Assembly: GCF_900112175.1 (NCBI RefSeq)
Contig: NZ_FOYT01000005.1
Span: forward strand, 62,001 to 126,000
Direction: 5' to 3'
DNA length: 64,000 nucleotides
Source of the DNA: Halogeometricum rufum
Lineage (GTDB): Archaea; Halobacteriota; Halobacteria; Halobacteriales; Haloferacaceae
Part shown: positions 1 through 64,000 of the stretch, piece by piece
Layout: every line of letters starts with the position of its first letter
Numbering within the stretch: the first letter of the stretch is position 1
The notes under the pieces: model-generated
The model's input: only the letters and a program-made list of their open reading frames with translations
Database searches by the model: none
Told to the model about the DNA's origin: nothing
Program-made: the position numbers and the translations under genes

Positions 1-412
1 TCCAGAAGCCGTACGCGTCGAGGACCGACACCAGCGTGTCGAGGCGGTACCGGTCGCTCACCCGGTCTTCCTCCAGAAACGTCTTCGCCACGGGGTACGG
101 TTCGCTGATGCCCGACGCCTCCACGAGGAGGCAGTCGAACTCGCGGTCGTCCGCGAGGCGGACCACCTCGTCGGCCAAATCGTCGTTCAGCCGACAGCAG
201 ATACAGCCGTTCGTCAGGTCGACCACGTCGCCGTCGGCGTCGCCGGCGACCAACTGAGCGTCCACGTTGACCTCGCCCATGTCGTTGACGAGGACGGCCA
301 CCTCGTAGCCGGCTTCGTTCCGCAGGACGCGGTTCACGAGCGTCGTCTTCCCCGCGCCGAGCGTTCCGCTGACGAGTGTCACGGGAGTTCGGTCGTCGCT
401 ACCGGCGGTCAT
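1..412 (-). CDS. CobW/COG0523-family metal-trafficking GTPase (C-terminus beyond window)
   Basis: About 137 N-terminal residues are visible, read from an ATG at 412; the rest lies off the left edge. The P-loop GTLGAGKTT (residues 16-24), the NDMGEVN segment (43-49), the thiol motif GCICC (69-73) and the EASGISEP switch motif are all present. Together these define the G3E/COG0523 GTPases, which hand metals such as cobalt, zinc or nickel to client proteins using GTP. The metal cannot be told from this fragment. The gene is not obviously in an operon with the cupin gene upstream (144 bp gap). Confidence 0.9.
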   Translation of the reverse strand, partial: MTAGSDDRTPVTLVSGTLGAGKTTLVNRVLRNEAGYEVAVLVNDMGEVNVDAQLVAGDADGDVVDLTNGCICCRLNDDLADEVVRLADDREFDCLLVEASGISEPYPVAKTFLEEDRVSDRYRLDTLVSVLDAYGFW

Positions 413-556
413 CAGCGCACGTTGGGAGAGGAGCGAAATAACGTTCGGGAGCCGTCGGATTCGAAGAACCGACCGGGAGCGACGGCGTCGCGAGCGACGA
501 CGCCCGACGCGTCGCCGACTCGCGGCCGCACCGCGGGCGGCCTCTCGGGAGTCGGT

Positions 557-877
557 CTACGGCGCGCCGACCACGACGAGCCAGCTCTCTTCGGAGCCGT
601 TTCGAAGCTGTCTCGTGGCGTCGGGCGAGACGCGCACGGCGTCGCCCTCGCTCAGTTCCACCTCGTCGTCGTCGACGACCAGCGTCGCGTGACCGCGCGT
701 GAGGTAGTACACCTCTTCGTGACCCTCGTCCGCGTGGTCGTGTTCCATACCGACCCAGTCCGGTTCGGCCTCCACGAGGGTGAACCCGAGGTTCTCGGCG
801 TCGAGTTCGTCGCGCATGAAGTGCATCGCGTCGCTCTTGGCCTCCACGTCCCCGTAGTTCGCTCTCGTGTAGGACAT
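557..877 (-). CDS. small cupin-domain protein
   Basis: 106 residues from the ATG at 877; a longer frame reaches 910, but its extra residues are low in acidic character and unlike a family N-terminus. The core carries the cupin metal-binding pattern: HDHADEGHEEVYYLTRG (roughly residues 48-64) followed by a second barrel strand with DAVRVSPDATRQ. Cupin_2 proteins are single beta-barrels used as metalloenzymes, sugar isomerases or ligand sensors, and nothing nearby narrows the role. The predicted barrel is complete, so it is probably functional as a dimer. Function beyond the fold is unknown. Confidence 0.8.
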   Translation of the reverse strand: MSYTRANYGDVEAKSDAMHFMRDELDAENLGFTLVEAEPDWVGMEHDHADEGHEEVYYLTRGHATLVVDDDEVELSEGDAVRVSPDATRQLRNGSEESWLVVVGAP

Positions 878-998
878 ACGTGCGGTGGTACGAGTGGCGG
901 CCATTTGCAACTACTGGCACCGCCACGATAGGTGACCGGTCGACGCGAGAGAGTGTCGCGGACGGCGAGAAACGCGAACGGCGAGCGAGGTGCGGTGA

Positions 999-2168
999 TT
1001 ACAGCGAGTTCTTTATCTTCTCGAAGAAGCCCTCTTTGACGTTCACTTCCTCGCCGCCGGCCTCCGCGAACGCTTCGAGCGCCTCGCGCTGTTCGCTGTT
1101 CAGGTTCTCCGGCGTCACGACCTGGACCTGCACGTGCAAGTCGCCGCTCCCGCGCCCGCGCAGGTGCGGCATCCCCTCGTCGCGGATGCGGAACGACTCG
1201 CCGCTCTGCGTCCCCTTCGGCACCTCCAGTTCCGTCGTCCCGGTGACGGTGGGCACCTCCACCGTCGCGCCGAAGACGGCCTGCGGGAAGGAGATGGCGA
1301 GGCGGTGGTACAGGTCGTCGCCGTCGCGTTCGAAGTCGTCGTGCTCGCTGATGGACACCTCGATGAGCAGGTCGCCGTTCGGGCCGCCGTTCTCGCCGGG
1401 CGCGCCCTCGCCCTCCATCCGGAGGGTCTGCCCGTCGCGGATGCCCGCGGGGATGGTGACGGTCAGCGTCGCCTCCTCGCGGACGACGCCGTCGCCGTCG
1501 CACCGCGAACAGGTCTCGCTGTACGTCTGCCCCTCGCCGCCACACCGGCGACAGGTCTGCGTCTGCTGGACGCGGCCGAGGGGCGTGTCGCGGACGGTGG
1601 TGGTCTGCCCCTGTCCGTTACACTGCGGGCAGGTGTTCACCTCGGCGTCGTCGGGGTGGCCATCGCCGTCGCACTCGGGGCAGCGTTCGGGCCGGGTGAC
1701 GGAGAACTGCTTCTCGACGCCCTCGTACGCCTCTTCGAGGTCCAGACTCACGCGGGTGCGGAGGTTCTGGCCCTGCCGCGGGCGGTTGCGCTGTTGGCCC
1801 TGCCCGCCCATGCCGCCCCCGCCGCCGAAGAACTGGTTGAAGATGTCCTCGAAGGGGTTGCCCTGCCCGCCGCCGGCACCGCCGAACGGGTTGCCCTGTC
1901 CCCCCATCCCGCCGGCGCCGCCGCCGACGCCGCCGCGCTTCTCGGCCTGTTCGAACCGCTCGTGGCCCATCTGGTCGTACTGCCGGCGCGTCTGTTCGTC
2001 GGTGAGGACCTCCTTGGCCTTCTTCACCTTCTTGAACTTCTCCTCCGCGTCGTCCTCGTCGGAGACGTCCGGGTGGTACTCTGCGGCCTTCTTGCGGTAG
2101 GCCTTCTTGATCTCGTCCTCGGATGCGTCGCGCGAGACGCCGAGTACGTCGTAGAAGTCCTCGCTCAT
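999..2168 (-). CDS. dnaJ: chaperone protein DnaJ (type I Hsp40)
   Basis: 389 residues, full length. It has an N-terminal J domain with the HPD motif (residues 32-34) that stimulates DnaK ATPase, then a Gly/Phe-rich linker (about 78-130). Four zinc-binding CxxCxGxG-type repeats follow (Cys pairs 163/166, 180/183, 206/209, 220/223), and then the C-terminal substrate-binding domains. The linker is unusually rich in GGMGG and NPFGG. It lies 84 bp downstream of dnaK on the same strand and probably works with it and GrpE in cytosolic protein refolding. The zinc-finger region marks it as a canonical type I co-chaperone. Confidence 0.97.
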   Translation of the reverse strand: MSEDFYDVLGVSRDASEDEIKKAYRKKAAEYHPDVSDEDDAEEKFKKVKKAKEVLTDEQTRRQYDQMGHERFEQAEKRGGVGGGAGGMGGQGNPFGGAGGGQGNPFEDIFNQFFGGGGGMGGQGQQRNRPRQGQNLRTRVSLDLEEAYEGVEKQFSVTRPERCPECDGDGHPDDAEVNTCPQCNGQGQTTTVRDTPLGRVQQTQTCRRCGGEGQTYSETCSRCDGDGVVREEATLTVTIPAGIRDGQTLRMEGEGAPGENGGPNGDLLIEVSISEHDDFERDGDDLYHRLAISFPQAVFGATVEVPTVTGTTELEVPKGTQSGESFRIRDEGMPHLRGRGSGDLHVQVQVVTPENLNSEQREALEAFAEAGGEEVNVKEGFFEKIKNSL

Positions 2169-2252
2169 TCGTTATCTGGGTTACTCGATTGAACTACTTC
2201 AAAAGAACGGGTCGGTGGCGACAGAATCTCGGTTGTCGGTGTCGGCGAGGCG

Positions 2253-4187
2253 TCAGTTCTCGTCGTCTTCGTCCTCGTCGTCCACGTCCTCGAAGTCGGC
2301 GTCGACGAACTCGTCGTCGTCGCCGTCGGGACCACCGTCCTGACCGCCCATGCCGCCCATACCGCCCATACCGCCCGCGCCGCCGGGTCCGGCACCACCG
2401 GGTCCGGCGCCGCCGCCGGCCTGAGCGCCCTGGGCCTGCGCCTGCTGCTGGTACATCTGCTTGCCGATCTCCTGGAGTTCCGTCGAGAGCGCCTCCGTCG
2501 CGCCTTCGAGGTCCTCCTTCGTCGCGTCCTCGTCCTCGAGCGTCGCCTCCACGTCGTCCATCGCGGCTTCGATGTCCGCGCGCAGGTCGTCGTCTATCTG
2601 TTCTTCGTTCTCTTCGAGGAGCGTCTCGGCGCGCTGGACGGCGCTCTCGGCCTCGTTGCGGGCCTCGATGCGCTCGCGGCGCTGCTGGTCCTCTTCGGCG
2701 TGCTGCTCGGCCTCCTCCTGCATCTGGTCTATCTGCTCGTCGGAGAGGCCCGCACCGCCCTCGATGGTGATGGACTCGGCGTTGCCGGAGCCCTTGTCCT
2801 CGGCCTCGACGTTGACGATGCCGTTCTCGTCGATGTTGAACGTGACCTCGATCTGCGGCGTTCCGGCGGGCGCCGGCGGGATGCCGGTGAGTTGGAACTC
2901 GCCGAGCAGTTCGTTCTCCTCGGCTATCTCGCGTTCACCCTGGAAGACGCGCACCTGCACGGAGGTCTGGTTCGCGGCCGCCGTCGTGAATATCTTCGAC
3001 TCCTCCGTGGGGATGGTCGTGTTCTTCTCGATGAGACGCTCGAACAGGCCGCCCTTCACCTCGATACCGAGGCTGAGCGGCGTCACGTCGAGCAGGACGA
3101 TGTCGTCCACCTCGCCGCCGAGGACGCCGCCCTGAATCGCGGCGCCGAGGGCGACGGCCTCGTCGGGGTTGACGTTCTTCTTCGGCTCGATGTCGAGCAT
3201 CTCCTCGACCTGCTCGTGAACCTGCGGCATCCGCGTCGAACCGCCGACGAGGATGACGTCGTCGATGTCCTCCTTCGTGTAGCCGGCGTCGTCGAGGGCC
3301 TGCTCCGTCGGACCGACGGTGCGCTCGATGAGGTCCGAGGTGAGCGACTCGAACTTCGCGCGGGTGAGCTTCTCCTCGAGGTGGACCGGCCCGGAGTCCG
3401 TCGCCGTGATGAACGGCAGGTTGATGGTCGTCTCCTTGCGCGAGGAGAGCTCTATCTTCGCCTCCTCGGCGGCGTCCTTCAGGCGCTGGAGCGCCTGCCG
3501 GTCCTCGCGGAGGTCGATGTTGTGGTTGTTCTGGAACTCCTCGGCCAGCCAGTCGATGATGGCCTGGTCCCAGTCGTCGCCGCCGAGGCTGTTGTCCCCG
3601 TTCGTGGCGACGACTTCGTAGACGCCGCCGCCGAGGTCCAGGACGCTCACGTCGAACGTCCCGCCCCCGAGGTCGTAGACGAGGACGGTCTGGTCGGAGT
3701 CGTCGTCCAGCCCGTACGCCATCGAGGCGGCGGTCGGTTCGTTGATGATGCGTTCGACCTCGAAGCCGGCGATTTCGCCGGCGTCCTTCGTCGCCTGTCG
3801 CTGTCGGTCGTTGAAGTACGCGGGGACGGTGATGACCGCCTTCTCCACCTCGTCGCCGAGGTAGTCTTCGGCGTCGCGCTTTATCTTCTGGAGGATCATC
3901 GCCGATATCTGCTCCGGCGTGTACTCCTCGCCCTCGATGTCCACGGTGTACCCGTCCTCACCCATGTGCCGCTTGATGGAGCGGATGGTGTGGTCGGGGT
4001 TCTGAATCGCCTGGTTCTTCGCGGGCTTGCCGACGAGACGCTCGTCGTCGTCGGTGAACGCCACCACGGAGGGAGTGGTGCGGTCGCCCTCGGCGTTCAC
4101 GATGATTTCGGGGTCGCCGCCCTCCATCACCGCGAATGCGCTGTTCGTGGTACCGAGGTCGATACCGAGAATCTTGTTGCTCGCCAT
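2253..4187 (-). CDS. dnaK: molecular chaperone DnaK (Hsp70)
   Basis: 644 residues. The N-terminal ATPase domain starts with [10 protein letters not shown] (phosphate-1) and includes the [17 protein letters not shown] phosphate-2 loop. The substrate-binding domain and helical lid follow. The tail is Gly/Met-rich ([11 protein letters not shown]) and ends in a run of Asp/Glu. Archaeal Hsp70 systems came from bacteria by gene transfer but are ordinary in haloarchaea. It is the third gene of the grpE-hydrolase-dnaK-dnaJ block. The 253 bp before its ATG contain AT-rich TATA-like stretches at about 4208-4220, so it may also have its own promoter. ATP-driven holdase/foldase with GrpE as exchange factor. 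Confidence 0.98.
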
Positions 4188-4440
4188 CTTGACGGCAACT
4201 ACTGGTCTAAATCGGTTAAAGGTTACTAGACGGGAGCGTCGGCGTCGCTCGGGTGGGTCGCCGCCGTCGGTCGGTTTTTTAGTTTCCGCCCGTGCGATGT
4301 GACAGGGTTTTTTATCGAACCGCAGTCAGTCGTTCTCGTTCGACACGTTACCGTGTGCCGAGGGTGAACGGCCGCCGGGACGCGGCGACGACGCCGACAC
4401 GCCGCGGTGCGGAGTCGACCCGCCGCGGTGTGGAATCGAC

Positions 4441-5190
4441 TCACCGAACGGCCGCCGGCCCCTCGTCGAGGGCGGCGAGAACGTCGTCGAGGACCGCCTC
4501 CCGGCCGGACGAGGCGAAGAACTCGTGTCCGCCGTCGTACGCGCGGAGGTTGGCCGCGGGCGTCCGGTCGCCGATGGCGCGGACGCCCACGACGCGGTCC
4601 GAGAGGGTGCAGAACACCACGTCGCCCTCGCGGAACGCGGGCAGTCTCGCCTGCGCGTCCACGACGGTCCGCAGGAACGCGGGCGAGACTCCCCGCGGCC
4701 CCTCCTCGAACTCGGCTTCGGACTTCAGGTCCCCGATGGCCGAGACGTCGCGGTCCACCGTGAACAGTCGTCGCGCGGTGGGGAGACGCAGGACGTACGG
4801 CAGTACCACGGACTCGAACCCCTCGTTCGGGGCCGTCCCCCACCACGGACTCAAGAAGACGTTCCGCGGGGGGTCGTCCACGCGTTCGGCGAGGTGTGCC
4901 GCGACGAGTCCGCCCGTGCTGTGACTCAGCACCGCGTCGAAGTCGCCGTCCTCGTAGTACGACTGCACGGGGGCGAGATACTGGTCCTCGAAGTCCCACC
5001 CGTTCGTCGGGATGGTGACGGCGTGGACGCGGTACGTCTCGCCCAGTCTGTCCAGCAACCACGAGACGTGCTCGTGGTCGGGTTCGTTCCCCCACCCGAG
5101 GACGAACAGCAGGTCTTCGTCGCCGTCGCCGTGGACCGAAAAGCGGATGCGGGGCGTCTCGCGGAACCGATTTCGAAACGGAAGTCGCAC
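4441..5190 (-). CDS. alpha/beta-hydrolase-fold protein inside the Hsp70 cluster
   Basis: 249 residues from a GTG at 5190; a TTG at 5217 would add nine residues, but the GTG puts VRLPFRNRF at the start of the first strand. The nucleophile elbow SHSTGG (about residue 85-90) and a late GGHEFF histidine match the serine-hydrolase triad. A GWGNEPDHEH loop lies where the oxyanion residues are expected. This resembles RBBP9/YdeN-like or thioesterase-like hydrolases more than a lipase with a lid. It lies 70 bp after grpE and 253 bp before dnaK on the same strand, suggesting co-transcription with the chaperones. Substrate unknown. Confidence 0.8.
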   Translation of the reverse strand: MRLPFRNRFRETPRIRFSVHGDGDEDLLFVLGWGNEPDHEHVSWLLDRLGETYRVHAVTIPTNGWDFEDQYLAPVQSYYEDGDFDAVLSHSTGGLVAAHLAERVDDPPRNVFLSPWWGTAPNEGFESVVLPYVLRLPTARRLFTVDRDVSAIGDLKSEAEFEEGPRGVSPAFLRTVVDAQARLPAFREGDVVFCTLSDRVVGVRAIGDRTPAANLRAYDGGHEFFASSGREAVLDDVLAALDEGPAAVR

Positions 5191-5260
5191 GGCGAGTGGG
5201 TGACAGCGAGCGGACAAAATAGTACGCCAAGCGGCCAGTCTCGGTCGACCGAAGCGGCGC

Positions 5261-5962
5261 TTACTCCTCGTCGCCGGTGCTGACGGTAATCTGCGCCTCG
5301 CGGATGACTTTCTCGGCCATCTCGTAACCCGGTTGGTAGACGTCGGCGACGGTGCCCTCGGGTTGGTCGCTCGCGACGCGCATCATCACCTCGTGACGCG
5401 TGGGGTCCACGTCGGTGCCCGGTTCGGGGTCGATGGTCGACACGTCCTCCGTCGCGAGGATGCGGTCGAACTCTTCGAGAGTGGACTCGATACCCGGTCG
5501 GATGTCGGCGTCCTCGTCCTGGTCGAGGGCGCGGACGAGGTTGTCGCGGACGGTGACGACGCGTTCGACGAAGTCTTCGGTGGCCGTCTCGCGAATCTGG
5601 TCCTGCCGCTTCTTCGCGCGCTTCTTGTAGTTCTGGAAGTCCGCCTGCGTCCGCTTGAGTCGGTCCTGGAGTTCGTCCGCCTCCTCGTCCTTCTCGGCGA
5701 GTTCGGTCTCCAGTCGCGCGACGCGGCTCTCGAGTTCGGCCACCTCGTCGGCGAGTTCCTCGTCGTACGCCGCGACCCGCGACGAGACGCCGTCTTCGGC
5801 GCCCGCCTCGGCGGCCTCGTCGTCCATCGCTTCGCCGCCCGCCATCTCGCCGTCCGTCGCCTCCGCGCCCACGGCCTCGGCTTCCCCGTTCCGTTCCGCC
5901 TCTGCCGCGGCGTCGGCGTCTTCACTCTCGGAAACACGGCCCTCGGGGGACTCGTCGGTCAT
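5261..5962 (-). CDS. grpE: nucleotide exchange factor GrpE
   Basis: 233 residues. The first 75 or so are a disordered acidic/Ala segment. A long coiled coil follows (ELADEVAELESRVARLETELAEK region), then the GrpE signature DFQNYKKRAKKR and the C-terminal beta domain with YQPGYEMAEKVIREAQITVS. GrpE dimerises through the coiled coil and opens the DnaK nucleotide cleft. It is the first gene of the cluster. A CTTAA-type AT-rich element about 25 bp before the ATG (near 5985-5990) could be a leaderless TATA box. Confidence 0.96.
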   Translation of the reverse strand: MTDESPEGRVSESEDADAAAEAERNGEAEAVGAEATDGEMAGGEAMDDEAAEAGAEDGVSSRVAAYDEELADEVAELESRVARLETELAEKDEEADELQDRLKRTQADFQNYKKRAKKRQDQIRETATEDFVERVVTVRDNLVRALDQDEDADIRPGIESTLEEFDRILATEDVSTIDPEPGTDVDPTRHEVMMRVASDQPEGTVADVYQPGYEMAEKVIREAQITVSTGDEE

Positions 5963-6028
5963 GTCTGACCAAAACGGGTGACGCGGCTTAAGGTTGTACG
6001 ACTCGGCCGACGCTTCGCCCGCACGCCC

Positions 6029-6769
6029 TCACTGATACATCCGGAGCGGTTGCGCCTGCGTGCTCTCCTCGTCGGCCTGTTGCATCCGCCGCGCGAGCTG
6101 TTCTTTCGCGTTGCGAATCTCCTCGGCCCGTTCGACGAGGTTCTCGACCGGCACCTCGACGCCCGTCAGCGGTTCGATGCCCTGCTTGATGACGACGCGG
6201 GACGCCTCCGGGTCGGGGAACCGCGGGTCGGACTCGACGACCAGCCCGATGGCCGTGCGCTCGTTCTCGATGGCGTGGTGCAGCAACGCGCCCGTCGGCC
6301 CGGAGATGAGGCCCATCTCGTCGGGGGCGTCGAGGCCGACGTCGGCGAGTCGGTCCGCGCCCGCGCCCGCGGCGACGGCGTGGAGCGCCGGCACCTCGTC
6401 CGTCTTCTCCGTCGGGAGGCCCGAGAGGAACAGCGGGGTGACTCGCATCTCGTCGAACCAGTCGGAGAGGCAGGTAGCCAGTTCCGTCGCCGCCCCCGGC
6501 GCGATGGGCACGTCGGCCTGCAGGACGAGCATGTCGTGCTCCTCGTCGGCGTAGATGCGGACGGGCGTCGAGAGCGACGGGTCGTCCTCGTGGTAGACGG
6601 CGACCTTGGGGACACCCTGGCAGTAGACGTTCGCGTAGTGCACCATGTCGAACGCCTCCACGAGGTGGTCGGCGGCTATCTTGCCGACCAGACCGACGCC
6701 CGGCAACCCTTCGACCATCGTCGGTTCGGTGAGCGACACGCTATCGTCGAGGACGTCTATCTTGGCCAT
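6029..6769 (-). CDS. PAC2-family (proteasome assembly chaperone-like) protein
   Basis: 246 residues from an ATG at 6769. The opening MVEGLPGVGLVGKIAADHLV is the typical PAC2 N-terminus, and the mid-region LISGPTGALLHHA with the later VVESDPRFPDPEA fits the family throughout. The C-terminus is a charged helix (VERAEEIRNAKEQLARRM). In eukaryotes PAC2-type proteins help assemble proteasome alpha rings; the archaeal members are abundant, and that role is an extrapolation. It follows grpE's upstream region in tandem on the minus strand but is separated by its own 66-bp gap, so a shared operon is possible but unproven. Confidence 0.85.
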   Translation of the reverse strand: MAKIDVLDDSVSLTEPTMVEGLPGVGLVGKIAADHLVEAFDMVHYANVYCQGVPKVAVYHEDDPSLSTPVRIYADEEHDMLVLQADVPIAPGAATELATCLSDWFDEMRVTPLFLSGLPTEKTDEVPALHAVAAGAGADRLADVGLDAPDEMGLISGPTGALLHHAIENERTAIGLVVESDPRFPDPEASRVVIKQGIEPLTGVEVPVENLVERAEEIRNAKEQLARRMQQADEESTQAQPLRMYQ

Positions 6770-6906
6770 GGTCGGGTCTTGGCGCGCGCCTGACGTAAAA
6801 CCGCGGTGGGGCGGCGTCTCGGACGCCGAACCCCACGCCGGCCGGAGTCACCGACGGGACGCGCGGTCCGAAACCCACAAGCGCCCCCCTCCGGTACGGG
6901 TGGGTA

Positions 6907-7845
6907 ATGAACCCCTTAGAGCGGTACGCGCCGCTCGTGGACGACGAGGAGGCGTTCTTCGCCGCCTGCGACCGGTCGCTCCCCTCGGTCGTCCGCGTCA
7001 ACACCATCAAGACGACGGTGGACCGCGCGCGTACGGCACTCGACGCCGAAGACGTCGGCTACGAGGTCACCGACTGGCACCCCGGCGTGCTGAAACTCGA
7101 CGAACGCGGCCCCGGGACGACGTGGCCCTACTTCCACGGCTGGCTCCACGGGCAGGAGGAGGTGTCCGCCCTCCCGGCACTCGCACTCGACCCCGACCCG
7201 GGCGACGTGGTCTGGGACGCCTGCGCCGCCCCGGGGAGCAAGACGACGCAACTTGCCGACCTGATGGACGACACCGGCGTCCTCGTCGGCAACGACAACA
7301 ACCTCGGCCGCCTGTCGGCGCTTCGGCACAACGCCGAACGCCTCGGCGTGAGCAACCTCGTCGTGACGAATCAGGACGCGCGGAACTACTCGCTGAAGCC
7401 GTTCGGCGAGGGGACGGACGACCCCGCCGCCGTCGACGCCTTCGACCGGGCCCTCGTGGACGCCCCCTGCTCCTGCGAGGGGACGATTCGGAAGAACCCC
7501 GACGCCCTCGACCGGTGGACGATGAACCACGTCCACAGCGTCGCCGGCATCCAGAAGGGCATCCTGCGCCGCGCCGTGCAGGCGACCCGTCCCGGCGGCA
7601 CCGTCGTCTACTCGACGTGCACGTTCGCGCCCGAGGAGAACGAGGCGGTTCTGGACCACGTCCTCGGCGAGGAGGACTGCGAACTCGTCGAGTGGGACAC
7701 CCCCGAGGGGTTCGAGACGGCCCCCGGCGTGACCGAGTGGGAGGACGACGAGTACGACCCGTCGGTCGAACTCGCCCACCGCGTCTACCCGCACCACAAC
7801 GACACGGGCGGGTTCTTCTGCGCGAAACTGGAGGTGACGGCATGA
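6907..7845 (+). CDS. RsmB/NOP2-family m5C RNA methyltransferase
   Basis: 312 residues. SAM-binding motif I reads DACAAPGSKT (104-113). The two catalytic cysteines of RNA cytosine-C5 methyltransferases are present: the TC nucleophile in STCTF (Cys238) and the PC motif APCSC (Cys188). Substrate may be rRNA or tRNA; this family is also annotated Nol1/Nop2/Sun. The protein stops soon after the catalytic domain, without the C-terminal PUA-like RNA-binding domain that bacterial RsmF and many relatives have. The next gene overlaps its stop by 4 bp (ATGA) and seems to supply that domain. Confidence 0.92.
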   Translation: MNPLERYAPLVDDEEAFFAACDRSLPSVVRVNTIKTTVDRARTALDAEDVGYEVTDWHPGVLKLDERGPGTTWPYFHGWLHGQEEVSALPALALDPDPGDVVWDACAAPGSKTTQLADLMDDTGVLVGNDNNLGRLSALRHNAERLGVSNLVVTNQDARNYSLKPFGEGTDDPAAVDAFDRALVDAPCSCEGTIRKNPDALDRWTMNHVHSVAGIQKGILRRAVQATRPGGTVVYSTCTFAPEENEAVLDHVLGEEDCELVEWDTPEGFETAPGVTEWEDDEYDPSVELAHRVYPHHNDTGGFFCAKLEVTA

Positions 7846-8405
7846 GCGACGAACGGAGCGGCGAGGACGAAGTCGGCGCGGAGACGACGGACCAGACGCC
7901 CGAGAACGACGGCCAGCGCTTCGACCGCCTCCCCGCGACGGCCGCCGAGCGCGTCGTCGCCGGGCGACCAACCCGCGAGGAAGTCGTCGAGTGGTGGGAG
8001 CAACGGTACGGCGTCCCCCCGGAGACGTGGGACGGACACACGTTCTGGGAGAAGGGCAACGGGAAGATATGGGCGTTCGCGGCGGACGTCCCCTCGCCCT
8101 CGCCCGTCGAGGGACTCGGCCTGCGAATCCTCCGCGCTCGTCAGGAACACTGGAAGCCCTCGACGAACGCCGTCCAGCGGTTCTGCGGCGAGGCGACCGA
8201 GAACGTCGTCGTCCTCGACGACGAGGAGGCCGAGCGGTTCGTGCGCGGCGAGGACCAGGAACTCGAACGGTGGGACGGCGACTGGGGCTACCTCGTCGCC
8301 GCCCACGAGTTTGAGGGCGCGACGGAGCCCATCGGCGTCGGCCTCTACCTCCACGGCGAACTGCGCTCGACGGTGCCGAAGGGGCGGCAAGAGGACCTCT
8401 CCTGA
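7842..8405 (+). CDS. PUA-like RNA-binding partner of the upstream methyltransferase
   Basis: 187 residues starting at the ATG of an ATGA overlap with the methyltransferase. An acidic N-terminus is followed by a PTREEVVEWWEQRYGV helix. The C-terminal half, with LKPSTN-like KPSTNAVQRF, ENVVVLDDEEAERFVRGED and GVGLYLHGELRSTVPKGR, resembles the pre-PUA/PUA-like tail of RsmF-type rRNA methyltransferases. I infer that it recruits RNA to the catalytic subunit. It resembles a conserved haloarchaeal family that I would expect to carry only a DUF name. The overlap indicates translational coupling and roughly stoichiometric production. Confidence 0.75.
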   Translation: MSDERSGEDEVGAETTDQTPENDGQRFDRLPATAAERVVAGRPTREEVVEWWEQRYGVPPETWDGHTFWEKGNGKIWAFAADVPSPSPVEGLGLRILRARQEHWKPSTNAVQRFCGEATENVVVLDDEEAERFVRGEDQELERWDGDWGYLVAAHEFEGATEPIGVGLYLHGELRSTVPKGRQEDLS

Positions 8406-8444
8406 CCGGACGGTCGCCCACCTCTCGTAGCCGCCGGCCGGCCC

Positions 8445-8729
8445 TCAGCCCTCTTCTTCCGGCAGGTTCGCCCACACGTCGCCGTTCTCGTCGACCGTCA
8501 CCCGCGTCTCGGCGAACCACAGGCTGAGCGAACACGCGCCGTCTCCGTTCGGCGGGAACAGTGCGTCGAGGGCTTCGGGGTCCACCGTCCGTCCCAGCGG
8601 TGGCAGGTCGACTACGTCGACGCCTCTGAGCGCCGCCACGCAGTGCAGCAGTCGAGACGTGACGCTCTCGTCTGTCTCACTGTCGTTCGGCGAGTGGACC
8701 TCGCCGCCGGAGGTGCGTTCTATGTCCAT
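8445..8729 (-). CDS. HalOD1 output-domain protein
   Basis: 94 residues. The pattern RLLHCVAALRGVDVVDLPPLGRTVDPEALDALF followed by a terminal beta hairpin (TRVTVDENGDVW) matches the stand-alone HalOD1 domain. This haloarchaeal module is often fused to response-regulator or PAS sensors and is thought to pass on a signal, mechanism unknown. It lies 8 bp downstream of the DUF7344 gene in the same orientation, so the two are very probably one transcript. No DNA-binding motif is visible in it. Confidence 0.8.
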   Translation of the reverse strand: MDIERTSGGEVHSPNDSETDESVTSRLLHCVAALRGVDVVDLPPLGRTVDPEALDALFPPNGDGACSLSLWFAETRVTVDENGDVWANLPEEEG

Positions 8730-8737
8730 CGACGAGG

Positions 8738-9082
8738 TCAGTCATCCGCTCCTCCCATGCTTCCGGCGCAAACGGTCGAGGGCGGCGACGCGACGTCCGG
8801 AGAGATATAGTCCGAGAAGACGCCCTGAGAGACACGGTCGCCACCGTCCCACGAGACGAGGTCCGCGTCGGCCAACTTGGGGAGGTGGACGTGGTGGAGT
8901 CGCGCCCGGGTGCGCGCCAGTTCGGCGGCGTCGGCGTCCCGTCCACCCGCCAGATACCGGACGAGTTCGTCGAGCGACGTCGGTCCGTCCGTTTCCACGA
9001 CGCGCCGGTAGACGCGTCGTCGCTGTTCGTCCGCCAGCGTCCCGAGAATCGTGTCCCACTGAACTTCGCTCTCCCTGCTCAT
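8738..9082 (-). CDS. DUF7344-type winged-helix regulator
   Basis: 114 residues from the ATG at 9082 (a longer frame to 9118 adds residues unlike the family). The core ILGTLADEQRRRVYRRVVE plus HHVHLPKLADADLVSWD is the haloarchaeal winged-helix fold in which the recognition helix precedes the LHHVHLPKL wing. These small proteins are presumed transcription regulators. A paralogue with the same HHVDLPKLDEAGFV wording lies at 17191. The downstream neighbour is a HalOD1 domain, a common partner. The C-terminal tail (ISPDVASPPSTVCAGSMGG) looks disordered. Confidence 0.8.
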   Translation of the reverse strand: MSRESEVQWDTILGTLADEQRRRVYRRVVETDGPTSLDELVRYLAGGRDADAAELARTRARLHHVHLPKLADADLVSWDGGDRVSQGVFSDYISPDVASPPSTVCAGSMGGADD

Positions 9083-9168
9083 ACACGTACGAATGGGAAA
9101 GATTTCAGTAATACCCACCCCCTGTTATTTCAGGCGATTAAAGAGGGAGAGGCCGTAATATACGTCAC

Positions 9169-9831
9169 CTATTTGAAGTCATCGGCCGAGCGTGGAAGCA
9201 ACACCTTGGTCAGTACACTGTTCGCGCCGCGGCGGACGTTCTCCGAGGCGGACTGTTCGGAGATGCCCAGTTTCTCGCCGACGTCGGTGAGCGTCGTCCG
9301 CCGCGGAACCTCGAAGTATCCTCCCTCGACGGCGGTGACGAGTGCGTTCCGCTGGGCGTCGGTCAGTTCGAACGCGTACCCGTCCGGTTGCTCGTCGGCC
9401 AGCGTGTACACCCGGTTGAGCGTGAACGTGATGTCGTTCTCCGAACAGAAGTTGTGGAACGCCGTCAGTCCGGAGTGGTCGTCGAACCGGATGCGGAAGA
9501 ACCAGCTCTCGTCGCCGCGGGCTTCCAGAATCGTCGCGTCCGTCTCCGCCATCCCGTAGAGGAGACTCTCGATGTCGGCCTCCCACTCGACGCGGTAGAG
9601 CGCTCTGTCGCCGACGACGTCGAGCGTCTTGAGTTGGCGGACGTAGTCGCTGGAGCGAACCGACTCCTCGAACGCCCCGAAATCCGGGCCGTGCATCCAG
9701 ATGTACGGCATGACCCGGCCCGACGCGGGGACGATACGCTCCATCTCGACGTGGGTCCCCGGGTGGCGAGCGAGAACCTGTCCGAGGATGAACTCGTCGG
9801 AGTCGATAGTAAACTCGGCGATGACGACCAT
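9169..9831 (-). CDS. bat-like HTH_10 transcriptional regulator
   Basis: 220 residues from the ATG at 9831 (MVVIAEFTID); the open frame runs further upstream, but that part is not protein-like. The N-terminal domain (about 1-140) is the bacterio-opsin-activator-like ligand-sensing region. The C-terminus has the HTH_10 signature: LTDAQRNALVTAVEGGYFEVPR followed by LTDVGEKLGISEQSASENVRRG. It probably binds DNA as a specific activator or repressor. No PAS or GAF module is visible, so it is a short, sensor-poor version. Target genes are unknown; the nearest are the DUF7344/HalOD1 pair just downstream. Confidence 0.88.
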   Translation of the reverse strand: MVVIAEFTIDSDEFILGQVLARHPGTHVEMERIVPASGRVMPYIWMHGPDFGAFEESVRSSDYVRQLKTLDVVGDRALYRVEWEADIESLLYGMAETDATILEARGDESWFFRIRFDDHSGLTAFHNFCSENDITFTLNRVYTLADEQPDGYAFELTDAQRNALVTAVEGGYFEVPRRTTLTDVGEKLGISEQSASENVRRGANSVLTKVLLPRSADDFK

Positions 9832-9965
9832 GGGAACGGGTACGACTCCGGGCGGTATGAATGCAGGTGAGACGGGGAGAAGCACGTCGAGAGAGGGAGA
9901 GGCGGTCCCCGAGACGGTGGGGAGCGTGCGACGGCGTCGAGCGCTCCCCGCCGCGGCGTCCGGAC

Positions 9966-11513
9966 TCACTCCTTCCGTCTGAGCGTCCCGCCGCCCAGTC
10001 CCTCCCACTCGACGCGATAGCCGAGGCGGGAGAGGACCGCGGAGGCGTCCGTGAGTCCACGCGCCGTCAGCAGTTCCTCGGCGTCCGACAGCGACGTGCC
10101 GGCGTCGAGTTCGTCGCCGATAGCGTCCAGCACCGCGGGCCGGACGAGCGTCCGTCCGACGAGTTCGTGGTCGGGGAACGACACCGCGTCGAGAGCGTCC
10201 TCGCTCACGCCGTACGAGTCGGCGAGGGCCGAGAGCGACACCGCGTCGGCGTCCGGGGAGAGTTCGGCCGGCAACGCCGCGGCCGCCGCCGCGACCAACT
10301 CCGCCTCGTAGGCGCGGAGGACGTCCACCACGTCCTTCACCCGGACGGACCCCGAGTAGGTGACGACGCGGTGGTCGAGTTCGGCCACGTCCTCCGCGAC
10401 TGCCAGCGACTCGTCGACGGCGACGACGAGTTCGACGTCGTCGTCGACGGTGGCGAACTGGTCGAGTTTCTTCTCGACGTATTCGGGCGTCCAGAAGCCC
10501 ATTATCTCGAAGAAGACGCGGAAGGGAGATTCGTCGCCCGACGCGCCGATATCAGCGTCGTCGTCGCCGGGACGGTAGACGAACGCGAAGTCGGGAATCA
10601 TCGCCCGCGCGCCCGCCGCGAGCGGTTCGGGTTCCCGCACGAGGTCCCAGTCGAGGTCCAGCCCCTCGAACCGCGCGGCGAAGTCGGCCTCCACCCCGCT
10701 GTCGTACGTGGGTTCGGTCACCGGTTCGACGTCCGGCACCGACACGTCGGCGTCCGAGAGCGTCAGTTCGCGTTCGGTGCCCCGGTCGTCGATGGTCGCC
10801 GTCAACCGCCACTCGGCCGTCCCGGCGACGGTCCGGAGCAGACGCGCGAACACCGTCCCGTAGCGACGCGTCCGACGGAACAGCGCGTCGGGGCCGGTGA
10901 CGACGAGTTCGCGCGTCTCGCCGTCGCGGCGAATCTCGTACATCAGGCCGAGGCGCTTGACCGCCGAGACGAGGCGCTTCGGGTCGGAACTGCGGACGCG
11001 GACCTCAGTGGCGTCGAACAGCGCCGTCTGCGCGAGCGAGAGGTCGTACTGCGTCAGGAGCGAGTCGGGCGACCACCGCGCGTCGAACTCCGTCAGCACC
11101 TCGTTGACCTCCCGGTCGGCGTACAGCGACCGCTCGACGGCCGCCGAGTCGGTTCCGAGGCGGTCCGCGACGCGTTCGACGACGGCCGTTCGCGCCGCTT
11201 CCGTCGTCGGCACCCCGGCGGCCTCCGCCTCCTCGAACGTCGCCCGGCGGACCCGGACGGGCGGGAGGGGGGCCGACACCTCGAACGTCGCCTCCCTGTC
11301 GAGGAGGGCGGCGAACCCGCGGACGAGTTTGAAGTCGTCCGCCTCGCGTTCCAGCGACGAGAGGGCGTCGTCGAGGCGGTGGCGGGGTTCGCCGACGTGC
11401 CCCTGATAGACGCCGAGGACGCGCGCGGCGAGGGGCCGCGACTCCCGGCCCACGAACTGCGGGTGGTAGCCGCCGCCCGCCCGGGAGACGCGGAGGAGGT
11501 CCTTCGTCAGCAC
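9966..11513 (-). CDS. bax1: Bax1 nuclease (DUF790), XPB partner
   Basis: 515 residues from a GTG at 11513 (LTKDLLRV is the usual opening); a TTG at 11540 would add nine Arg-rich residues. The family was named for its interaction with archaeal XPB, and the crenarchaeal member is a structure-specific nuclease that cuts at unwound DNA. The nuclease-like core is around MIPDFAFVY...VFFEIMGFWTPEYVEKK, a PD-(D/E)xK-type pattern (D, E and K). It belongs with XPB downstream in the reading direction of most genomes. Here XPB lies further upstream on the same strand, separated by an opposite-strand gene. Confidence 0.9.
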   Translation of the reverse strand: MLTKDLLRVSRAGGGYHPQFVGRESRPLAARVLGVYQGHVGEPRHRLDDALSSLEREADDFKLVRGFAALLDREATFEVSAPLPPVRVRRATFEEAEAAGVPTTEAARTAVVERVADRLGTDSAAVERSLYADREVNEVLTEFDARWSPDSLLTQYDLSLAQTALFDATEVRVRSSDPKRLVSAVKRLGLMYEIRRDGETRELVVTGPDALFRRTRRYGTVFARLLRTVAGTAEWRLTATIDDRGTERELTLSDADVSVPDVEPVTEPTYDSGVEADFAARFEGLDLDWDLVREPEPLAAGARAMIPDFAFVYRPGDDDADIGASGDESPFRVFFEIMGFWTPEYVEKKLDQFATVDDDVELVVAVDESLAVAEDVAELDHRVVTYSGSVRVKDVVDVLRAYEAELVAAAAAALPAELSPDADAVSLSALADSYGVSEDALDAVSFPDHELVGRTLVRPAVLDAIGDELDAGTSLSDAEELLTARGLTDASAVLSRLGYRVEWEGLGGGTLRRKE

Positions 11514-11629
11514 GGCCGAGCGTTGGCGACGCCGCGACAAAAGCCCGACGACGACGGGTCCACGACGGCCCGAACCCGGCGACGCGGCGAAGGGGAAGGC
11601 TCATGCCGCCGGGCGAGATGTCCGCGTAC

Positions 11630-12034
11630 ATGGAGACTCGCCGCGCCGTCCTCTCCGCCCTCTCGGCGAGCGTCCTCGCCCTCCTCGGCGGGTGTCTCGG
11701 GTCGCCCCCGCGCGGGACGGGCCCCCGACGCCCGCCGGACCCGCCCGCGGGGCAGTCCCGCCGGACGCCGGACAGGCCCGACCTGTACGTGGAGACGTTC
11801 GACTTCGAGGCGACCGAGAGCGGTGCCCTCCGCGTGTTCGGCGACGTGGGCAACCGCGGCGGCGTCGAACGCTCGGCCACCGTCCGAGTGCGCGCGACCG
11901 TCGGGGGCGAGACGTACACCCGCGAGACGACGCTGTCGGTGCAACCGGGCGAGACGGCGTCGTTCTCGGTGACGCTGTCGGTGTCGCAGGAGGCGTTCCT
12001 CCGCGGCGGCGAACTCGACGTGAGCCTCGTCTGA
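11630..12034 (+). CDS. small Tat-type lipoprotein with FxLYD-like domain
   Basis: 134 residues from the ATG at 11630; an ATG at 11618 adds four residues. The N-terminus METRRAVLSALSASVLALL has a twin Arg followed by a lipobox (LGGC), so the protein is probably exported by Tat and lipid-anchored. After a Pro/Arg-rich linker comes a beta-sandwich: LYVETFDFEATESGALRVFGDV and later TLSVQPGETASFSVTLS, as in FxLYD or CARDB-like domains. Function unknown. It lies on the plus strand in the gap between Bax1 and XPB, both on the minus strand. Confidence 0.75.
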   Translation: METRRAVLSALSASVLALLGGCLGSPPRGTGPRRPPDPPAGQSRRTPDRPDLYVETFDFEATESGALRVFGDVGNRGGVERSATVRVRATVGGETYTRETTLSVQPGETASFSVTLSVSQEAFLRGGELDVSLV

Positions 12035-12046
12035 CGCTCGCTCGCC

Positions 12047-13396
12047 TCACCGGCGGCGGTCGGCCACCCGTTCCTCTGCGGTCTCGGCGCTGACGAGTTC
12101 GTACAGTATCGCGGTCCTCCCGTCGGTCTTCGGGCGGAGGATGCGCCCCAACCGCTGGGTGAACTCGCGTTCGGACCCGCTGCCGGCGAGGAGGACGGCG
12201 ACGTTCGCGTCGGGCACGTCCACCCCCTCGTCCAGCACGTTCGCCGTGACGACGCGCGAGTACGTCCCGTCGCGGAAGCGCTCCAGCAGTTCGCGTCGCT
12301 CCGCCGCGCCCGTCTCGCTGGTTATCGCCGGGAGCAGGTAGCGCTCGGAGAGGCGGTAGACGAGGTCCGTGTGCGCGGTGAAGACGATGACCCGGTCGTC
12401 GCGGTGTCTATCGAGGAGGCGACCCAGCGTCTCCACCTTCTCGTCGGCGTTCATCATGATGCGCCGGGCGCGTTGCTTCGCGAGGAGTGCCTCCCGCGCC
12501 CGCGGGTCCGACCCCGACCGCATCACGAGTTTCCGGTAGTCCGCCCCCGATGAGAAGGAGAGGTTCGACCGCTTGAGGTAGTCCACGAACGTCCCCTGCG
12601 CCTCCTCGTACCGGTCGCGTTCCTCGGGCGTGAGGTTCACCTCGACGCGCCGCACCTCGTAGTCGGCGAGGTGTTCGCCCGCCAACTCCTCTACCGTCAG
12701 GTCGTACACCTTCGGCCCGACGAGTTCGGCGACGGCCTCGTGTGCGCCGTCCGGCCGTTCGAACGTCGCCGTCAGGCCGAGGCGGGCGGGTGCGGTCAGC
12801 AGTCGGGCCACGTCGCGGTAGCCCTCGCCGCCGAGGTGGTGCACCTCGTCGAAGACGACGAGGCCGAAGTCGCCGCCGACGTCCTCGGCGCGCAGATAGG
12901 CGGAGTCGTACGTCGAGACGGTGACGGCCTCCTGCGTCTGTTCGCCGCCGCCGAACTGCCCGACGGGCACGTCGAACTCCGTCGCCAACTCGCGTCGCCA
13001 CTGGTCGAGGAGGTCCACCGTCGGGACGACGACGAGGGTGGGGACGCCGAGTGCGGCGATGGCCGCGACGGCGACGACGGTCTTTCCGGCCCCGGTCGGC
13101 AGTTCGAGGACGCCGCGGTCGCCGTTCTCGCGCCACGCGTCGAGTGCGTGCTGCTGGTAGTCGCGCAGGTCGTAGGCGTGCGAGAGGTCCAGACGCGTCG
13201 CCGGGCGGACGCGGTCCTCGTAGGCGAGGTCCCGGGCGTCGAGTTCGGCGCGGAGGTCGGCGTAGCGGTGGGCCGGCGCGCGGGCGACGAGTCCGCGGTC
13301 GTCCCACGTCACGCCCGGGAGGGCCGCGGCGGCGACGGCGGACTCGTCAAGGCCGCCGACGCGGACCGTCCCGTCCTCGAACGTCAGCGTGAGCAC
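12047..13396 (-). CDS. XPB-type superfamily 2 DNA helicase
   Basis: 449 residues from a GTG at 13396. The damage-recognition-like N-terminal domain is short. Then come Walker A (LPTGAGKTV), the DEVHH box (VFDEVHHLGG), LTATF, and the C-terminal RecA lobe with VVTANVLDEGVDVP and QRLGRILRP. Archaeal XPB is a 3' to 5' translocase acting with Bax1 in nucleotide excision repair or transcription-linked unwinding. Its size is normal for the archaeal form. It ends 13 bp from the converging lipoprotein gene, so transcription through to Bax1 would pass that gene in antisense. Confidence 0.93.
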   Translation of the reverse strand: MLTLTFEDGTVRVGGLDESAVAAAALPGVTWDDRGLVARAPAHRYADLRAELDARDLAYEDRVRPATRLDLSHAYDLRDYQQHALDAWRENGDRGVLELPTGAGKTVVAVAAIAALGVPTLVVVPTVDLLDQWRRELATEFDVPVGQFGGGEQTQEAVTVSTYDSAYLRAEDVGGDFGLVVFDEVHHLGGEGYRDVARLLTAPARLGLTATFERPDGAHEAVAELVGPKVYDLTVEELAGEHLADYEVRRVEVNLTPEERDRYEEAQGTFVDYLKRSNLSFSSGADYRKLVMRSGSDPRAREALLAKQRARRIMMNADEKVETLGRLLDRHRDDRVIVFTAHTDLVYRLSERYLLPAITSETGAAERRELLERFRDGTYSRVVTANVLDEGVDVPDANVAVLLAGSGSEREFTQRLGRILRPKTDGRTAILYELVSAETAEERVADRRR

Positions 13397-13598
13397 ACGC
13401 GGTTCTCGGGCGGCATCGGATATAAACGAACGGACGCGGAGGCGGCGGACCCGCGGAACCGGCTACGGGGGGAGGAGTCGGCGTCTCTCTCGGAACTCTC
13501 GGCAGCGGATAGGTCTGGTGTGCGAGAGACACCGCGCGTCTCGCTCACGCGTGGTGCTCGTCAGCAGTCGTGTCTCCCGGTCGCTCGTGGTCGCCCGT

Positions 13599-14198
13599 CT
13601 ATATTCCGAGCCACTCGTCGTTCCGAACCTGATATCCGTTGGCCCGGCAGAACTTCGCCGCCTGACGGCGTACCCCTCGGGACGACGGGAGCTTCTCTTT
13701 GTCGTGGATCTGCTCGGTGACCCAGTCGCTGATGGCTCGAATCCCTTCGTCGTCGTCGTCGGCGTCGATCGCTTCGAGTTCCTCGAACGTCGTCTCGTAC
13801 GCTTTGCGCTGTGACCAACTGAACTCCGTATTCGAGAGCGTCTTGCTGGCTTCCACGATCCGTTTCATCGCCGCGGCAACTGTCGGTCGTTGGACCAGCA
13901 CTCGGACGGCGTCCGGGGAGTCGAACGTCTCCTCGTCCGTCTCCGGTATTAGTTCCCCGAGAGTGTAGCTCTCCTCGACCGATTCGATCGTTCGGTCGCC
14001 GACCGCCGCGACGATATCGCGTCCCGTCGCCGGGAACGTCAGCACTTCGAGTTCCGCCTCCAGATCGCCGAGTTCCCCAGCGTCGACCGGTGGCTGTACT
14101 TCGTCGCCGCGCTCCAGCTCTGCGTCTATATCGCGCTCTCGTTGGCGTCGCTCGGCGTCTCGTGCTTGCTTGTCTCGGCCGCTCTTGTTGTCTGCCAT
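13599..14198 (-). CDS. conserved haloarchaeal protein with DUF5789-like core
   Basis: 199 residues. The first 35 are highly charged (KQARDAERRQRERDIDAELE). The middle (about 50-115: LTFPATGRDIVAAVGDRTI, TLGELI, ETFDSPDAVRVLVQRPTV) follows the pattern of the small DUF5789 proteins, which look like a folded haloarchaeal module of unknown role. The C-terminal third (GVRRQAAKFCRANGYQVRNDEW) is extra and has the only cysteine. No catalytic motif is seen. It stands alone between 202- and 263-bp gaps that hold nothing I recognise. Less GC-biased codons than its neighbours (tat, gat, atc) hint at a slightly different history. Confidence 0.7.
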   Translation of the reverse strand: MADNKSGRDKQARDAERRQRERDIDAELERGDEVQPPVDAGELGDLEAELEVLTFPATGRDIVAAVGDRTIESVEESYTLGELIPETDEETFDSPDAVRVLVQRPTVAAAMKRIVEASKTLSNTEFSWSQRKAYETTFEELEAIDADDDDEGIRAISDWVTEQIHDKEKLPSSRGVRRQAAKFCRANGYQVRNDEWLGI

Positions 14199-14433
14199 CC
14201 GTTAACTAGGGTCTCTGGACGCATAGTCCTGTGGTCGGTTCCAGCGACTCTCGGACGGGACCGCAAGCAACGAAAACCGAATTCAGCGAACACCCCCAAC
14301 AGGGCTAGTGAGTCATCGAAACAAGGGGTACCGGTGTTCGAGTGCTGCGTACACGCTCTGTCGCCAGTTCCGCCGAAACTCGGCGCCGGTCGAGGGAGTC
14401 CGACAGCGTCGCGCCGGCGGGACGGCGAGATCC

Positions 14434-14440
14434 TTTTTAT
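14434..14440 (+). promoter_or_regulatory. TATA box of the 50-residue gene
   Basis: TTTTTAT centred about 25 bp before the ATG at 14462. That is the spacing of a leaderless haloarchaeal promoter. Confidence 0.6.
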
Positions 14441-14461
14441 CCGCCGGGCAGACCTTCGAGT

Positions 14462-14614
14462 ATGGCAGACGAACTCGAAGACGCGGTGGCGACGTTCCTC
14501 TCGGACGTGGACACGGCGCACGGCGAGTACGAACGGGGCTACGTGGACGCCGACGCGACGCTGGAACTGGTCATGAACCACGTCGAGGACCTTCGCGAGG
14601 CGTACGAGGAGTGA
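14462..14614 (+). CDS. small acidic haloarchaeal protein (50 aa)
   Basis: 50 residues, very acidic, predicted as two helices (ELEDAVATFLSDVDTAHGEYERGY and TLELVMNHVEDLREAYEE). The ATG at 14462 follows a well-placed TATA box, so the mRNA is probably leaderless. The codon use is typical of the host. The ATG is set by the promoter; longer in-frame extensions upstream would run through the TATA box. It converges on the TSUP permease gene, ending 20 bp from it. Function unknown; the acidic helical hairpin suggests a protein-protein adaptor rather than an enzyme. Confidence 0.75.
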   Translation: MADELEDAVATFLSDVDTAHGEYERGYVDADATLELVMNHVEDLREAYEE

Positions 14615-14634
14615 GAGGAACGGGCTGACTCGAC

Positions 14635-15558
14635 TCAGAGGAACAGCGCGGGTATCGTCTTCCGGAAGATGTTGAGCGAGATGACGAACAGGAGACCGAC
14701 GACGAACCAGTTGAACCGCCGTTCGTCCACCTCGACGCGCCGGAGGTACGTCCCTCCGAGGAGGCCGACCAGCGTCACCACGGCGACGACGCACCCGAGC
14801 CACAGTCGGTAGGCCGTCAGGAGGCCGGTGAACAGCGCCATCTGGACGATGCGGACGGTGAAGACGAGGCCGAGCACCATCGACAGGCCGCCGATGTAGC
14901 GCTCGGCGTCGCGTTCGAACGTGTGGAAGTAGGCGGGCAGGAGCGGTCCGAGGTTCGAGACGGCCAAGAGGAATCCCTCCAAGAAGCCCGCGGTGGAGAG
15001 GGCGACCGGGTGGTGCGCCTCCTCGACGGTGACGAAGTTCCCCAGCAGTTGGAACAGGACGTAGCCGAGGATGACGAGGCCGATGAGGAACGGGACGATG
15101 GGACCGGCGCTGAACTCGGCGAGGAAGAAGACGCCGAGGACGGCGCCGACGCCGGCCAGGAGCATCAGCGCCCACTCCTCGCGGACGAACGCCAGTCCCG
15201 TGTCGGTCTCGCCGATCTGGAACATGTTTATCATCCACGGCGGGACGGCGAGGACGACGACGGCGAGCGTCGGGTCGATGACCGACGCGAAGATGGGCGT
15301 GGCGACCAGCGCGTACCCGAACCCGAGCATCCCCTTTATCGCCCCCGCGAGGACGGCGACGACGACGAACAGGGCGAGGGTCGCCGCGCCGACGTCCGCC
15401 TGAACTCCCTTCGTGACGTTCGCCGCGCCGGGGAAGAGGACGACGGCGCCCGCGAGGACGGCGAGTGCCGCGAGCGCCATCGTCACCTCGCGGTAGCGGA
15501 ACGCGCGGAGGTTGGCGAGGAACTGTGCCGGGTCGACGTGCGTGTCCTGTGTGGCCAT
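14635..15558 (-). CDS. TauE/SafE (TSUP) family permease
   Basis: 307 residues from the ATG at 15558 (the open frame runs longer upstream but becomes non-membrane and Arg-rich). About eight hydrophobic segments are visible, including the family repeat VLAGAIKGMLGFGYALVATPIF and its second copy around FLEGFLLAVSNLGPLLPAY. TSUP proteins are thought to export or import sulfur-containing anions such as sulfite, taurine-derived sulfonates or thiosulfate. The N-terminal 28 residues are cytoplasmic (QDTHVDPAQFLANLRAFRYRE). No sulfur-metabolism neighbour is seen, so substrate is open. Confidence 0.85.
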   Translation of the reverse strand: MATQDTHVDPAQFLANLRAFRYREVTMALAALAVLAGAVVLFPGAANVTKGVQADVGAATLALFVVVAVLAGAIKGMLGFGYALVATPIFASVIDPTLAVVVLAVPPWMINMFQIGETDTGLAFVREEWALMLLAGVGAVLGVFFLAEFSAGPIVPFLIGLVILGYVLFQLLGNFVTVEEAHHPVALSTAGFLEGFLLAVSNLGPLLPAYFHTFERDAERYIGGLSMVLGLVFTVRIVQMALFTGLLTAYRLWLGCVVAVVTLVGLLGGTYLRRVEVDERRFNWFVVGLLFVISLNIFRKTIPALFL

Positions 15559-15808
15559 GCGTTCGGGTCCCCAGTTGCCACCGCTACGGTCCGCACGCCC
15601 TTTCAGTGCGCGACGGCGGCCGGAGTTGTGTCGAGACGAGTCGGAACCGAAGCGGCGATGTCGCGGCGTCGTCACCGCTGGGCCGACGCGACGCGGAGAG
15701 CGACGAATCCCGCGCGTCACACGTAGCAGCCGACGTTGCCGGTTCTCGGGCGACCCGGACGAATCGTGTGAGGGAAGAACTATCCCGGCGGGCGACGCGG
15801 GAGAGAGT

Positions 15809-16930
15809 ATGTCGGAGTTCTCAGACCGAATCGAGAAGGTGTCGATAAGCGGAATCCGCGAGGTGTTCGAGGCCGCCGGCGAGGGTGCCATAAACCTCGG
15901 CCTCGGCCAACCCGACTTCGCCGCGCCCGAACACGCCCGGCAGGCCGCCATCGAGGCCATCCGGGACGGCCGCGCGGACGCCTACACCGAGAACAAGGGG
16001 ATGCTGTCGCTCCGGGAGGCCATCGCCGCCAAGCACGAACGCGACCAGGGAATCGACCTCCACCCCGACGACGTCATCGCCACCGCCGGCGGTTCCGAGG
16101 CCCTCCACATCGTGATGGAGGCGCACGTGGACCCCGGCGACGAGGTCATCATCCCCGACCCCGGGTTCGTCTCCTACGACGCGCTGACGACACTGGCGGG
16201 CGGGACGCCCGTTCCGGTCCCCCTCCGCGACGACCTGACGCTCGACCCCGCCGCCGTCGAGGAGGCCATCACCGACGACACCGCGGCGTTCGTCGTCAAC
16301 AGTCCGGGCAACCCGACGGGCGCGGTGTCGCCGCCGGAGGACGTCCGCGAGTTCGCCCGCATCGCCGACGAACACGACGTGCTCTGCGTCTCCGACGAGG
16401 TGTACGAGTACACCGTGTTCGACGGCGAGTTCCGCTCGCCCGCCGAGTTCGCCGAGACGGACAACGTCGTCGTAGTCAACTCCGCGTCGAAGCTCTACTC
16501 GATGACCGGGTGGCGGCTGGGATGGGTGTACGGCTCCTCCCGGCGGGTCGAACGCATGGTCCGGGTTCACCAGTACGCGCAGGCGTGCGCCGCCGCTCCG
16601 TCGCAGTTCGCCGCCGAGGCGGCGCTGACCGGCCCGCAGGACATCGTCGGCGAGATGACCGAGTCGTTCCGTCGGCGCCGCGACCTCGTCGTCGAGGGTC
16701 TCGAAGACATCGGCCTGACGGTGCCGACGCCGAAGGGCGCGTTCTACGCGATGCCCGAGGTGCCCGAGGGCTTCGTGGATGCGTGTCTCGAACGCGGCGT
16801 CATCGTCGTCCCCGGCGACGCCTTCGGCGCGAACGGCGAGGGCTACGCCCGCCTGTCGTACGCCACCGACGAGGACTCCCTCCGCGAAGCGCTGGACGTC
16901 ATGGCCGACGCGTACGACGCCGTCGTCTGA
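15809..16930 (+). CDS. PLP-dependent class I/II aminotransferase
   Basis: 373 residues from the ATG at 15809. Class I/II fold: INLGLGQPDF near the N-terminus, VNSPGNPTGAV, DEVYEYTVFDG, and the PLP lysine in NSASKLYSMTGWRLGW. The C-terminal substrate arginine lies in GYARLSYATDEDSLREAL. Closest in wording to archaeal aspartate/alanine-type aminotransferases; the specific amino acid cannot be set from sequence. It is divergent from the permease gene (250 bp between them) and stands alone. A soluble cytoplasmic enzyme of amino acid metabolism. Confidence 0.92.
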   Translation: MSEFSDRIEKVSISGIREVFEAAGEGAINLGLGQPDFAAPEHARQAAIEAIRDGRADAYTENKGMLSLREAIAAKHERDQGIDLHPDDVIATAGGSEALHIVMEAHVDPGDEVIIPDPGFVSYDALTTLAGGTPVPVPLRDDLTLDPAAVEEAITDDTAAFVVNSPGNPTGAVSPPEDVREFARIADEHDVLCVSDEVYEYTVFDGEFRSPAEFAETDNVVVVNSASKLYSMTGWRLGWVYGSSRRVERMVRVHQYAQACAAAPSQFAAEAALTGPQDIVGEMTESFRRRRDLVVEGLEDIGLTVPTPKGAFYAMPEVPEGFVDACLERGVIVVPGDAFGANGEGYARLSYATDEDSLREALDVMADAYDAVV

Positions 16931-17096
16931 GCGCACCCTCGGCCGGCGATAGTATCCGCATAATCGCCGCCCGCGGGGCCCCTGCCGGGTCGCTCGACGA
17001 CGGGATTAATCTGAATCAAAACGCGTCGTTCGTTTTACCGTGAAAGTTTTCTCAAATTACCACAGTAGAGAGAGTGTATACAGAGAAAGAACGAAC

Positions 17097-17110
17097 CCTA
17101 ACCGGTTAGG
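17097..17110. promoter_or_regulatory. perfect 14-bp palindrome CCTAACCGGTTAGG upstream of the DUF7344 gene
   Basis: A perfect dyad, 80 bp before the ATG at 17191, with a further half site CCTAACC at 17162-17168. It looks like a dimeric operator, possibly autoregulatory. No protein is known to bind it. Confidence 0.4.
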
Positions 17111-17190
17111 CCGTACACTGATGCGCGAACCACCGTTCCGTACAGGTGATGGCAGACGGGGCCTAACCCCGTCGCCGACCACCACGAACG

Positions 17191-17490
17191 ATGACCGACA
17201 CAATCGCAACCCTCGCTGACTCCGACCGACGCACCGTGCTGTCCTGCCTCGACGACTACTACACCGCCGTCGACATCGAATCGCTGGCGGTCGACGTCGT
17301 CGCCGCCCGGGACGGCACGCCTCGCACCGAAGTGAGCGAGGAGGAACGCGAGAGCGAACTCGTCCGCCTCCACCACGTCGACCTCCCCAAACTCGACGAG
17401 GCCGGATTCGTGGCGTTCGACCACGAGGCCGGAACGGTCACGCGTCGCCGTGGTGACGCCGTCACCGCCTCGCCCGTCTTCTCGGACTGA
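17191..17490 (+). CDS. DUF7344-type winged-helix regulator
   Basis: 99 residues. Same fold pattern as the 8738 gene: LADSDRRTVLSCLDDYY for the first helices, then VRLHHVDLPKLDEAGFVAFDHEAGTVTRRR for the recognition helix and wing. An acidic loop (GTPRTEVSEEERE) lies between. Probably a small transcription factor. It is monocistronic, with a 260-bp AT-richer upstream region that contains a 14-bp palindrome. The downstream 193 bp before the converging Obg-like ATPase gene hold nothing I recognise. Confidence 0.82.
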   Translation: MTDTIATLADSDRRTVLSCLDDYYTAVDIESLAVDVVAARDGTPRTEVSEEERESELVRLHHVDLPKLDEAGFVAFDHEAGTVTRRRGDAVTASPVFSD

Positions 17491-17683
17491 GGGCGTCGAG
17501 GTACACTTATACGCCATCGACGCGAAATAGCGCGTAGCCGGGGCGTACGCAGGACTCTGCCATGGACACGTAGGTCCTCGACTCGGCCCGGTTTTCCGTG
17601 ACGGTGACCGCCCAGCGACTGCGCTCGGCGTCGTCGCCTCCGCGTTGGTGTCGACGCGGACGACTCCCGCGCACCGTTCGTCC

Positions 17684-18859
17684 TCAGTTCGCGGTGCTGA
17701 CTATCTTTATCACGTCGCCCTCCTCCAGTTCGTGGCTCTCGGAGATGCGACGGGCGGACCGAGCGTCGACGGCGTGCAGGTAGCCGTCGCCGATGTCCGA
17801 GTGGACGGCGTAGGCGAGGTCCTTCGGCGTCGACCCGCGTTCGAGGAGGAAGGCGTCGGGGAGCATCTCGCCCGCGCCGTCGGTCCACTTCGTCTCGTTC
17901 TGCACCGGGTAGGCCGTCACCATGTCGAGAACGTCGTAGACGGCGGTGTCGATGGCCTCTTGCACGCCCGTCCCGCCGTTTTCCTCGACGACCGTTCGAA
18001 TCTTCTCCAGGCCGTCCGCCTGCGCGTCGGAGACGTCGCCGACGATGTCGAAGTCGCCGTCGCCGGGCAGGTAGTCGACGACGCCCGCCTCCGCGGCGCG
18101 GCGCAGGGCGAGTTCGCCGTCCGCGGTGGCGGCGACGACGGGTTTGTCCGACTCGCGCAGGCGTTCGAGGTTCTCCTCCGGCGCGACGTCCGCCTTGTTC
18201 GCGACGAGGACGATGGGTTTCGTCCGTGCACGCACGTCACGCGCGAGTGCCACCCGGTCCTCGTCGGTCCACTGCTGGGGGTCGTCGGGGTACTCCAGCG
18301 ACCGGAGCGAGGCGGCCACGTCGTACTCCGTCGCGCCGAACCCCGTCAGCATCTCCGCGAGGGCCTCGTCGATGTCGAAGTCCGGCGACCGGGACTTGCG
18401 GACGACGGACTCCCAGTTGCCCTCGATGATGCCCGCGAGCCACTGCTCTAGCTCCTCCTCGACGAAGTCGGCCTCCTCGACGGGGTCGTACGTCCCCACC
18501 TCGACGGGTTCGCCCTCCTCGTTCGTCCCGCCGGAGGCGTCGACGACGGCGAGGATGACGTCCGCGTTCGTGAGGGCGTCGAGGAACTGGTTGCCCAGTC
18601 CCCGGCCCTCGTGGGCGCCGGGGACGAGTCCGGCCACGTCCAGCAACTCAACGCCGACGTAGCGGACGCCCCCCTCGCAGTTGCCGCACCGTTCGTCCCT
18701 GTCGAGGCAGGGGCATCGCGTCCGAGCGTAACTCACGCCGCGGTTCGGGTCGATGGTGGTGAACGGGTAGTTGCCCACGTCCACGTCGGCCATCGTCGCC
18801 GCCCTGTAGAAGGTGGACTTGCCCGCGTTGGGCTTGCCCGCGAGAGCGATAGAGAGCAT
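17684..18859 (-). CDS. Obg-like ATPase (YchF/OLA1 family)
   Basis: 391 residues. G1 loop GKPNAGKST (8-16), G3 DVAGLVPGA, G4 NKAD, and a C-terminal TGS domain (GYLHAVDARSARRISESHELEEGDVIKIVST). Like archaeal members it has a cysteine cluster in the first part (Cys49, 51, 58, 61; CxC...CxxC), a probable zinc site absent in E. coli YchF. The family hydrolyses ATP rather than GTP and associates with ribosomes. Single-gene unit between the DUF7344 gene and the lipoprotein gene; conserved housekeeping. Confidence 0.93.
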   Translation of the reverse strand: MLSIALAGKPNAGKSTFYRAATMADVDVGNYPFTTIDPNRGVSYARTRCPCLDRDERCGNCEGGVRYVGVELLDVAGLVPGAHEGRGLGNQFLDALTNADVILAVVDASGGTNEEGEPVEVGTYDPVEEADFVEEELEQWLAGIIEGNWESVVRKSRSPDFDIDEALAEMLTGFGATEYDVAASLRSLEYPDDPQQWTDEDRVALARDVRARTKPIVLVANKADVAPEENLERLRESDKPVVAATADGELALRRAAEAGVVDYLPGDGDFDIVGDVSDAQADGLEKIRTVVEENGGTGVQEAIDTAVYDVLDMVTAYPVQNETKWTDGAGEMLPDAFLLERGSTPKDLAYAVHSDIGDGYLHAVDARSARRISESHELEEGDVIKIVSTAN

Positions 18860-18951
18860 GGTCGAAAGAGGACCGACTGCCGGAACATCCTTTCGGTCGA
18901 AACAGGTGGCGGACCGGGCGGGAGTTCGGTCGCCGAAGAGCGCGGTGGACG

Positions 18952-19860
18952 CTACTGGTGCGGGAGCCAGCGCTCTCGGTAGCGGTACGCCACGCCGCCG
19001 ACGAGGGCGACGGGGAGGACGAACGCGAGGACGTACGGGAGAGCGTACGCGACGCCGACGACGAGGGCGCGGGCGACGACGACGACGCCGTCGACGGACT
19101 GCAGGAACGCCGAGAGGACGGGCGTGTCGTACCAGCGGTCGGGGGCGACCCGGTTCGGCGTCGGCCGGGGTTCGCGCAGTTCGACCGTCAGCGTGGAGTA
19201 GGCGACGCGGTCCTCCAGGGACTGTTTCTGCGCCTCCAGACGCTCGATCTCGCCCTGCACGCCGGAGAGTTCGCGCTGGACGGCCAGCACGTCCTCCGTG
19301 GTGTTCGCCTGTTCGTACAGGTCACGGAGTTGGTCGCGTTGCGCGCGGAGGTTCTCCAGTCGCGCTTCGAGGTCCACGAGGCGGTCGGTGACGTCCTCGG
19401 TGTTCGTCTGGACGACTTCCACGTCGCCCTCGGCCTTCGCGTCCTCGACGAGGGCGTCGAAGTCTTCGGCGGGGACGCGCAGGACGAGTCGGCCCGTCGT
19501 GTACGTCTCGTTGCCGACGCCGTGACGCTCCTGCGTCGTGTCGGAGACGAACCCGCCGTAGCCCGCGACGGCCGCGGTCAGGTTCGCCTTCGACCGCTGG
19601 AAGTCGTCGACTTCGACGCGGACGGTGCCGGTCTTGATGAGCGCGCGGTTCTGGACGTTCGCCTGCACGGAAGCGTCGCCGCCGGACCCGCCGGACCCCC
19701 CCGAGGACGTCGCCTCGGGCGCGGCGGTGGCCGACACGGCCGCGCCGCCGTCTGCCCGTTCCATATCGGCGCTGCCGCCGGCGTTCCCCGCACCGTTGCA
19801 CCCGGCGAGGGCGACGAGTGCGACCACGGCGACGAGGAGGAGCGTTCGTCTCTGTGACAT
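18952..19860 (-). CDS. DUF4349 lipoprotein
   Basis: 302 residues. Signal peptide with lipobox LAGC (about residue 17-20) anchors it to the outer face of the membrane. A low-complexity linker follows, then the DUF4349 domain (RNALIKTGTVRVEVDDFQR...FVSDTTQERHG). A coiled coil runs around 155-215 (VDLEARLENLRAQRDQLRDLYEQ). The protein ends in a C-terminal transmembrane helix with positive residues after it (YRYRERWLPHQ). So it is anchored at both ends with a surface coiled coil between. Role unknown; related proteins occur widely in bacteria and archaea. Confidence 0.88.
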   Translation of the reverse strand: MSQRRTLLLVAVVALVALAGCNGAGNAGGSADMERADGGAAVSATAAPEATSSGGSGGSGGDASVQANVQNRALIKTGTVRVEVDDFQRSKANLTAAVAGYGGFVSDTTQERHGVGNETYTTGRLVLRVPAEDFDALVEDAKAEGDVEVVQTNTEDVTDRLVDLEARLENLRAQRDQLRDLYEQANTTEDVLAVQRELSGVQGEIERLEAQKQSLEDRVAYSTLTVELREPRPTPNRVAPDRWYDTPVLSAFLQSVDGVVVVARALVVGVAYALPYVLAFVLPVALVGGVAYRYRERWLPHQ

Positions 19861-19994
19861 TCTGTCGAAGCGTACGGCGACCCGTCAAAAAGAGTTGCCG
19901 TAGGGACAAGTGACCGTTTGAGCTTAGCTCGGGTCGGGAGACGACGACACGGCCTGTGGTCTCGCCGTGTCGGGAAACGACGACGCGGCCCGCC

Positions 19995-20870
19995 TCACTC
20001 CGCGTCGCGGGACACGTCGGCGCGGACGATGCGCATGTCGCCCTTCGCCCGCATCGTCCCGTCGACGGCGGCGTTCTCGTGGAGTTCGAGTTCCGAACAG
20101 GAGACGTCGCCGAGGATGCGCGCGTCGCCCTCGATGGTGACGGTGCCGTTCCGCGTCGTCACGTCGCCGTGGATTCTGGTGCCGGGGCCGACGGTGATGT
20201 CGCCGCGGGCGCGGAGACTGCCGAAGATGTTGTTGTCCTCGCCGACGGTGATGGACTCCGCGCGCAGGTTGCCGTGCAGGCGGCAGTCGTCGCCGACGTG
20301 GGCGGGGGTCGACGCCCGCCACGCGTCGTCGGAGACGGTCGACCCGCGCGGGACGACGAGTGGGTCAATCTCGCTGTCGCCCGTCAGCGACTCCGCGAGT
20401 TCGTCGGCCGCCTCGTTCTCGCCCAGTCGGAGCAGTTGCGAGAGGACGATGAAGTAGAAGACGAGCGTCGGCACCGGGTTCCGGATGACGATCCATCCGC
20501 TGGCCTCGAACCCCTCCTCGATGTCCACGTCGTCGCCGATGTCCAGGTCGCCCGAGACCATCAGGCGGCCGCCGACGTGGACGCGTTCGCCGAGGTACGC
20601 GTCCTGTCCGACGAGGACGTTGCCGGCCACGTCGCACCAGACGTCGAGGCGGCAGTCGCCCTCGGCCTCGATGTCGCCGCCGAACTGGACGCGTTCGCCG
20701 GCGAAGACGTTCCGGCCGCGGACCCCGAACTCGACGGTGCTCTGTCCCCCGACGATGACGTCGCCGTCGGTCACCAAATCGTGCTCTTCGACGGTGGTTC
20801 CGTCCGGAATTTCGAGCGCGTCGAGCGGGTCCGAGCCGAGTGACACACTCCCCTGTGATGCGTCCTCCAT
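19995..20870 (-). CDS. bactofilin-like polymer-forming protein
   Basis: 291 residues from the ATG at 20870. Two right-handed beta-helix blocks read as repeated hydrophobic/Gly steps: DGDVIVGGQSTVEFGVRGRN...RVQFGGDIEAEGD and later GDDCRLHGNLRAESITVGEDNNIFGSLRARGD. This is the polymer-forming (bactofilin/DUF583) pattern. Between them is a hydrophobic stretch TLVFYFIVLSQLL that could embed in or touch the membrane. Haloarchaeal bactofilins named halofilins have been linked to cell shape; equating this gene with one is my inference. It is divergent from the DUF5800 gene (75 bp). Confidence 0.85.
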   Translation of the reverse strand: MEDASQGSVSLGSDPLDALEIPDGTTVEEHDLVTDGDVIVGGQSTVEFGVRGRNVFAGERVQFGGDIEAEGDCRLDVWCDVAGNVLVGQDAYLGERVHVGGRLMVSGDLDIGDDVDIEEGFEASGWIVIRNPVPTLVFYFIVLSQLLRLGENEAADELAESLTGDSEIDPLVVPRGSTVSDDAWRASTPAHVGDDCRLHGNLRAESITVGEDNNIFGSLRARGDITVGPGTRIHGDVTTRNGTVTIEGDARILGDVSCSELELHENAAVDGTMRAKGDMRIVRADVSRDAE

Positions 20871-20945
20871 TATAAGCACCTCGCAAGACAGGCGTCTGAC
20901 GCGACGGACGGCGCGTTTTTGTACCTCGCCGGACTATCCGTCCTC

Positions 20946-21146
20946 ATGACTGTTCTGTCGGTCGACGACAAGGGCGTGGACGTCGAGTACGAGGGGACCG
21001 AGTTCCGCCTGGAGAAGTCGCTCATCGAGGACGCGACGGGGAAGTCCTACCCCGACGTGACGGACCACGAGGTGCTGAAGATAGTCGAGAAAAACCCCGC
21101 GCTCAGCGGCGAACCGCGTCGCATCGGCGACATCATACGCGCTTGA
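20946..21146 (+). CDS. small DUF5800-type haloarchaeal protein
   Basis: 66 residues: VDDKGVDVEYEGTEFRLEKSLIEDATG then TDHEVLKIVEKNPALSGEPRRIGDII. This matches a small protein family I know from haloarchaeal genomes under the name DUF5800. It is mixed beta then helix with no cysteine or metal site. The start is the only ATG in frame near the promoter. It is divergent from the bactofilin gene, with only 75 bp for both promoters. Function unknown. Confidence 0.85.
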   Translation: MTVLSVDDKGVDVEYEGTEFRLEKSLIEDATGKSYPDVTDHEVLKIVEKNPALSGEPRRIGDIIRA

Positions 21147-21233
21147 ACCGCGCCGCCGACGCCGCCCGAACCCACCCGCCGTCCGCCGAGGCCGCACCGG
21201 CGGCGAGACGACGGGCGCGCCGCGGACGGCGAC

Positions 21234-22370
21234 TCACGCCCGGACGTAGATTGCGGTATCGGGGAAGAACTCCGCCCACGCGAACCAGAACATCGGCGAC
21301 CGGTCGTTCGCCCGCGTCAGCGTCGTTCCCGCGTGCGGGCCGTCCGTCGCGCGGCCGGTGAGGAGGTTCCACCGCGACCCGCCGGCCGCGAGCACGTCGG
21401 TTCCCGACTCGCGGTCGAACGAGAGCGCCGACCCGTCGACTCGGCGGTCGTAGGCGACCAGCGTCCCGCCCGTCGTCGCGGCGACGACGACGGGGAGTCC
21501 GCCCACGTCGTCGGTGACGAGGGGCGTCTCGGAGACTGCCGAGAGCGGGTAGGCCACCGCCTCGCCGCCGTGGGCGACGCCGAGGACGCGCGTCTTGGGG
21601 TGGAGTCGGTCGTCGACGTCGTCGTTGTAGCCGATTCCGATCCGCGAGGAGGCGTCGTAACCACGGTACGGGTCGCGGTCGTAGTCGCGGGTCACCCGGC
21701 CGGTGACGGTGTCGGAGAGGGGCGGAGGGAGGAGCACCGACGTGTCGGGGTGGGACGCGCGCCACTCCCCCCACGAGGTGGTCGTCGCCGGGAGGAGGTC
21801 CAGTTCCGTCCCCGTGAGAGGGCCGCGGATGGCCGTCGCCAGCACCTGACTCCACAGCGAGTCGGACTCGCGGTCGTACATCACGAGGTCGGAGTGCCAG
21901 AGGTAGCCCGAGACGCCGAACGTCCGCGTGTCGCCCGCGACGACCCGTTCGGCGACGACGGCGCTCCCGCAGAGCGGACAGTAGGTGACGAGAATCGGCC
22001 GGTCGAACGCGTCGTTGACGATTTCGTGCCAGTTCAGGACCGCGAGCGGGTACGCCCGTGCCTCGCCGCCGAGTTCGACGCCGACGACGGGTTCGACGTC
22101 GTCGAGCGTCGCGTCCACGTCCGACCAGTCGGAACCGAACTCCGGGTCGACGATGGCCGGGATACCGTCCTGCCGCGCGCCCCGGTTCAGTTCGTCCTCC
22201 GACACCGGCAGCGAGACGTTGCCGAACGCGACGGGGTTCACGTCGCCGTCCGCGTCGGTGGTTTCGAACCCGTCGGTGGGTGCGGACGCCCCGCCGGACG
22301 TGCCGAGACAGCCCGCGACGCCGACGCTGGCGGTCGTTCCGAGCGCTGCGACGAAACGGCGACGATTCAT
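21234..22370 (-). CDS. DUF3179 Tat lipoprotein
   Basis: 378 residues from the ATG at 22370. The start MNRRRFVAALGTTASVGVAGC is a textbook haloarchaeal Tat signal with lipobox, so the folded protein would be exported and lipid-anchored. The DUF3179 core follows: GVELGGEARAYPLAVLNWHEIVND, then VTYCPLCGSAV (a CxxC-like pair), SGYLWHSDLVMYDR and DSLWSQV. These paired motifs recur near the C-terminus in half-repeat form (GVAHGGEAVAYPLSAVS). The biochemical activity of DUF3179 proteins is not known to me; the CPLC thiols and conserved His suggest metal or redox chemistry. Confidence 0.88.
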   Translation of the reverse strand: MNRRRFVAALGTTASVGVAGCLGTSGGASAPTDGFETTDADGDVNPVAFGNVSLPVSEDELNRGARQDGIPAIVDPEFGSDWSDVDATLDDVEPVVGVELGGEARAYPLAVLNWHEIVNDAFDRPILVTYCPLCGSAVVAERVVAGDTRTFGVSGYLWHSDLVMYDRESDSLWSQVLATAIRGPLTGTELDLLPATTTSWGEWRASHPDTSVLLPPPLSDTVTGRVTRDYDRDPYRGYDASSRIGIGYNDDVDDRLHPKTRVLGVAHGGEAVAYPLSAVSETPLVTDDVGGLPVVVAATTGGTLVAYDRRVDGSALSFDRESGTDVLAAGGSRWNLLTGRATDGPHAGTTLTRANDRSPMFWFAWAEFFPDTAIYVRA

Positions 22371-22482
22371 GCCAGAGACTGGCACGCCACGACGTATGAG
22401 GATACGGGGGTCGGGTGAGGCGAGGGCACAGCCGGTTCTCGCGGGAAAATCGTCGGCGTCGGCGGAGAGACCGGTCCTCCGG

Positions 22483-23169
22483 TCAGCGAAGGCGCTCTTC
22501 CAGACAGACCGTCACGATGGAGGCGGCTATCTCCGCGCCGCCGCGGAACGGGTCGAGTTTGGTCTCGCCCGCGCGTTCGCGGTAGGGAATCGGAACTTCG
22601 GTGATCCGATAGTCGCGCATCAGGGGGCGGACGAGGAGTTCGGCCGAGAGGCCGGTGTTCTCCGTCCACTCGATGTCGTGCAGGAGTTCGCGGCGGTACG
22701 CGCGCATGCCCGTGGTGGTGTCGTGGACGCGGCGACCCATCAGGAGCGACGCGAGGAGGGCGAACGCGGCGTTGCCGTAGCGGTTCAGCGTCGGCATCGC
22801 CGCCGCCCCGGGCGAGATTCGGTCGCCCGAGACCACGTCGTACCCCTCGTTGATTCGTTCGAGGAACTCCGGCAGCATCTCCATCGGGTAGGTGTCGTCG
22901 CAGTCGGTGGTGACGACGACGGGGCGGTCCGGCGTCAACACCGCCTCGCGGACGGCGACGCCGTAGCCCTGCGGTTCCTGCTCGATGACCGTCGCGCCCA
23001 TCTTCCGCGCGATTTCCGGCGTCCGGTCGTCGGAACCGTCGACGCAGACGACTTCGGCCCGGCCGTCCGTGACCCGGTCGATGTCGGCCAGCACCGGGCC
23101 GATGGCCTGTTCCTCGTTGTACGTCCCCATGACGACTGCCACGTCGTCGAAAGTGAACTGCTCGGTCAC
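22483..23169 (-). CDS. GT2 glycosyltransferase (dolichyl-phosphate-sugar synthase-like)
   Basis: 228 residues from a GTG at 23169. GT-A fold: VVMGTYNEEQAIGPVL, nucleotide-sugar site GSDDRTPEIA, metal motif TDCDDTYPMEMLP (DxD form), acceptor-side SGDRISPG and DTTTGMRAYRRE, and a closing VPIPYRERAGETKLDPF. The wording is that of dolichyl-phosphate mannose/glucose synthases used in archaeal protein N-glycosylation. It lacks the C-terminal transmembrane helices some relatives have and would act at the membrane's inner face. Which lipid-linked sugar it makes is unknown. Confidence 0.88.
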   Translation of the reverse strand: MTEQFTFDDVAVVMGTYNEEQAIGPVLADIDRVTDGRAEVVCVDGSDDRTPEIARKMGATVIEQEPQGYGVAVREAVLTPDRPVVVTTDCDDTYPMEMLPEFLERINEGYDVVSGDRISPGAAAMPTLNRYGNAAFALLASLLMGRRVHDTTTGMRAYRRELLHDIEWTENTGLSAELLVRPLMRDYRITEVPIPYRERAGETKLDPFRGGAEIAASIVTVCLEERLR

Positions 23170-23218
23170 AGTCGGGATTTCGTGGCCGCCTATTTGAGAG
23201 TTAGGTTCGCCAAAAAGT

Positions 23219-23545
23219 CTAGCTCAGGCCGCGGTCGTCCGGACGCTCTTCGAGTTCCGCCGCGCGGTCGATGAGGTAGTCCATGAGGCGCTTGGCGGAG
23301 TCTTCGACCGTCTTCAGGTCGTCGTCGGACCGGCCGCTCACCCGAACCGAGAGTTGGTAGAGACCGAGTTCGACGTTCGGCACGGTGTCGTCGTAGCCGT
23401 TGTTCAGGTCGGCTTCCGCCTCGTCCTCGCCGTCGACGGGTTCTGTGTCGGCGTCCGCGTCCGCGTCGGCCGCGGGGGCCTTCTCGCCCGTCTCGGACTC
23501 CCCGTCGGGGTCGACTACCTCGTCGGCGTCCGCGTCGTCGGTCAT
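23219..23545 (-). CDS. small acidic haloarchaeal protein, N-terminal disordered
   Basis: 108 residues. The first half is an Asp/Ala/Glu run (ADADADADTEPVDGEDEAE), typical of disordered halophile tails. The second half looks folded: NVELGLYQLSVRVSGRSDDDLKTVEDSAKRLMDYLIDRAAELEE, a beta strand pair plus a helix. It is 49 bp from the glycosyltransferase stop codon side and 53 bp from the exonuclease gene, all on the minus strand, so the three may be co-transcribed. Function not recognised. Confidence 0.7.
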   Translation of the reverse strand: MTDDADADEVVDPDGESETGEKAPAADADADADTEPVDGEDEAEADLNNGYDDTVPNVELGLYQLSVRVSGRSDDDLKTVEDSAKRLMDYLIDRAAELEERPDDRGLS

Positions 23546-23598
23546 GTCCGCCGCCTATCGCGGACGGTACAAAAGAGTCTCGCCTCCCGTTCGGCGCG

Positions 23599-24393
23599 TC
23601 ACTCCTCCGAGACGGACCCGGCGGGTCGGTCCGCCGCCCCGTCCACGAACTGACCCAGCGAGTCCTCGTGGAGCGACTCGACGACCACGTCCATCAGGTT
23701 CGACAGGTTGGCCGTGTCGTCGCGGTTGTACGAGACGAGGGTGTCGAGGGCGTCCTCGTCGCCGTCGCGTTCGTACCGGTGCCACAGGCGGACCGCGTCG
23801 CGGCCCGAGAGGTCCGGTCGGTCGCGGTCGATGCCGACCGCTCGCTCGATGGCTTTCAGCCCGCCCGTCAGGTCGAGACGGCGGCAGGGGTACATCAGGT
23901 CGACGTGGGGGGCGTCGACGGAGACGTCGAAGTTGTCTTCCAAAAAGGGAACGTCGAAGCGCTTGCCGTTGAACGACGCGACGAGAGCGGCGTCGGCGAA
24001 CTGTTCGCGGAGGGCCTCCGCGGTCAGGTCGTGACCGCGGACGAGCGTCGTCGTCTCGCCGCCCTGGTGGAACGACACGGTGGTGACGTCGTTTCGCGCG
24101 GCGTCGAGTCCGGTCGTCTCGATGTCGAAGAAACAGGTCTCCTCGCGGAAGTTCTCGTAGAGTCGCCAGCGCTCTCCGGAGGGGAACACCTCGCCGAAGT
24201 AGCCGGCGTCGCCGTCGTCGAGTCGTTCGAGGGCGTCGGCGACGAACGTCTCGATACGCTGCCCCGTCGTCTCGCCGACGGGGGCGGCCGAGGGGTCGAA
24301 CGCGTCCCACGTGAGGACGCCCGCCTCCCACAGGGACCGTTCCGTCCGTTCGCCCACGCCGCGGACGGGGATGAAGCTGTTCTCGATGCGCAT
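23599..24393 (-). CDS. RNase H-fold 3'-5' exonuclease-like protein
   Basis: 264 residues from the ATG at 24393. An N-terminal helix-hairpin-helix-like segment (PVRGVGERTERSLWEAGV) is followed by the DEDD-type core: CFFDIETTGLD (DxE), ASFNGKRFDVPF (second motif), and SYNRDDTANL (closing Asp). This is the YprB/RNase_H_2 layout and predicts a DNA- or RNA-specific exonuclease. The HhH part should bind nucleic acid. No partner helicase is next door; the adjacent divergent gene is an HMCES-type DNA protein (112 bp apart), which suggests a DNA-maintenance pairing. Confidence 0.85.
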   Translation of the reverse strand: MRIENSFIPVRGVGERTERSLWEAGVLTWDAFDPSAAPVGETTGQRIETFVADALERLDDGDAGYFGEVFPSGERWRLYENFREETCFFDIETTGLDAARNDVTTVSFHQGGETTTLVRGHDLTAEALREQFADAALVASFNGKRFDVPFLEDNFDVSVDAPHVDLMYPCRRLDLTGGLKAIERAVGIDRDRPDLSGRDAVRLWHRYERDGDEDALDTLVSYNRDDTANLSNLMDVVVESLHEDSLGQFVDGAADRPAGSVSEE

Positions 24394-24505
24394 GTAGCGG
24401 AGGGAGGTACGCCGACGCCTAAAGCCTTCGAGTGCGCGTCCCCCGAGACTGGACGACGGACGCGCGTGCCGCAGCGTTTTGTCCACGGCACGCCTACCGA
24501 CCGGC

Positions 24506-25213
24506 ATGTGTGGCCGGTACAGTCTGTTCACCCCGCGCGAGGAACTCGAAGAGCGGTTCGACGCGACGTTCGAGACGTCGCCGGAACCGCGGTACAACTG
24601 CGCGCCCGGGCAGCGACTCCCGGTCGTGACGAACGACGACCCGGGGGCGTTTCGGTCCCTCAAGTGGGGGCTCGTCCCCCCGTGGGCGGACGACCGGAAA
24701 GTCGGGAGCAACCTCATCAACGCGCGTGCGGAGACGGTGCGGGAGAAGCCGAGTTTCCGCGAGGCGTTCGAGCGTCGCCGGTGTCTCGTGCCCGCCGACG
24801 GGTTCTACGAGTGGGTCCAGACCGAGGGCGGTAAGCAACCCTACCGCGTCGCGTTCGAGGACGACCGCCCGTTCGCGATGGCCGGCCTGTGGGAGCGGTG
24901 GAAGCCGCCGCAGACGCAGACCGGACTCGGTGACTTCGCGGGCGGCGGGGCGGCCGACGCGGAGGCGGAGACGCTGGAGACGTTCACCGTCGTCACGGCC
25001 GAACCGAACGAACTCGTCTCCGACTTGCACGGCCGGATGTCCGTCATCCTCGCGCCGGACGAGGAGGAGACGTGGCTTCACGGCGACGGCGACGACGCCG
25101 CGGCACTCCTCGACACGTACCCCGACGACGAGATGCGCGCGTACCCCGTCTCGACGCGCGTCAACAGTCCCGCGAACGACGATTCGAGCGTCGTCGAACC
25201 CGTGGAACGCTGA
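24506..25213 (+). CDS. HMCES/YedK-type abasic-site DNA-protein crosslink protein
   Basis: 235 residues from the ATG at 24506. Cys2, right after the initiator Met (MCGRYSLF), is the nucleophile. The other active-site residues are visible: Asn in NARAET, Glu in GFYEW and His in LHGRMSVIL. The family (SRAP, SOS response-associated peptidase) traps abasic sites in single-stranded DNA as a covalent thiazolidine. Full length and intact. A mid-protein acidic/Ala loop (GGGAADAEAETLE) is an insertion common in halophiles. The start codon is fixed because Cys2 has to follow it. Confidence 0.93.
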   Translation: MCGRYSLFTPREELEERFDATFETSPEPRYNCAPGQRLPVVTNDDPGAFRSLKWGLVPPWADDRKVGSNLINARAETVREKPSFREAFERRRCLVPADGFYEWVQTEGGKQPYRVAFEDDRPFAMAGLWERWKPPQTQTGLGDFAGGGAADAEAETLETFTVVTAEPNELVSDLHGRMSVILAPDEEETWLHGDGDDAAALLDTYPDDEMRAYPVSTRVNSPANDDSSVVEPVER

Positions 25214-26529
25214 ACCCGCGGAGGTGCGCTCTCCCACTCGTGTCGCCTTCGAGAGGACGGATTTTGGAACGTATTGTGTATAGCGGCATGTAGTTTAGAA
25301 GTCCGCTCGCGGACACGGACGCATGTCGTGTGGTAGCATTTCAGATTTCGCTGCTCTCGGCCACCGTTCCATATCACAGGACGTGATTTACGGAGCGAGA
25401 CGCCGGAGAGTCGGAAGCAGGTGGCGTCGCAGTCGCTTGCGGAGATACCGGCGGCGAGAGTGAGCTTCATCGTGAGTCTCGAACGACGTGATACCGACCC
25501 CGAGGCACGACCGAAGCAGTACGACGAACCGAGGTGGAGAAGACGCGAGGACCGGCCGTCGCCACTGAGGGGCGGGTGCGAGTGAACGCGACGCTGACGC
25601 CGCAAAGAGGCGAGGCCACCGACGGCTGAAGATGCACGCAGAGACGAACTCGCCGAAGAGCGCTCAACGAGGACGCCCGAAGCACGGGAATTCGCAGTCG
25701 CGTGTCCTCCTACCCGCCGGCGCTGTCGTCGTCCTCGTGTTCGCTGTTAGGTCCGCGCATCGCGCAACCCTCATCCCGGTGGAGTCGACCCGTCCGAACG
25801 CACGCCGAACGACGACGGTCGACGACGACACGGTGGTCGATTCGGTCCGTTCCGGAAATCGACACAGAACGAACACTGCCCCCGTATCGTCGCAGGCGTG
25901 CATCGGCCACTTGGAACGAGCCCCCGTTCGACGGTCCGCCGTCACGTCGACCGAAGCGCGAGCGACTTCACGACCGTCTGTCACGGTGATGCTGTCGCTT
26001 CGGTCACGGCGGTGACAACGATGTCGACCGTCGGTCGCTCGACACCCGGAAACCGGTCACTGCATCTCGACCGACCACCCACTCACGAAGATGACGAGAA
26101 CGGGAGAGACTCTGTCCGTCCCCCGGCAACAGATTCCGAGTTGCGGCAACGAATGCTGGTTTCTGGAGAGGTGTTTCGGCGACGCAACCCCTGGGGTAGA
26201 CAGGGTGAACAGGCGCTCCATTTCATATAATTACACGGGAACGAACTCTGTATCATATTTCGTTGGCGACCGCAAAAATATCAACTACATATTACTTTTC
26301 TGGTAGGATCGTCGTCTTTCAGGACATTCTCCGACGAGAACCCGAAGACCAGCCGGGATGGAGAGGTAGAAAAGTTATTTGTGTGTGTGCTAAGTAAAGG
26401 ACCACGAGGGAGTCATAGATACAGATAAAGTAAAAAAATTCACCAGTTCAGAGCAATATAAGTAGGGTTATGCTGAATAGTGATGTGTTCCGATGAGCGA
26501 TCGAGAGAATCGAGAGAGACTCCAAAAGA
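25214..26529. other. 1.3-kb stretch without a convincing gene; compositional boundary
   Basis: Several open frames cross this region (the longest about 175 codons on the minus strand and 127 on the plus), but none has the acidic composition, codon bias or recognisable motif of a haloarchaeal protein. From about 26200 the DNA becomes clearly AT-rich and remains so into the HNH gene. A perfect inverted repeat GTCCGC-TC-GCGGAC is at 25301-25314. I read the stretch as degraded accessory DNA or long regulatory sequence; no transposase remnant was recognised. Confidence 0.5.
26456..26465 (+). promoter_or_regulatory. TATA-like element before the HNH gene
   Basis: AATATAAGTA, placing a start site near 26485-26490, just before a 14-codon open frame at 26493 and about 40 bp before the HNH ATG. 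Confidence 0.45.
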
Positions 26530-26537
26530 ATGAGTAG
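26493..26537 (+). other. 14-codon upstream open frame overlapping the HNH start
   Basis: ATG at 26493, then 14 codons (MSDRENRERLQKNE) and TAG at 26535-26537, overlapping the HNH start ATG (26530) in another frame. If the TATA element at 26456 is used, this is the first start codon on the mRNA. Could couple or limit HNH translation, or be chance. Confidence 0.3.
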
Positions 26538-27177
26538 TTACGAGTGTCCCCTGTCGATCTGCCCTCGTTCTTTTGAGACAGCAAGCAAAGCAGAAGACCA
26601 TTGTGCCCGAAGACATGGAATCGTCAAAGATGAATTAGACTGGTTCAACGACACCTACGAACCTCCAAAAGACCGTGCCAGCGTTCGTCCGGATTCAATT
26701 GGGACGGCGGTTAACTTCGAATACGTAAAATGTGAAACTTGTGGTGCGTCTAAGACCCTCTCAGAATATGAGAAAGCAACCCGAGACGTTACGTTTTGCT
26801 CTAAAAAGTGTCGGTCAGCATATTTCTCAGAAAGATTCTCCGGCTCCAATCATCCCAACTGGAAAGAGGACCCCCGTCAACACTACTACGGGGCAAATTG
26901 GGAGGAACAGAGATCCAAGAGAATCGCTCTAGATGGTAGAGAGTGTTTTTCCTGTGGTATTTCGGATAAGAAACATCAGAACATATATTCAAATAGTTTG
27001 CATGTTCACCATATCGTTCCAAGAAGTGAATTCAGAGGCGAAGGACGGTTAGACTGGGAACAGGCAAACAAATTGACGAATCTAGTAAGTTTATGCAGTT
27101 CTTGCCACTCGCGATTAGAAGGAAAGCAAGAAGAGTTCTTCGAGGAAGCTCAAAAATTGGCCGATGACAGCAAGTAA
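26530..27177 (+). CDS. HNH endonuclease with N-terminal zinc-finger elements
   Basis: 215 residues. The N-terminus is C2H2-like (YECPLSICPRSF...HCARRHG). Next is a treble-clef-like cysteine set (VKCETCGASKTL...VTFCSKKCRSAYF), then the HNH core: CFSCGISDKK, VHHIVPRSEF, the central Asn in NKLTNLVSLC, and CSSCHSRLEG. The DNA here is much AT-richer than the surroundings and codon use is unlike the neighbours, indicating recent transfer. It ends 2 bp before the DUF5805 gene. Probably a mobile-element-linked or homing-type nuclease; target unknown. Confidence 0.82.
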   Translation: MSSYECPLSICPRSFETASKAEDHCARRHGIVKDELDWFNDTYEPPKDRASVRPDSIGTAVNFEYVKCETCGASKTLSEYEKATRDVTFCSKKCRSAYFSERFSGSNHPNWKEDPRQHYYGANWEEQRSKRIALDGRECFSCGISDKKHQNIYSNSLHVHHIVPRSEFRGEGRLDWEQANKLTNLVSLCSSCHSRLEGKQEEFFEEAQKLADDSK

Positions 27178-27179
27178 AT

Positions 27180-27596
27180 ATGACTGAAGAGAAGACGGAG
27201 CGAAAGACGGTGATGACGTACGTTCCCGCGTATCAGAAAGAGCGGTGGAAGACCCACGCCGAGCGACTCGGGATGAGTCAGAGCGAGTTCGTCAGGACGA
27301 TGGTCCAGGCGGGGCGGCGCGACTTCGAGATACCGGACCGAACGCACGCCGACGAAGCGGCCAGCGACGACGGAAGCGGCGGCGGCAACGAGTTCGAGGG
27401 ACGCGTCCTCGACGCCCTCTCGGCGGCGGAACACCGGTCGTGGGACGAACTCCTCGACGCGTTGACCGACGACATCGAGGACAGACTCGACGAGACGCTA
27501 CAGGACCTCCAGGCGGCGAACCGGGTGCAGTACAGCGGCCGGCACGGCGGGTACGCGCTCGCGCCGGGCGCGTTCGAGGGCGACGATGGCCGTTGA
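27180..27596 (+). CDS. DUF5805-like DNA-binding accessory protein
   Basis: 138 residues. The N-terminal part KTVMTYVPAYQKERWKTHAERLGMSQSEFVRTMVQAGRRDF reads as a ribbon-helix-helix-type DNA-binding unit (beta strand, helix, SQSEF turn, helix). The C-terminal part (EGRVLDALSAAEHRSWDELLDAL...LQAANRVQYSGRHGGYAL) is winged-helix-like. It resembles proteins filed as DUF5805. It overlaps the recombinase by 11 bp, so the two are co-translated. It may be the recombination directionality or accessory factor. GC-rich, host-like codons, in sharp contrast to the HNH gene just upstream. Confidence 0.75.
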   Translation: MTEEKTERKTVMTYVPAYQKERWKTHAERLGMSQSEFVRTMVQAGRRDFEIPDRTHADEAASDDGSGGGNEFEGRVLDALSAAEHRSWDELLDALTDDIEDRLDETLQDLQAANRVQYSGRHGGYALAPGAFEGDDGR

Positions 27597-28641
27597 GACG
27601 GCCGACGGCGAGGTGGTCGAGGACCCCGTCGCGTACTTCCTGCAGGACATGACGTACCACGGGAAGACGGAGCGAACGAAAGACGCCTACGAGCGCGTTC
27701 TGCGGCGCTTCGAGGCGTTCCTCGCGGACCCGGAGGCGAACCCGATGGACGCCGAGAAAGCCGTCTCGGGGGCGTCTCATCGCGACTGCATGGCGTGGAT
27801 TCACTCGCTCCGACAGGCCGACGCCGCCGACAGCACCGTCGCCACGTACGCCTCCTACCTCCACCGGTTCTACGCCTACATGACGCAGGTCGGTGCCTTC
27901 GAGGCCAACCCGATGACCCTGGTCATGGAGGAGATGGACGAGCAGATAGACACGAACCCCTCGCGGCGCGAAATCACCGTCGCCGAGATGCGCGCGTTCC
28001 TCCGCGAGGTGCACCATCCGCTGGACCACGCGGTGATGTTCACCCTCCTCAAGACGGGGATGCGCGTCGGCGAACTGTGCAACCTCGACTGTCGCGACGT
28101 CGTCCTCGCGGACGATACACCGCTGGGTGATGTATCCAACCGGGCGCAACTCGACGGCCGCGGGCCGTCGCTGTACATCTCGGTGGAACCGTCGGCGGGA
28201 GCGACGACGAACGGCGAACGCCGGACGGCGTCGAACAAGCGCAAGCGGTCCACCGTCGTCCCCGTCGACGAGGAGTTAACGACCGTCCTCACCCGGTGGT
28301 TGGCCGTCAGACCGGACGTCACCTCCCCCGCGAACCCGCTCTTCGTCAGTACGTCGGGCAGTTGGGGCGACCGGTTGACGACCGACATGGTCCACCACCT
28401 CGTCGAACGCCACGCGGCCGAACGCGGGTGGCACCGCGCCGGCGCCGACAGCGAGGAGAACGTCACGCCGCACTACTTCCGGCACTTCTTCACGACCCAC
28501 CTGCGCGACCGAACCGGTGACCGCGGCATCGTGAAGTACCTCCGCGGCGACGTCGGCGGCGACATCATCGACACCTACACCCACAACTGGGGTGACCGGG
28601 TCCGAGAGACGTACGAGCGCAACATCTACTCGCTCCTCTGA
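27586..28641 (+). CDS. tyrosine recombinase / integrase (XerC/D-like)
   Basis: 351 residues. The N-terminal SAM-like core-binding domain spans about 10-115. The catalytic domain has Arg160 (TGMRVGEL), a Lys in the beta-hairpin region (218-220), His296 and Arg299 (HYFRH) and the nucleophile Tyr331 (DTYTH). The box that is usually LGHS reads LRGD (319-322), so the normal His/Trp position is not filled by either. Overlaps the DUF5805 gene upstream. Could be a chromosomal Xer-like enzyme or the integrase of a decayed element; no element boundary is proven. Confidence 0.9.
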   Translation: MAVETADGEVVEDPVAYFLQDMTYHGKTERTKDAYERVLRRFEAFLADPEANPMDAEKAVSGASHRDCMAWIHSLRQADAADSTVATYASYLHRFYAYMTQVGAFEANPMTLVMEEMDEQIDTNPSRREITVAEMRAFLREVHHPLDHAVMFTLLKTGMRVGELCNLDCRDVVLADDTPLGDVSNRAQLDGRGPSLYISVEPSAGATTNGERRTASNKRKRSTVVPVDEELTTVLTRWLAVRPDVTSPANPLFVSTSGSWGDRLTTDMVHHLVERHAAERGWHRAGADSEENVTPHYFRHFFTTHLRDRTGDRGIVKYLRGDVGGDIIDTYTHNWGDRVRETYERNIYSLL

Positions 28642-28696
28642 CGTTCCTCGCGCGTCTGTTCTCGGACTCGTAAATCATATAGTGCTATATCGAATT

Positions 28697-28713
28697 GGAG
28701 AGTCGAATTCTCC
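28697..28713 (+). repeat. T-arm-like hairpin downstream of the recombinase
   Basis: GGAGA-gtcgaat-TCTCC: a perfect 5-bp stem with a 7-base loop, as in a tRNA T arm, but with G instead of T at loop position 54. Located 56 bp after the recombinase stop. No complete tRNA can be folded around it. Could be a tRNA-derived attachment remnant, a terminator-like hairpin or chance. Confidence 0.25.
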
Positions 28714-28861
28714 GTCGTGTGGTGGTCGGGAGGCGGCGGCGTTGCACCGAATCACGGGTCGTCACCCCCGAGACGGCCGAAGTCGGGCACCGACTAAGTC
28801 GCCGGCGACCGAACACCGGACCCGTGACCGACTCGCCGCCGCGGTTCCAGGAGAGAGAGAC

Positions 28862-29473
28862 ATGAGCGCGTACCCACCGACGCGACCCCTCGCTCACGTC
28901 TACGACTCGGCCTACCAGAGCGTCCCGAACTGGGACATCGGACGGCCGCAGCGACCGTTCGTCTACCTCGTCGAGGCCGGACTCGTGAGGTCACCCGTCC
29001 TCGACGTAGGTTGCGGGACCGGCGAGCTCTCGATGTTCCTGGCGCGACAGGGATACGAGGTGCTCGGTATCGACATCGCGCCGTCTGCCGTCTCCCGGGC
29101 ACGCGAGAAGGCGCGGTGGCGGCGCATCGACGCCGCGTTCCTCGTCTGGGACGCGTTGAACCTCGGCCGACTCGCCGAGCGAGGGTTCTCGTTCGCGACG
29201 GTGCTCGACTCGGCCATGTTCCACGTCCTCCGCGACGACGAACGCGACAGACTCGTCGACGGCCTCGGGACGATAGTCGAGAGGGGAGGTCTCTACTGCG
29301 TCCTCGGCGACGCGCGCGGCGACGACCGGACCGAGTACGGCATCACGCCCGAGGAGATTCGCCGCCGGTTCGAACAGGCGGGCGGGTGGTCGGTCGAGTT
29401 CAGTTACCGGACCGCGTTCGAACGGCGGTACAGCACCAACGACGCCTACTTCGTCGGGGTTCGCCGGCGGTGA
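28862..29473 (+). CDS. class I SAM-dependent methyltransferase
   Basis: 203 residues from the ATG at 28862. Motif I is VLDVGCGTGELS, followed by VLGIDIAPSAVSRAREKA for the acidic ribose-binding loop. The substrate is not indicated; the TVLDSAMFHVLRDDERDRLV motif and the size are those of small-molecule (thiopurine or tellurite-resistance-like) methyltransferases. It stands alone downstream of the recombinase, with a 220-bp gap that has the T-arm-like hairpin and AT-rich TATA-like DNA near 28674-28690. Composition is host-like. Confidence 0.85.
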   Translation: MSAYPPTRPLAHVYDSAYQSVPNWDIGRPQRPFVYLVEAGLVRSPVLDVGCGTGELSMFLARQGYEVLGIDIAPSAVSRAREKARWRRIDAAFLVWDALNLGRLAERGFSFATVLDSAMFHVLRDDERDRLVDGLGTIVERGGLYCVLGDARGDDRTEYGITPEEIRRRFEQAGGWSVEFSYRTAFERRYSTNDAYFVGVRRR

Positions 29474-29558
29474 GGCGGTGCGACGAGCGCAGGAATCGGC
29501 CCGCCGGTTCACCCGCGTCGGGCAGTAGCTATTTGCGGAGGTGGCTGGATTCGATGGT

Positions 29559-30773
29559 ATGAGCGCCGGATTAGCGTCCGCTATCGAACGGCGACGAATC
29601 GGGTGGTGGCTCGTCGCGGCGGCGTTGGCCTGCGTCGTCGGCCTGTTCCTGTTCTCGTTCGTCGGGACGTTCGTCTTGGGACTGTTCGTCTACTACGGGG
29701 CGCGGCCGGTGAACCGTCGCATCCAGCGACGCGTCGACTCCCGGGGCGTGGCGGCGACGGTCACGCTCCTGTTCATCGTCCTACCGACGCTGACGTTGCT
29801 AGGGTACGCCAGCTTCGTCGCGCTCAGAGAACTCACCGCGACGCTCGATTCGCAGACGGTGACCCTGCTGTTGAATCGGCTGCCCGGGGACCAGCAGTCG
29901 CTCGCCGGCGTCTTTCGGGACTTCCCGCAGTTCGTCCAGCAACTCGGGCAGGCGTCGCAGTTCCAGCAGGTGCTGCAGACCCTCGCGGGCGTACTCGGCG
30001 CGGCGACGACCGGACTGCTCCACCTGACGCTGGCACTCGCGCTGGCGTTCTTCCTCTACCGCGACGGTCACCGGCTGCAGGGATGGTACCGAGAGACCGT
30101 CGGCGGCCGCGACACCGCCGCCTACTCCTACCTCGCCGGCGTCGACACCGACCTGGAAGTCGTCTACTTCGGCAACGTCCTCACCGTCCTCGCGGTGACG
30201 CTCGGTTCGATGGTCGTCTACAACGGCTACAATCTCCTCGCACCGCCGCCGGTCACCCTTCCGTTCCCGACGCTGTTGGCCGTCCTCACGGGGATGGCGA
30301 CGTTCGTCCCCCTCGTCGTCGGAAAGCTTGTGTACGTGCCCGCGACGGCATACCTCGCCTGGCGCGCGGTGCAGGCCGACGGGAGCCTCCTCGTCTACCC
30401 CGCCGGGTTCCTCGTCGTCGTCTTCCTCCTGCTCGACGTCCTCCCGCAGTCGGTCGTGCGACCGTACATCTCGGGGCAGACGATGCACGAGGGGGCGGTG
30501 CTGTTCGCCTACATCCTCGGCACGGCGCTGTTCGGCTGGTACGGACTGTTCCTCGGGCCGTTACTCCTCGTCGTCGTCGTCCAGTTCGCCAACGTCGTGC
30601 TGGAGGACCTCGTCTGGGGCCGACCGTTCTCGCCGGAACCGACGGACGCCACGGGCCTCGGCACGGACCCGACCGAGCGGAAAGCCGACACCGTCGACGG
30701 CGCGCCGGACGGCGGAGCGACGCCGAGCGACGACGCCGCGGGCGAACGAACGGGCGAGGAGAGCGAGAACTGA
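29559..30773 (+). CDS. AI-2E family membrane transporter-like protein
   Basis: 404 residues from the ATG at 29559. Two hydrophobic helices near the N-terminus (WWLVAAALACVVGLFLF, TFVLGLFVYYGARPV) precede a soluble amphipathic stretch. The C-terminal half has more membrane helices plus the family's late motif with the PLLLVVVVQFANVVLEDL end. The tail after residue 360 is acidic and disordered. The family was named for autoinducer-2 export but many members do Na+/H+ or other transport. Substrate unknown. Stands alone on the plus strand. Confidence 0.85.
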   Translation: MSAGLASAIERRRIGWWLVAAALACVVGLFLFSFVGTFVLGLFVYYGARPVNRRIQRRVDSRGVAATVTLLFIVLPTLTLLGYASFVALRELTATLDSQTVTLLLNRLPGDQQSLAGVFRDFPQFVQQLGQASQFQQVLQTLAGVLGAATTGLLHLTLALALAFFLYRDGHRLQGWYRETVGGRDTAAYSYLAGVDTDLEVVYFGNVLTVLAVTLGSMVVYNGYNLLAPPPVTLPFPTLLAVLTGMATFVPLVVGKLVYVPATAYLAWRAVQADGSLLVYPAGFLVVVFLLLDVLPQSVVRPYISGQTMHEGAVLFAYILGTALFGWYGLFLGPLLLVVVVQFANVVLEDLVWGRPFSPEPTDATGLGTDPTERKADTVDGAPDGGATPSDDAAGERTGEESEN

Positions 30774-30841
30774 AACGGAACCCGGTTCGATGGGGTGTTC
30801 CCACCGCATCCGCGTCCGCGGCCGGTCGGTCGCGACCCGAC

Positions 30842-31738
30842 TCAGACGACGAGTTCGGTCTCGACGTCGGGGCCGGTGATGGCGCGGGCGACGCGTTCCG
30901 CCGTCTCGGTCGTCTCGGCGGCGTTCTCCATCAGTACCGTCTCGGAGGGGAACAGGTGTTCGCCGAGGACGAGTCCGTAGTCGCGGGCGGTCGACCCGGT
31001 CATCGTGAGGTAGACGCCGAGACCCACGTCCGCGATGGCGGCCTCCTCCTCTACGGCCTCTTCGGGGTAGGCGAAGGAGACGTTCTCCAGCGGTCGGGTC
31101 CCGAGGACGGCCTCCACGAGGCGTTCGTAGCGCGGCGAGATGCAGAGCGGACCCTCGTAGTCGGCGACGAACTCCCGGTCGAGGTCGGCACCCGGCGGGA
31201 GAACCTCGGGCGTGGCCATCAGCGTGTGGTAGACGGTGTCGCCGAGGCCGGAGACGACCCGCACGTCGGTGTCCATCGGGTCGATTCGGGCGTTGATGTC
31301 CGCGAGCGAGCCCACGCCCTCCGCTTCCAGTTGGACGACCTCTTCGAGAACGAGGTCGGCGCTGTCGAACCCGAGCGCGAACTCGTGAGTCCTGAGCGCG
31401 CGGAACGGTTCCTCGCGGCCGACGAGTTGGACGGGAACGCCGTCGACGTCGATGGTGACGCTGTCGAAGACGACGCGTCGGGGCATTCCCTCCCGGTCGT
31501 CGCGGAGGAGAGTGTACTCGGGAGCCGCGGGGTCCGAGAGGTCCGAGTGACGCGCGAGGCGGTCGTACACGTCGTGGTCCGGATGCGCCGCGCCCTTGGT
31601 GACGGCCTTCTCGTGACGAAGCGTCGAGGTGATGTCGTCTGCGACCTGCGCCGCGTCGGCACTCGCGGCGAACCGATCGAGCACGGCTTCCAGCGGTCGC
31701 CCCTTGCGCGGAACGGCGACGCGCACCGTCTCAGTCAT
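30842..31738 (-). CDS. orphan ATP-phosphoribosyltransferase (HisG)-like protein
   Basis: 298 residues from the ATG at 31738. The opening VRVAVPRKGRPLEAVLDRF mirrors the HisG start (RIAVPKGR-type). The late segment ADVGLGVYLTMTGSTARDYGL resembles the HisG PRPP loop and its following GSTLRENGL-type sequence, with EHLFPSETVLMEN after it. The mid-region (VGREEPFRALRTHEFALGFDSADLV) fits the two-domain periplasmic-binding fold. No histidine genes adjoin. It could be a diverged phosphoribosyltransferase or a PRPP/nucleotide-binding protein with another task. Function is an inference. Confidence 0.65.
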   Translation of the reverse strand: MTETVRVAVPRKGRPLEAVLDRFAASADAAQVADDITSTLRHEKAVTKGAAHPDHDVYDRLARHSDLSDPAAPEYTLLRDDREGMPRRVVFDSVTIDVDGVPVQLVGREEPFRALRTHEFALGFDSADLVLEEVVQLEAEGVGSLADINARIDPMDTDVRVVSGLGDTVYHTLMATPEVLPPGADLDREFVADYEGPLCISPRYERLVEAVLGTRPLENVSFAYPEEAVEEEAAIADVGLGVYLTMTGSTARDYGLVLGEHLFPSETVLMENAAETTETAERVARAITGPDVETELVV

Positions 31739-31857
31739 TGTGGGATGCACGAACGGCGTCACTAAACAGGTTGCGCTTCGGCCGGATACTGTCGGTTTGT
31801 GGGTCTGTGACGCACGTTCGGCGAGACGCGGTCGCCGGCGGGGACGCTCTCAGCGCC

Positions 31858-33654
31858 TCACTCGCCGGGGCCGAACGCGTCGTTCAGGCGGTCGCGGAAC
31901 TGCATCAGCACCTCGATGTCGTCTTCGAGGCTCTCGATTCGCGCGTTCACCTCGTCGAGTTCGTCGAGGTCCGAACGGACCGCGGCCACGTCGTCCGCCA
32001 GCGACTCGCGGGTCGAGACGATTTCGCCGTCGAGGTCGGCGATGTCCTCGCGCACCTCGCCGAGTTCCTCGTCGAGGCCGGCGGCCGCCGAGGCGGTCTG
32101 ACTCAGGTCCTCGGACAGTTCCTCGATGTCCTCGTTGACGGCCTCGACCCGGTCGTCGAGCGTGGAGTTCAGTTCCTCGACGCCCGCGACGGCCTCCGAA
32201 GCCCGGTCGTCCACGTCGGACAGTTGCTGTGCGGTGTCCTCGACGCGTTCGTCGAGGGCCGCGAGGTCGCCTTCGAGCGTCGAGACGTCGTCGCGGATGT
32301 CCGCGCGGTCGCTCTCGGCGTCGTCGAGTCCGGCCTCCACCGCGGCGAGGTCGTCGCCGAAGGTGTCGAGTTCCTCGTCCAGCGCTTCCACCTCGCGTCG
32401 GAGGCCGTCCACTAGTTCCTGTCCGGTCCCCTCCTCGTCGATGAACTCCGCGAGGGCGTCGCTGTACGCCTGCAGGTCGTCCATCTTCGCCTGCAGACGC
32501 CGGATGCGCACGTCGGCGCTCCGCGGCAGGCCGAAGTCGAGTTCCGTGCGGAGGACTTCCACGTCCTCCTCGGGCACGTCGCCCGCGCGGAGTTCGGCGG
32601 CGAGTGCGGCAGCGACTGACCCGGAGGCCGCGGCGGCCGCCGACGCGTCGGCGTCGTCGGCGTCCGCGACGGAGTCGCCGATGTCCACGTAGTCGTCGGC
32701 GTCGGCACCCGTCTCGTCGGGGTCGACCGACTCCGCGTCGGCAGCGACACCCTCGTCCGCGTCGGCGGGTTCGCCCTCGTCCGCCTCGGCCGCGTCCGCG
32801 CCGTCGGCCACGTCGGCGGCGTCCGGAACCGTCTCGGCGACGGCCGCCGCGTCGGCCTCGACCGCCGCGTCGGCCGCCTCCGCCTCCGTCTCACCGGACC
32901 GCGTTATCGCGGGCGTCGTCTCCGCCGACAGGTCACGCGGGCCTGCGCCCTCGTCGTCAGCCCCGTCGAAGGCCGCCTCGATGTCGGCCGCGGATGCGCC
33001 GTCCTCGACGGCGGCCTGCACCTCCTCCGGACCCGTCTCGTCGACGGCTTCGACCGGCACGTCGTCGGCGTCGGCCTGCGCCTCGTCGAGTGGGTCCGCG
33101 AGGGGGTCGCTCCCCGTGTCCGCCTCCGCCTCCAGAACCGCGCCGGCGGCGTCTTCGGCCGCGGCCGCGTCGGCCTCGGGGTCGCCGAGGTTACCGTTCC
33201 CCTGCAGGGCGTCGCGGACGAGTTGACTGCGGTCCTCCCCGAGGATGTCTTCGACGCCGTCGTCGTCGTGCTCGTCGTCCTCTTTCGGCACCGGCGGGCG
33301 TTCGAGGACCGGTTCGGTGAGGAACGAGTCGGCCTCGCTCACCTTGTCGAGGCGGACGCCGTACACCGTCTCGACGGACTCGTTCGGTTCGAGCGTGCGT
33401 TCGTACTCGACGCGGTGGTCTTTGTACGCCGCCCAGTTGTCGCTCTCGAAGTCAGGGTGGAACCCGACTCCCTCCATCGGGAAGTCGTCCGGAATCTGGT
33501 CGACGATGCGGACGTGCGCGGACTCCTCGCTGTCGGATGTGATGCGGAACTTGATTGCGGGTACCGGGAACTCGTCGGCGACGAACGACTTCTCCACCTG
33601 AACGTCTCCGTTCGAGACGTACACCGGCCCCCCAACGTCGGACTCACGACTCAT
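31858..33654 (-). CDS. large acidic coiled-coil protein with N-terminal beta domain
   Basis: 598 residues from the ATG at 33654. Three parts: residues 1-105, a beta-rich folded domain (VEKSFVADEFPVPAIKFRITSDSEESAHVRIVDQIP...); about 110-350, a disordered Ala/Asp/Glu-rich stretch; about 360-590, a long coiled coil with heptads (VDGLRREVEALDEELDTFG, RVEDTAQQLSDVDDRASE). No signal peptide or membrane helix, so cytoplasmic. It is on the minus strand alone, 120 bp from the HisG-like gene. Possible scaffold, chromosome or envelope-associated structural role, not identified. Confidence 0.8.
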   Translation of the reverse strand: MSRESDVGGPVYVSNGDVQVEKSFVADEFPVPAIKFRITSDSEESAHVRIVDQIPDDFPMEGVGFHPDFESDNWAAYKDHRVEYERTLEPNESVETVYGVRLDKVSEADSFLTEPVLERPPVPKEDDEHDDDGVEDILGEDRSQLVRDALQGNGNLGDPEADAAAAEDAAGAVLEAEADTGSDPLADPLDEAQADADDVPVEAVDETGPEEVQAAVEDGASAADIEAAFDGADDEGAGPRDLSAETTPAITRSGETEAEAADAAVEADAAAVAETVPDAADVADGADAAEADEGEPADADEGVAADAESVDPDETGADADDYVDIGDSVADADDADASAAAAASGSVAAALAAELRAGDVPEEDVEVLRTELDFGLPRSADVRIRRLQAKMDDLQAYSDALAEFIDEEGTGQELVDGLRREVEALDEELDTFGDDLAAVEAGLDDAESDRADIRDDVSTLEGDLAALDERVEDTAQQLSDVDDRASEAVAGVEELNSTLDDRVEAVNEDIEELSEDLSQTASAAAGLDEELGEVREDIADLDGEIVSTRESLADDVAAVRSDLDELDEVNARIESLEDDIEVLMQFRDRLNDAFGPGE

Positions 33655-33734
33655 GTCGGTTCTTACCGAAAGGGGTGACATAAAACAACCGGGGAAAATA
33701 TGATATTTGAGAAAGGGATTCTCCGCGCCGTCGA

Positions 33735-34568
33735 CTACAGTTCGACCCGGTCGCCTATCTCGACCACTTCGAGGTGCTTCGGATACTCGTAACTCTTCGC
33801 GTGGTGGTGGAGCACCGTCGGGTCGGCGGTCATGCCCTTCCACATGTCCCAGTGACTCGGGAGGAAGCGGTCGAACTGGAGGTCTGAAGCCGTCTTCACG
33901 GCCTCGTTCTCCGTCGAGTACCACTTCGTGCGGACCGGTTCGCCCGTCTCCTTGTCGTCGATGTTGCCGACGGCGCCGAACGCGAGGACGCCCAAGTCGA
34001 TGTCGTACGCCTCCCCCAGCGTCTCGAACTCGTCGGACGGTTTGGTGTCGCCGCCGTGGAAGAACGTGCCCGACTCGTGTTCGACGACGTAGGACACCGG
34101 GTGCGTCGAGTCGGGGTCGTGCGCGTGTTCGACGTGAATCGTGAACTCGCCCACCTCGAACGTGTCGCCCTCCGCGACTTCGGTGAACTGCCCCTCCCCG
34201 ACGTCGTAGTCGTCCGTCCACGCCTCGTCCTCGAAGATCACGTCGAGGGAGTCGTCGGGGGCGTAGAACTGCGCGCCCGTCGATTCGAGGATGGGCGCCT
34301 GACTCGGCCCGTGGACGTGGTCCGTGTGCTCGTGCGTCGCGAGGACGGCGTCCATCTCGGTCACGTCGGCGGGGTCGAACGGCACCGGTATCATCCGGAC
34401 GGTGCGCGGCGGGTCGCCGTGGCCGACGTACGGGTCGATGGCGAGCGTCGTCCCGTCGCTACCCTTCAGGAAGAAGCCGTTACAGCCGAGGTACCAGATG
34501 GACACCGTGTCCGGCGACGCGTCTTCGACCGCGCGCGGGAGCCAATCGCTCCAGTCGCTCACACTCAT
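33735..34568 (-). CDS. UlaG-like metallo-beta-lactamase-fold hydrolase
   Basis: 277 residues. Metal ligands THEHTDHVH (His79, His81, Asp83, His84), then HAHDPDSTHPVSYVVEH, GGDTKPS and the late LPSHWDMW. The set is that of L-ascorbate-6-phosphate lactonase (UlaG)-like MBL proteins, an inference from family likeness. No sugar-uptake genes adjoin, so the natural substrate is open. The C-terminus after SHWDMW carries a His-rich VLHHHAKS. Its promoter region is the 311-bp gap with an inverted repeat. Confidence 0.86.
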   Translation of the reverse strand: MSVSDWSDWLPRAVEDASPDTVSIWYLGCNGFFLKGSDGTTLAIDPYVGHGDPPRTVRMIPVPFDPADVTEMDAVLATHEHTDHVHGPSQAPILESTGAQFYAPDDSLDVIFEDEAWTDDYDVGEGQFTEVAEGDTFEVGEFTIHVEHAHDPDSTHPVSYVVEHESGTFFHGGDTKPSDEFETLGEAYDIDLGVLAFGAVGNIDDKETGEPVRTKWYSTENEAVKTASDLQFDRFLPSHWDMWKGMTADPTVLHHHAKSYEYPKHLEVVEIGDRVEL

Positions 34569-34744
34569 GTCGGTGGCTGCGTCCGGGCGGAGGCTAAGTG
34601 TTGCGGACCGGACGAACCGCTCTCAATCGGCACGAACACTCATGTGCGACGAGTGCGAACTTGGATGCGCCAGTGAGACCGACAGTAGTGTCAGTTCACA
34701 GTCGGGTTCGGGCGTCCGAACCGTCTCGGAGCGGTAACTGTGCC

Positions 34745-34765
34745 CAACGAACGCAACGTTCGTTG
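34745..34765. promoter_or_regulatory. inverted repeat CAACGAACG-caa-CGTTCGTTG (operator candidate)
   Basis: Both 9-base arms are exact complements. Position between two divergent genes suits a regulator site; it could also be a terminator hairpin. Confidence 0.45.
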
Positions 34766-34846
34766 TTGGTAGCACCTCCATAACCGATAAGTGTCTAAAT
34801 AATCTACCTACCACTACCGGTTAGCAAACCAATACCCGGCACAAGC

Positions 34847-34854
34847 TATTTATT
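34847..34854 (+). promoter_or_regulatory. TATA box of the 34-residue gene
   Basis: TATTTATT centred about 29 bp before the ATG at 34880, the spacing of a leaderless haloarchaeal promoter. Confidence 0.55.
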
Positions 34855-34879
34855 CTTCACCCGTGTCGTTCGTCGTGTA

Positions 34880-34984
34880 ATGTCAGTTCATCATAGACAG
34901 ACCGCCGACTTCTCGGAGATGGACGCGACGATGCGCTTACTCGGGTCGTGGGACCCCGAACCCCCGGCCTCCGACCTCGACTGA
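34880..34984 (+). CDS. very small acidic protein (34 aa), leaderless
   Basis: 34 residues, MSVHHRQTADFSEMDATMRL then LGSWDPEPPASDLD. The ATG is 29 bp after a clear TATTTATT box, the best evidence that it is a gene. Codons in the second half are host-like. Predicted as a short amphipathic helix plus acidic tail, net negative. No homologue recognised. It precedes the LOG-like gene by 146 bp on the same strand; no shared transcript is evident. Confidence 0.5.
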   Translation: MSVHHRQTADFSEMDATMRLLGSWDPEPPASDLD

Positions 34985-35130
34985 GCGCGTTCGGTCGGCG
35001 ACGCCCGCCCCCGCTCTCGAACCGCCCCCTCACAGACGCCGCACTCGCGGCACGTGCCGACGAACTCGGCCGTCGGTTTTTCGACTCGGTCGAACGAAAC
35101 ACGTACCAGCGACGCCGCCGACCGACAGCC

Positions 35131-35577
35131 ATGCGAATCAGTATCATCGGCGGCGGCACCGTCACGGACGATGCCCGGGAGACGGCGGCCCAGACGGGTC
35201 GCGTCGTGGCCCGGCGAGGACACACCGTCGTCTGCGGCGGCCTCGGCGGCGTCATGGAGGCGGCTTGTCGCGGCGCGAAGGCGGCCGGCGGCGACACCAT
35301 CGGCATCCTCCCGACGGACCGCCGCGCCGACGCCAACGACTACGTCGACACCCCCATCGCGACGGGCCTCGGCCACGGCCGAAACGCGCTGGTCGTCATG
35401 AACGGCGACGCCGCGGTGGCCATCGACGGCGCCGGCGGCACCCTCTCGGAAATCGGGTTCTCGCTCGTCTTCGACCGACCCGTCGCGGGATTGGGGACCC
35501 ACGAGGTGCGCGGCGTCGAGGCGTGCGAGACGCCCGCTGAAGCCGTCGAGTACGTCGAGAGCGCGGTCGACGGCTGA
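35131..35577 (+). CDS. LOG-like (TIGR00725-type) Rossmann protein
   Basis: 148 residues from the ATG at 35131. MRISIIGGG start, then the LOG-family VVCGGLGGVMEAACRGAKAAGG and ALVVMNGDAAVAIDGAGGTLSEIGF (GGTxxE), the AMP/ribose site of cytokinin riboside 5'-monophosphate phosphoribohydrolase relatives. Archaeal members are short, as here. Activity on nucleoside monophosphates is likely but untested. A GTTTTTCG AT-rich element about 50 bp upstream is a possible promoter. Single gene. Confidence 0.85.
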   Translation: MRISIIGGGTVTDDARETAAQTGRVVARRGHTVVCGGLGGVMEAACRGAKAAGGDTIGILPTDRRADANDYVDTPIATGLGHGRNALVVMNGDAAVAIDGAGGTLSEIGFSLVFDRPVAGLGTHEVRGVEACETPAEAVEYVESAVDG

Positions 35578-35709
35578 GCGAACGCGGTCCGGGAGCGAGC
35601 GTCTTCGGTTCTGGCCGCTGACACCACGAACGACAGAACCGAGACCCGAACCGAACGAAACGGTGACGGAGACGACAGAAACGTCGCGAGAACTAGCGCG
35701 CCGCGGGCG

Positions 35710-36294
35710 TCAGCCTCGGCGTCGCTCCCAGACGCGCGCCGCGATGGCGCCCATGCCGAACGTCCCGAGGACGAAGTTCGTGAGGTCGCTGACGACGGGA
35801 ATCGCCGTCAGCAGGGCGACGACCACGGCGCCGACGGCGACGCTGGTCCACAGCGACGACCCCTCGGACCACCCGGTGGCGACGGCACCGACGGTCACCG
35901 TCGCGAGGACGTTCGCGACGAGGCCGACGATGGCGAGGAGGAACGCGCCGGGGACGAGGACGACGAGGCCAATGATGGTGATGGCGAGCAGAACCGCCAC
36001 GACGAGAGTCGCTATCAGCGTCGCGATGCCGAAGACGAACGACTCGACCGGTTCCGAGCGGATGCGCCGGACGATGGCTTCGGAGTAGTCCGGGGCGACG
36101 CCGACGACGATGGCTCCGAGGACGAGGTTGACGGCCAGTCCGGCGACGAAGGCGAGGACGGGGCCGAAGACGGGTCGGCGCGGCGTGTCGGGAATCGACT
36201 GGGCGGCCGCCGGGTCGGCGACGAGGCAGCCGAGTCCGACCGCGAGAGCGGCCGTGAGCGTCACTATCGAGCGTCTGTGTGTACTGGAGGGCAC
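35710..36294 (-). CDS. membrane protein with signal-like N-terminus
   Basis: 194 residues. An N-terminal hydrophobic signal-like segment (IVTLTAALAVGLGCLVADPAAAQ) is followed by a spacer, then about four membrane helices (PVLAFVAGLAVNLVLGAIVVG, SFVFGIATLIATLVVAVLLAITIIGLVVLVPG, FLLAIVGLVANVLATV, SVAVGAVVVALLTAIPVV). The Gly-rich turn pattern is that of small haloarchaeal integral proteins often found beside bactofilin-like genes; here none is adjacent. No functional residue stands out. It lies 51 bp upstream of nothing transcribed in its direction; Dph2 is next on the same strand. Confidence 0.7.
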   Translation of the reverse strand: MPSSTHRRSIVTLTAALAVGLGCLVADPAAAQSIPDTPRRPVFGPVLAFVAGLAVNLVLGAIVVGVAPDYSEAIVRRIRSEPVESFVFGIATLIATLVVAVLLAITIIGLVVLVPGAFLLAIVGLVANVLATVTVGAVATGWSEGSSLWTSVAVGAVVVALLTAIPVVSDLTNFVLGTFGMGAIAARVWERRRG

Positions 36295-36345
36295 AGACGG
36301 AGAGACCGCAGAGGGAGATAAAGAGCTTGTGGAGCTCTCAGCGAG

Positions 36346-37380
36346 CTACCAGGTGCCGTGGAACGTGTCGAACTCCAGCGCGTCGAGGGGTTCGTCGCCG
36401 ACGGCGATGCGGTACTCCTGCGGCGTCAGCATCGGCTTGTGGAAGCGCGGACCGTCGTCGGTGGTGATGCGCGGACAGCCGGTGTTGACGAACGCGTCCA
36501 TGTCGAAGTTGCGGAGGCGGTCCGGCGTCACCTCGTCCATCGTGATGAGGTAGGCGTCGTCGTTGTCCGCGATTATCTGCTCGGCTATCTCCATGCGGCC
36601 CTGACCGATCTTCGTGCAGAAGATGACGCCCCACTTCTCGGCGTCCATCGCCTTGTGGACGGAGGCGTAGCGCTGCTTCATGAACTTCTCCGTGTCGGCG
36701 ATGGTGACGACGTTGTTCACGGGGTCGGCGATGACCACCTTCTTGTCGGGGTGTTCCATCGCCAGTCCGAGCGGGTGGAACTTCCCGCCGCCGACGTACA
36801 GCACCTGGTCGGCGTCGATGTCGGCGGAGGCGTAGTTGCAGCCGAGCACCTGCCCCTCGTGGGAGAGTCGGTCGTCGCCGCGGCGCGTGTGCACGTCGTA
36901 GCCGCGCTCTTCGAGCCAGTCGCACATGTCCTCGAAGCGGTTCATGTGCTGGGCCGTCGTCACCAGTCCCACCTCGTCGCCCTCCAGTTCCGCCAGCGAC
37001 TCCTCGAGGATGGGGAACGGGTCGACGTTCGAGAACAGCGGGACGTAGATTATCTTGTCGGACTCCTTCATCGGCGAGTGCCCGAAGTGGACGAACACGT
37101 CCGTCCGGCGCATCAGATAGGTGTCGAGGTCGCAGGCGCCGTAACAGGGCTGGCCCGACAGCATGAACGTCACGTCGTCGTCGCACAGGGCGCGCAGGTC
37201 GTCTGCGACCGCCGGGCCGCGGCGCTTCAGTCCCTCGGGGAACTGCAGGCCGACGCGACTCGCGTCGCGCTCTTCGACTTCCTCGACGATTCGCTCGAGT
37301 TCGTAGTCCCACTCGCGGTCGTGCCGCAACGACATCCCGGTGTTTCTGAGGTCCCCCTCCGACGTCGCGTCTTGACTCAT
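36346..37380 (-). CDS. dph2: diphthamide biosynthesis enzyme Dph2
   Basis: 344 residues from the ATG at 37380. The three cysteine sites expected for the unusual [4Fe-4S] radical-SAM enzyme are visible: GQPCYGACD (Cys79/83), GCNYA (Cys181) and NTGCPRI (Cys302). It transfers the 3-amino-3-carboxypropyl group of SAM to the conserved His of elongation factor 2, the first step of diphthamide synthesis. Archaea use a Dph2 homodimer. Divergent from the zinc-ribbon gene, with a 127-bp gap. Full length. Confidence 0.95.
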   Translation of the reverse strand: MSQDATSEGDLRNTGMSLRHDREWDYELERIVEEVEERDASRVGLQFPEGLKRRGPAVADDLRALCDDDVTFMLSGQPCYGACDLDTYLMRRTDVFVHFGHSPMKESDKIIYVPLFSNVDPFPILEESLAELEGDEVGLVTTAQHMNRFEDMCDWLEERGYDVHTRRGDDRLSHEGQVLGCNYASADIDADQVLYVGGGKFHPLGLAMEHPDKKVVIADPVNNVVTIADTEKFMKQRYASVHKAMDAEKWGVIFCTKIGQGRMEIAEQIIADNDDAYLITMDEVTPDRLRNFDMDAFVNTGCPRITTDDGPRFHKPMLTPQEYRIAVGDEPLDALEFDTFHGTW

Positions 37381-37477
37381 TGCACCTCTCTTGCGAGTCG
37401 GGAGGGATAACGTCGGCGGTTCCACCCCTCCGCGGCCCGTTCGGAGACGTGTGCGGCGGGCGCAGGACTCGCGACAG

Positions 37478-37485
37478 TTTATATC
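37478..37485 (+). promoter_or_regulatory. TATA box of the zinc-ribbon gene
   Basis: TTTATATC about 26 bp before the ATG at 37508; leaderless spacing. Confidence 0.6.
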
Positions 37486-37507
37486 GTGGTAGGAAGTACC
37501 ATAGTGT

Positions 37508-37738
37508 ATGTCGTCAGAAGAACACGAACACGAGGGGGAGCACGAACACGAGGACGAGGAAGCGCTCACCGAGTGTCCCGAGTGCGGGGCGGAGATAACG
37601 GGCGAGGAGAGCCTCGAATCGAAGACGGTGCCCGAACTGCGCGTCGACTCCGGGTCGGTGTACGCCAAGGGCAAGAACGACCTCTGGCTGTGTAAGGGCT
37701 GCCGCGCGACGCTCGGCGTCAAGTTGCGGGAGCGCTAA
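37508..37738 (+). CDS. small zinc-ribbon protein with His/Glu-rich N-terminus
   Basis: 76 residues. The first 20 alternate His and Glu (SEEHEHEGEHEHEDEE), a possible metal-binding or pI-tuning tail. Then a zinc ribbon: ECPECGAEI and a second pair LCKGCRATLG, about 36 residues apart. No enzymatic motif. A TATA box 26 bp upstream supports a leaderless transcript. It is divergent from dph2. Family function unknown to me. Confidence 0.82.
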   Translation: MSSEEHEHEGEHEHEDEEALTECPECGAEITGEESLESKTVPELRVDSGSVYAKGKNDLWLCKGCRATLGVKLRER

Positions 37739-37787
37739 CCCGAACCGCCGCCCGCCGACGGCGAACGGCGTCTCGACGCGGACGTGG

Positions 37788-39320
37788 TCAGTCCGGCGCG
37801 GACGTCGTCGCGTTCGCAGTCGTCCGGCTCTCGGTCGCCGGCTCCGTCGCGGTTCCGTTCCCGCCGGTTGCCGCGTTTTCCGTCGTCTCGTTCTCCACCG
37901 TCGCGTTCTCCGTCGTCTCGTTCTCCACCGTCGCGTTTTCGGCCGCCCCGTCAGCGGTCGTCGAACCGGACACGGGCACGCCCGCCGCCGCGTCGGGGGC
38001 CGTCGCGTTCACCGCGCGGTCGTACCACCGAGGGCGCGAGACGGTCACCGCGTCCATCGACGCGTACTCCATCCGGTAAGACACCTCTCGCGTCTCGTCG
38101 CCGACGGTCCGGTCGTAGGAGACGATGAGCACCGACACGAAGCCGTCGGACCCGACGGACGCCTCGGCCCGGTAGTCGCTCACGTTCGCCGCGCGCGGAA
38201 TCGACTCCGGCGTGCCGGTGGCGACGACGCGGAACGGGTAGCGAGTGTCGTCCACGCGCGTGACGCGGGTCCGGGAGGCGTTCAGGTATCGCTCGACGGC
38301 CGACGACGCCCGTTGCTCGAACAGGCCGTGACCGTTCTCGTCTATCCGGACGGGGTACCGGTAGAACGACTCGTTCCGCCCGTCGACCCGGACGAATATC
38401 TGCTCGCCGTCGGCATAGGCGGTGTACTGGACCAGTTCGTCGCCGTCGTCGTCGGTGTCGGTCGCGGGCGTCTCACCGGACCTCGACTCCGCCGCCCGGT
38501 CGCGGGCGTAGCCGGTGACCGTGTAGCGGAAGTGCCGGGGGTCCTCCACCTCCGCCTGTTGCCAGACGCCGCGCCAGACGCGCCCGCTCCAGTCTTCGGT
38601 TCCCGACTGCCTGAGGACGATGCGGTACGAGCGCCCGGCGACGGCGTCGGCGTGCGCGTCGGCCAGCGTCTCGGCGTCCGTCACGCCCGTCGCGCCGATT
38701 CCCGGCGGGAACAGCGTCGTCTCCGCGCCGTCGTCGGTGGGGACGGACGCGCCGACGACGACGGGGCCGGACTCGGCCTGCGCGGCGTCGTTCGCCGCCG
38801 GCGAGACGCCCGGCCCGAACGGCCCGAGAAGCGCCGCGACGACGAGTGCGACGATGACGACGGCGGCGACGCTGGCCGCCGACACGTCGCCGACCCCGGC
38901 GAGGGTGCCGTCGTCGTCGTTCCCGGGGACCGGCCCGGCGACGACCGGCGACGCGTCGAAGTGCGTCGCGAACAGTCGCTCGGCGTCCCGCCGGTCGATA
39001 CCGTAGAGCGCCAGGTTCCTGAGGTCCGCGGGACCGACGAGCGTCAGGCCCTCGCGGGCGGCCAGTCGGTCGATGCGCGGCGTCGGACGCGCCGCGACGA
39101 CAGCGTCCGCGTCGGCGGGGACGCGCGGGTTCCTGAGTCGCCACGCGCTTGCGACGGGTGCCAGCACGCGCCCCTCGTCGGCGAGGACGACGGCGCCGTC
39201 GTCGCGGACGGTCACCGCTCGGCCCCGACTGGCGTACAGGTCCGCGACGAACGCCGTGAACGCGTCTTCGCCGAGGCGGCGGAGCCACCCCTCGAACGTC
39301 CGCACCGGGACGGCTGGCAT
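37788..39320 (-). CDS. single-pass membrane protein with sequon-rich C-terminal tail
   Basis: 510 residues from the ATG at 39320 (a frame from 39335 adds five). The N-terminal cytoplasmic domain (about 1-130: FEGWLRRLGEDAFTAFVADLYASRGRAVTVRDDG...) looks like a restriction-endonuclease-like or Mrr-type fold without obvious active-site residues. One membrane helix follows (SAASVAAVVIVALVVAALLG). Then comes a beta-rich outer domain. The tail from about 440 repeats ENATVENETT-type units with many Asn-X-Ser/Thr sequons, so heavy N-glycosylation is predicted. Function unknown. Confidence 0.75.
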   Translation of the reverse strand: MPAVPVRTFEGWLRRLGEDAFTAFVADLYASRGRAVTVRDDGAVVLADEGRVLAPVASAWRLRNPRVPADADAVVAARPTPRIDRLAAREGLTLVGPADLRNLALYGIDRRDAERLFATHFDASPVVAGPVPGNDDDGTLAGVGDVSAASVAAVVIVALVVAALLGPFGPGVSPAANDAAQAESGPVVVGASVPTDDGAETTLFPPGIGATGVTDAETLADAHADAVAGRSYRIVLRQSGTEDWSGRVWRGVWQQAEVEDPRHFRYTVTGYARDRAAESRSGETPATDTDDDGDELVQYTAYADGEQIFVRVDGRNESFYRYPVRIDENGHGLFEQRASSAVERYLNASRTRVTRVDDTRYPFRVVATGTPESIPRAANVSDYRAEASVGSDGFVSVLIVSYDRTVGDETREVSYRMEYASMDAVTVSRPRWYDRAVNATAPDAAAGVPVSGSTTADGAAENATVENETTENATVENETTENAATGGNGTATEPATESRTTANATTSAPD

Positions 39321-39408
39321 GTGCTCACGTAGCACGCCGAGCGCAACGACTCTTTCCCCTCTCGACGGGCGCGCGTCGCCGCCGACCGGGACCGGGCGGG
39401 TGTCGCGT

Positions 39409-39520
39409 CCCGGGGACGGTCTGTCAGTCGTCCCGGGGACGGTCTGTCAGTCGTCCCGGGGACGGTCTGTCAGTCCACCCCGAACGGTCGGTCAATCCAT
39501 CTGCGTACGGCCGGTCAGTC
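39409..39520. repeat. 23-bp tandem repeat, about five units, spanning the HTTM gene's stop
   Basis: Core ACGGTCTGTCAGTC occurs at 39416, 39439 and 39462 (period 23), then diverged copies at 39484 and 39507. Each junction of the first three reads GTCCCGGGGAC, an inverted repeat. The minus-strand gene's TGA (39515-39517) lies in the most gene-proximal copy, so the array looks like duplication of the gene's 3' end. Confidence 0.85.
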
Positions 39521-40759
39521 CAGATGCGCCGGGCGGCAGGCGAAGTGACGGCTGCGATTGTCCGCGACGTACCGGTACACGCGGCGGCCGACCGACTGGA
39601 CGGGTCCGCGAGACATCACCCACGCCAGCGGGTGGAACAGGCGGTTCTGTCCGAGCAGTTCCCGGAAGGCGTCGTAGCCCTCGTAGGTGTCGACCCCGTC
39701 GAACACGAACATCGCGCGCTCGAAGTCGACGCCCGGTCGGGACGCGTACTCGTCGGGCGCGTCGTACTGCGTGTAGAAGGTGACCGAGTCCGTCACGTCC
39801 AGCAGTTTGACGGGGTACAGCGACCGCGCGCAGAACAGGCAGTGCTCGTCGAAGACGAGGTCGAGGTCCCGGTCGACCGCGAGTCGGGCGTAGGCGCGGT
39901 CGAAGGCGGCGAACAGCGCCAGGAAGAACAGGTTGTCGACGAAGAAGATTCCCAGCAACACCACGTTCGACAGGGTGAAGGCGACGAGACCGAGGACGAA
40001 CGGCGTGACGGAGAGGCCGGCGAGGACCGCGGCGAGGAACCCGAGTTCGAGGACGAGCGTCCCCACCCCACCCAAGACGCCCAGAAGGGGGTACTCGACG
40101 ACGGCCAACTGGACGTCGTGCCAGGGGTAGACGTAAGACCGGACGAGGACGAGTCGTGCCAGGTTGTCGGGGGCGACGAAGCCGAGTCCGCCGCCGTCGA
40201 CGACCTTGCTCACGCCGGTGCTGAAGAACAGCAGCGCGAGCGTCAGCAGCGCGTACTTCAGCGCCGGCATCCGGTACCGGCGGTCGTCCTCGGACTGCAG
40301 GAGGTCGACGAGCGAGTCGAGCGAGCGGGTCCGAACCGCTCGAAGCCCGTCCACCGAGAGCGCGTCGTCGTCGGGGTACAGGGCGAAGAACAGCAGGAGC
40401 ACCGAGCCGATGAACAGGCTGTCGACCTCGCCGGTGTTGACGAGCGTCGAGCGGACGGTGGCGAGGTGGGCGAGCAGGAACGAACTCGCCACGCCGGTGA
40501 CGCGAAGCCGGTAGCCGACGACCACGAGCAGCACCAGTCCGACGAGGAGCCACTTCTCGACGGTGAGCAGCCAGGGCATCCCGGTCGGAATCGCCCACTC
40601 GTACCGCGGGTTCGCCATCGCGCGGAACGGCACGTCCAGCACGCCGGCCCAGTCGTACCAGACCGTCTTCCAGACGAGCCAGCAGCCCAGCAGCAACCGA
40701 CCCGCGGCGAGGTTGAGCGGCGAGGAGCGGCCGTCGTCGTCGAAGTAGTTGACGAACAT
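39515..40759 (-). CDS. HTTM membrane domain fused to a DCC-type thiol-disulfide domain
   Basis: 414 residues. The N-terminal two-thirds carries several membrane helices of the HTTM (vitamin-K-carboxylase-related) type (NLAAGRLLLGCWLVWKT, ALLTLALLFFSTGVSK). The C-terminal third opens with VFDEHCLFCARSL, the CxxC of DUF393/DCC thioredoxin-fold proteins, then VTFYTQYD and VFDGVDTYEGYDAFRELL. A redox or covalent-modification role at the membrane is inferred. Its ATG shares one base with the TGA of the upstream gene (TGATG), so translation is coupled. The stop codon lies in a tandem repeat. Confidence 0.85.
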   Translation of the reverse strand: MFVNYFDDDGRSSPLNLAAGRLLLGCWLVWKTVWYDWAGVLDVPFRAMANPRYEWAIPTGMPWLLTVEKWLLVGLVLLVVVGYRLRVTGVASSFLLAHLATVRSTLVNTGEVDSLFIGSVLLLFFALYPDDDALSVDGLRAVRTRSLDSLVDLLQSEDDRRYRMPALKYALLTLALLFFSTGVSKVVDGGGLGFVAPDNLARLVLVRSYVYPWHDVQLAVVEYPLLGVLGGVGTLVLELGFLAAVLAGLSVTPFVLGLVAFTLSNVVLLGIFFVDNLFFLALFAAFDRAYARLAVDRDLDLVFDEHCLFCARSLYPVKLLDVTDSVTFYTQYDAPDEYASRPGVDFERAMFVFDGVDTYEGYDAFRELLGQNRLFHPLAWVMSRGPVQSVGRRVYRYVADNRSRHFACRPAHLD

Positions 40760-41529
40760 CAGACGCTCACCCCCGACGGGGCGAGACTGCTCCGGTTCCC
40801 CGACCCGGTTCGGTTCATCGAGCGCGTGGGAGCCGAGCGGTTCGACGGCGGCGCCGGTGCGGCCTCACCGGAGGGGAACGACTCGAACACCAGCGTCTCG
40901 TCGTAACGGACCACTTCGGTCCCGTCCGGCGAGGTGACGAACGTCATCTCGTACATCCGCACCCCCACGAACCGGTCGTAGCCCTCGAGTAACGACGGCG
41001 TCCACACGCTCGTCAGCCCGTGGTGGGGGAATCGCAACGCGTCCGTCTGCCCGCTGACCACCTCGGCCCGGTACGCCCGCGCCTGCTGGAGGAGGTGCCG
41101 CGCCGCGGCCTCGTCGCCCGTGTCGCTGTCGTCGCTCCGTATCTGCCGAATCATCGGCCCGGTCGACACCGCGTCGAACTCGAGCGTCATGCGGTCGTCC
41201 ATCTTCACCTCGTTGCCGGACGCGTCGACGATGCGTATCTCCGTGTACGTCTCCACCTCGGAGGTCGGTTCCGAGAAGTGACCCCACGAGACGAACGGGA
41301 GCGGCGCCATCGGGACGACGAAGTTGACCACCACAAGCCCGGCGAAGAAGCACCCGACAAACGCCTGCCGCGAGCGCCACCTGTCGCCGAGGGCGACGGC
41401 GGCGGCCGCGGCGATGAAGAAGCCGAAGAAGACGCCGGGCAGGATGTACGACGCGTACGGGCGGAGGAGGACGACCAGTTCGGACGGGGAGACCCACAGC
41501 GGGGTCGGCGTCGGACTCGTCACGGGCAC
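40759..41529 (-). CDS. membrane protein coupled to the HTTM-DCC gene
   Basis: 256 residues from a GTG at 41529 (a second GTG is two codons on). Two membrane helices near the N-terminus (SYILPGVFFGFFIAAAAAVALG, AFVGCFFAGLVVVNFVVPMAPLPF) precede a soluble extracellular domain of about 170 residues. The tail has several NRS/NRT sequons, suggesting N-glycosylation. It is translationally coupled (TGATG) to the HTTM-DCC gene, so it is likely a partner or substrate of that protein. Not recognised. Confidence 0.75.
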   Translation of the reverse strand: MPVTSPTPTPLWVSPSELVVLLRPYASYILPGVFFGFFIAAAAAVALGDRWRSRQAFVGCFFAGLVVVNFVVPMAPLPFVSWGHFSEPTSEVETYTEIRIVDASGNEVKMDDRMTLEFDAVSTGPMIRQIRSDDSDTGDEAAARHLLQQARAYRAEVVSGQTDALRFPHHGLTSVWTPSLLEGYDRFVGVRMYEMTFVTSPDGTEVVRYDETLVFESFPSGEAAPAPPSNRSAPTRSMNRTGSGNRSSLAPSGVSV

Positions 41530-41829
41530 CCCCCCGTCGCGGTGCTCGCCGCGATGTTCGGTCGTCGGTGCCGTTCGTCGCCCCGGTCTGTCGTGTCGCC
41601 GCTCCCACGCCCAGTCATGCTCGTTGAGACGGAATCACACTCTCCCTACATTGGTACTGTCCGTATAACTGACCTATAATCGGACGATACAGTCACTGGC
41701 GTCTCCCGCACCGCCCCGCTCCGTCACGCCGGCGCGTCCGACCCGGGCGGCGGTACGCGCGGCGGCGCGACCGACGCGCGACCGTTCCGCCTCCGGCAAG
41801 TTCAAACGAATCGGCTCCTAACACCGTCT
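41530..41829. other. 300-bp divergent intergenic region
   Basis: Separates the membrane-protein gene from the YlbF-like gene. AT-rich tracts near 41640-41690 (including TATAA and ATTATAGG on the minus strand) could be the promoter of the minus-strand pair. Nothing gene-like is found. Confidence 0.5.
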
Positions 41830-42204
41830 ATGAGCATCCAGACGGACCGACTCGACGAACTCGGGCAGGAACTCGGCGAGGCCATCGCGGCGACGCCCGA
41901 GTACGAGGCGTTCGAGGAGGCGAAGGCGGCCGTCGAGAACGACGAGGAGATACAGGCGGAGATTCGGAAGTTCCAGCGTCTCCGCGAGGAGTTCATGATG
42001 TCGCGCCAGACGGGGGAGGCGACGCAGGAAGCCCTCCAGAAGGTCCAGTCCGCACAGCAGGACCTGCACTCGAAGCCGGTGATGGCGGAGTATCTCGAGG
42101 CGCAGGCGGACCTGCAGGAACGACTCGAAGCCGTCAACGAGGCCATCTCCGAACCGCTCGCCGTCGACTTCGGCGGCGAGGCCGGCGGTTGCTGTCAGGA
42201 CTGA
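41830..42204 (+). CDS. YlbF/YmcA-like protein with C-terminal Cys-Cys
   Basis: 124 residues, almost all helix: TPEYEAFEEAKAAVENDEEIQAEIRKFQRLREEFM and ALQKVQSAQQDLHSKPVMAEYLEAQADLQERLEAV. This is the YlbF/Com_YlbF pattern. In Bacillus the YlbF-YmcA-YaaT complex steers RNase Y and binds [4Fe-4S] clusters. The tail ends GGCCQD, with adjacent Cys121 and Cys122 as possible cluster or metal ligands. First gene of a plus-strand run with the MinD-like and RecA-like genes. Confidence 0.8.
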   Translation: MSIQTDRLDELGQELGEAIAATPEYEAFEEAKAAVENDEEIQAEIRKFQRLREEFMMSRQTGEATQEALQKVQSAQQDLHSKPVMAEYLEAQADLQERLEAVNEAISEPLAVDFGGEAGGCCQD

Positions 42205-42231
42205 ACCGGGCGCGCTCGACGCGGCCACGAC

Positions 42232-42239
42232 TTTTTGTA
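42232..42239 (+). promoter_or_regulatory. TATA-like box of the MinD-like gene
   Basis: TTTTTGTA about 27 bp before the ATG at 42262. Suggests a promoter separate from that of the YlbF-like gene. Confidence 0.5.
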
Positions 42240-42261
42240 CGGTGAGGGGACCAGACGCCCC

Positions 42262-42885
42262 ATGCTCGCGATAGCCGGCGGCAAGGGCGGGTGCGGGAAG
42301 ACGACGACGACGCTCGGACTCGCCGCCGCCCTCGACGGTGCCACCGCCGTCGTCGACGCCGACACGGACATGCCGAACCTCCACGCCCTCGCGGGCGTTC
42401 CGCGCGACGCCCCGTCGGACCGTCGCGGACACCCCCACCCCGACGACGAGAGCGTGACCGTCTACCCGGCCCCGCCGACCGGGGACGAGGGACGCGAGGC
42501 GCGTTCGCGAGACGCCGAGGCGCGCCTGCGACGCCTCCGGGACGTGCCGACGGAGGCGACGTTGCTCGACTGCCCCGCCGGTGCGGGCCCGGACGCCGCC
42601 GCCCCCCTCCGCGAGGCGGACGCCGCACTCGTGGTGACGCCGCCGTGCGCGCCCGCCCTGCGCGACACGGTGAAGACCGTCGCGATGGCCGACGCCCTCG
42701 GCACGCGCGTCGTCGGCGCCGTCCTCGTCCGGTCGCGCGTCGTCCCCTCGGGCGTCGAATCGCTGCTCGGCTGTTCGGTCCTCGGTACCGTCCCGCCCGC
42801 GGATCCGCCCGTCCTCGATGCCGACGCCGTGCGTCGCGCCTACCGGAACGTGGCAGAAAAGTTACAGGCTAGCAAAGAGCTATGA
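42262..42885 (+). CDS. MinD/ParA-like deviant-Walker ATPase
   Basis: 207 residues from the ATG at 42262. Deviant Walker A GGKGGCGKTTTT with its signature lysine; the switch I-like VVDADTDMPNLHALAG and the DCPAGAG segment follow. Short and without a C-terminal amphipathic membrane helix, so it is probably not a membrane-cycling MinD. It may partition or position something else. Codes for a soluble dimer. Followed 24 bp later by the RecA-like gene, and its own TATA box suggests separate start from ylbF. Confidence 0.85.
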   Translation: MLAIAGGKGGCGKTTTTLGLAAALDGATAVVDADTDMPNLHALAGVPRDAPSDRRGHPHPDDESVTVYPAPPTGDEGREARSRDAEARLRRLRDVPTEATLLDCPAGAGPDAAAPLREADAALVVTPPCAPALRDTVKTVAMADALGTRVVGAVLVRSRVVPSGVESLLGCSVLGTVPPADPPVLDADAVRRAYRNVAEKLQASKEL

Positions 42886-42909
42886 ACCCTGACAGTCATA
42901 CTCTCTGTC

Positions 42910-43533
42910 GTGTCGGACAGACTCTCGACTGGCATCACGGTTCTCGACCGAGAACTGGGCGGCGGCCTCCCGGCGGGGAGCATCGTCTACCTCGACGCGG
43001 ACCCCGCGAGCCAGTCGGAACTGTTCCTCTACGAACTCACCGCCGTCCGCGGGACGCTGTACCTCACGACGCTCCGGTCCGACCAGGCGGTGCGGGACGC
43101 CATCGACCGGACGCTGGGACGGGCGGGGTCGCCAACCGTGCGCAGCGTGGGCGGCGAAGCGCCCCTGGACGTGGCGAATCGACTCGTCCACGACCTGCCG
43201 GAACGGGCGAACCTCGTCGTCGACGTCGTCGACGTGCTGGAGGCGTCCGACGCCGTCCGGTATCGCGCGTTCCTGAACGACCTGCAGACGCACATGGTCA
43301 ACACGGGGGGACTCGCCATCCTCCACGGCATGAAGGGCGAGGACCCCTCCAACCGGAAGTACACCAAACACATGGCGGACGTGGTGTTCGACCTCCGGAC
43401 CGCCGTCGACGGCGCGGAGATAGAGAACCGCCTCGCCGTCCCGAAGTTCCGCGGCGGCCGCGCCCCCGAGGAGACTATCAAACTCCGCCTCGCGGACGAA
43501 GTCGCCGTCGACACCAGCAGGGACATCGCCTGA
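42910..43533 (+). CDS. RecA/KaiC-fold protein with degenerate P-loop
   Basis: 207 residues from a GTG at 42910. RadA/KaiC-type opening STGITVLDRELGGGLPAGSIVYLDADPASQSE: where relatives have GxGK(S/T), this reads ASQSE, with no P-loop lysine, so ATP hydrolysis is doubtful. The second half keeps the Walker B-like LVVDVVDVLEA and a conserved-looking HMVNTGGLAILHG and KYTKHMADVVFDLRT. Haloarchaeal proteins of this sort are presumed regulators. Probably co-transcribed with the MinD-like ATPase, which could supply the energy. Confidence 0.8.
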   Translation: MSDRLSTGITVLDRELGGGLPAGSIVYLDADPASQSELFLYELTAVRGTLYLTTLRSDQAVRDAIDRTLGRAGSPTVRSVGGEAPLDVANRLVHDLPERANLVVDVVDVLEASDAVRYRAFLNDLQTHMVNTGGLAILHGMKGEDPSNRKYTKHMADVVFDLRTAVDGAEIENRLAVPKFRGGRAPEETIKLRLADEVAVDTSRDIA

Positions 43534-43548
43534 CCCGCCGGCCGCCGC

Positions 43549-43818
43549 CTACACCGCGTAGTAGAGTATCGTTCCGAGCGTCACCGCGAGCGTCAGCGCC
43601 GACCAGTTCCGCACGGTGTCGAACGCCCCGAGGTCGAGGCGGCGCGTGAACACGGCGGCGAAGTACGGGACGAGAGGAAGCAGGCGGACGACGTACGGCG
43701 CGTCGCGGGCGAGGACGAACCGGAGGACGAGCGTCAACCCGACCGTACACGCCGCGGCGACGGCGGCCACCTTCAGGTCGTCGGGCACTGCGAGCGTCGC
43801 GGCCGAGTCGTCGGACAT
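43549..43818 (-). CDS. small membrane protein
   Basis: 89 residues from the ATG at 43818; the frame opens at 43848 but the upstream codons are not typical. Three hydrophobic segments (KVAAVAAACTVGLTLVLRFVLA, YVVRLLPLVPYFAAVF, WSALTLAVTLGTILYYAV). No signature motif. Convergent with the RecA-like gene (15 bp apart), and in the same direction as the FKBP gene, 58 bp downstream of it. Role unknown. Confidence 0.65.
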   Translation of the reverse strand: MSDDSAATLAVPDDLKVAAVAAACTVGLTLVLRFVLARDAPYVVRLLPLVPYFAAVFTRRLDLGAFDTVRNWSALTLAVTLGTILYYAV

Positions 43819-43876
43819 CGCTGTCGAGTCAGTCGTCGCGACCGGCAAAAGAATGCGTGGATTCGCCCGCGGGGAG

Positions 43877-44866
43877 TTACTCTTCGTCGCCTTCGAGTTC
43901 TTCGACGAGTTCGTCGGCGTCGACGTCGACGTCCTCGATGGCTTCCTCGATGTCCTCGGCGTCGGCGCCGCCCGCGCCGCCCATGCCGCCCATCATACCG
44001 CCCATGCCGCCCATCATGCCGCCCATGCCCTCGATGGTCTCCTGGACGATGACGCGGTCGAGGTCCAGACGGTCCATGAGGTCCTGCGCAATCTGCTGCT
44101 TCGAGAACATCCACTGCTGGTTCATCGTCATCTGCTGGGTGGCCTCGATGTACAGCGTCTCCTTCTCGACGGTGACCGTCTCCGTTTCGGGTTCGGAGTC
44201 GTCGTCCTCGTCGTCGGATTCGACGACCTGCTCTTCTTCGACCTCGTCCGTCTGGATCCAGACCTCGGGTACCTGCTGGAGGTACATCCCGAGCAGACCG
44301 CCGGCCTGCTCCTCGCGGTCCTCGACGAGTTCGAGAATCTCGTACTCGTACTCGAGGTCCTCGCCAGCGAGGGGATGGTTGAAGTTGACGCGGGCGCGGC
44401 CGCCGATGATGGTCTCGACGCGGCCCTGGTCGCCGTCGACCTGCACCTGCGCGCCGGGGTAGCGGTCGTCCTCGTCGATCTTGTTCGCGCTGACCGTGCG
44501 AACCTCGTCGTCGTCGAACTCGCCGAACGCCTCGGCGGCGGGGATGTCGACCGTGCCCGTGTCGCCGACTTCGGCGCCGATCAGTTCGTCGTCCACCGAC
44601 TCGAAGATGTGGCCCGCACCGACGATGATGGTTCGCGGTTCGAACTCGTACTCGTCGGTGTCTATCTCGGCCTCTTCGGCCACCGCTTCGTCGGTCGTGT
44701 CGACGACGGTGTCGTCTTCGACCGTCCGGACCGTGTAGGCGAGTCGGACGAAGTCGCCGTCCTGAATTCCGCCCTCGGTCTCCTCCTCGGCGACCTCTTC
44801 TTCGACGTCCTCCGTTGCATCGGCGTCTGCCTGCTCTTCGGCTTCCGCCTGCTGTTCGTCACTCAT
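43877..44866 (-). CDS. FKBP/SlyD-type peptidyl-prolyl isomerase, long form
   Basis: 329 residues from the ATG at 44866. An acidic disordered start (about 35 residues) is followed by the FKBP core (GDFVRLAYTVRTVEDD, IIVGAGHIFESVDDELIGAEVGD) with the IF-type insert (AFGEFDDDEVRTVSANKI), as in archaeal SlyD-like enzymes. It continues with NFNHPLAGEDLEYEYEIL. A long C-terminal extension is acidic and then rich in Gly/Met (GMGGMMGGMGG repeats). Catalyses proline isomerisation and acts as a chaperone. Gly/Met repeats also occur in DnaK and DnaJ of this window. Confidence 0.93.
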   Translation of the reverse strand: MSDEQQAEAEEQADADATEDVEEEVAEEETEGGIQDGDFVRLAYTVRTVEDDTVVDTTDEAVAEEAEIDTDEYEFEPRTIIVGAGHIFESVDDELIGAEVGDTGTVDIPAAEAFGEFDDDEVRTVSANKIDEDDRYPGAQVQVDGDQGRVETIIGGRARVNFNHPLAGEDLEYEYEILELVEDREEQAGGLLGMYLQQVPEVWIQTDEVEEEQVVESDDEDDDSEPETETVTVEKETLYIEATQQMTMNQQWMFSKQQIAQDLMDRLDLDRVIVQETIEGMGGMMGGMGGMMGGMGGAGGADAEDIEEAIEDVDVDADELVEELEGDEE

Positions 44867-45056
44867 ACGCGGTACATCTCTCGTGCGACCCTTAAGAATC
44901 ACGTTTCGCCGATTGCCGATCCGGCCGAGTTCTGGCGGGTCGAACGCCCGTTTCCGAGCCGCTACCGCCCGCCCACCGCGTTCGAGTCCCGGTGTGCGAC
45001 GAGCGAACGGTTTATGATGGATACCGAACAATCGTTCGTGATAGGTGAGTGTTGAC

Positions 45057-45494
45057 ATGGCGCAAGAATCGCTGGTGGTCAGCTTCGCACTCGGGGTCGC
45101 GCTGATAGCCGCCGTCGTCGCCCTCACGGGCCGGGGGTGGCGGCAGTACTCCGTCGCCGGCGGGTCGACGACGGGCGGGGGTCGGTCGGTGGTGAGTCGC
45201 GGCGCGGACAGTCCGATGGTGTGGACCGTCGCGTTCCTCGTCGCCGCCCTCGCGTTCGGCGGCGCGACCGTCCTGTTCGTCGGCGGCGCGGAGGTGTCGG
45301 GGATGGCCGGCCTCGGCGGCGGCTTCCTCCTCGCGGCGACGATACTCGTGTTCTCGTCCTACGTCTTCTACGGGACGTTCGTCTCCGCGCGGAACCGCGG
45401 ACTGAAGAACGCGCAGGCCGCCCTCCTCGGCGCGTGGGCCATCGGGTCGCTGTTCGTCCTCGCCGTCGCCCTCAAACTGTTCGGAGCGTTCTGA
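45057..45494 (+). CDS. membrane protein of unknown function (respiratory cluster)
   Basis: 145 residues from the ATG at 45057. Four hydrophobic helices (LVVSFALGVALIAAVVAL, MVWTVAFLVAALAFGGATVLFVGG, LGGGFLLAATILVFSSYVFYGTF, ALLGAWAIGSLFVLAVALKLF). A TTTATGA element near 45011-45017 is a plausible promoter. It is followed 15 bp later by a larger membrane protein gene. The pair faces the cytochrome oxidase operon. Not a recognised oxidase subunit. Confidence 0.75.
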   Translation: MAQESLVVSFALGVALIAAVVALTGRGWRQYSVAGGSTTGGGRSVVSRGADSPMVWTVAFLVAALAFGGATVLFVGGAEVSGMAGLGGGFLLAATILVFSSYVFYGTFVSARNRGLKNAQAALLGAWAIGSLFVLAVALKLFGAF

Positions 45495-45509
45495 CGCGCC
45501 GGCACGCCG

Positions 45510-46895
45510 ATGTCTCGCCCCCTCGTTCGCGCGCTCCGCCTCTGCGCCGTCGTCCTCGGAGCGGCGACGCTCTCCCGCCCGGTGGTGGCGCACGCCGGGT
45601 CCCTCGCCGGGTCGCTTCGCACGGTGCCGGCGCCGTTCTGGTTGGTCCTCCTCTCCGGCGGCGGCGTCGTCGGCGTCTCCTTTCTGTTCTCCAGTTTCGT
45701 CACCGACACCGAGACGCTCGACGCCGTCGCGGCGCGTCGCCTGCGACTCGGACTCACCGCCGTCGCCGACCGATTCCGCCCGGTCGTTCGCTGGGCGGGC
45801 GTCGCCGTCCTCGCGGGCGTCGTCTGGGCCGGTCTGACGGGGCCTCGAATCCCACTCGCGAACCTCGCCGTCCTCACCGTCTGGGTGGGGTGGTGGGCGG
45901 GGTTCACGATGTCCACCTACCTCGTGGTGAACCTCTGGCCCGTCGTGAACCCCTGGCGCACGCTGGCGCGCGGCGTCCGTCGCGTCGTCGGCACCGAACC
46001 GCGCTCTCTGCCCGAACGCGCGGGGGCGTGGCCGGCCGTCGTCGGACTCGTCGTCCTCGTCTGGGTGGAAGTCGTCAGCCCCGTCGCCTCTGACCCGCGC
46101 GCCCTCGCCGTCGCCGTCCTCGGGTACACCGCCGTCACCGTCACCGGCGCCGTCCGGTACGGACCGTCGTGGTTCGAGCGCGTCGACCCCGTCGCGCGCG
46201 TCTTCCGTCTGTACGGCCTCCTCGCGCCGATTCAGCGGACGGACGCGGGGCTGACCCTCCGCGTGCCGGGGTCGGCGCTCGTGCGCTATCCCGACTCGAT
46301 GGACGGCGACGACGTGGCGTTCGTCGTCGCCCTCCTGTGGGTGACGACGTACGACGGCGTCGTCGCCACCGTCGCGTGGCAGGCGACGCAGGCGCGCGTC
46401 GCCGCCGTCGGCGTCCCGGCGTGGCTCTACAGCCTCGTCTTCGCGTTCGTCGGCTTCGCCTGCTTCCTCGCCGTCTACCGCCTCGCGGCGCGTCTCGCCC
46501 GAGCGACGGCGGACACGTACGTCACCGCCCGGTTCGTCGCCGGGTGGTTCGCCCCCGCCCTCCTGCCCATCGCCGCCGGCTACCACCTCGCGCACTTCCT
46601 CGGCTACTTCCTCGGCCTCTCGCCGGCACTCGTCGCCGCCGCGTCCTCGCCGCTGTCGCCGCCGGCGGCCGTCCCCGTCCTCGCGCTCCCCGCGTGGTTC
46701 GGCGGCGTCCAACTCGCCCTCGTGGTCGGCGGGCACCTCGTCGCCGTCTGGGTGGCGCACGCGCGGTCGTTCGACGCGTTCCCCGGCCGACTCCAACCGC
46801 TCCGGAGCCAGTACCCGTTCGTCGCCGTCACCGTCGCCTACACCGTGACCAGCCTCTGGGTCGTCGCCCAACCCGTCGCGCAGTCGCTGACCTGA
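45510..46895 (+). CDS. large polytopic membrane protein near the oxidase genes
   Basis: 461 residues with about 10 hydrophobic segments and a signal-like start (LRLCAVVLGAATLSRPVVAHAGS). Notable elements are the repeated Trp-rich WVGWWAGFTMSTYLVVNLWPVVNPW, YGPSWFERVDPVARVF, and late His residues in GYHLAHFLGYFLGL. His and Trp clusters of this kind suggest heme or copper handling, but I see no known motif. Cotranscribed with the genes on both sides (15 and 9 bp gaps). It may be a cofactor-assembly factor for the oxidase; inference only. Confidence 0.75.
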   Translation: MSRPLVRALRLCAVVLGAATLSRPVVAHAGSLAGSLRTVPAPFWLVLLSGGGVVGVSFLFSSFVTDTETLDAVAARRLRLGLTAVADRFRPVVRWAGVAVLAGVVWAGLTGPRIPLANLAVLTVWVGWWAGFTMSTYLVVNLWPVVNPWRTLARGVRRVVGTEPRSLPERAGAWPAVVGLVVLVWVEVVSPVASDPRALAVAVLGYTAVTVTGAVRYGPSWFERVDPVARVFRLYGLLAPIQRTDAGLTLRVPGSALVRYPDSMDGDDVAFVVALLWVTTYDGVVATVAWQATQARVAAVGVPAWLYSLVFAFVGFACFLAVYRLAARLARATADTYVTARFVAGWFAPALLPIAAGYHLAHFLGYFLGLSPALVAAASSPLSPPAAVPVLALPAWFGGVQLALVVGGHLVAVWVAHARSFDAFPGRLQPLRSQYPFVAVTVAYTVTSLWVVAQPVAQSLT

Positions 46896-46904
46896 ACGAG
46901 AACC

Positions 46905-47195
46905 ATGAACCAGACACAGATACAGCCCGAAACCGCCCTCGAACCGGACGAGACGCCCGTCTCGACCTGTCCGTACTGCGAGCGACCGTTCCGAACCGAC
47001 CGGCTCCGCGTCCTCCACGTCGGCGAGGCGCACGCCGACGAGTGGACGCCCGCGGACCGGGCCGCCTACGAGGCGGCGCGCGAGGAGGAGGAGGACGACC
47101 TGTTCCTCTACCACCTGAAGGTGGTCGCGGCGCTCGGAAGCGTCTACGCCGCGTTCGTCATCCTCGGCATCGTCGGCTTCAGCATCGCCGGCTGA
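46905..47195 (+). CDS. C2H2-type zinc finger with one membrane helix
   Basis: 96 residues. After an acidic start comes TCPYCERPFRTDRLRVLHVGEAH, a C2H2-like finger (Cys pair, then His pair 12 residues on). Acidic residues and a C-terminal membrane helix (VVAALGSVYAAFVILGIVGFSIA) follow. A membrane-tethered zinc finger next to oxidase genes could sense copper or zinc or help assembly. It is last in the plus-strand run and converges on the minus-strand cox operon, 9 bp apart. Confidence 0.78.
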   Translation: MNQTQIQPETALEPDETPVSTCPYCERPFRTDRLRVLHVGEAHADEWTPADRAAYEAAREEEEDDLFLYHLKVVAALGSVYAAFVILGIVGFSIAG

Positions 47196-47203
47196 TGCCC
47201 GCC

Positions 47204-47404
47204 TCAGTGACCAGTCTCGCCGTCTTCGGGATCCGGCAGGCGCGCGACGTGCGCGGTGAGGATACCGACGCCGGCGAGGGCGACGACGCCGCCCACCGGA
47301 ACGGCCGTCTCCGTGAACCCGGCGTACTCGCCGTAGAGGAGGACCACGAGTCCGGCGCAGGTGAGGGCCATCGACGTGCCGACCGCGAGTGACTCTCCGT
47401 CCAT
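47204..47404 (-). CDS. small two-helix membrane protein, end of the cox operon
   Basis: 66 residues with two hydrophobic helices (VGTSMALTCAGLVVLLYGEY, VPVGGVVALAGVGILTAHVA) and an acidic C-terminus with a final His. It lies 36 bp after the preceding small gene on the minus strand, in the same direction as the oxidase operon. Resembles small haloarchaeal proteins found with cox genes. Possible accessory subunit. Function unknown. Confidence 0.7.
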   Translation of the reverse strand: MDGESLAVGTSMALTCAGLVVLLYGEYAGFTETAVPVGGVVALAGVGILTAHVARLPDPEDGETGH

Positions 47405-47440
47405 GTCTGTGTGGTGTGTTACCTCGTAACTACAAAAGCG

Positions 47441-47662
47441 CTACTCCGGCTCCCCGCCCGTGGCGGCGACGGCGACGAGGGCGAAGACGGCGACGGCGAC
47501 GGCGAGTCCGGGTCCGAAGACGAGAGGCGTCGAGAGCGGTCCGCCCACCACCTTCAGCATCATCACAGTGATACCGACGGCCATCGGCACCGAGAACAGG
47601 AGGGCGTAGCCGAGGGCCGTCCGGTCGAATCGGCTCCGTCGCGTCCGGGCGTTCGCGGTCAT
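47441..47662 (-). CDS. small membrane protein of the cox operon
   Basis: 73 residues from the ATG at 47662. A charged N-terminus (NARTRRSRFDRTALG) is followed by two helices (YALLFSVPMAVGITVMML, VFGPGLAVAVAVFALVAVAA). It lies 2 bp after the subunit IV-like gene stop region, so it is translated from the same mRNA. No known motif; possibly an oxidase accessory subunit. Confidence 0.72.
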   Translation of the reverse strand: MTANARTRRSRFDRTALGYALLFSVPMAVGITVMMLKVVGGPLSTPLVFGPGLAVAVAVFALVAVAATGGEPE

Positions 47663-47664
47663 GG

Positions 47665-47922
47665 TCACAGGATGGAGTACGACGCCGCGAACGTGAGCGC
47701 CAACGCCGCCGCGAGGCCGATACCGACGAGGTACGTGAGAGAGCGCGGTTCCCACCGCAGGTGCTGGAAGTAGGCGGCGACGAGCACCGCCTTCATCGCC
47801 GACAGCACCATGATGAGACCGAACGCCGTCCAGTACGCGAACCCGGCGAACTCGACCAGCACCTGAATCGTCGCCGAGACGAACAACACCACGTAGATTG
47901 CCGTGTACAGTTTCGTGTTCAT
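47665..47922 (-). CDS. cytochrome oxidase subunit IV-like protein
   Basis: 85 residues. Three hydrophobic helices; the middle one reads AFGLIMVLSAMKAVLVAAYFQHLRWE, the signature of the prokaryotic cytochrome C oxidase subunit IV/CyoD type (the AYFQHL motif with Lys before it). 11 bp from the subunit I-III gene. It helps assembly or stability of the copper-heme core in bacterial relatives. Confidence 0.85.
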   Translation of the reverse strand: MNTKLYTAIYVVLFVSATIQVLVEFAGFAYWTAFGLIMVLSAMKAVLVAAYFQHLRWEPRSLTYLVGIGLAAALALTFAASYSIL

Positions 47923-47933
47923 GTCTTGTCACC

Positions 47934-50657
47934 TCACAGGATGTAGAACAGCGGGAACAGGAACAGCCAGACGATGTCCACGAAGTGCCAGTAGAGCCCG
48001 AAGTACTCCACCGAACTGGCGTCGTCGAGGTACGCCCCCCGCCAGGCGCGCGCGACGAGGTAGAGCGTCACGATTAGCCCCACGACGACGTGCGCGGCGT
48101 GCAGGCCCGTCGTGAGGAAGAACGTCGACGCGCGGATGTTCGTCGAGAGGCCCAGTCCCTCGTGGAACAGGTGGTTCCACTCGATGCCCTTGTTGACGAG
48201 GAAGCCCACGCCGAGGACGAACGTCGTGACGAGGCTGGCGACCACCCCCCACCGACTCCGCTTCTCCGCGGCGACGAGGGCCAACACGACGGTGAAACTG
48301 CTCGTCAGGAGCAGGTAGGTGTTCACCAGTCCGGGCACGGGGTTCGAGGGAATCGGCTCCCACGCCGTCCACCCGAACGCGACGCGCGTGAAGACGTACG
48401 CGCCGACGAACCCGCCGAACAGCACCACGTCGCTGGCGAGGAATATCCACATCCCCACCTTGCCGTACTCCAGTCCCCCGAACGGCCACGCCTCGCCCTC
48501 GACGAGTTCGGGCCCGTGGAACGGTTCCAGCGCCATGAAGACGAGCGACCCGAGGGTGACGGTGCCGCCGAGGACGGTGGCCCCGAGGTAGACGCTCCCC
48601 ATCGCACCCTCCGGGAAGGCGGCGTCGCGGAGGCCCGAGAGCCCGAAGAACAGGAAGAAGACGCCGAGGCCGACGACGAACGGCCAGATGCTGGCGTGAC
48701 TCGCGTGTTCTTCGTCGTGGTGGGCGTCCGGCGGCGTCGCCGTCGCCGTCGCGACGCCGCCGTCGGACCGAACGTCCGACGAGGCTCGGGACTCGTCGGT
48801 GGTCGTCTCACCGCCGTCCGTCGCCGCTTCGGCCTCTCCGCCGTCCGTCGCCGCCCCGCCGTCCGCCGACGCCGACGACTCGCCGCGGAAGCGGAGCGAC
48901 CCGTCGCGATACGTCGGCAGTCCGGGGAAGTTCTCCAACGGCGGCGGCGAGGGGACGGCCCACTCCGCCGTCGTCGCGAACTCCCAGGGGCAGTCGCCGA
49001 CGGGTTCGCCGGAGAACGCGCTCTTCGTCAGGTTGTAGAACATGACGACGAACGAGAGGCCGAGGACGAACGCGCCGACGGTGGCGAGTTGGTGCCATAT
49101 CTGGAGGCCGGCGGAGTAGTCGAACACGCGGCGAGGCGTCTCCCAGGCGACGAACAGCGGGAAGTAGAGCAGGTTGAAGCCGACGAAGTAGATTCCGAAG
49201 TGGAGTTTCCCGAGGAACTCGTCGTACATCCGGCCCGTTATCTTCGGGAACCAGTAGTAGAGGCCGCCGACCAGCGCCGTCACCCCGCCGACCATCACGT
49301 AGTGGAAGTGCGCGACCACCCAGTAGGTGCCGCGGAACTCGTAGTCCAAGACGATGGCCCCGAGGAAGACGCCCGTGATTCCCCCGATGATGAACAGCAA
49401 CAGCGCGCCGAACACGAACAGGAACGGCGTGGTGAAGCGTATCTTCCCCTTCAGCATCGTGTAGATGAGCGCGAACACCATCAGGTCGAACGGCAGCGAG
49501 ATGCCGATGGTGGTTATCATGAACAGCGTCTTTATCTGGAGGTTGATGGTCGTCAGGAACATGTGGTGCATCCAGACGACGAAGCTCTGCAGGGCGACGA
49601 GCACCATCGCCGCGATGAACCACTTGCGCCCGACGATGCGCCGACCGGTGAACGTCTGGAACACCTCCGCCATCACGCCGAGGGCGGGGAAGAAGACGAT
49701 GTACACCTCGGGGTGGCCGAAGAACCAGAACAGGTGCGCCCACAGCATCGACCCGGCAGGCGACTCCAGCGCGAAGTAGGTGGTCCCGAGCAGTCGGTCC
49801 GACGAGAGGATGATGAGCGCCGCCAGTAGGGCGGCGAACGCGAACAGCATCATCCAGACGGTGAGCAGGATGGACCACGTGAACAGGGGCAACCGCCTGA
49901 GCGTCAACCCCTCCGCCCGCATCGTGTGCATCGAGGTGAGGAAGTTCACCGACGAGACGGTGACGCTGGCGACGAACAGGACGAGCGCCAACACCGCCGT
50001 GCTCGCCCCCACGTCCGGCGTGAACGTGGGGACGTTCAACGGCGCGTACATCGTCCACCCGCCGGCGAACGTGCCGCCCTGGAAGAAGGAGACGCCGAAC
50101 AGGATGCCCGAGAACAGGTAGAGCCAGTACGACAGCGCGTTCAGACGGGGGAACGCGAGGTCCTTCGCCCCTATCTGGAGGGGGACGACGTAGTTGGCGA
50201 AGCCGAACGCGAACGGCGAGAGGAACCAGAACACCATGATGAGCCCGTGCGCGGAGACGGCCTGATTGTACGCCAGCGGTTCGAGCACCGTCGTCGTCGG
50301 CGTCCGCGGCGCCCACAGTTGGACGCGGAGCAACCACGCGAGGACGCCGCCGAGGACGAGGAAGAACAGCGACGTGACGATGTAGAGGATGCCGACGTCC
50401 TTGTGGTTGGTCGTGACGAACCACCGGCGAATCGTCCCCATGCCGGGGAACCCCGACTCCTCCTCGGCCGGGTAGTCGTCCGTCGTCGCGGGGACGGTCA
50501 GTTCGCTCCCGACGGCCGTCCCCCCGTCCGACCGGTGGCCGCCGTCGCCGCGGCGGTCCGCGTCGGACGCCGGTTCGGTCGCGTCGTCGCCGTCGGGGTG
50601 GTACTTCGTGTCGGTCCGTCGGTCGTCGGTGTCGTCGGTCCGGTCGTCGTGACTCAT
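47934..50657 (-). CDS. fused cytochrome c oxidase subunits I and III
   Basis: 907 residues. Subunit I part (about 85-590): [15 protein letters not shown] (low-spin heme His), [14 protein letters not shown] (CuB His with the cross-linked Tyr), MHHMFLT (CuB His pair), [11 protein letters not shown] (heme a3 and a His). An acidic linker follows (about 600-680), then the subunit III helices ([19 protein letters not shown] to the end, [16 protein letters not shown]). Proton-pumping terminal oxidase in the membrane. Start overlaps the subunit II stop by 4 bp. Fused I-III proteins are known in haloarchaea and some bacteria. Confidence 0.96.
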
Positions 50658-51388
50658 GCTCCGGCCTCCGTGGTGGCGTTCTCAGCGCTGGCGTTCCGTT
50701 CGGTACTCGCGTACCACGATTCGTACTCCTCGGGTTCCATCACGACGACGTCCGCCGTCATGAACGAGTGGCCGGCCCCGCAGAGTTCGTAACACTGCGC
50801 GGTGTAGGTGCCCGTCTCGTTCGCGCGGAACCACGTCTCCGTCTCCTGACCGGGGATGGCGTCCGTCTTCACGCGCAACTCCGGGATACCGAAGTTGTGG
50901 AACACGTCGTCGGAGGTGACGACGAGTCGGACGGACCGGTTCTCCGGCACCCGCAGGACGCCGTCGGTGGTGTGGCCGTTCGGGTAGGTGAACCGCCAGC
51001 CGAACTGGTAGCCCTCGACTTCGACCTCCATCGTGTCGTCGGCCTGCGGCCCCTCCTCGACGAACAGGAGGGTGCCGTACGTCCACGAGACGAGCGAGAT
51101 GACGACGATGGTACTCAGGAGGAAGGAGGTGAACAGTTTCTTCCCCCCGCCGCCGCCCGTCGGGAGTTCGCCGAGGACGGGGCGGTCCACGTCCGCGTCG
51201 TATCCGTTTCCGGCGCGGTACTTGTACGCGTTGTACAGCATGTAGCCGATGACGACGACGGCGACGACCGCCCCGAGGAGCAGGAACACCTCGTAGATGC
51301 TCCTGAACACGTACGCGCGTGTCCCCCGGGGAACCAACCCCGACTGCAAGAGGACCGGGACGGCGTCACCCGCGGTACCGTGGTACAT
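50654..51388 (-). CDS. cytochrome c oxidase subunit II
   Basis: 244 residues. Two membrane helices ([38 protein letters not shown]), then a cupredoxin domain with the complete CuA site: His164 (VFHNFG), Cys199, Glu201, Cys203, His207 and Met210 ([12 protein letters not shown]). Electron entry from halocyanin or a similar carrier. First gene of the operon; the AT-rich tract 51405-51430 upstream (TAATAATAATT and ATAAATAC on the minus strand) is its likely promoter. ATGA overlap with subunit I-III. Confidence 0.95.
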
Positions 51389-51520
51389 GTGAACTCTTGT
51401 CGATAATTATTATTAATCGTATTTATCTATTGCGTGGCGACCGGCCCGGACGACGCCGGACCGGCCGCTATCGAAGGGCGGCCGAGAGCGAAGACGGAAC
51501 GAGGAGAACCGAGCGCGCGG

Positions 51521-52036
51521 TCAGACCTGATGCTGCGGGATGCCGGTCGTTCGGTGGAGGACCACGCCGAGCGTCAGTCCGTACACCCAGTGTGCGAGGA
51601 GCGAGAAGAGGAGGAAGACGACGACGGTGACGGCTGCCGCGTCGGGCCAGAAGGCCGGGACGAACCCCGTCCAGAAGAACGTCGCGAACGTCGCGCCGCG
51701 GAGGTACCGCGGTTCCGCCGGCGGGAGGAACGCGCCGAGGACGAGGAACGTCAACGGCAGGACGATGGTGCCCCCCAACCCGAACAGGAGGACGCCGAGC
51801 GCCAGCGTCGGTTCGAGGCCGAAGAAGCCCGCGAACCCGGCGAACTGGGTTATCGGTTCGGTCTGGAACAGCCCCAACAGCCCCGGGACGCCGACCAGTA
51901 CCGGCAGCATCAGTACCGTCCCGGCGAAGCCGCCGAGCATCGCGACGAGGACGACGTTCCTCGTTATCGGTATCTCGAACGACTCCAGCGTCTCCTCGAC
52001 GCCGACTGACTCTCGTTCCGTGAGTTCTCCACTCAT
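51521..52036 (-). CDS. four-helix membrane protein upstream of the oxidase operon
   Basis: 171 residues from the ATG at 52036. An acidic cytoplasmic N-terminus (MSGELTERESVGVEETLE) precedes about four or five helices (NVVLVAMLGGFAGTVLMLPVLVG, LALGVLLFGLGGTIVLPLTFLVLGAFLP, ...VVVFLLFSLLAHWVYGLTLGVVL). Resembles haloarchaeal DUF6789-type proteins (from memory). It lies 132 bp upstream of the subunit II start, likely its own transcript. Divergent from the CYTH gene, with a 160-bp gap that has a palindrome. Confidence 0.72.
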   Translation of the reverse strand: MSGELTERESVGVEETLESFEIPITRNVVLVAMLGGFAGTVLMLPVLVGVPGLLGLFQTEPITQFAGFAGFFGLEPTLALGVLLFGLGGTIVLPLTFLVLGAFLPPAEPRYLRGATFATFFWTGFVPAFWPDAAAVTVVVFLLFSLLAHWVYGLTLGVVLHRTTGIPQHQV

Positions 52037-52071
52037 GGTATCACTTGTCACGATAGAGTGTAGCAGATGAT

Positions 52072-52085
52072 AAATGATTACATTT
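52072..52085. promoter_or_regulatory. inverted repeat AAATG-atta-CATTT overlapping a TATA region
   Basis: A short palindrome in an AT-rich tract, 36 bp upstream of the minus-strand gene at 52036, where its TATA box should be. Candidate operator. Confidence 0.3.
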
Positions 52086-52196
52086 GTAAGATGATGAGAA
52101 TCGGGACCGGCTCGACGGGAGGCGCGGGGCGGGTCGAACGGCCGACGACGACGGCAGAGCGCACACCTTTTGGTCGGGCGCGGAAAGCCTGCGTAC

Positions 52197-52772
52197 ATGT
52201 ACGAAGTCGAGGTCAAACTCCCCGCCGACCACGAGGCGGTCCGCGAGCGACTCGTCGACGCGGGCGCGGCCCACGAATCGAGCGTCACGCAGCGTGACAC
52301 GTACTACGGCGCGCCGCACCGCGACTTCGCGGAGACGGACGAGGCGCTTCGCGTCCGCCGCGAGACGCGGTACCCCGGCGAGACGACCGACCCCGACGAG
52401 GGCGACGGGTCGGAGACGACGACGAAACTCACCTACAAGGGACCGCGCGTCGACGCCGACTCGAAGACGCGCACCGAACACGAGACGGTCGTCGGCGACG
52501 ACGAGAGCGCCGACGGCGTTCTCTCGGGACTCGGCTTCGAACCCGTCGCGACGGTGGAGAAAGAGCGCGACTTCTACCGCCTCGACGGCTACACCGTCAC
52601 GCTGGACGCGGTGACGGACCTCGGTGAGTTCGTGGAAGTCGAGACGGCGGCGCGGTCCGAAGACGAGATAGACGCCGCGCGCGACGGCGCGTTCGCCGTC
52701 CTCCGCGACCTCGGCCTCGACCCGGACGACCAGATTCGCACCTCCTACCTCGGCCTCCTCCTCGACGACTGA
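52197..52772 (+). CDS. CYTH-domain protein (class IV adenylate cyclase/thiamine-triphosphatase fold)
   Basis: 191 residues from the ATG at 52197. The EVEVK start is the family's ExExK motif, followed by [34 protein letters not shown], and a late FVEVETAA strand, with basic and acidic residues lining the tunnel. Fold suits triphosphate substrates with Mg2+. Archaeal CYTH proteins probably act as triphosphatases or, less likely, cyclases. A single gene, 94 bp before metK in the same direction. Confidence 0.9.
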
Positions 52773-52865
52773 GCCGCATCGCGGCGGGGTAATGCCCCAT
52801 AGTAATACTTCGGTGGCCGATGTTTTCCGCAAGTTATAGCACCGAGTGGGTCCGAGGGGCAGTCA

Positions 52866-54071
52866 ATGACCGAGCGGAACATCAAAATCGAGGCGGTCGA
52901 GCGACTGGCCGTCGAAGACCAGAGCGTCGAAATCGTCGAGCGAAAGGGCATCGGCCACCCCGACTCTATCGCCGACGGCATCGCAGAGAACGTCTCCCGC
53001 GCCCTCTCGAACCTCTACCTCGACCGGGTCGGTAAAGTCCTCCACTACAACACCGACGAGACCCAACTCGTCGCCGGCGAGTCCTCGCCCGCCTACGGCG
53101 GCGGCGAGGTCATCGAACCCATCTACATCCTCCTCGTCGGGCGCGCGACCAAGAAGTACGACGGGAAGAAACTCCCCGTCGACGCCGTCGCCCTGAAGGC
53201 CGCCCGCGACTACCTCCGGGAGAACATCCCCGAACTGGAGTTCGGGACGGACGTCATCGTGGACGTGAAACTCGGCGAGGGGTCCGGCGACCTGCAGGAC
53301 GTCTTCGGCGAGGAGACGGCCCAGATTCCGATGTCGAACGACACGTCGTTCGGCGTCGGCCACGCCCCCCTGACGGAGACCGAGAGCATCGTCCTCGACG
53401 TCGAACGGCAACTGAACGGGCCGTACGCCGAGCGGCACCCCTACCTCGGGCCGGACGTGAAGGTGATGGGCAAGCGCGAGGACGACCAGATAGACATCAC
53501 CGTCGCCGCCGCGATGGTCGACAGCCACATCGACACGCTGGCGGAATACAAAGACGCCGTCGAACACGTCCGGGGCTACGTCTCCGACGTCGCCACCAAA
53601 CACACCGACCGCGGGGTGAACGTGGACGTGAACACCGCCGACGACTACGACGAAGGGTCCATCTACCTCACCGTCACGGGCACGAGCGCAGAGATGGGCG
53701 ACGACGGGTCCGTCGGGCGCGGCAACCGCGCGAACGGCCTCATCACGCCCAACCGCCCGATGAGCATGGAGGCGACGTCCGGGAAGAACCCCGTCAACCA
53801 CATCGGGAAGATATACAACCTCCTCTCGACGGACATCGCCGAGGCCGTCGTCGCCGACGTGGACGGCATCCGCGACCTGCAGGTGCGTCTGCTCTCGCAG
53901 ATCGGTCGCCCCATCGACGAACCGCACGTCGCCGACGCGAAAGTCGTCACCGACGAGGGCGTCGAACTCGGCGACATCGAGGCCGACGTCGAGGCCATCA
54001 TCGACGAGAAACTCGCGAACGTGACGAACGTGACGCGCCGCGTCATCGACGGCGAGATGTCGACGTTCTAG
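52866..54071 (+). CDS. mat: archaeal S-adenosylmethionine synthetase (methionine adenosyltransferase)
   Basis: 401 residues. The archaeal MAT type, only distantly like bacterial Met[16 protein letters not shown] near the N-terminus, [14 protein letters not shown], and [35 protein letters not shown]. Makes SAM from methionine and ATP, supplying the methyltransferases of this window. TATA-like TTATAG near 52840 is a possible promoter. Its TAG stop is on the CTAG shared with the opposite-strand ppk1. Confidence 0.95.
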
Positions 54072-56632
54072 GCGTAGTACCGGCGCAGTAACTTCTCCGC
54101 CGCCTCGCGCGTCTTCCGGTACTGGCGGTCCCCCTCCGGCGTCCGAACCGCGTAGTCGTAGCGGCGACTGTCGGGGACGTACCAGCGGTCCGCGTGGTCG
54201 CGCATCACCTGCGGCAGGTCGGGGTCGTCGGGGCCCCCGTCTCTCGCGACGCCCGTCGCCGAGGGCGACTCCTCGGGTTCGTCGCCGGCGTCGCTCTCGG
54301 CGCTCGCGTCGCTCCCGTTACCGAGGGCCACCTCGTCGCCGGCCTCCACTTCGTCGCCGGCACCGGCCCCGTCGCTGCCGTCCTCGCTTCCCGTCTCGGA
54401 CCGGGGCGCGACGAGGAGTTCTTCGGACACGGCCGGGTGGCCGGTGGGGATGCCGCGGGTCGCGTCCCGGCCGTGCGCGGACGCCGCCTGCTCCATCAGA
54501 ATCGACTGCATGTTGACGACTGGTTCGCCGTCCGCGGGGTGTTGCTGGTCGTACGACCCGTCCGCGTTCATCGTCCACCGCTTGCGGTTGTCGGTCATCG
54601 ACAGTTCGAGGACGAACCGGAGTTGCTCGCGGATGTCGCGGTCCTCGACCGGCGCGACGGCCTCCACGCGCTTGTCGAGGTTGCGTTCCATCCAGTCGGC
54701 CGACCCGATGAACCACGCGGGGTCGCCGCCGGCGTCACCGGTCGCCCGCGAGGGCGGGGGGCTCCCGCCGTTCTCGAAGTAGAAGATGCGCGAGTGTTCG
54801 AGGAAGCGGTCCACGACGCTGTGGACGGTGACGTTCTCGCTCACGTCGTCGAGTCCCGGGCGGAGGCGGCAGATGTCCCGCACCACGAGGTCGACGTCCA
54901 CGCCGGCCATCGACGCGCGGTACAACTCCTCGACCATCTTCGGGTCCTCCAGTCCGTTCACCTTGACGACGATGCGGGCGTCCTCGCCGTGTAGCGCGTA
55001 CCGGGCCTCCTTGCGGATGTAGCGGGTGAACTCCTCGCGCATCGTCACCGGCGCGATGAGGAGTTTGCGGAACTGCTCGTCCAGCGAAGGGCCGGTGAAG
55101 AAGTTGAACACCTTCACGAGGTCCTGCCCGATGTCTCGGTCGGCCGTGAGCAGACCGAGGTCGACGTAGCCCTTCGCCGTCTCGGAGTGGTAGTTGCCGG
55201 TGGCGACGTGCGAGTACAACTGCACGCCGTCGTCCTCCTCGCGGACGACCAGCGCCGTCTTCGTGTGCGTCTTCAGGCCGATGGTGCCGTAGGCGACGTG
55301 GATGCCCTCCTCCTCCAGTCGGCGGACCCACTCCAGGTTGTTCTGCTCGTCGAACCGCGCCTTCAACTCGACCATCACCGCCACCTGCTTGCCGTTCTCG
55401 GCGGCCTCGATGAGGCTCTGGATGACCTGCGAGTCCGAGGCCGTCCGGTAGATGGCGGCCTTGATGGCGAGGACGTCGGGGTCCGTGGCCGCCTCGTCGA
55501 GGAACCGCTGGACGGTGTCGTCGAAGGAGTGGTACGGGTGGTGCAACAGGATGTCGTCGCGGCGAATCTCCGAGAACACCGTCGGCGTCGACTCCGCCGA
55601 CACCTCGGTCGGTCCGGTGCCGCGTTCGAGTCGCGGGTGCAACTGCGGCGTCCACGAGTCGAGTTTCAGGTCCGGTCGGTCGAAGTCCACGAGCGACATG
55701 AACTCGCGGTGGTCGAGGGGCCCGGGGAGACGGAACACCTCGTCCTCGGCGATGTCGAGTTGCTCCCGCAGGAGGTCCACCACGACTTCGGGGGCGTCCT
55801 CCTCGACTTCGAGGCGGACGACGGTGGCGAAGCGGCGTTGCTCGATGACCTCCTGAATCATGTCGATGAGGTCCTCGGCGACTTCCTCGTTCCGCCGCAC
55901 CTCCGCGTTGCGCGTGAGGCGGAACACCGTGGTGTCGACGACTTCGACGTTCGGGAACAGGAGGTCGAGGTTCGAGCGGATGACCTCCTCCAGCAGGACG
56001 TACTCGTCGTCGTCGACTTCGACGAGTCGCGGGCGGTTCTGCGGAATCTTCACGCGCGTGAACGTCGGTTCCTCGCCGGCGTCGGGCCGCGTCATCACGG
56101 CCAGCGAGAGGCTGAGATTGGAGATGAACGGGAACGGATGCGCGGGGTCGAACGCAAGCGGCGTCAGCGTCGGGAGGACCGACTCCTCGAAGTACTGTCG
56201 CATCCGCTCCCGTTGGGACGCGGTCAGGTCGTCGTAGCCGTGGACGTAGATACCCTCGTCGGCGAGGGCGCCGCGAATCTCGTCGAGGTAACACTCGGCC
56301 TGCGCGCGGAACATCGGCCGGGCCTTCTCCAGCACCTCCGTCAACTGCTGTCTCGGCGTGCGACCGTCCACGGTCTGTTCGGTCACGTCGGCGTCTATCT
56401 GCTGTTTGAGCCCGCCGACCCGTTTCATGAAGAACTCGTCCATGTTCTTCGTGAACAGCGAGAGGAAGCGGACGCGTTCGAGGAGCGGTTGCCGGTCGTC
56501 CAGCGCCTCGTGGAGGACGCGGCGCTGGAACTCCATCTCGCTCAGTTCACGGTTGAGGTAGAACTGCGGGTCGGTCAGGTCGACGTCGATATCGTCCGGT
56601 TCGTACGGTTCGATTCCCAATGTATCTTCCAT
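54068..56632 (-). CDS. ppk1: polyphosphate kinase 1
   Basis: 854 residues from the ATG at 56632. N-terminal helical and head domains (LNRELSEMEFQRRVL; NMDEFFMKRVGGLK). The two catalytic C domains hold the phosphorylated His (LKTHTKTALV, about residue 456), the second His (YSHVATGNYH, about 475), and a third in LEHSRIFYFENGG. An acidic low-complexity insert (about 740-800) lies before the final part (DHADRWYVPDSRRYDYAV). It makes polyphosphate from ATP. A long AT-containing leader (56700-56730 region) suggests regulation. Convergent with metK. Confidence 0.93.
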   Translation of the reverse strand: MEDTLGIEPYEPDDIDVDLTDPQFYLNRELSEMEFQRRVLHEALDDRQPLLERVRFLSLFTKNMDEFFMKRVGGLKQQIDADVTEQTVDGRTPRQQLTEVLEKARPMFRAQAECYLDEIRGALADEGIYVHGYDDLTASQRERMRQYFEESVLPTLTPLAFDPAHPFPFISNLSLSLAVMTRPDAGEEPTFTRVKIPQNRPRLVEVDDDEYVLLEEVIRSNLDLLFPNVEVVDTTVFRLTRNAEVRRNEEVAEDLIDMIQEVIEQRRFATVVRLEVEEDAPEVVVDLLREQLDIAEDEVFRLPGPLDHREFMSLVDFDRPDLKLDSWTPQLHPRLERGTGPTEVSAESTPTVFSEIRRDDILLHHPYHSFDDTVQRFLDEAATDPDVLAIKAAIYRTASDSQVIQSLIEAAENGKQVAVMVELKARFDEQNNLEWVRRLEEEGIHVAYGTIGLKTHTKTALVVREEDDGVQLYSHVATGNYHSETAKGYVDLGLLTADRDIGQDLVKVFNFFTGPSLDEQFRKLLIAPVTMREEFTRYIRKEARYALHGEDARIVVKVNGLEDPKMVEELYRASMAGVDVDLVVRDICRLRPGLDDVSENVTVHSVVDRFLEHSRIFYFENGGSPPPSRATGDAGGDPAWFIGSADWMERNLDKRVEAVAPVEDRDIREQLRFVLELSMTDNRKRWTMNADGSYDQQHPADGEPVVNMQSILMEQAASAHGRDATRGIPTGHPAVSEELLVAPRSETGSEDGSDGAGAGDEVEAGDEVALGNGSDASAESDAGDEPEESPSATGVARDGGPDDPDLPQVMRDHADRWYVPDSRRYDYAVRTPEGDRQYRKTREAAEKLLRRYYA

Positions 56633-56856
56633 CAGCGGAGTTCGGCAGTAGATGTTCGAACGTACGGCACGTTTTCCGCGGTCACTCGTTACGAACCGAT
56701 GACCACGACCGCATTAAGCGTTTTATATTGGTAACCTATGCGCCACACCTTGATATTAGTTCACAAACGTGGAGTATATAGACGCACGACCCCGTCGGGG
56801 TACGCCGGCGACGCGTTCGACAGCAGTTACTTTACCGCCGGCCGGGAACGGCGACC

Positions 56857-57987
56857 ATGCAGAGTCGATACGACGCCGTCGTCGTCGGCGTCGGCGGCAT
56901 GGGAAGTGCGACGGCGTTCCACCTGGCGGCCCGCGGGGCGGACGTCCTCGGACTGGAGCGCTACGACATCCCGCACGAGAGGGGTTCCTCGCACGGGGTG
57001 ACCAGAATCATCCGGAGAGCGCAGTACGAACACCCGGCGTACGTCCCCCTCGTCGAACGGTCCTACGACCTGTGGCGGGCGTTGGAGGAGCGAACCGGAC
57101 GCGACCTGCTCTTCGTCACGGGCGGCATCGACGCCGGACCGCCCGACAGTCAGGTGTTCGACGGGTCGCGGCGGTCCTGCGAGGCCCACGGAATCGACCA
57201 CGAACTGCTCTCGGCGGCCGAGGTGAACGAACGGTTCCCGGGGTACGACCTGCCCGAGGGCCACCGCGCCGTCTACCAACCCGACGGCGGTTTCCTCGTC
57301 CCAGAGCAGTGCATCGTCGCCCACGTCGAGGCCGCGCAGGCCGAGGGCGCGGAGATTCGGGCGCGCGAACCGATGCGGCACTTCGCGCCGTTGCCCGACG
57401 GCGGCGTGCGGGTGACGACGCCGAAGGGGACGTACGAGGCGGACCGACTCGTCGTGACCGCGGGCGCGTGGGCGCCGAAACTCGTCCCCGAACTCCGCGG
57501 CGTCGCCGTCCCCGAACGGCAGGTGCTCGCGTGGCTTCAGCCGACCGACCCGGCGGCGTTCGACCCGGAGAACTTCCCAGTGTTCGTCCACGAAGACGGT
57601 GACGCCCACTACTACGGCTTCCCCAGACACGACGTTCCGGGCTTCAAGTTCGGGCGCTTCAACCACTTCGAGGAGACGGTCGACCCCGACGAGATGGACC
57701 GCGAACCGCGCCCCGCGGACGAACGGGTGCTCCGAGACTACGCCGAACGCTGCTTCCCGACGGGGGCCGGGCCGACGATGAAACTCGCCACGTGCCTGTT
57801 CACCAACACCCCGGACGGCCACTTCGTCCTCGACAGACACCCCGACCACCCGCAGGTCACCGTCGGCGCGGGCTTCTCGGGTCACGGCTTCAAGTTCGCG
57901 AGCGTCGTCGGGGAGGTACTCGCGGACCTCGCCCTCGACGGGACCACCGACCACGACACCGACCTGTTCCGGATGGACCGGTTCTGA
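56857..57987 (+). CDS. sarcosine/N-methyltryptophan oxidase-family flavoprotein
   Basis: 376 residues. FAD-binding VVGVGGMGSATAFHLAARGADVLGLE (Rossmann GxGxxG form), then RGSSHGVTRIIR, typical of monomeric sarcosine oxidase and MTOX. Cys313 (MKLATC) matches the cysteine that attaches FAD covalently in these enzymes. The late HPDHPQVTVGAGFSGHGFKFA is the family C-terminal signature. Oxidises a secondary or tertiary amine to an aldehyde and amine, releasing hydrogen peroxide. Substrate not set. Divergent from ppk1, with about 224 bp between. Confidence 0.88.
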   Translation: MQSRYDAVVVGVGGMGSATAFHLAARGADVLGLERYDIPHERGSSHGVTRIIRRAQYEHPAYVPLVERSYDLWRALEERTGRDLLFVTGGIDAGPPDSQVFDGSRRSCEAHGIDHELLSAAEVNERFPGYDLPEGHRAVYQPDGGFLVPEQCIVAHVEAAQAEGAEIRAREPMRHFAPLPDGGVRVTTPKGTYEADRLVVTAGAWAPKLVPELRGVAVPERQVLAWLQPTDPAAFDPENFPVFVHEDGDAHYYGFPRHDVPGFKFGRFNHFEETVDPDEMDREPRPADERVLRDYAERCFPTGAGPTMKLATCLFTNTPDGHFVLDRHPDHPQVTVGAGFSGHGFKFASVVGEVLADLALDGTTDHDTDLFRMDRF

Positions 57988-58064
57988 GTGCGGACCGGGA
58001 GGCGTCATCGGTCGCGACTCGGCCGAGACGCTAGCCTCATATCGGTGGACACAGTAGCCCGTCT

Positions 58065-59228
58065 GTGACCGAAGCGGACGCCGTCCTCGTCGGATTCGGC
58101 GAGTTCGGAACCAAGAGCAGCGAGGTGCGCGCGAAGATGGCCGACCGGTTGGCCGGGAGCGTCCGCTCACTCCTCGAAACCCGCGGCATCGCTGGCGAGG
58201 TGGACCGGCGGTGGTCCCGTCTCGTCGTCCGCACGCCCCGTCCGGAGGCCGTCGCCGAAGCGGTGGCGACGCTCCCCGGCGTCGCGTTCGCCCGCCCCGT
58301 CCTCGTGGTCGAGGCGACGCGGGACGCCGTCTTCGACGCACTCCGAACGCTCGCCCGCGACCACGGACCCGAGGAGTCGTTCGCCGTCGACGGCACGCGG
58401 GTCGGCCCCGCGGACAGACACGCGTTCTCCGGTCGGGACCTGAACGTCGAGGGCGGCCGACTCGTCGAGGAACTGACGGGCGCGCCCGTCGAGTTGGACG
58501 ACCCCGACCGGACGTACCGAATCGAGGTCCGCGGCGACGACGCGTTCGTCTCCACCGTCCGGTTCGAGGGCCCGAACGGGCTCCCCCTCGGCACGCAGGG
58601 GCGCGTGGCAGTCCTCGTCAGCGGCGGCATCGACTCGCCCGTCGCGGCGTGGCGACTGATGCGTCGCGGGTGCGTCCCGCTACCCGTCTACGTGGACCTC
58701 GGCGACTACGGCGGGGCGGACCACCGCGCCCGGGCGTTCGAGGTGATACGGACGCTCGCCGAACGCGCCCCCGGCGAGGACGTCCGCCCCCGCGTCGTGG
58801 ACGGGTCGGCGGTGGTGGACCGACTCGTCGCCGACGTCGGCGACACCCGCATGCTGTCGCTCCGCCGGGCCATGCTGGTGATGGCGGAGGCAGTCGCCCG
58901 ACGGGACGGCGCCCACGCCGTCGCGACGGGCGAGTCCCTCGGACAGAAGTCGAGTCAGACCGGCGCGAACATCGCCGCGACGGACGCGGCGGCGACGATC
59001 CCGGTCCACCGCCCCCTCCTGACGGCGGACAAGTCCGACATCGTCGCCGAAGCCCGGCGAATCGGCACGTACGACGACTCGACGCTCCCCGCCGGCTGTG
59101 AGCGTGTCGCGCCGGCGCACCCGGAGACGAACGCCTCCCTCGACGCGGTGGTCGACCGCGAACCCGACGAACTACTCGCGATGGCGCGCGACGCCGGCGA
59201 GTCCGCCTCGGTGGCGGACCTCGACTGA
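58065..59228 (+). CDS. thiI: tRNA 4-thiouridine synthetase ThiI
   Basis: 387 residues from a GTG at 58065. The N-terminal ferredoxin-like and THUMP domains (about 1-165) bind tRNA, and the PP-loop VSGGIDSPVAAWRL (about 185) adenylates the uridine. Further ATP-site sequence: ATGESLGQKSSQTGANI and RPLLTADKSDIV. Without the C-terminal rhodanese domain of E. coli ThiI, as usual in archaea, so sulfur must come from another donor. Makes s4U8 in tRNA. Stands 77 bp after the flavoprotein gene on the same strand. Confidence 0.92.
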   Translation: MTEADAVLVGFGEFGTKSSEVRAKMADRLAGSVRSLLETRGIAGEVDRRWSRLVVRTPRPEAVAEAVATLPGVAFARPVLVVEATRDAVFDALRTLARDHGPEESFAVDGTRVGPADRHAFSGRDLNVEGGRLVEELTGAPVELDDPDRTYRIEVRGDDAFVSTVRFEGPNGLPLGTQGRVAVLVSGGIDSPVAAWRLMRRGCVPLPVYVDLGDYGGADHRARAFEVIRTLAERAPGEDVRPRVVDGSAVVDRLVADVGDTRMLSLRRAMLVMAEAVARRDGAHAVATGESLGQKSSQTGANIAATDAAATIPVHRPLLTADKSDIVAEARRIGTYDDSTLPAGCERVAPAHPETNASLDAVVDREPDELLAMARDAGESASVADLD

Positions 59229-59287
59229 GCCGACCGCGGCGGTCCGGCGGTTGTGTGAGTATCTGTCCCGTGCCGAGAGATAACTAC

Positions 59288-59358
59288 ACGAACGTACGTG
59301 TTTTCCAATGAACGACCGGTGTAAAATGGATTTACATAGCTGAAGCGCGTACGTTCGT
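59288..59358. promoter_or_regulatory. 11-bp inverted repeat bracketing a TATA box
   Basis: ACGAACGTACG at 59288-59298 and its exact complement CGTACGTTCGT at 59348-59358, 49 bp apart, the second ending 3 bp before the ATG at 59362. TTTACATA at 59331-59338 lies between and is 28 bp from the ATG. Candidate operator pair. Confidence 0.45.
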
Positions 59359-59361
59359 CCG

Positions 59362-59634
59362 ATGACAGAGACTCGTCGCCCCTCCTCCTCGAACGCCGGT
59401 GCGGGGTGGACCGTCAGGCAGGTCACTCCCCGTGCCCGGTGGCGTCGCGGGAGCGACACCTGCCCGGCGTGCGATGCGACCGTCGAACTCGACGACGCCC
59501 ACTATCAAGTAGAACTCGACCGCGAACGTCCGCGGACCCGCCGCGAGAAGTTGACGCGGGAGCGCAGACTCCTCTCGTTCTGTGACGAGACGTGCGCGGA
59601 CGAGTGGGTGTCGACGTTCGACCGCATCGACTGA
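59362..59634 (+). CDS. small zinc-binding protein (DUF7576-like)
   Basis: 90 residues. Basic and Ser-rich start (RRPSSSNAGAGWTVRQVTPRARWRRG), then CPACD and, 40 residues on, CDETCADEW: four cysteines of a TRASH or treble-clef-like zinc site. It sits behind a TATA box with leaderless spacing and a bracketing 11-bp inverted repeat. Resembles haloarchaeal proteins filed under a DUF7576-like name (from memory). Possibly a nucleic-acid or protein-binding adaptor. Confidence 0.75.
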   Translation: MTETRRPSSSNAGAGWTVRQVTPRARWRRGSDTCPACDATVELDDAHYQVELDRERPRTRREKLTRERRLLSFCDETCADEWVSTFDRID

Positions 59635-59689
59635 CGGCGCGGCCGCCGCATCGGAACCGATAAAGCCCGCCCGCGTCAGGTGACCGAAC

Positions 59690-60145
59690 GTGACGCGGGT
59701 CTGTTTCGTCGGGTCGCCCGACGTGAACGTGCAGTACGAACTGCTGTCGAGAGACACGGCGCGGGCCGCCCTCTCGACCTACGAGATTTACGACCCGTTC
59801 GAGAACTCGCTTGCCGTCGACACCGTGAGCATCGGCGCCGCCGTCTCGCTGTGTAACGACCTGAACTGGTATCTCGTCCGCTTCGTCGACCACGTGTTCG
59901 TGATGGAGCCGAGCATCTCCGGCGACGAGTGGCTCTCGCGCCGCCTCGCGGAGGGCGTCCGCGACGGCGACGTCCGCCCGGAGGAGACGAAGGAACTCCT
60001 CGCCGTCTACGGCGTCGAGGACGGACGACTGGTCGAACCGATGTACGTCTCGCGCCGCCCGGACGGGTCGATACCGTCCTACGACCTCCGCGACGTGGCG
60101 GAGACGGTGGTCGTTCGCGTGGCCGAGTCGGAGTTCGGCGGGTAG
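59690..60145 (+). CDS. DUF5804-like haloarchaeal protein
   Basis: 151 residues from a GTG at 59690. Opens TRVCFVGSPDVNVQYELLSRDTARAALSTYEIYDPFENS. Mixed alpha/beta with no metal site apart from single cysteines. Matches, from memory, a conserved haloarchaeal family (DUF5804). Sits 55 bp after the zinc protein gene and may share its mRNA. No function can be inferred from motif content. Confidence 0.72.
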   Translation: MTRVCFVGSPDVNVQYELLSRDTARAALSTYEIYDPFENSLAVDTVSIGAAVSLCNDLNWYLVRFVDHVFVMEPSISGDEWLSRRLAEGVRDGDVRPEETKELLAVYGVEDGRLVEPMYVSRRPDGSIPSYDLRDVAETVVVRVAESEFGG

Positions 60146-60187
60146 TCGGCGGGTCGTCGTCGCGGCCGGGCGGACAGTCAGACGCGC

Positions 60188-60194
60188 CTATATC
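60188..60194 (+). promoter_or_regulatory. TATA box of the alpha/beta-hydrolase gene
   Basis: CTATATC followed by a T-run, 34 bp before the ATG at 60225; predicts a short leader of about 7 nt. Confidence 0.5.
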
Positions 60195-60224
60195 TTTTTT
60201 TCCCAGAGCGCAGAAGGGACCCGT

Positions 60225-61069
60225 ATGCAGGTCCCCCACGGCGCGACGAGACGCGAGACGACGCTCGACGGTCTCCGCATCTCCTCGCTGGTCGCCGGAG
60301 AACCGTCGGACCCGTCGGTCGTCCTCGTCCACGGCGGGGGACTCGACAGCGCCGAACTGTCGTGGTGCGAGCTGATACCGGCGCTGAGCGACGATTACCG
60401 CGTCTACGCCGTCGACCTCCCGGGGTACGGCGACAGCGACCCGCCCGAACGCGTCCCGACGACGGACTACTACGTGCGCGTCCTCGAACGGTTCCTCGAC
60501 GCCGAGGGCGTCGAATCCCCCGCGCTCGTCGGCGCCTCCCTCGGCGGCGCCATCTCGCTCGGCTACGCCCTCGAACACCCCGACGACGTGTCGGCGCTGG
60601 TCGCCATCGACAGTTACGGGCTCGGCGGGTCGGTGCCCGGCGGTCCGCTCGGCGCGCTGTTCGTCCGCCTGCCCCGCCTCTCGGAGTGGTCGTGGCGCGC
60701 CACCGCGCGGAGTCGGACGCTCGCGTACTTCGCCGTCCGCGCCATCGTCGCCTACGGGAACGTCCGGCGACGCGTCGTGGACGAGGTGTACGAGGCGGCC
60801 GCCGAGAACGACGGGAGCGCGTGGCGCGCGTTTCAGCGGGCCGAAGTCGGCTTCACCGGCCCCCGGACGAACTACGTGGACCGACTCCCGGACCTCGCGG
60901 TGCCGACGCTGTTCGTCCACGGCGAGGACGACAGGTTCGTCCCCTCGGCGTGGTCGGTGCGCGCGGGGTCGCTGGTGCCCGACGCCGAGGTGCGAATCCT
61001 CCCGGAGTGCGGTCACTGGCCGCCCAGAGAACAGCCGCAGCGCGTGAACTCGCTCGTCCGCCTGTTCCT

Positions 61070-61097
<28 letters not shown>
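60225..61097 (+). CDS. alpha/beta-fold hydrolase
   Basis: 290 residues. Opening beta sheet and oxyanion turn VVLVHGGGLDSAEL; nucleophile elbow VGASLGGAIS; acid HGEDDRFVP; catalytic His in ECGHWPPREQPQ. A cap region (GGPLGALFVRLPRLSEWSWRATARSRTLAYF) covers the site. Typical of small-molecule hydrolases or esterases, substrate open. Convergent with cysteine synthase, the reading frames overlapping by 28 bp. Confidence 0.88.
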
Positions 61098-62071
<974 letters not shown>

Positions 62072-62231
62072 CGTCGTCCGGTAGTAGGTTCGGCCCGAAA
62101 ACGGTGGCGGACGGGGGCAAGAGACGCCGATACCCGCCGCGGCCGGTACGAATCCGCGTCGCACCGCGCGACGGACGGCGAACCTCTCCGCCACCGCGCG
62201 CTTTACGTCGCCGCGGCCGCTACCCGGTCGC

Positions 62232-62618
62232 ATGGCCGACGCCGAATCCGGAACGCTCGACACGATGCAGCCGAACCCCGCGTGGGACGCCGCCTCCTAC
62301 GAGGACGCAGTGGACGCCCTCGCCGAGGACGGACTCGTCTTCAAGGTGTGGGGCGGCGACTGGTGCAAAGACTGCCGCACTCAACTGCCGGACTTCGCCG
62401 CCGCCCTGCGGGCCGCGGAGGTACCCGAGGAGAACGTCGAACACTACCCCGTCGAGAAGGCCGACGACGGCAGCAAGGTCGGCCCCCTCGTCGAGGAGTA
62501 CGACGTCGAACGCATCCCCACCGTCGTCGTCGAACGCGAGGGGAAGGAAGTCGCCCGCTTCGTCGAGGAGGAACGCGTCTCCGTCGCCGTCTACCTCGCC
62601 CGACGGCTCTCCGAGTAG
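62232..62618 (+). CDS. thioredoxin-like protein
   Basis: 128 residues. WGGDWCKDCRTQLPDF holds the redox CxxC (Cys45, Cys48) with Lys-Asp between, unlike WCGPC in classical thioredoxin. cis-Pro site ERIPTVVVERE follows. Disulfide reductant or thiol transfer role. A 160-bp gap separates it from the divergent cysteine synthase, which could hint at a sulfur-handling pair. Confidence 0.88.
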   Translation: MADAESGTLDTMQPNPAWDAASYEDAVDALAEDGLVFKVWGGDWCKDCRTQLPDFAAALRAAEVPEENVEHYPVEKADDGSKVGPLVEEYDVERIPTVVVEREGKEVARFVEEERVSVAVYLARRLSE

Positions 62619-62671
62619 CGCGTCTCCAGCCCCGTCCCCGCTCCGGACCTATCTACCCCTCCCCTCCACAG

Positions 62672-63490
62672 ATGCCCGCAGACGACTTCGAAGGCACGCA
62701 CACGCTCCTGAGCGACGACTACGCCGGCGCGCTCGCGCGAACGGTCGACTCGCTGGTCCCGTACGCCGACCGAGGACTCGTCAGACTCGACGAACCGTGG
62801 CTGGAGGAAGAACCGGACGGCGAGGACTGCCGCGAGGCGTGGGAGGCGGTCCGCGACCGGTTCGAGCGCGCGCCGGACGACGACGCGAGTTCCCGAGAAG
62901 CGTGGCGCGTCGAACTCGTGGACGACGGAACGGGTTTGGATGCACTTTCACGTCTGGTCGAACTGGCGGGCGGCATCGCGGGCCGACACTTCGTCTTCGA
63001 GGTGGAACTCGCGCGCGAGGGGCGGACCGCGCTGAGCGCGATGCCGCACCACTCCGACCTCCGAGCCGACGCCGACGCGCTCCCCGAGGCGGCGTTCGCG
63101 GCCGCCGAAGACGCCCTCTCGGGCCTCGACGCCTGCCTCGTCGCCGACGACCCGGTCGCCGAGTGGGTCGCCCGCGACCGACGGTGGAGCGTCGGTCCGG
63201 CCGTCTGCGAGGAGACGCTGGACGAACGGCGGGCGAGTTGCTACGGCATCGCCAATCTCCGCGGCGTCGCCGTCGCCGCCGACGGGACGACGCTCCGACT
63301 GTCGTGGGGACTGGACGGCCCCGTCTCCGACGACCCCATCGGGAAGGCGCTGACGTGGACGATGGAGAAACTGTACCGCCCGCCAGCGGCGCTTCCCTGT
63401 GGAGACGCCGAACGGGCGGAGCGAGTGGCGACGTTCCTCGCCGAGACGCTCCGGCGGTTCGACGGCCGAGAGATACGCGGCGAGGCGTGA
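62672..63490 (+). CDS. hypothetical haloarchaeal protein
   Basis: 272 residues from the ATG at 62672. Acidic, alpha/beta without a signal or membrane helix. Segments FVFEVELAREGRTALSAMPHHSDL, RRWSVGPAVCEETLDERRAS and WTMEKLYRPPAALPCGDAERAERVATFLAETLRRF look conserved but match no fold I recognise. It lies 53 bp after the thioredoxin-like gene, same strand, so cotranscription is possible. Function unknown. Confidence 0.6.
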   Translation: MPADDFEGTHTLLSDDYAGALARTVDSLVPYADRGLVRLDEPWLEEEPDGEDCREAWEAVRDRFERAPDDDASSREAWRVELVDDGTGLDALSRLVELAGGIAGRHFVFEVELAREGRTALSAMPHHSDLRADADALPEAAFAAAEDALSGLDACLVADDPVAEWVARDRRWSVGPAVCEETLDERRASCYGIANLRGVAVAADGTTLRLSWGLDGPVSDDPIGKALTWTMEKLYRPPAALPCGDAERAERVATFLAETLRRFDGREIRGEA

Positions 63491-63510
63491 GCGACGGCCG
63501 GACGAGCGGG

Positions 63511-64000
63511 TCAGTCGAAGTCCGCGTCCACGTCGTCCAAGTCCACGTCCGAGTCGAGGTCCACGTCCGGGCCGCCCTCGAACCACGAGAGCGCTTCCTC
63601 GACGGAGTGGGCGGGCGGCGAACAGGCGCGGCCCTCGCAGGCGTAGACGGTCGGTTCGCCGTCGCGCATCTCCCGGCCCCGCCAGACCGGCGGCACCTCG
63701 TCCAGACTCAGCGCGTCCAGCCACGGCGACAGGTCGTCGTCCGTCGGCGGCCGAACCGAGAGGACGGCGTCGGGCACGTAGCGTTCGGCCAGCGACCGGC
63801 GGAACGACTCGGGCAGGCCGTCGGCCGCGACGACGACTTCGGACCCGCCGCGGGCGCGCTTCTCGGCAGCCAGCGCCAGCGAGACGTGTTCGAGCGGCCG
63901 GCCGCGGATGCGGTCGGCGTGCGTGTCGAGCACCGTCCCCGCGACGGCGGCGAAGTCGGCGTCCGGGGCGAAGGCGTCGAGGTCCGACAGCAGGGAGACG
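63511..64000 (-). CDS. YyaL/DUF255-type thioredoxin-domain protein, C-terminal part
   Basis: The coding frame is open to the right edge, so the N-terminus is off-window; about 162 C-terminal residues are visible. VVVAADGLPESFRRSLAERYVPDAVLSVRPP and YACEGRACSPPAHSVEEALSWF match the end of YyaL/spermatogenesis-associated-20-like proteins, which start with a thioredoxin-fold domain followed by a six-hairpin glycosidase-like barrel. The C-terminus has a repeated acidic tail (DVDLDSDVDLDD). Cellular role poorly known. Confidence 0.85.
   Translation of the reverse strand, partial: VSLLSDLDAFAPDADFAAVAGTVLDTHADRIRGRPLEHVSLALAAEKRARGGSEVVVAADGLPESFRRSLAERYVPDAVLSVRPPTDDDLSPWLDALSLDEVPPVWRGREMRDGEPTVYACEGRACSPPAHSVEEALSWFEGGPDVDLDSDVDLDDVDADFD

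Follow-up and report, generated by a model that had tools for sequence, protein, structure and literature searches.

Layout and base composition of the locus

We analysed a 64-kb stretch of DNA (the window) from the 4.19-Mb genome of a haloarchaeon of the genus Halogeometricum. In this window a gene for a free-standing HNH endonuclease stands directly in front of the genes for a DUF5805 protein and an Xer-like tyrosine recombinase (Table 1). The approximately 1.3 kb between the SRAP gene and the HNH gene contain no convincing gene. An earlier sequence-only reading of this DNA had described the region as gene-poor, and this description is correct for 25214-26529. A tRNA scan of the 64-kb window found no tRNA, and therefore the window offers no tRNA att site. 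An Rfam scan of 25000-27400 gave nothing at E values of up to 1.

Table 1. Genes and sequence elements around the HNH gene (positions in the window)
Feature	Positions	Strand	Basis
SRAP gene, ancestral upstream neighbour in many relatives	24509-25213	+	Pfam SRAP 3.4e-72
Gene-poor intergenic DNA, 62-64% GC	25214-26169		matching stretch of relatives also gene-free
Conserved non-coding element, ACCCCNGGGGT core	26170-26215		aligned in 7/7 Halogeometricum and sister-genus loci
Accessory half-site R1 (TTATTTGTGT)	26375-26384	-	conserved alignment block; arm copies repeat at the same offset and orientation across genomes
Accessory half-site R2 (ACAGATAA)	26421-26428	+	alignment; arm copies across genomes
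Dif-like dyad CAATATAA-GTAGGG-TTATGCTG, candidate recombination core site	26454-26475		single in genome, arm covariation
Inserted free-standing HNH endonuclease gene, 215 aa	26530-27177	+	Pfam HNH, composition, relatives without it
DUF5805 protein, predicted N-terminal ribbon-helix-helix and C-terminal winged helix	27180-27596	+	profile and fold matches
Xer-like (Arch1-like) tyrosine recombinase, core haloarchaeal gene	27586-28641	+	profile searches, distribution

The sequence-only reading had also proposed an AT-rich block that begins at about 26200 and ends next to the DUF5805 gene. The block is real. GC content is 61.8% in 25214-25700 and 63.8% in 25701-26200, and it drops to 42.9% in 26201-26529. 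Across 26201-27177 it is 43-45%, compared to 68% for the whole window, and the lowest-GC 650-bp windows of the 64 kb all start within 26101-26651. The HNH open reading frame is intact and has a GC content of 45.3% (GC3 0.44), whereas the values are 67.1% (GC3 0.86) for the DUF5805 gene and 66.8% (GC3 0.90) for the recombinase gene. The right end of the block fits the earlier description in part. The HNH stop codon lies 2 bp ahead of the ATG of the co-directional DUF5805 gene, but the change in composition at 27177-27180 is gradual: in 60-bp windows GC is 0.50 at 27180 and reaches 0.65 by 27240.

The HNH gene and the extent of the insertion

The HNH protein has zinc-finger-like Cys/His motifs in its N-terminal part and the HNH domain in its C-terminal part. 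It scored 36.9 bits with the Pfam HNH profile (curated cut-off 21.4, E 4e-9), so the HNH gene named in the sequence-only reading is present. The CxxC, VHH, N and CxxC motifs, which carry the catalytic and zinc residues of the domain, were all found, and the protein also matches HNH families of PHROGs. Its closest near-full-length relative is gp38 of the halovirus HJTV-4 (33.5% identity over 90% of the protein), a lone gene adjoining the tape-measure gene. The second such relative, in a prophage-like region of a Natrinema plasmid, also lies beside a tape-measure gene. Further relatives occur in the haloviruses HCTV-1, HCTV-5, HVTV-1 and HFTV1 and in haloarchaeal plasmids. Across the 170 family genomes compared, all matches were distant; the best had 33-48% identity, mostly over the HNH part. 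Thus, the gene is lone and sporadic in its distribution and has its relatives in viruses and mobile DNA; by profile, the protein is classified as a virus-type free-standing nuclease of the homing type. We also considered low GC as a general trait of the HNH family and rejected it. Only 14 of 23 homologs have a lower GC content than their own flanks, with a mean difference of about 2%, and the strong AT-richness is therefore particular to this copy.

It turned out that, of the 168 loci compared, no other has HNH at this position and that the other 169 family genomes have no ortholog there. When the loci were compared in the same orientation, the DUF5805 and recombinase genes of the relatives were always together, often with SRAP upstream (syntenic in seven genomes), and never with HNH. 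In the relatives the gap holds 144-304 bp of non-coding DNA. These leaders might have been decayed remnants of an HNH gene; this was rejected, since blastn found no similarity between the non-coding leaders of the relatives and the HNH gene.

The closest relatives are six genomes, four of other Halogeometricum and two of the sister genus. The stretch 26170-26500 aligns with all of them and contains invariant blocks. Since 26201-26529 aligns to all six, the AT-rich leader belongs to the ancestral locus, and the new DNA is limited to 26530-27177. From this alignment, 26201-26529 is best described as the putative ancestral control or att region of the downstream operon. Thus, a gene of foreign composition was indeed inserted upstream of an older operon, as the sequence-only reading had supposed, and it is not shared, with common codon use, by all relatives at this place. 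However, the AT-rich block is not a single unit, and the inserted segment does not start at about 26200. The same reading had also allowed that the insert supplies the promoter of the operon. Since the conserved upstream region is ancestral and order-wide and was not brought by the insertion, the HNH gene more likely borrows this region than supplies a promoter. Its ATG follows 54 bp behind the dyad, near the usual position of the DUF5805 start, which would probably place it on the ancestral promoter. In this strain the DUF5805 gene is displaced to 704 bp from the dyad.

The interval between SRAP and DUF5805 shows other variation. In the sister genus it contains large secreted-looking genes (L065, 8538-10217; L066, 5653-7362 and 8289-9791), in one or two related copies, so that the interval varies in gene content. 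The conserved non-coding element at 26170-26220, also found in L061-L066, includes a ACCCCNGGGGT palindrome approximately 200 bp upstream of the half-site array.

The DUF5805-recombinase pair and its upstream site

The recombinase was found in 166 of 170 family genomes, normally once, with extra paralogs in a few. It was also present in all 157 high-quality genomes of the order and in all 116 genomes sampled from the class, with identities that were mostly 58-88%. Tyrosine recombinases of mobile elements have a patchy distribution. The DUF5805-recombinase pair, being near-universal, is core in haloarchaea, and in this respect the claim that the operon is older than the insertion holds. Among 197 genomes of the phylum DUF5805 exceeded its cut-off only in haloarchaea and appears to be confined to them. 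The fold matches of DUF5805 are weak, none being below E 0.1, and the best-fitting small targets are ribbon-helix-helix domains. The domain was absent from the papers of the open-access literature that we searched.

The recombinase aligns to the XerA and XerD structures. However, it scores below the curated Xer cut-offs (115 bits compared to 220 for XerA, and 94 compared to 335 for XerC), and for this reason we refer to it as Xer-like and not as Xer. It has an extra segment of approximately 40 residues between the two stretches that match Xer, and an invariant Asp at the position usually taken by the second catalytic His/Trp; the latter counts against an Xer/dif reading. Only 2 of 20 relatives had a match above the cut-off of the canonical XerA model, and thus canonical XerA is not the universal enzyme. 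The genome itself encodes two further Xer-type recombinases (G000:C1:675802-676575 and 694694-695482), one of them over the canonical XerA cut-off. They are probably integrases of mobile elements, because their family is patchy in the relatives.

The DUF5805 gene is preceded by a dyad that has ATAA and TTAT as its inner arms and a 6-bp spacer (ATAA-N6-TTAT). Among 62 distinct dyad sites, three inner T/A positions never vary, and the inner positions of the spacer show no complementarity. The outer arms vary, yet they covary: 0.685 of the pairs are complementary compared to 0.555 with shuffled partners (0/2000), a value that is uncorrected for relatedness and serves as support rather than as a probability. 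A matrix built from the dyad sites, trained on about one third of the 168 loci, found a match in 162 of them, mostly 40-51 bp before the DUF5805 start. In a further 104 loci, some of them from the same genomes, the dyad score was above 8 in 102. The dyad was the sole match in each of seven genomes from two genera at up to 3 mismatches, and a second dyad pattern matched at this locus only, in 5 of 16 other genomes. A narrower Haloferax pattern matched only three of seven genomes, as the genus is variable in both arms and spacer. None of the virus contigs scanned with three dyad patterns carries the site. Along assembled chromosomes, where contig starts are arbitrary and origins unmapped, the dyad positions vary widely and show no terminus-like location.

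Copies of the half-site were found upstream of the dyad at fixed positions, approximately 33 and 80 bp away, in opposite orientations. At least 7 of 8 positions matched the arms of the same genome in 48% of the half-sites, and the arms of other genomes in 29%. Judging by this arrangement, the dyad and its extra half-sites are built as predicted for a recombinase site that has accessory half-sites. The DNA between the dyad and the DUF5805 start includes a conserved block.

Single genomes depart from the common arrangement. Haloferacaceae archaeon XH8 (L126, L163) is the only genome in which DUF5805 and the recombinase lack a recognisable dyad in front of them; the dyad may have been lost or moved there. 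In two Halegenticoccus species (L092/L159 and L093/L167) the dyad arms and the upstream half-sites differ together, CACAAATAA in one arm type and CCGGATAA in the other, which represents a natural switch of specificity. In Haloarchaeobius leaders (L191, L202) a similar AACCCCNGGGGT motif lies downstream of the dyad.

Interpretation and comparison with known systems

We consider it probable, from the comparison of loci, that the HNH gene was inserted into a haloarchaeal single-recombinase Xer/dif-like module, between its site and DUF5805. This module would be old and order-wide and consist of two outward-facing half-sites, the dif-like dyad, and then the DUF5805 and recombinase genes. Conservation, linkage, a single-copy site and arm covariation characterise it. 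As in Xer/dif systems, there is a universal chromosomal tyrosine recombinase, normally in one copy, and a site with two inverted arms and a spacer of the 6-8 bp class, single per chromosome where searched. The most likely role of the recombinase is to bind the half-sites and to carry out recombination at the dyad; we propose recombination by analogy with the single-recombinase Xer systems XerS/difSL and XerH/difH, which have an adjacent dif. DUF5805 would serve as an accessory protein or an autoregulator. In this strain the virus-type HNH gene sits between the dyad and DUF5805, where it probably arrived by nuclease-driven homing or illegitimate insertion. It now probably heads the operon, with its transcription starting in the ancestral upstream region, and the DUF5805-recombinase pair would then be read through from the HNH gene. 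The gene itself is of an ordinary kind, a passenger and not a third component.

The dyad and half-sites may instead form an operator cluster for autoregulation by DUF5805 and/or the recombinase, with the true recombination site elsewhere. We keep this as the main rival, since the distance from the dyad to the start codon is nearly constant, and we regard it as a serious though clearly less probable explanation. The conserved block between dyad and start, the RHH-like domain of DUF5805 and a single-copy site beside its own gene would also suit an operator. On the other hand, the strict 6-bp non-palindromic spacer and the ATAA/TTAT inner arms resemble dif. The two upstream copies are isolated half-sites, which better suit a recombinase that binds as a monomer than an RHH dimer, and in several lineages the dyad is shifted 130-304 bp from the gene.

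Two other explanations concern the HNH gene. It adjoins the site, and bacterial elements integrated at dif are known (PMC5357621), so that it might belong to an IMEX-like element that the recombinase inserted into the dif-like site. Such an element would have two flanking sites, but the genome has one (at up to 3 mismatches), and no copy lies where the HNH gene ends on the right; the dyad is intact, the HNH start lies outside it, and no virus contig has any of the three scanned patterns. We strongly disfavour this possibility. A functional three-gene system, whether the accessory module that the sequence-only reading had seen here or a defence system, appears even more improbable. The closely spaced co-directional genes and the weak resemblance between the HNH domain and nucleases of defence systems would agree with it. 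However, HNH adjoins the DUF5805-recombinase operon in this strain only, the pair is core in haloarchaea without it, and PADLOC gave only weak matches, mainly within the HNH domain.

Returning to the Xer/dif-like module with an inserted HNH gene, its function can be stated more tentatively. With slightly less than even confidence, we suggest that haloarchaea resolve their chromosomes by an Xer/dif system made up of DUF5805, the recombinase and the adjacent array of four half-sites. This system would be a variant specific to Halobacteria, in which the active site is altered, the DNA site is complex and att-like, and the partner protein combines RHH and winged-helix domains; this strain would tolerate the HNH insert. 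In a review of Haloferax volcanii the role of the XerC/D-like enzymes is undetermined and dif sites are only presumed (PMC7776575). The module beneath the HNH gene may be the missing haloarchaeal Xer/dif system. Chromosome-dimer resolution in haloarchaea thus becomes directly testable with a universal recombinase and an adjacent candidate site, and DUF5805 gains a plausible role. The HNH gene is of interest chiefly as a natural insertion: it indicates that interruption of the leader between the site and the operon is possible.

The HNH gene shares its domain with the free-standing HNH genes of haloarchaeal tailed viruses (HJTV-4 gp38, HCTV-1, HCTV-5, HVTV-1) and is alike over most of its length in HJTV-4. 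In contrast to them, it is chromosomal, lies in a core operon and is related at low identity only. Among recombinases, Arch1 is a Halobacteria-specific Xer-like group with a short insertion that was suggested to compensate for Xer, in the part of the source covered here (PMC8138268). Our recombinase fits the description of Arch1, the likeness being one of description and not of an Arch1 profile; the same part of that source reports no site or partner. With the archaeal XerA/dif of Pyrococcus and Sulfolobus the module shares a single-copy dyad of the 28-bp dif-like type with a 6-bp spacer, and the dif predicted for Sulfolobales lies near xerA (PMC2958812). Within the open literature, the main text of that paper on archaeal dif gives no haloarchaeal site (0 matches to 'halo'). 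The difference from XerA/dif is that canonical XerA is rare in haloarchaeal relatives. Single Xer recombinases keep dif adjacent to their gene, and XerS/difSL and XerH/difH likewise consist of one chromosomal recombinase of approximately 350 aa with the site beside its gene (PMC5357621). Compared to these systems, the spacer is 6 bp in the haloarchaeal dyad and 11 in difSL, and the haloarchaeal module adds DUF5805, two half-sites and an Asp in the active site.
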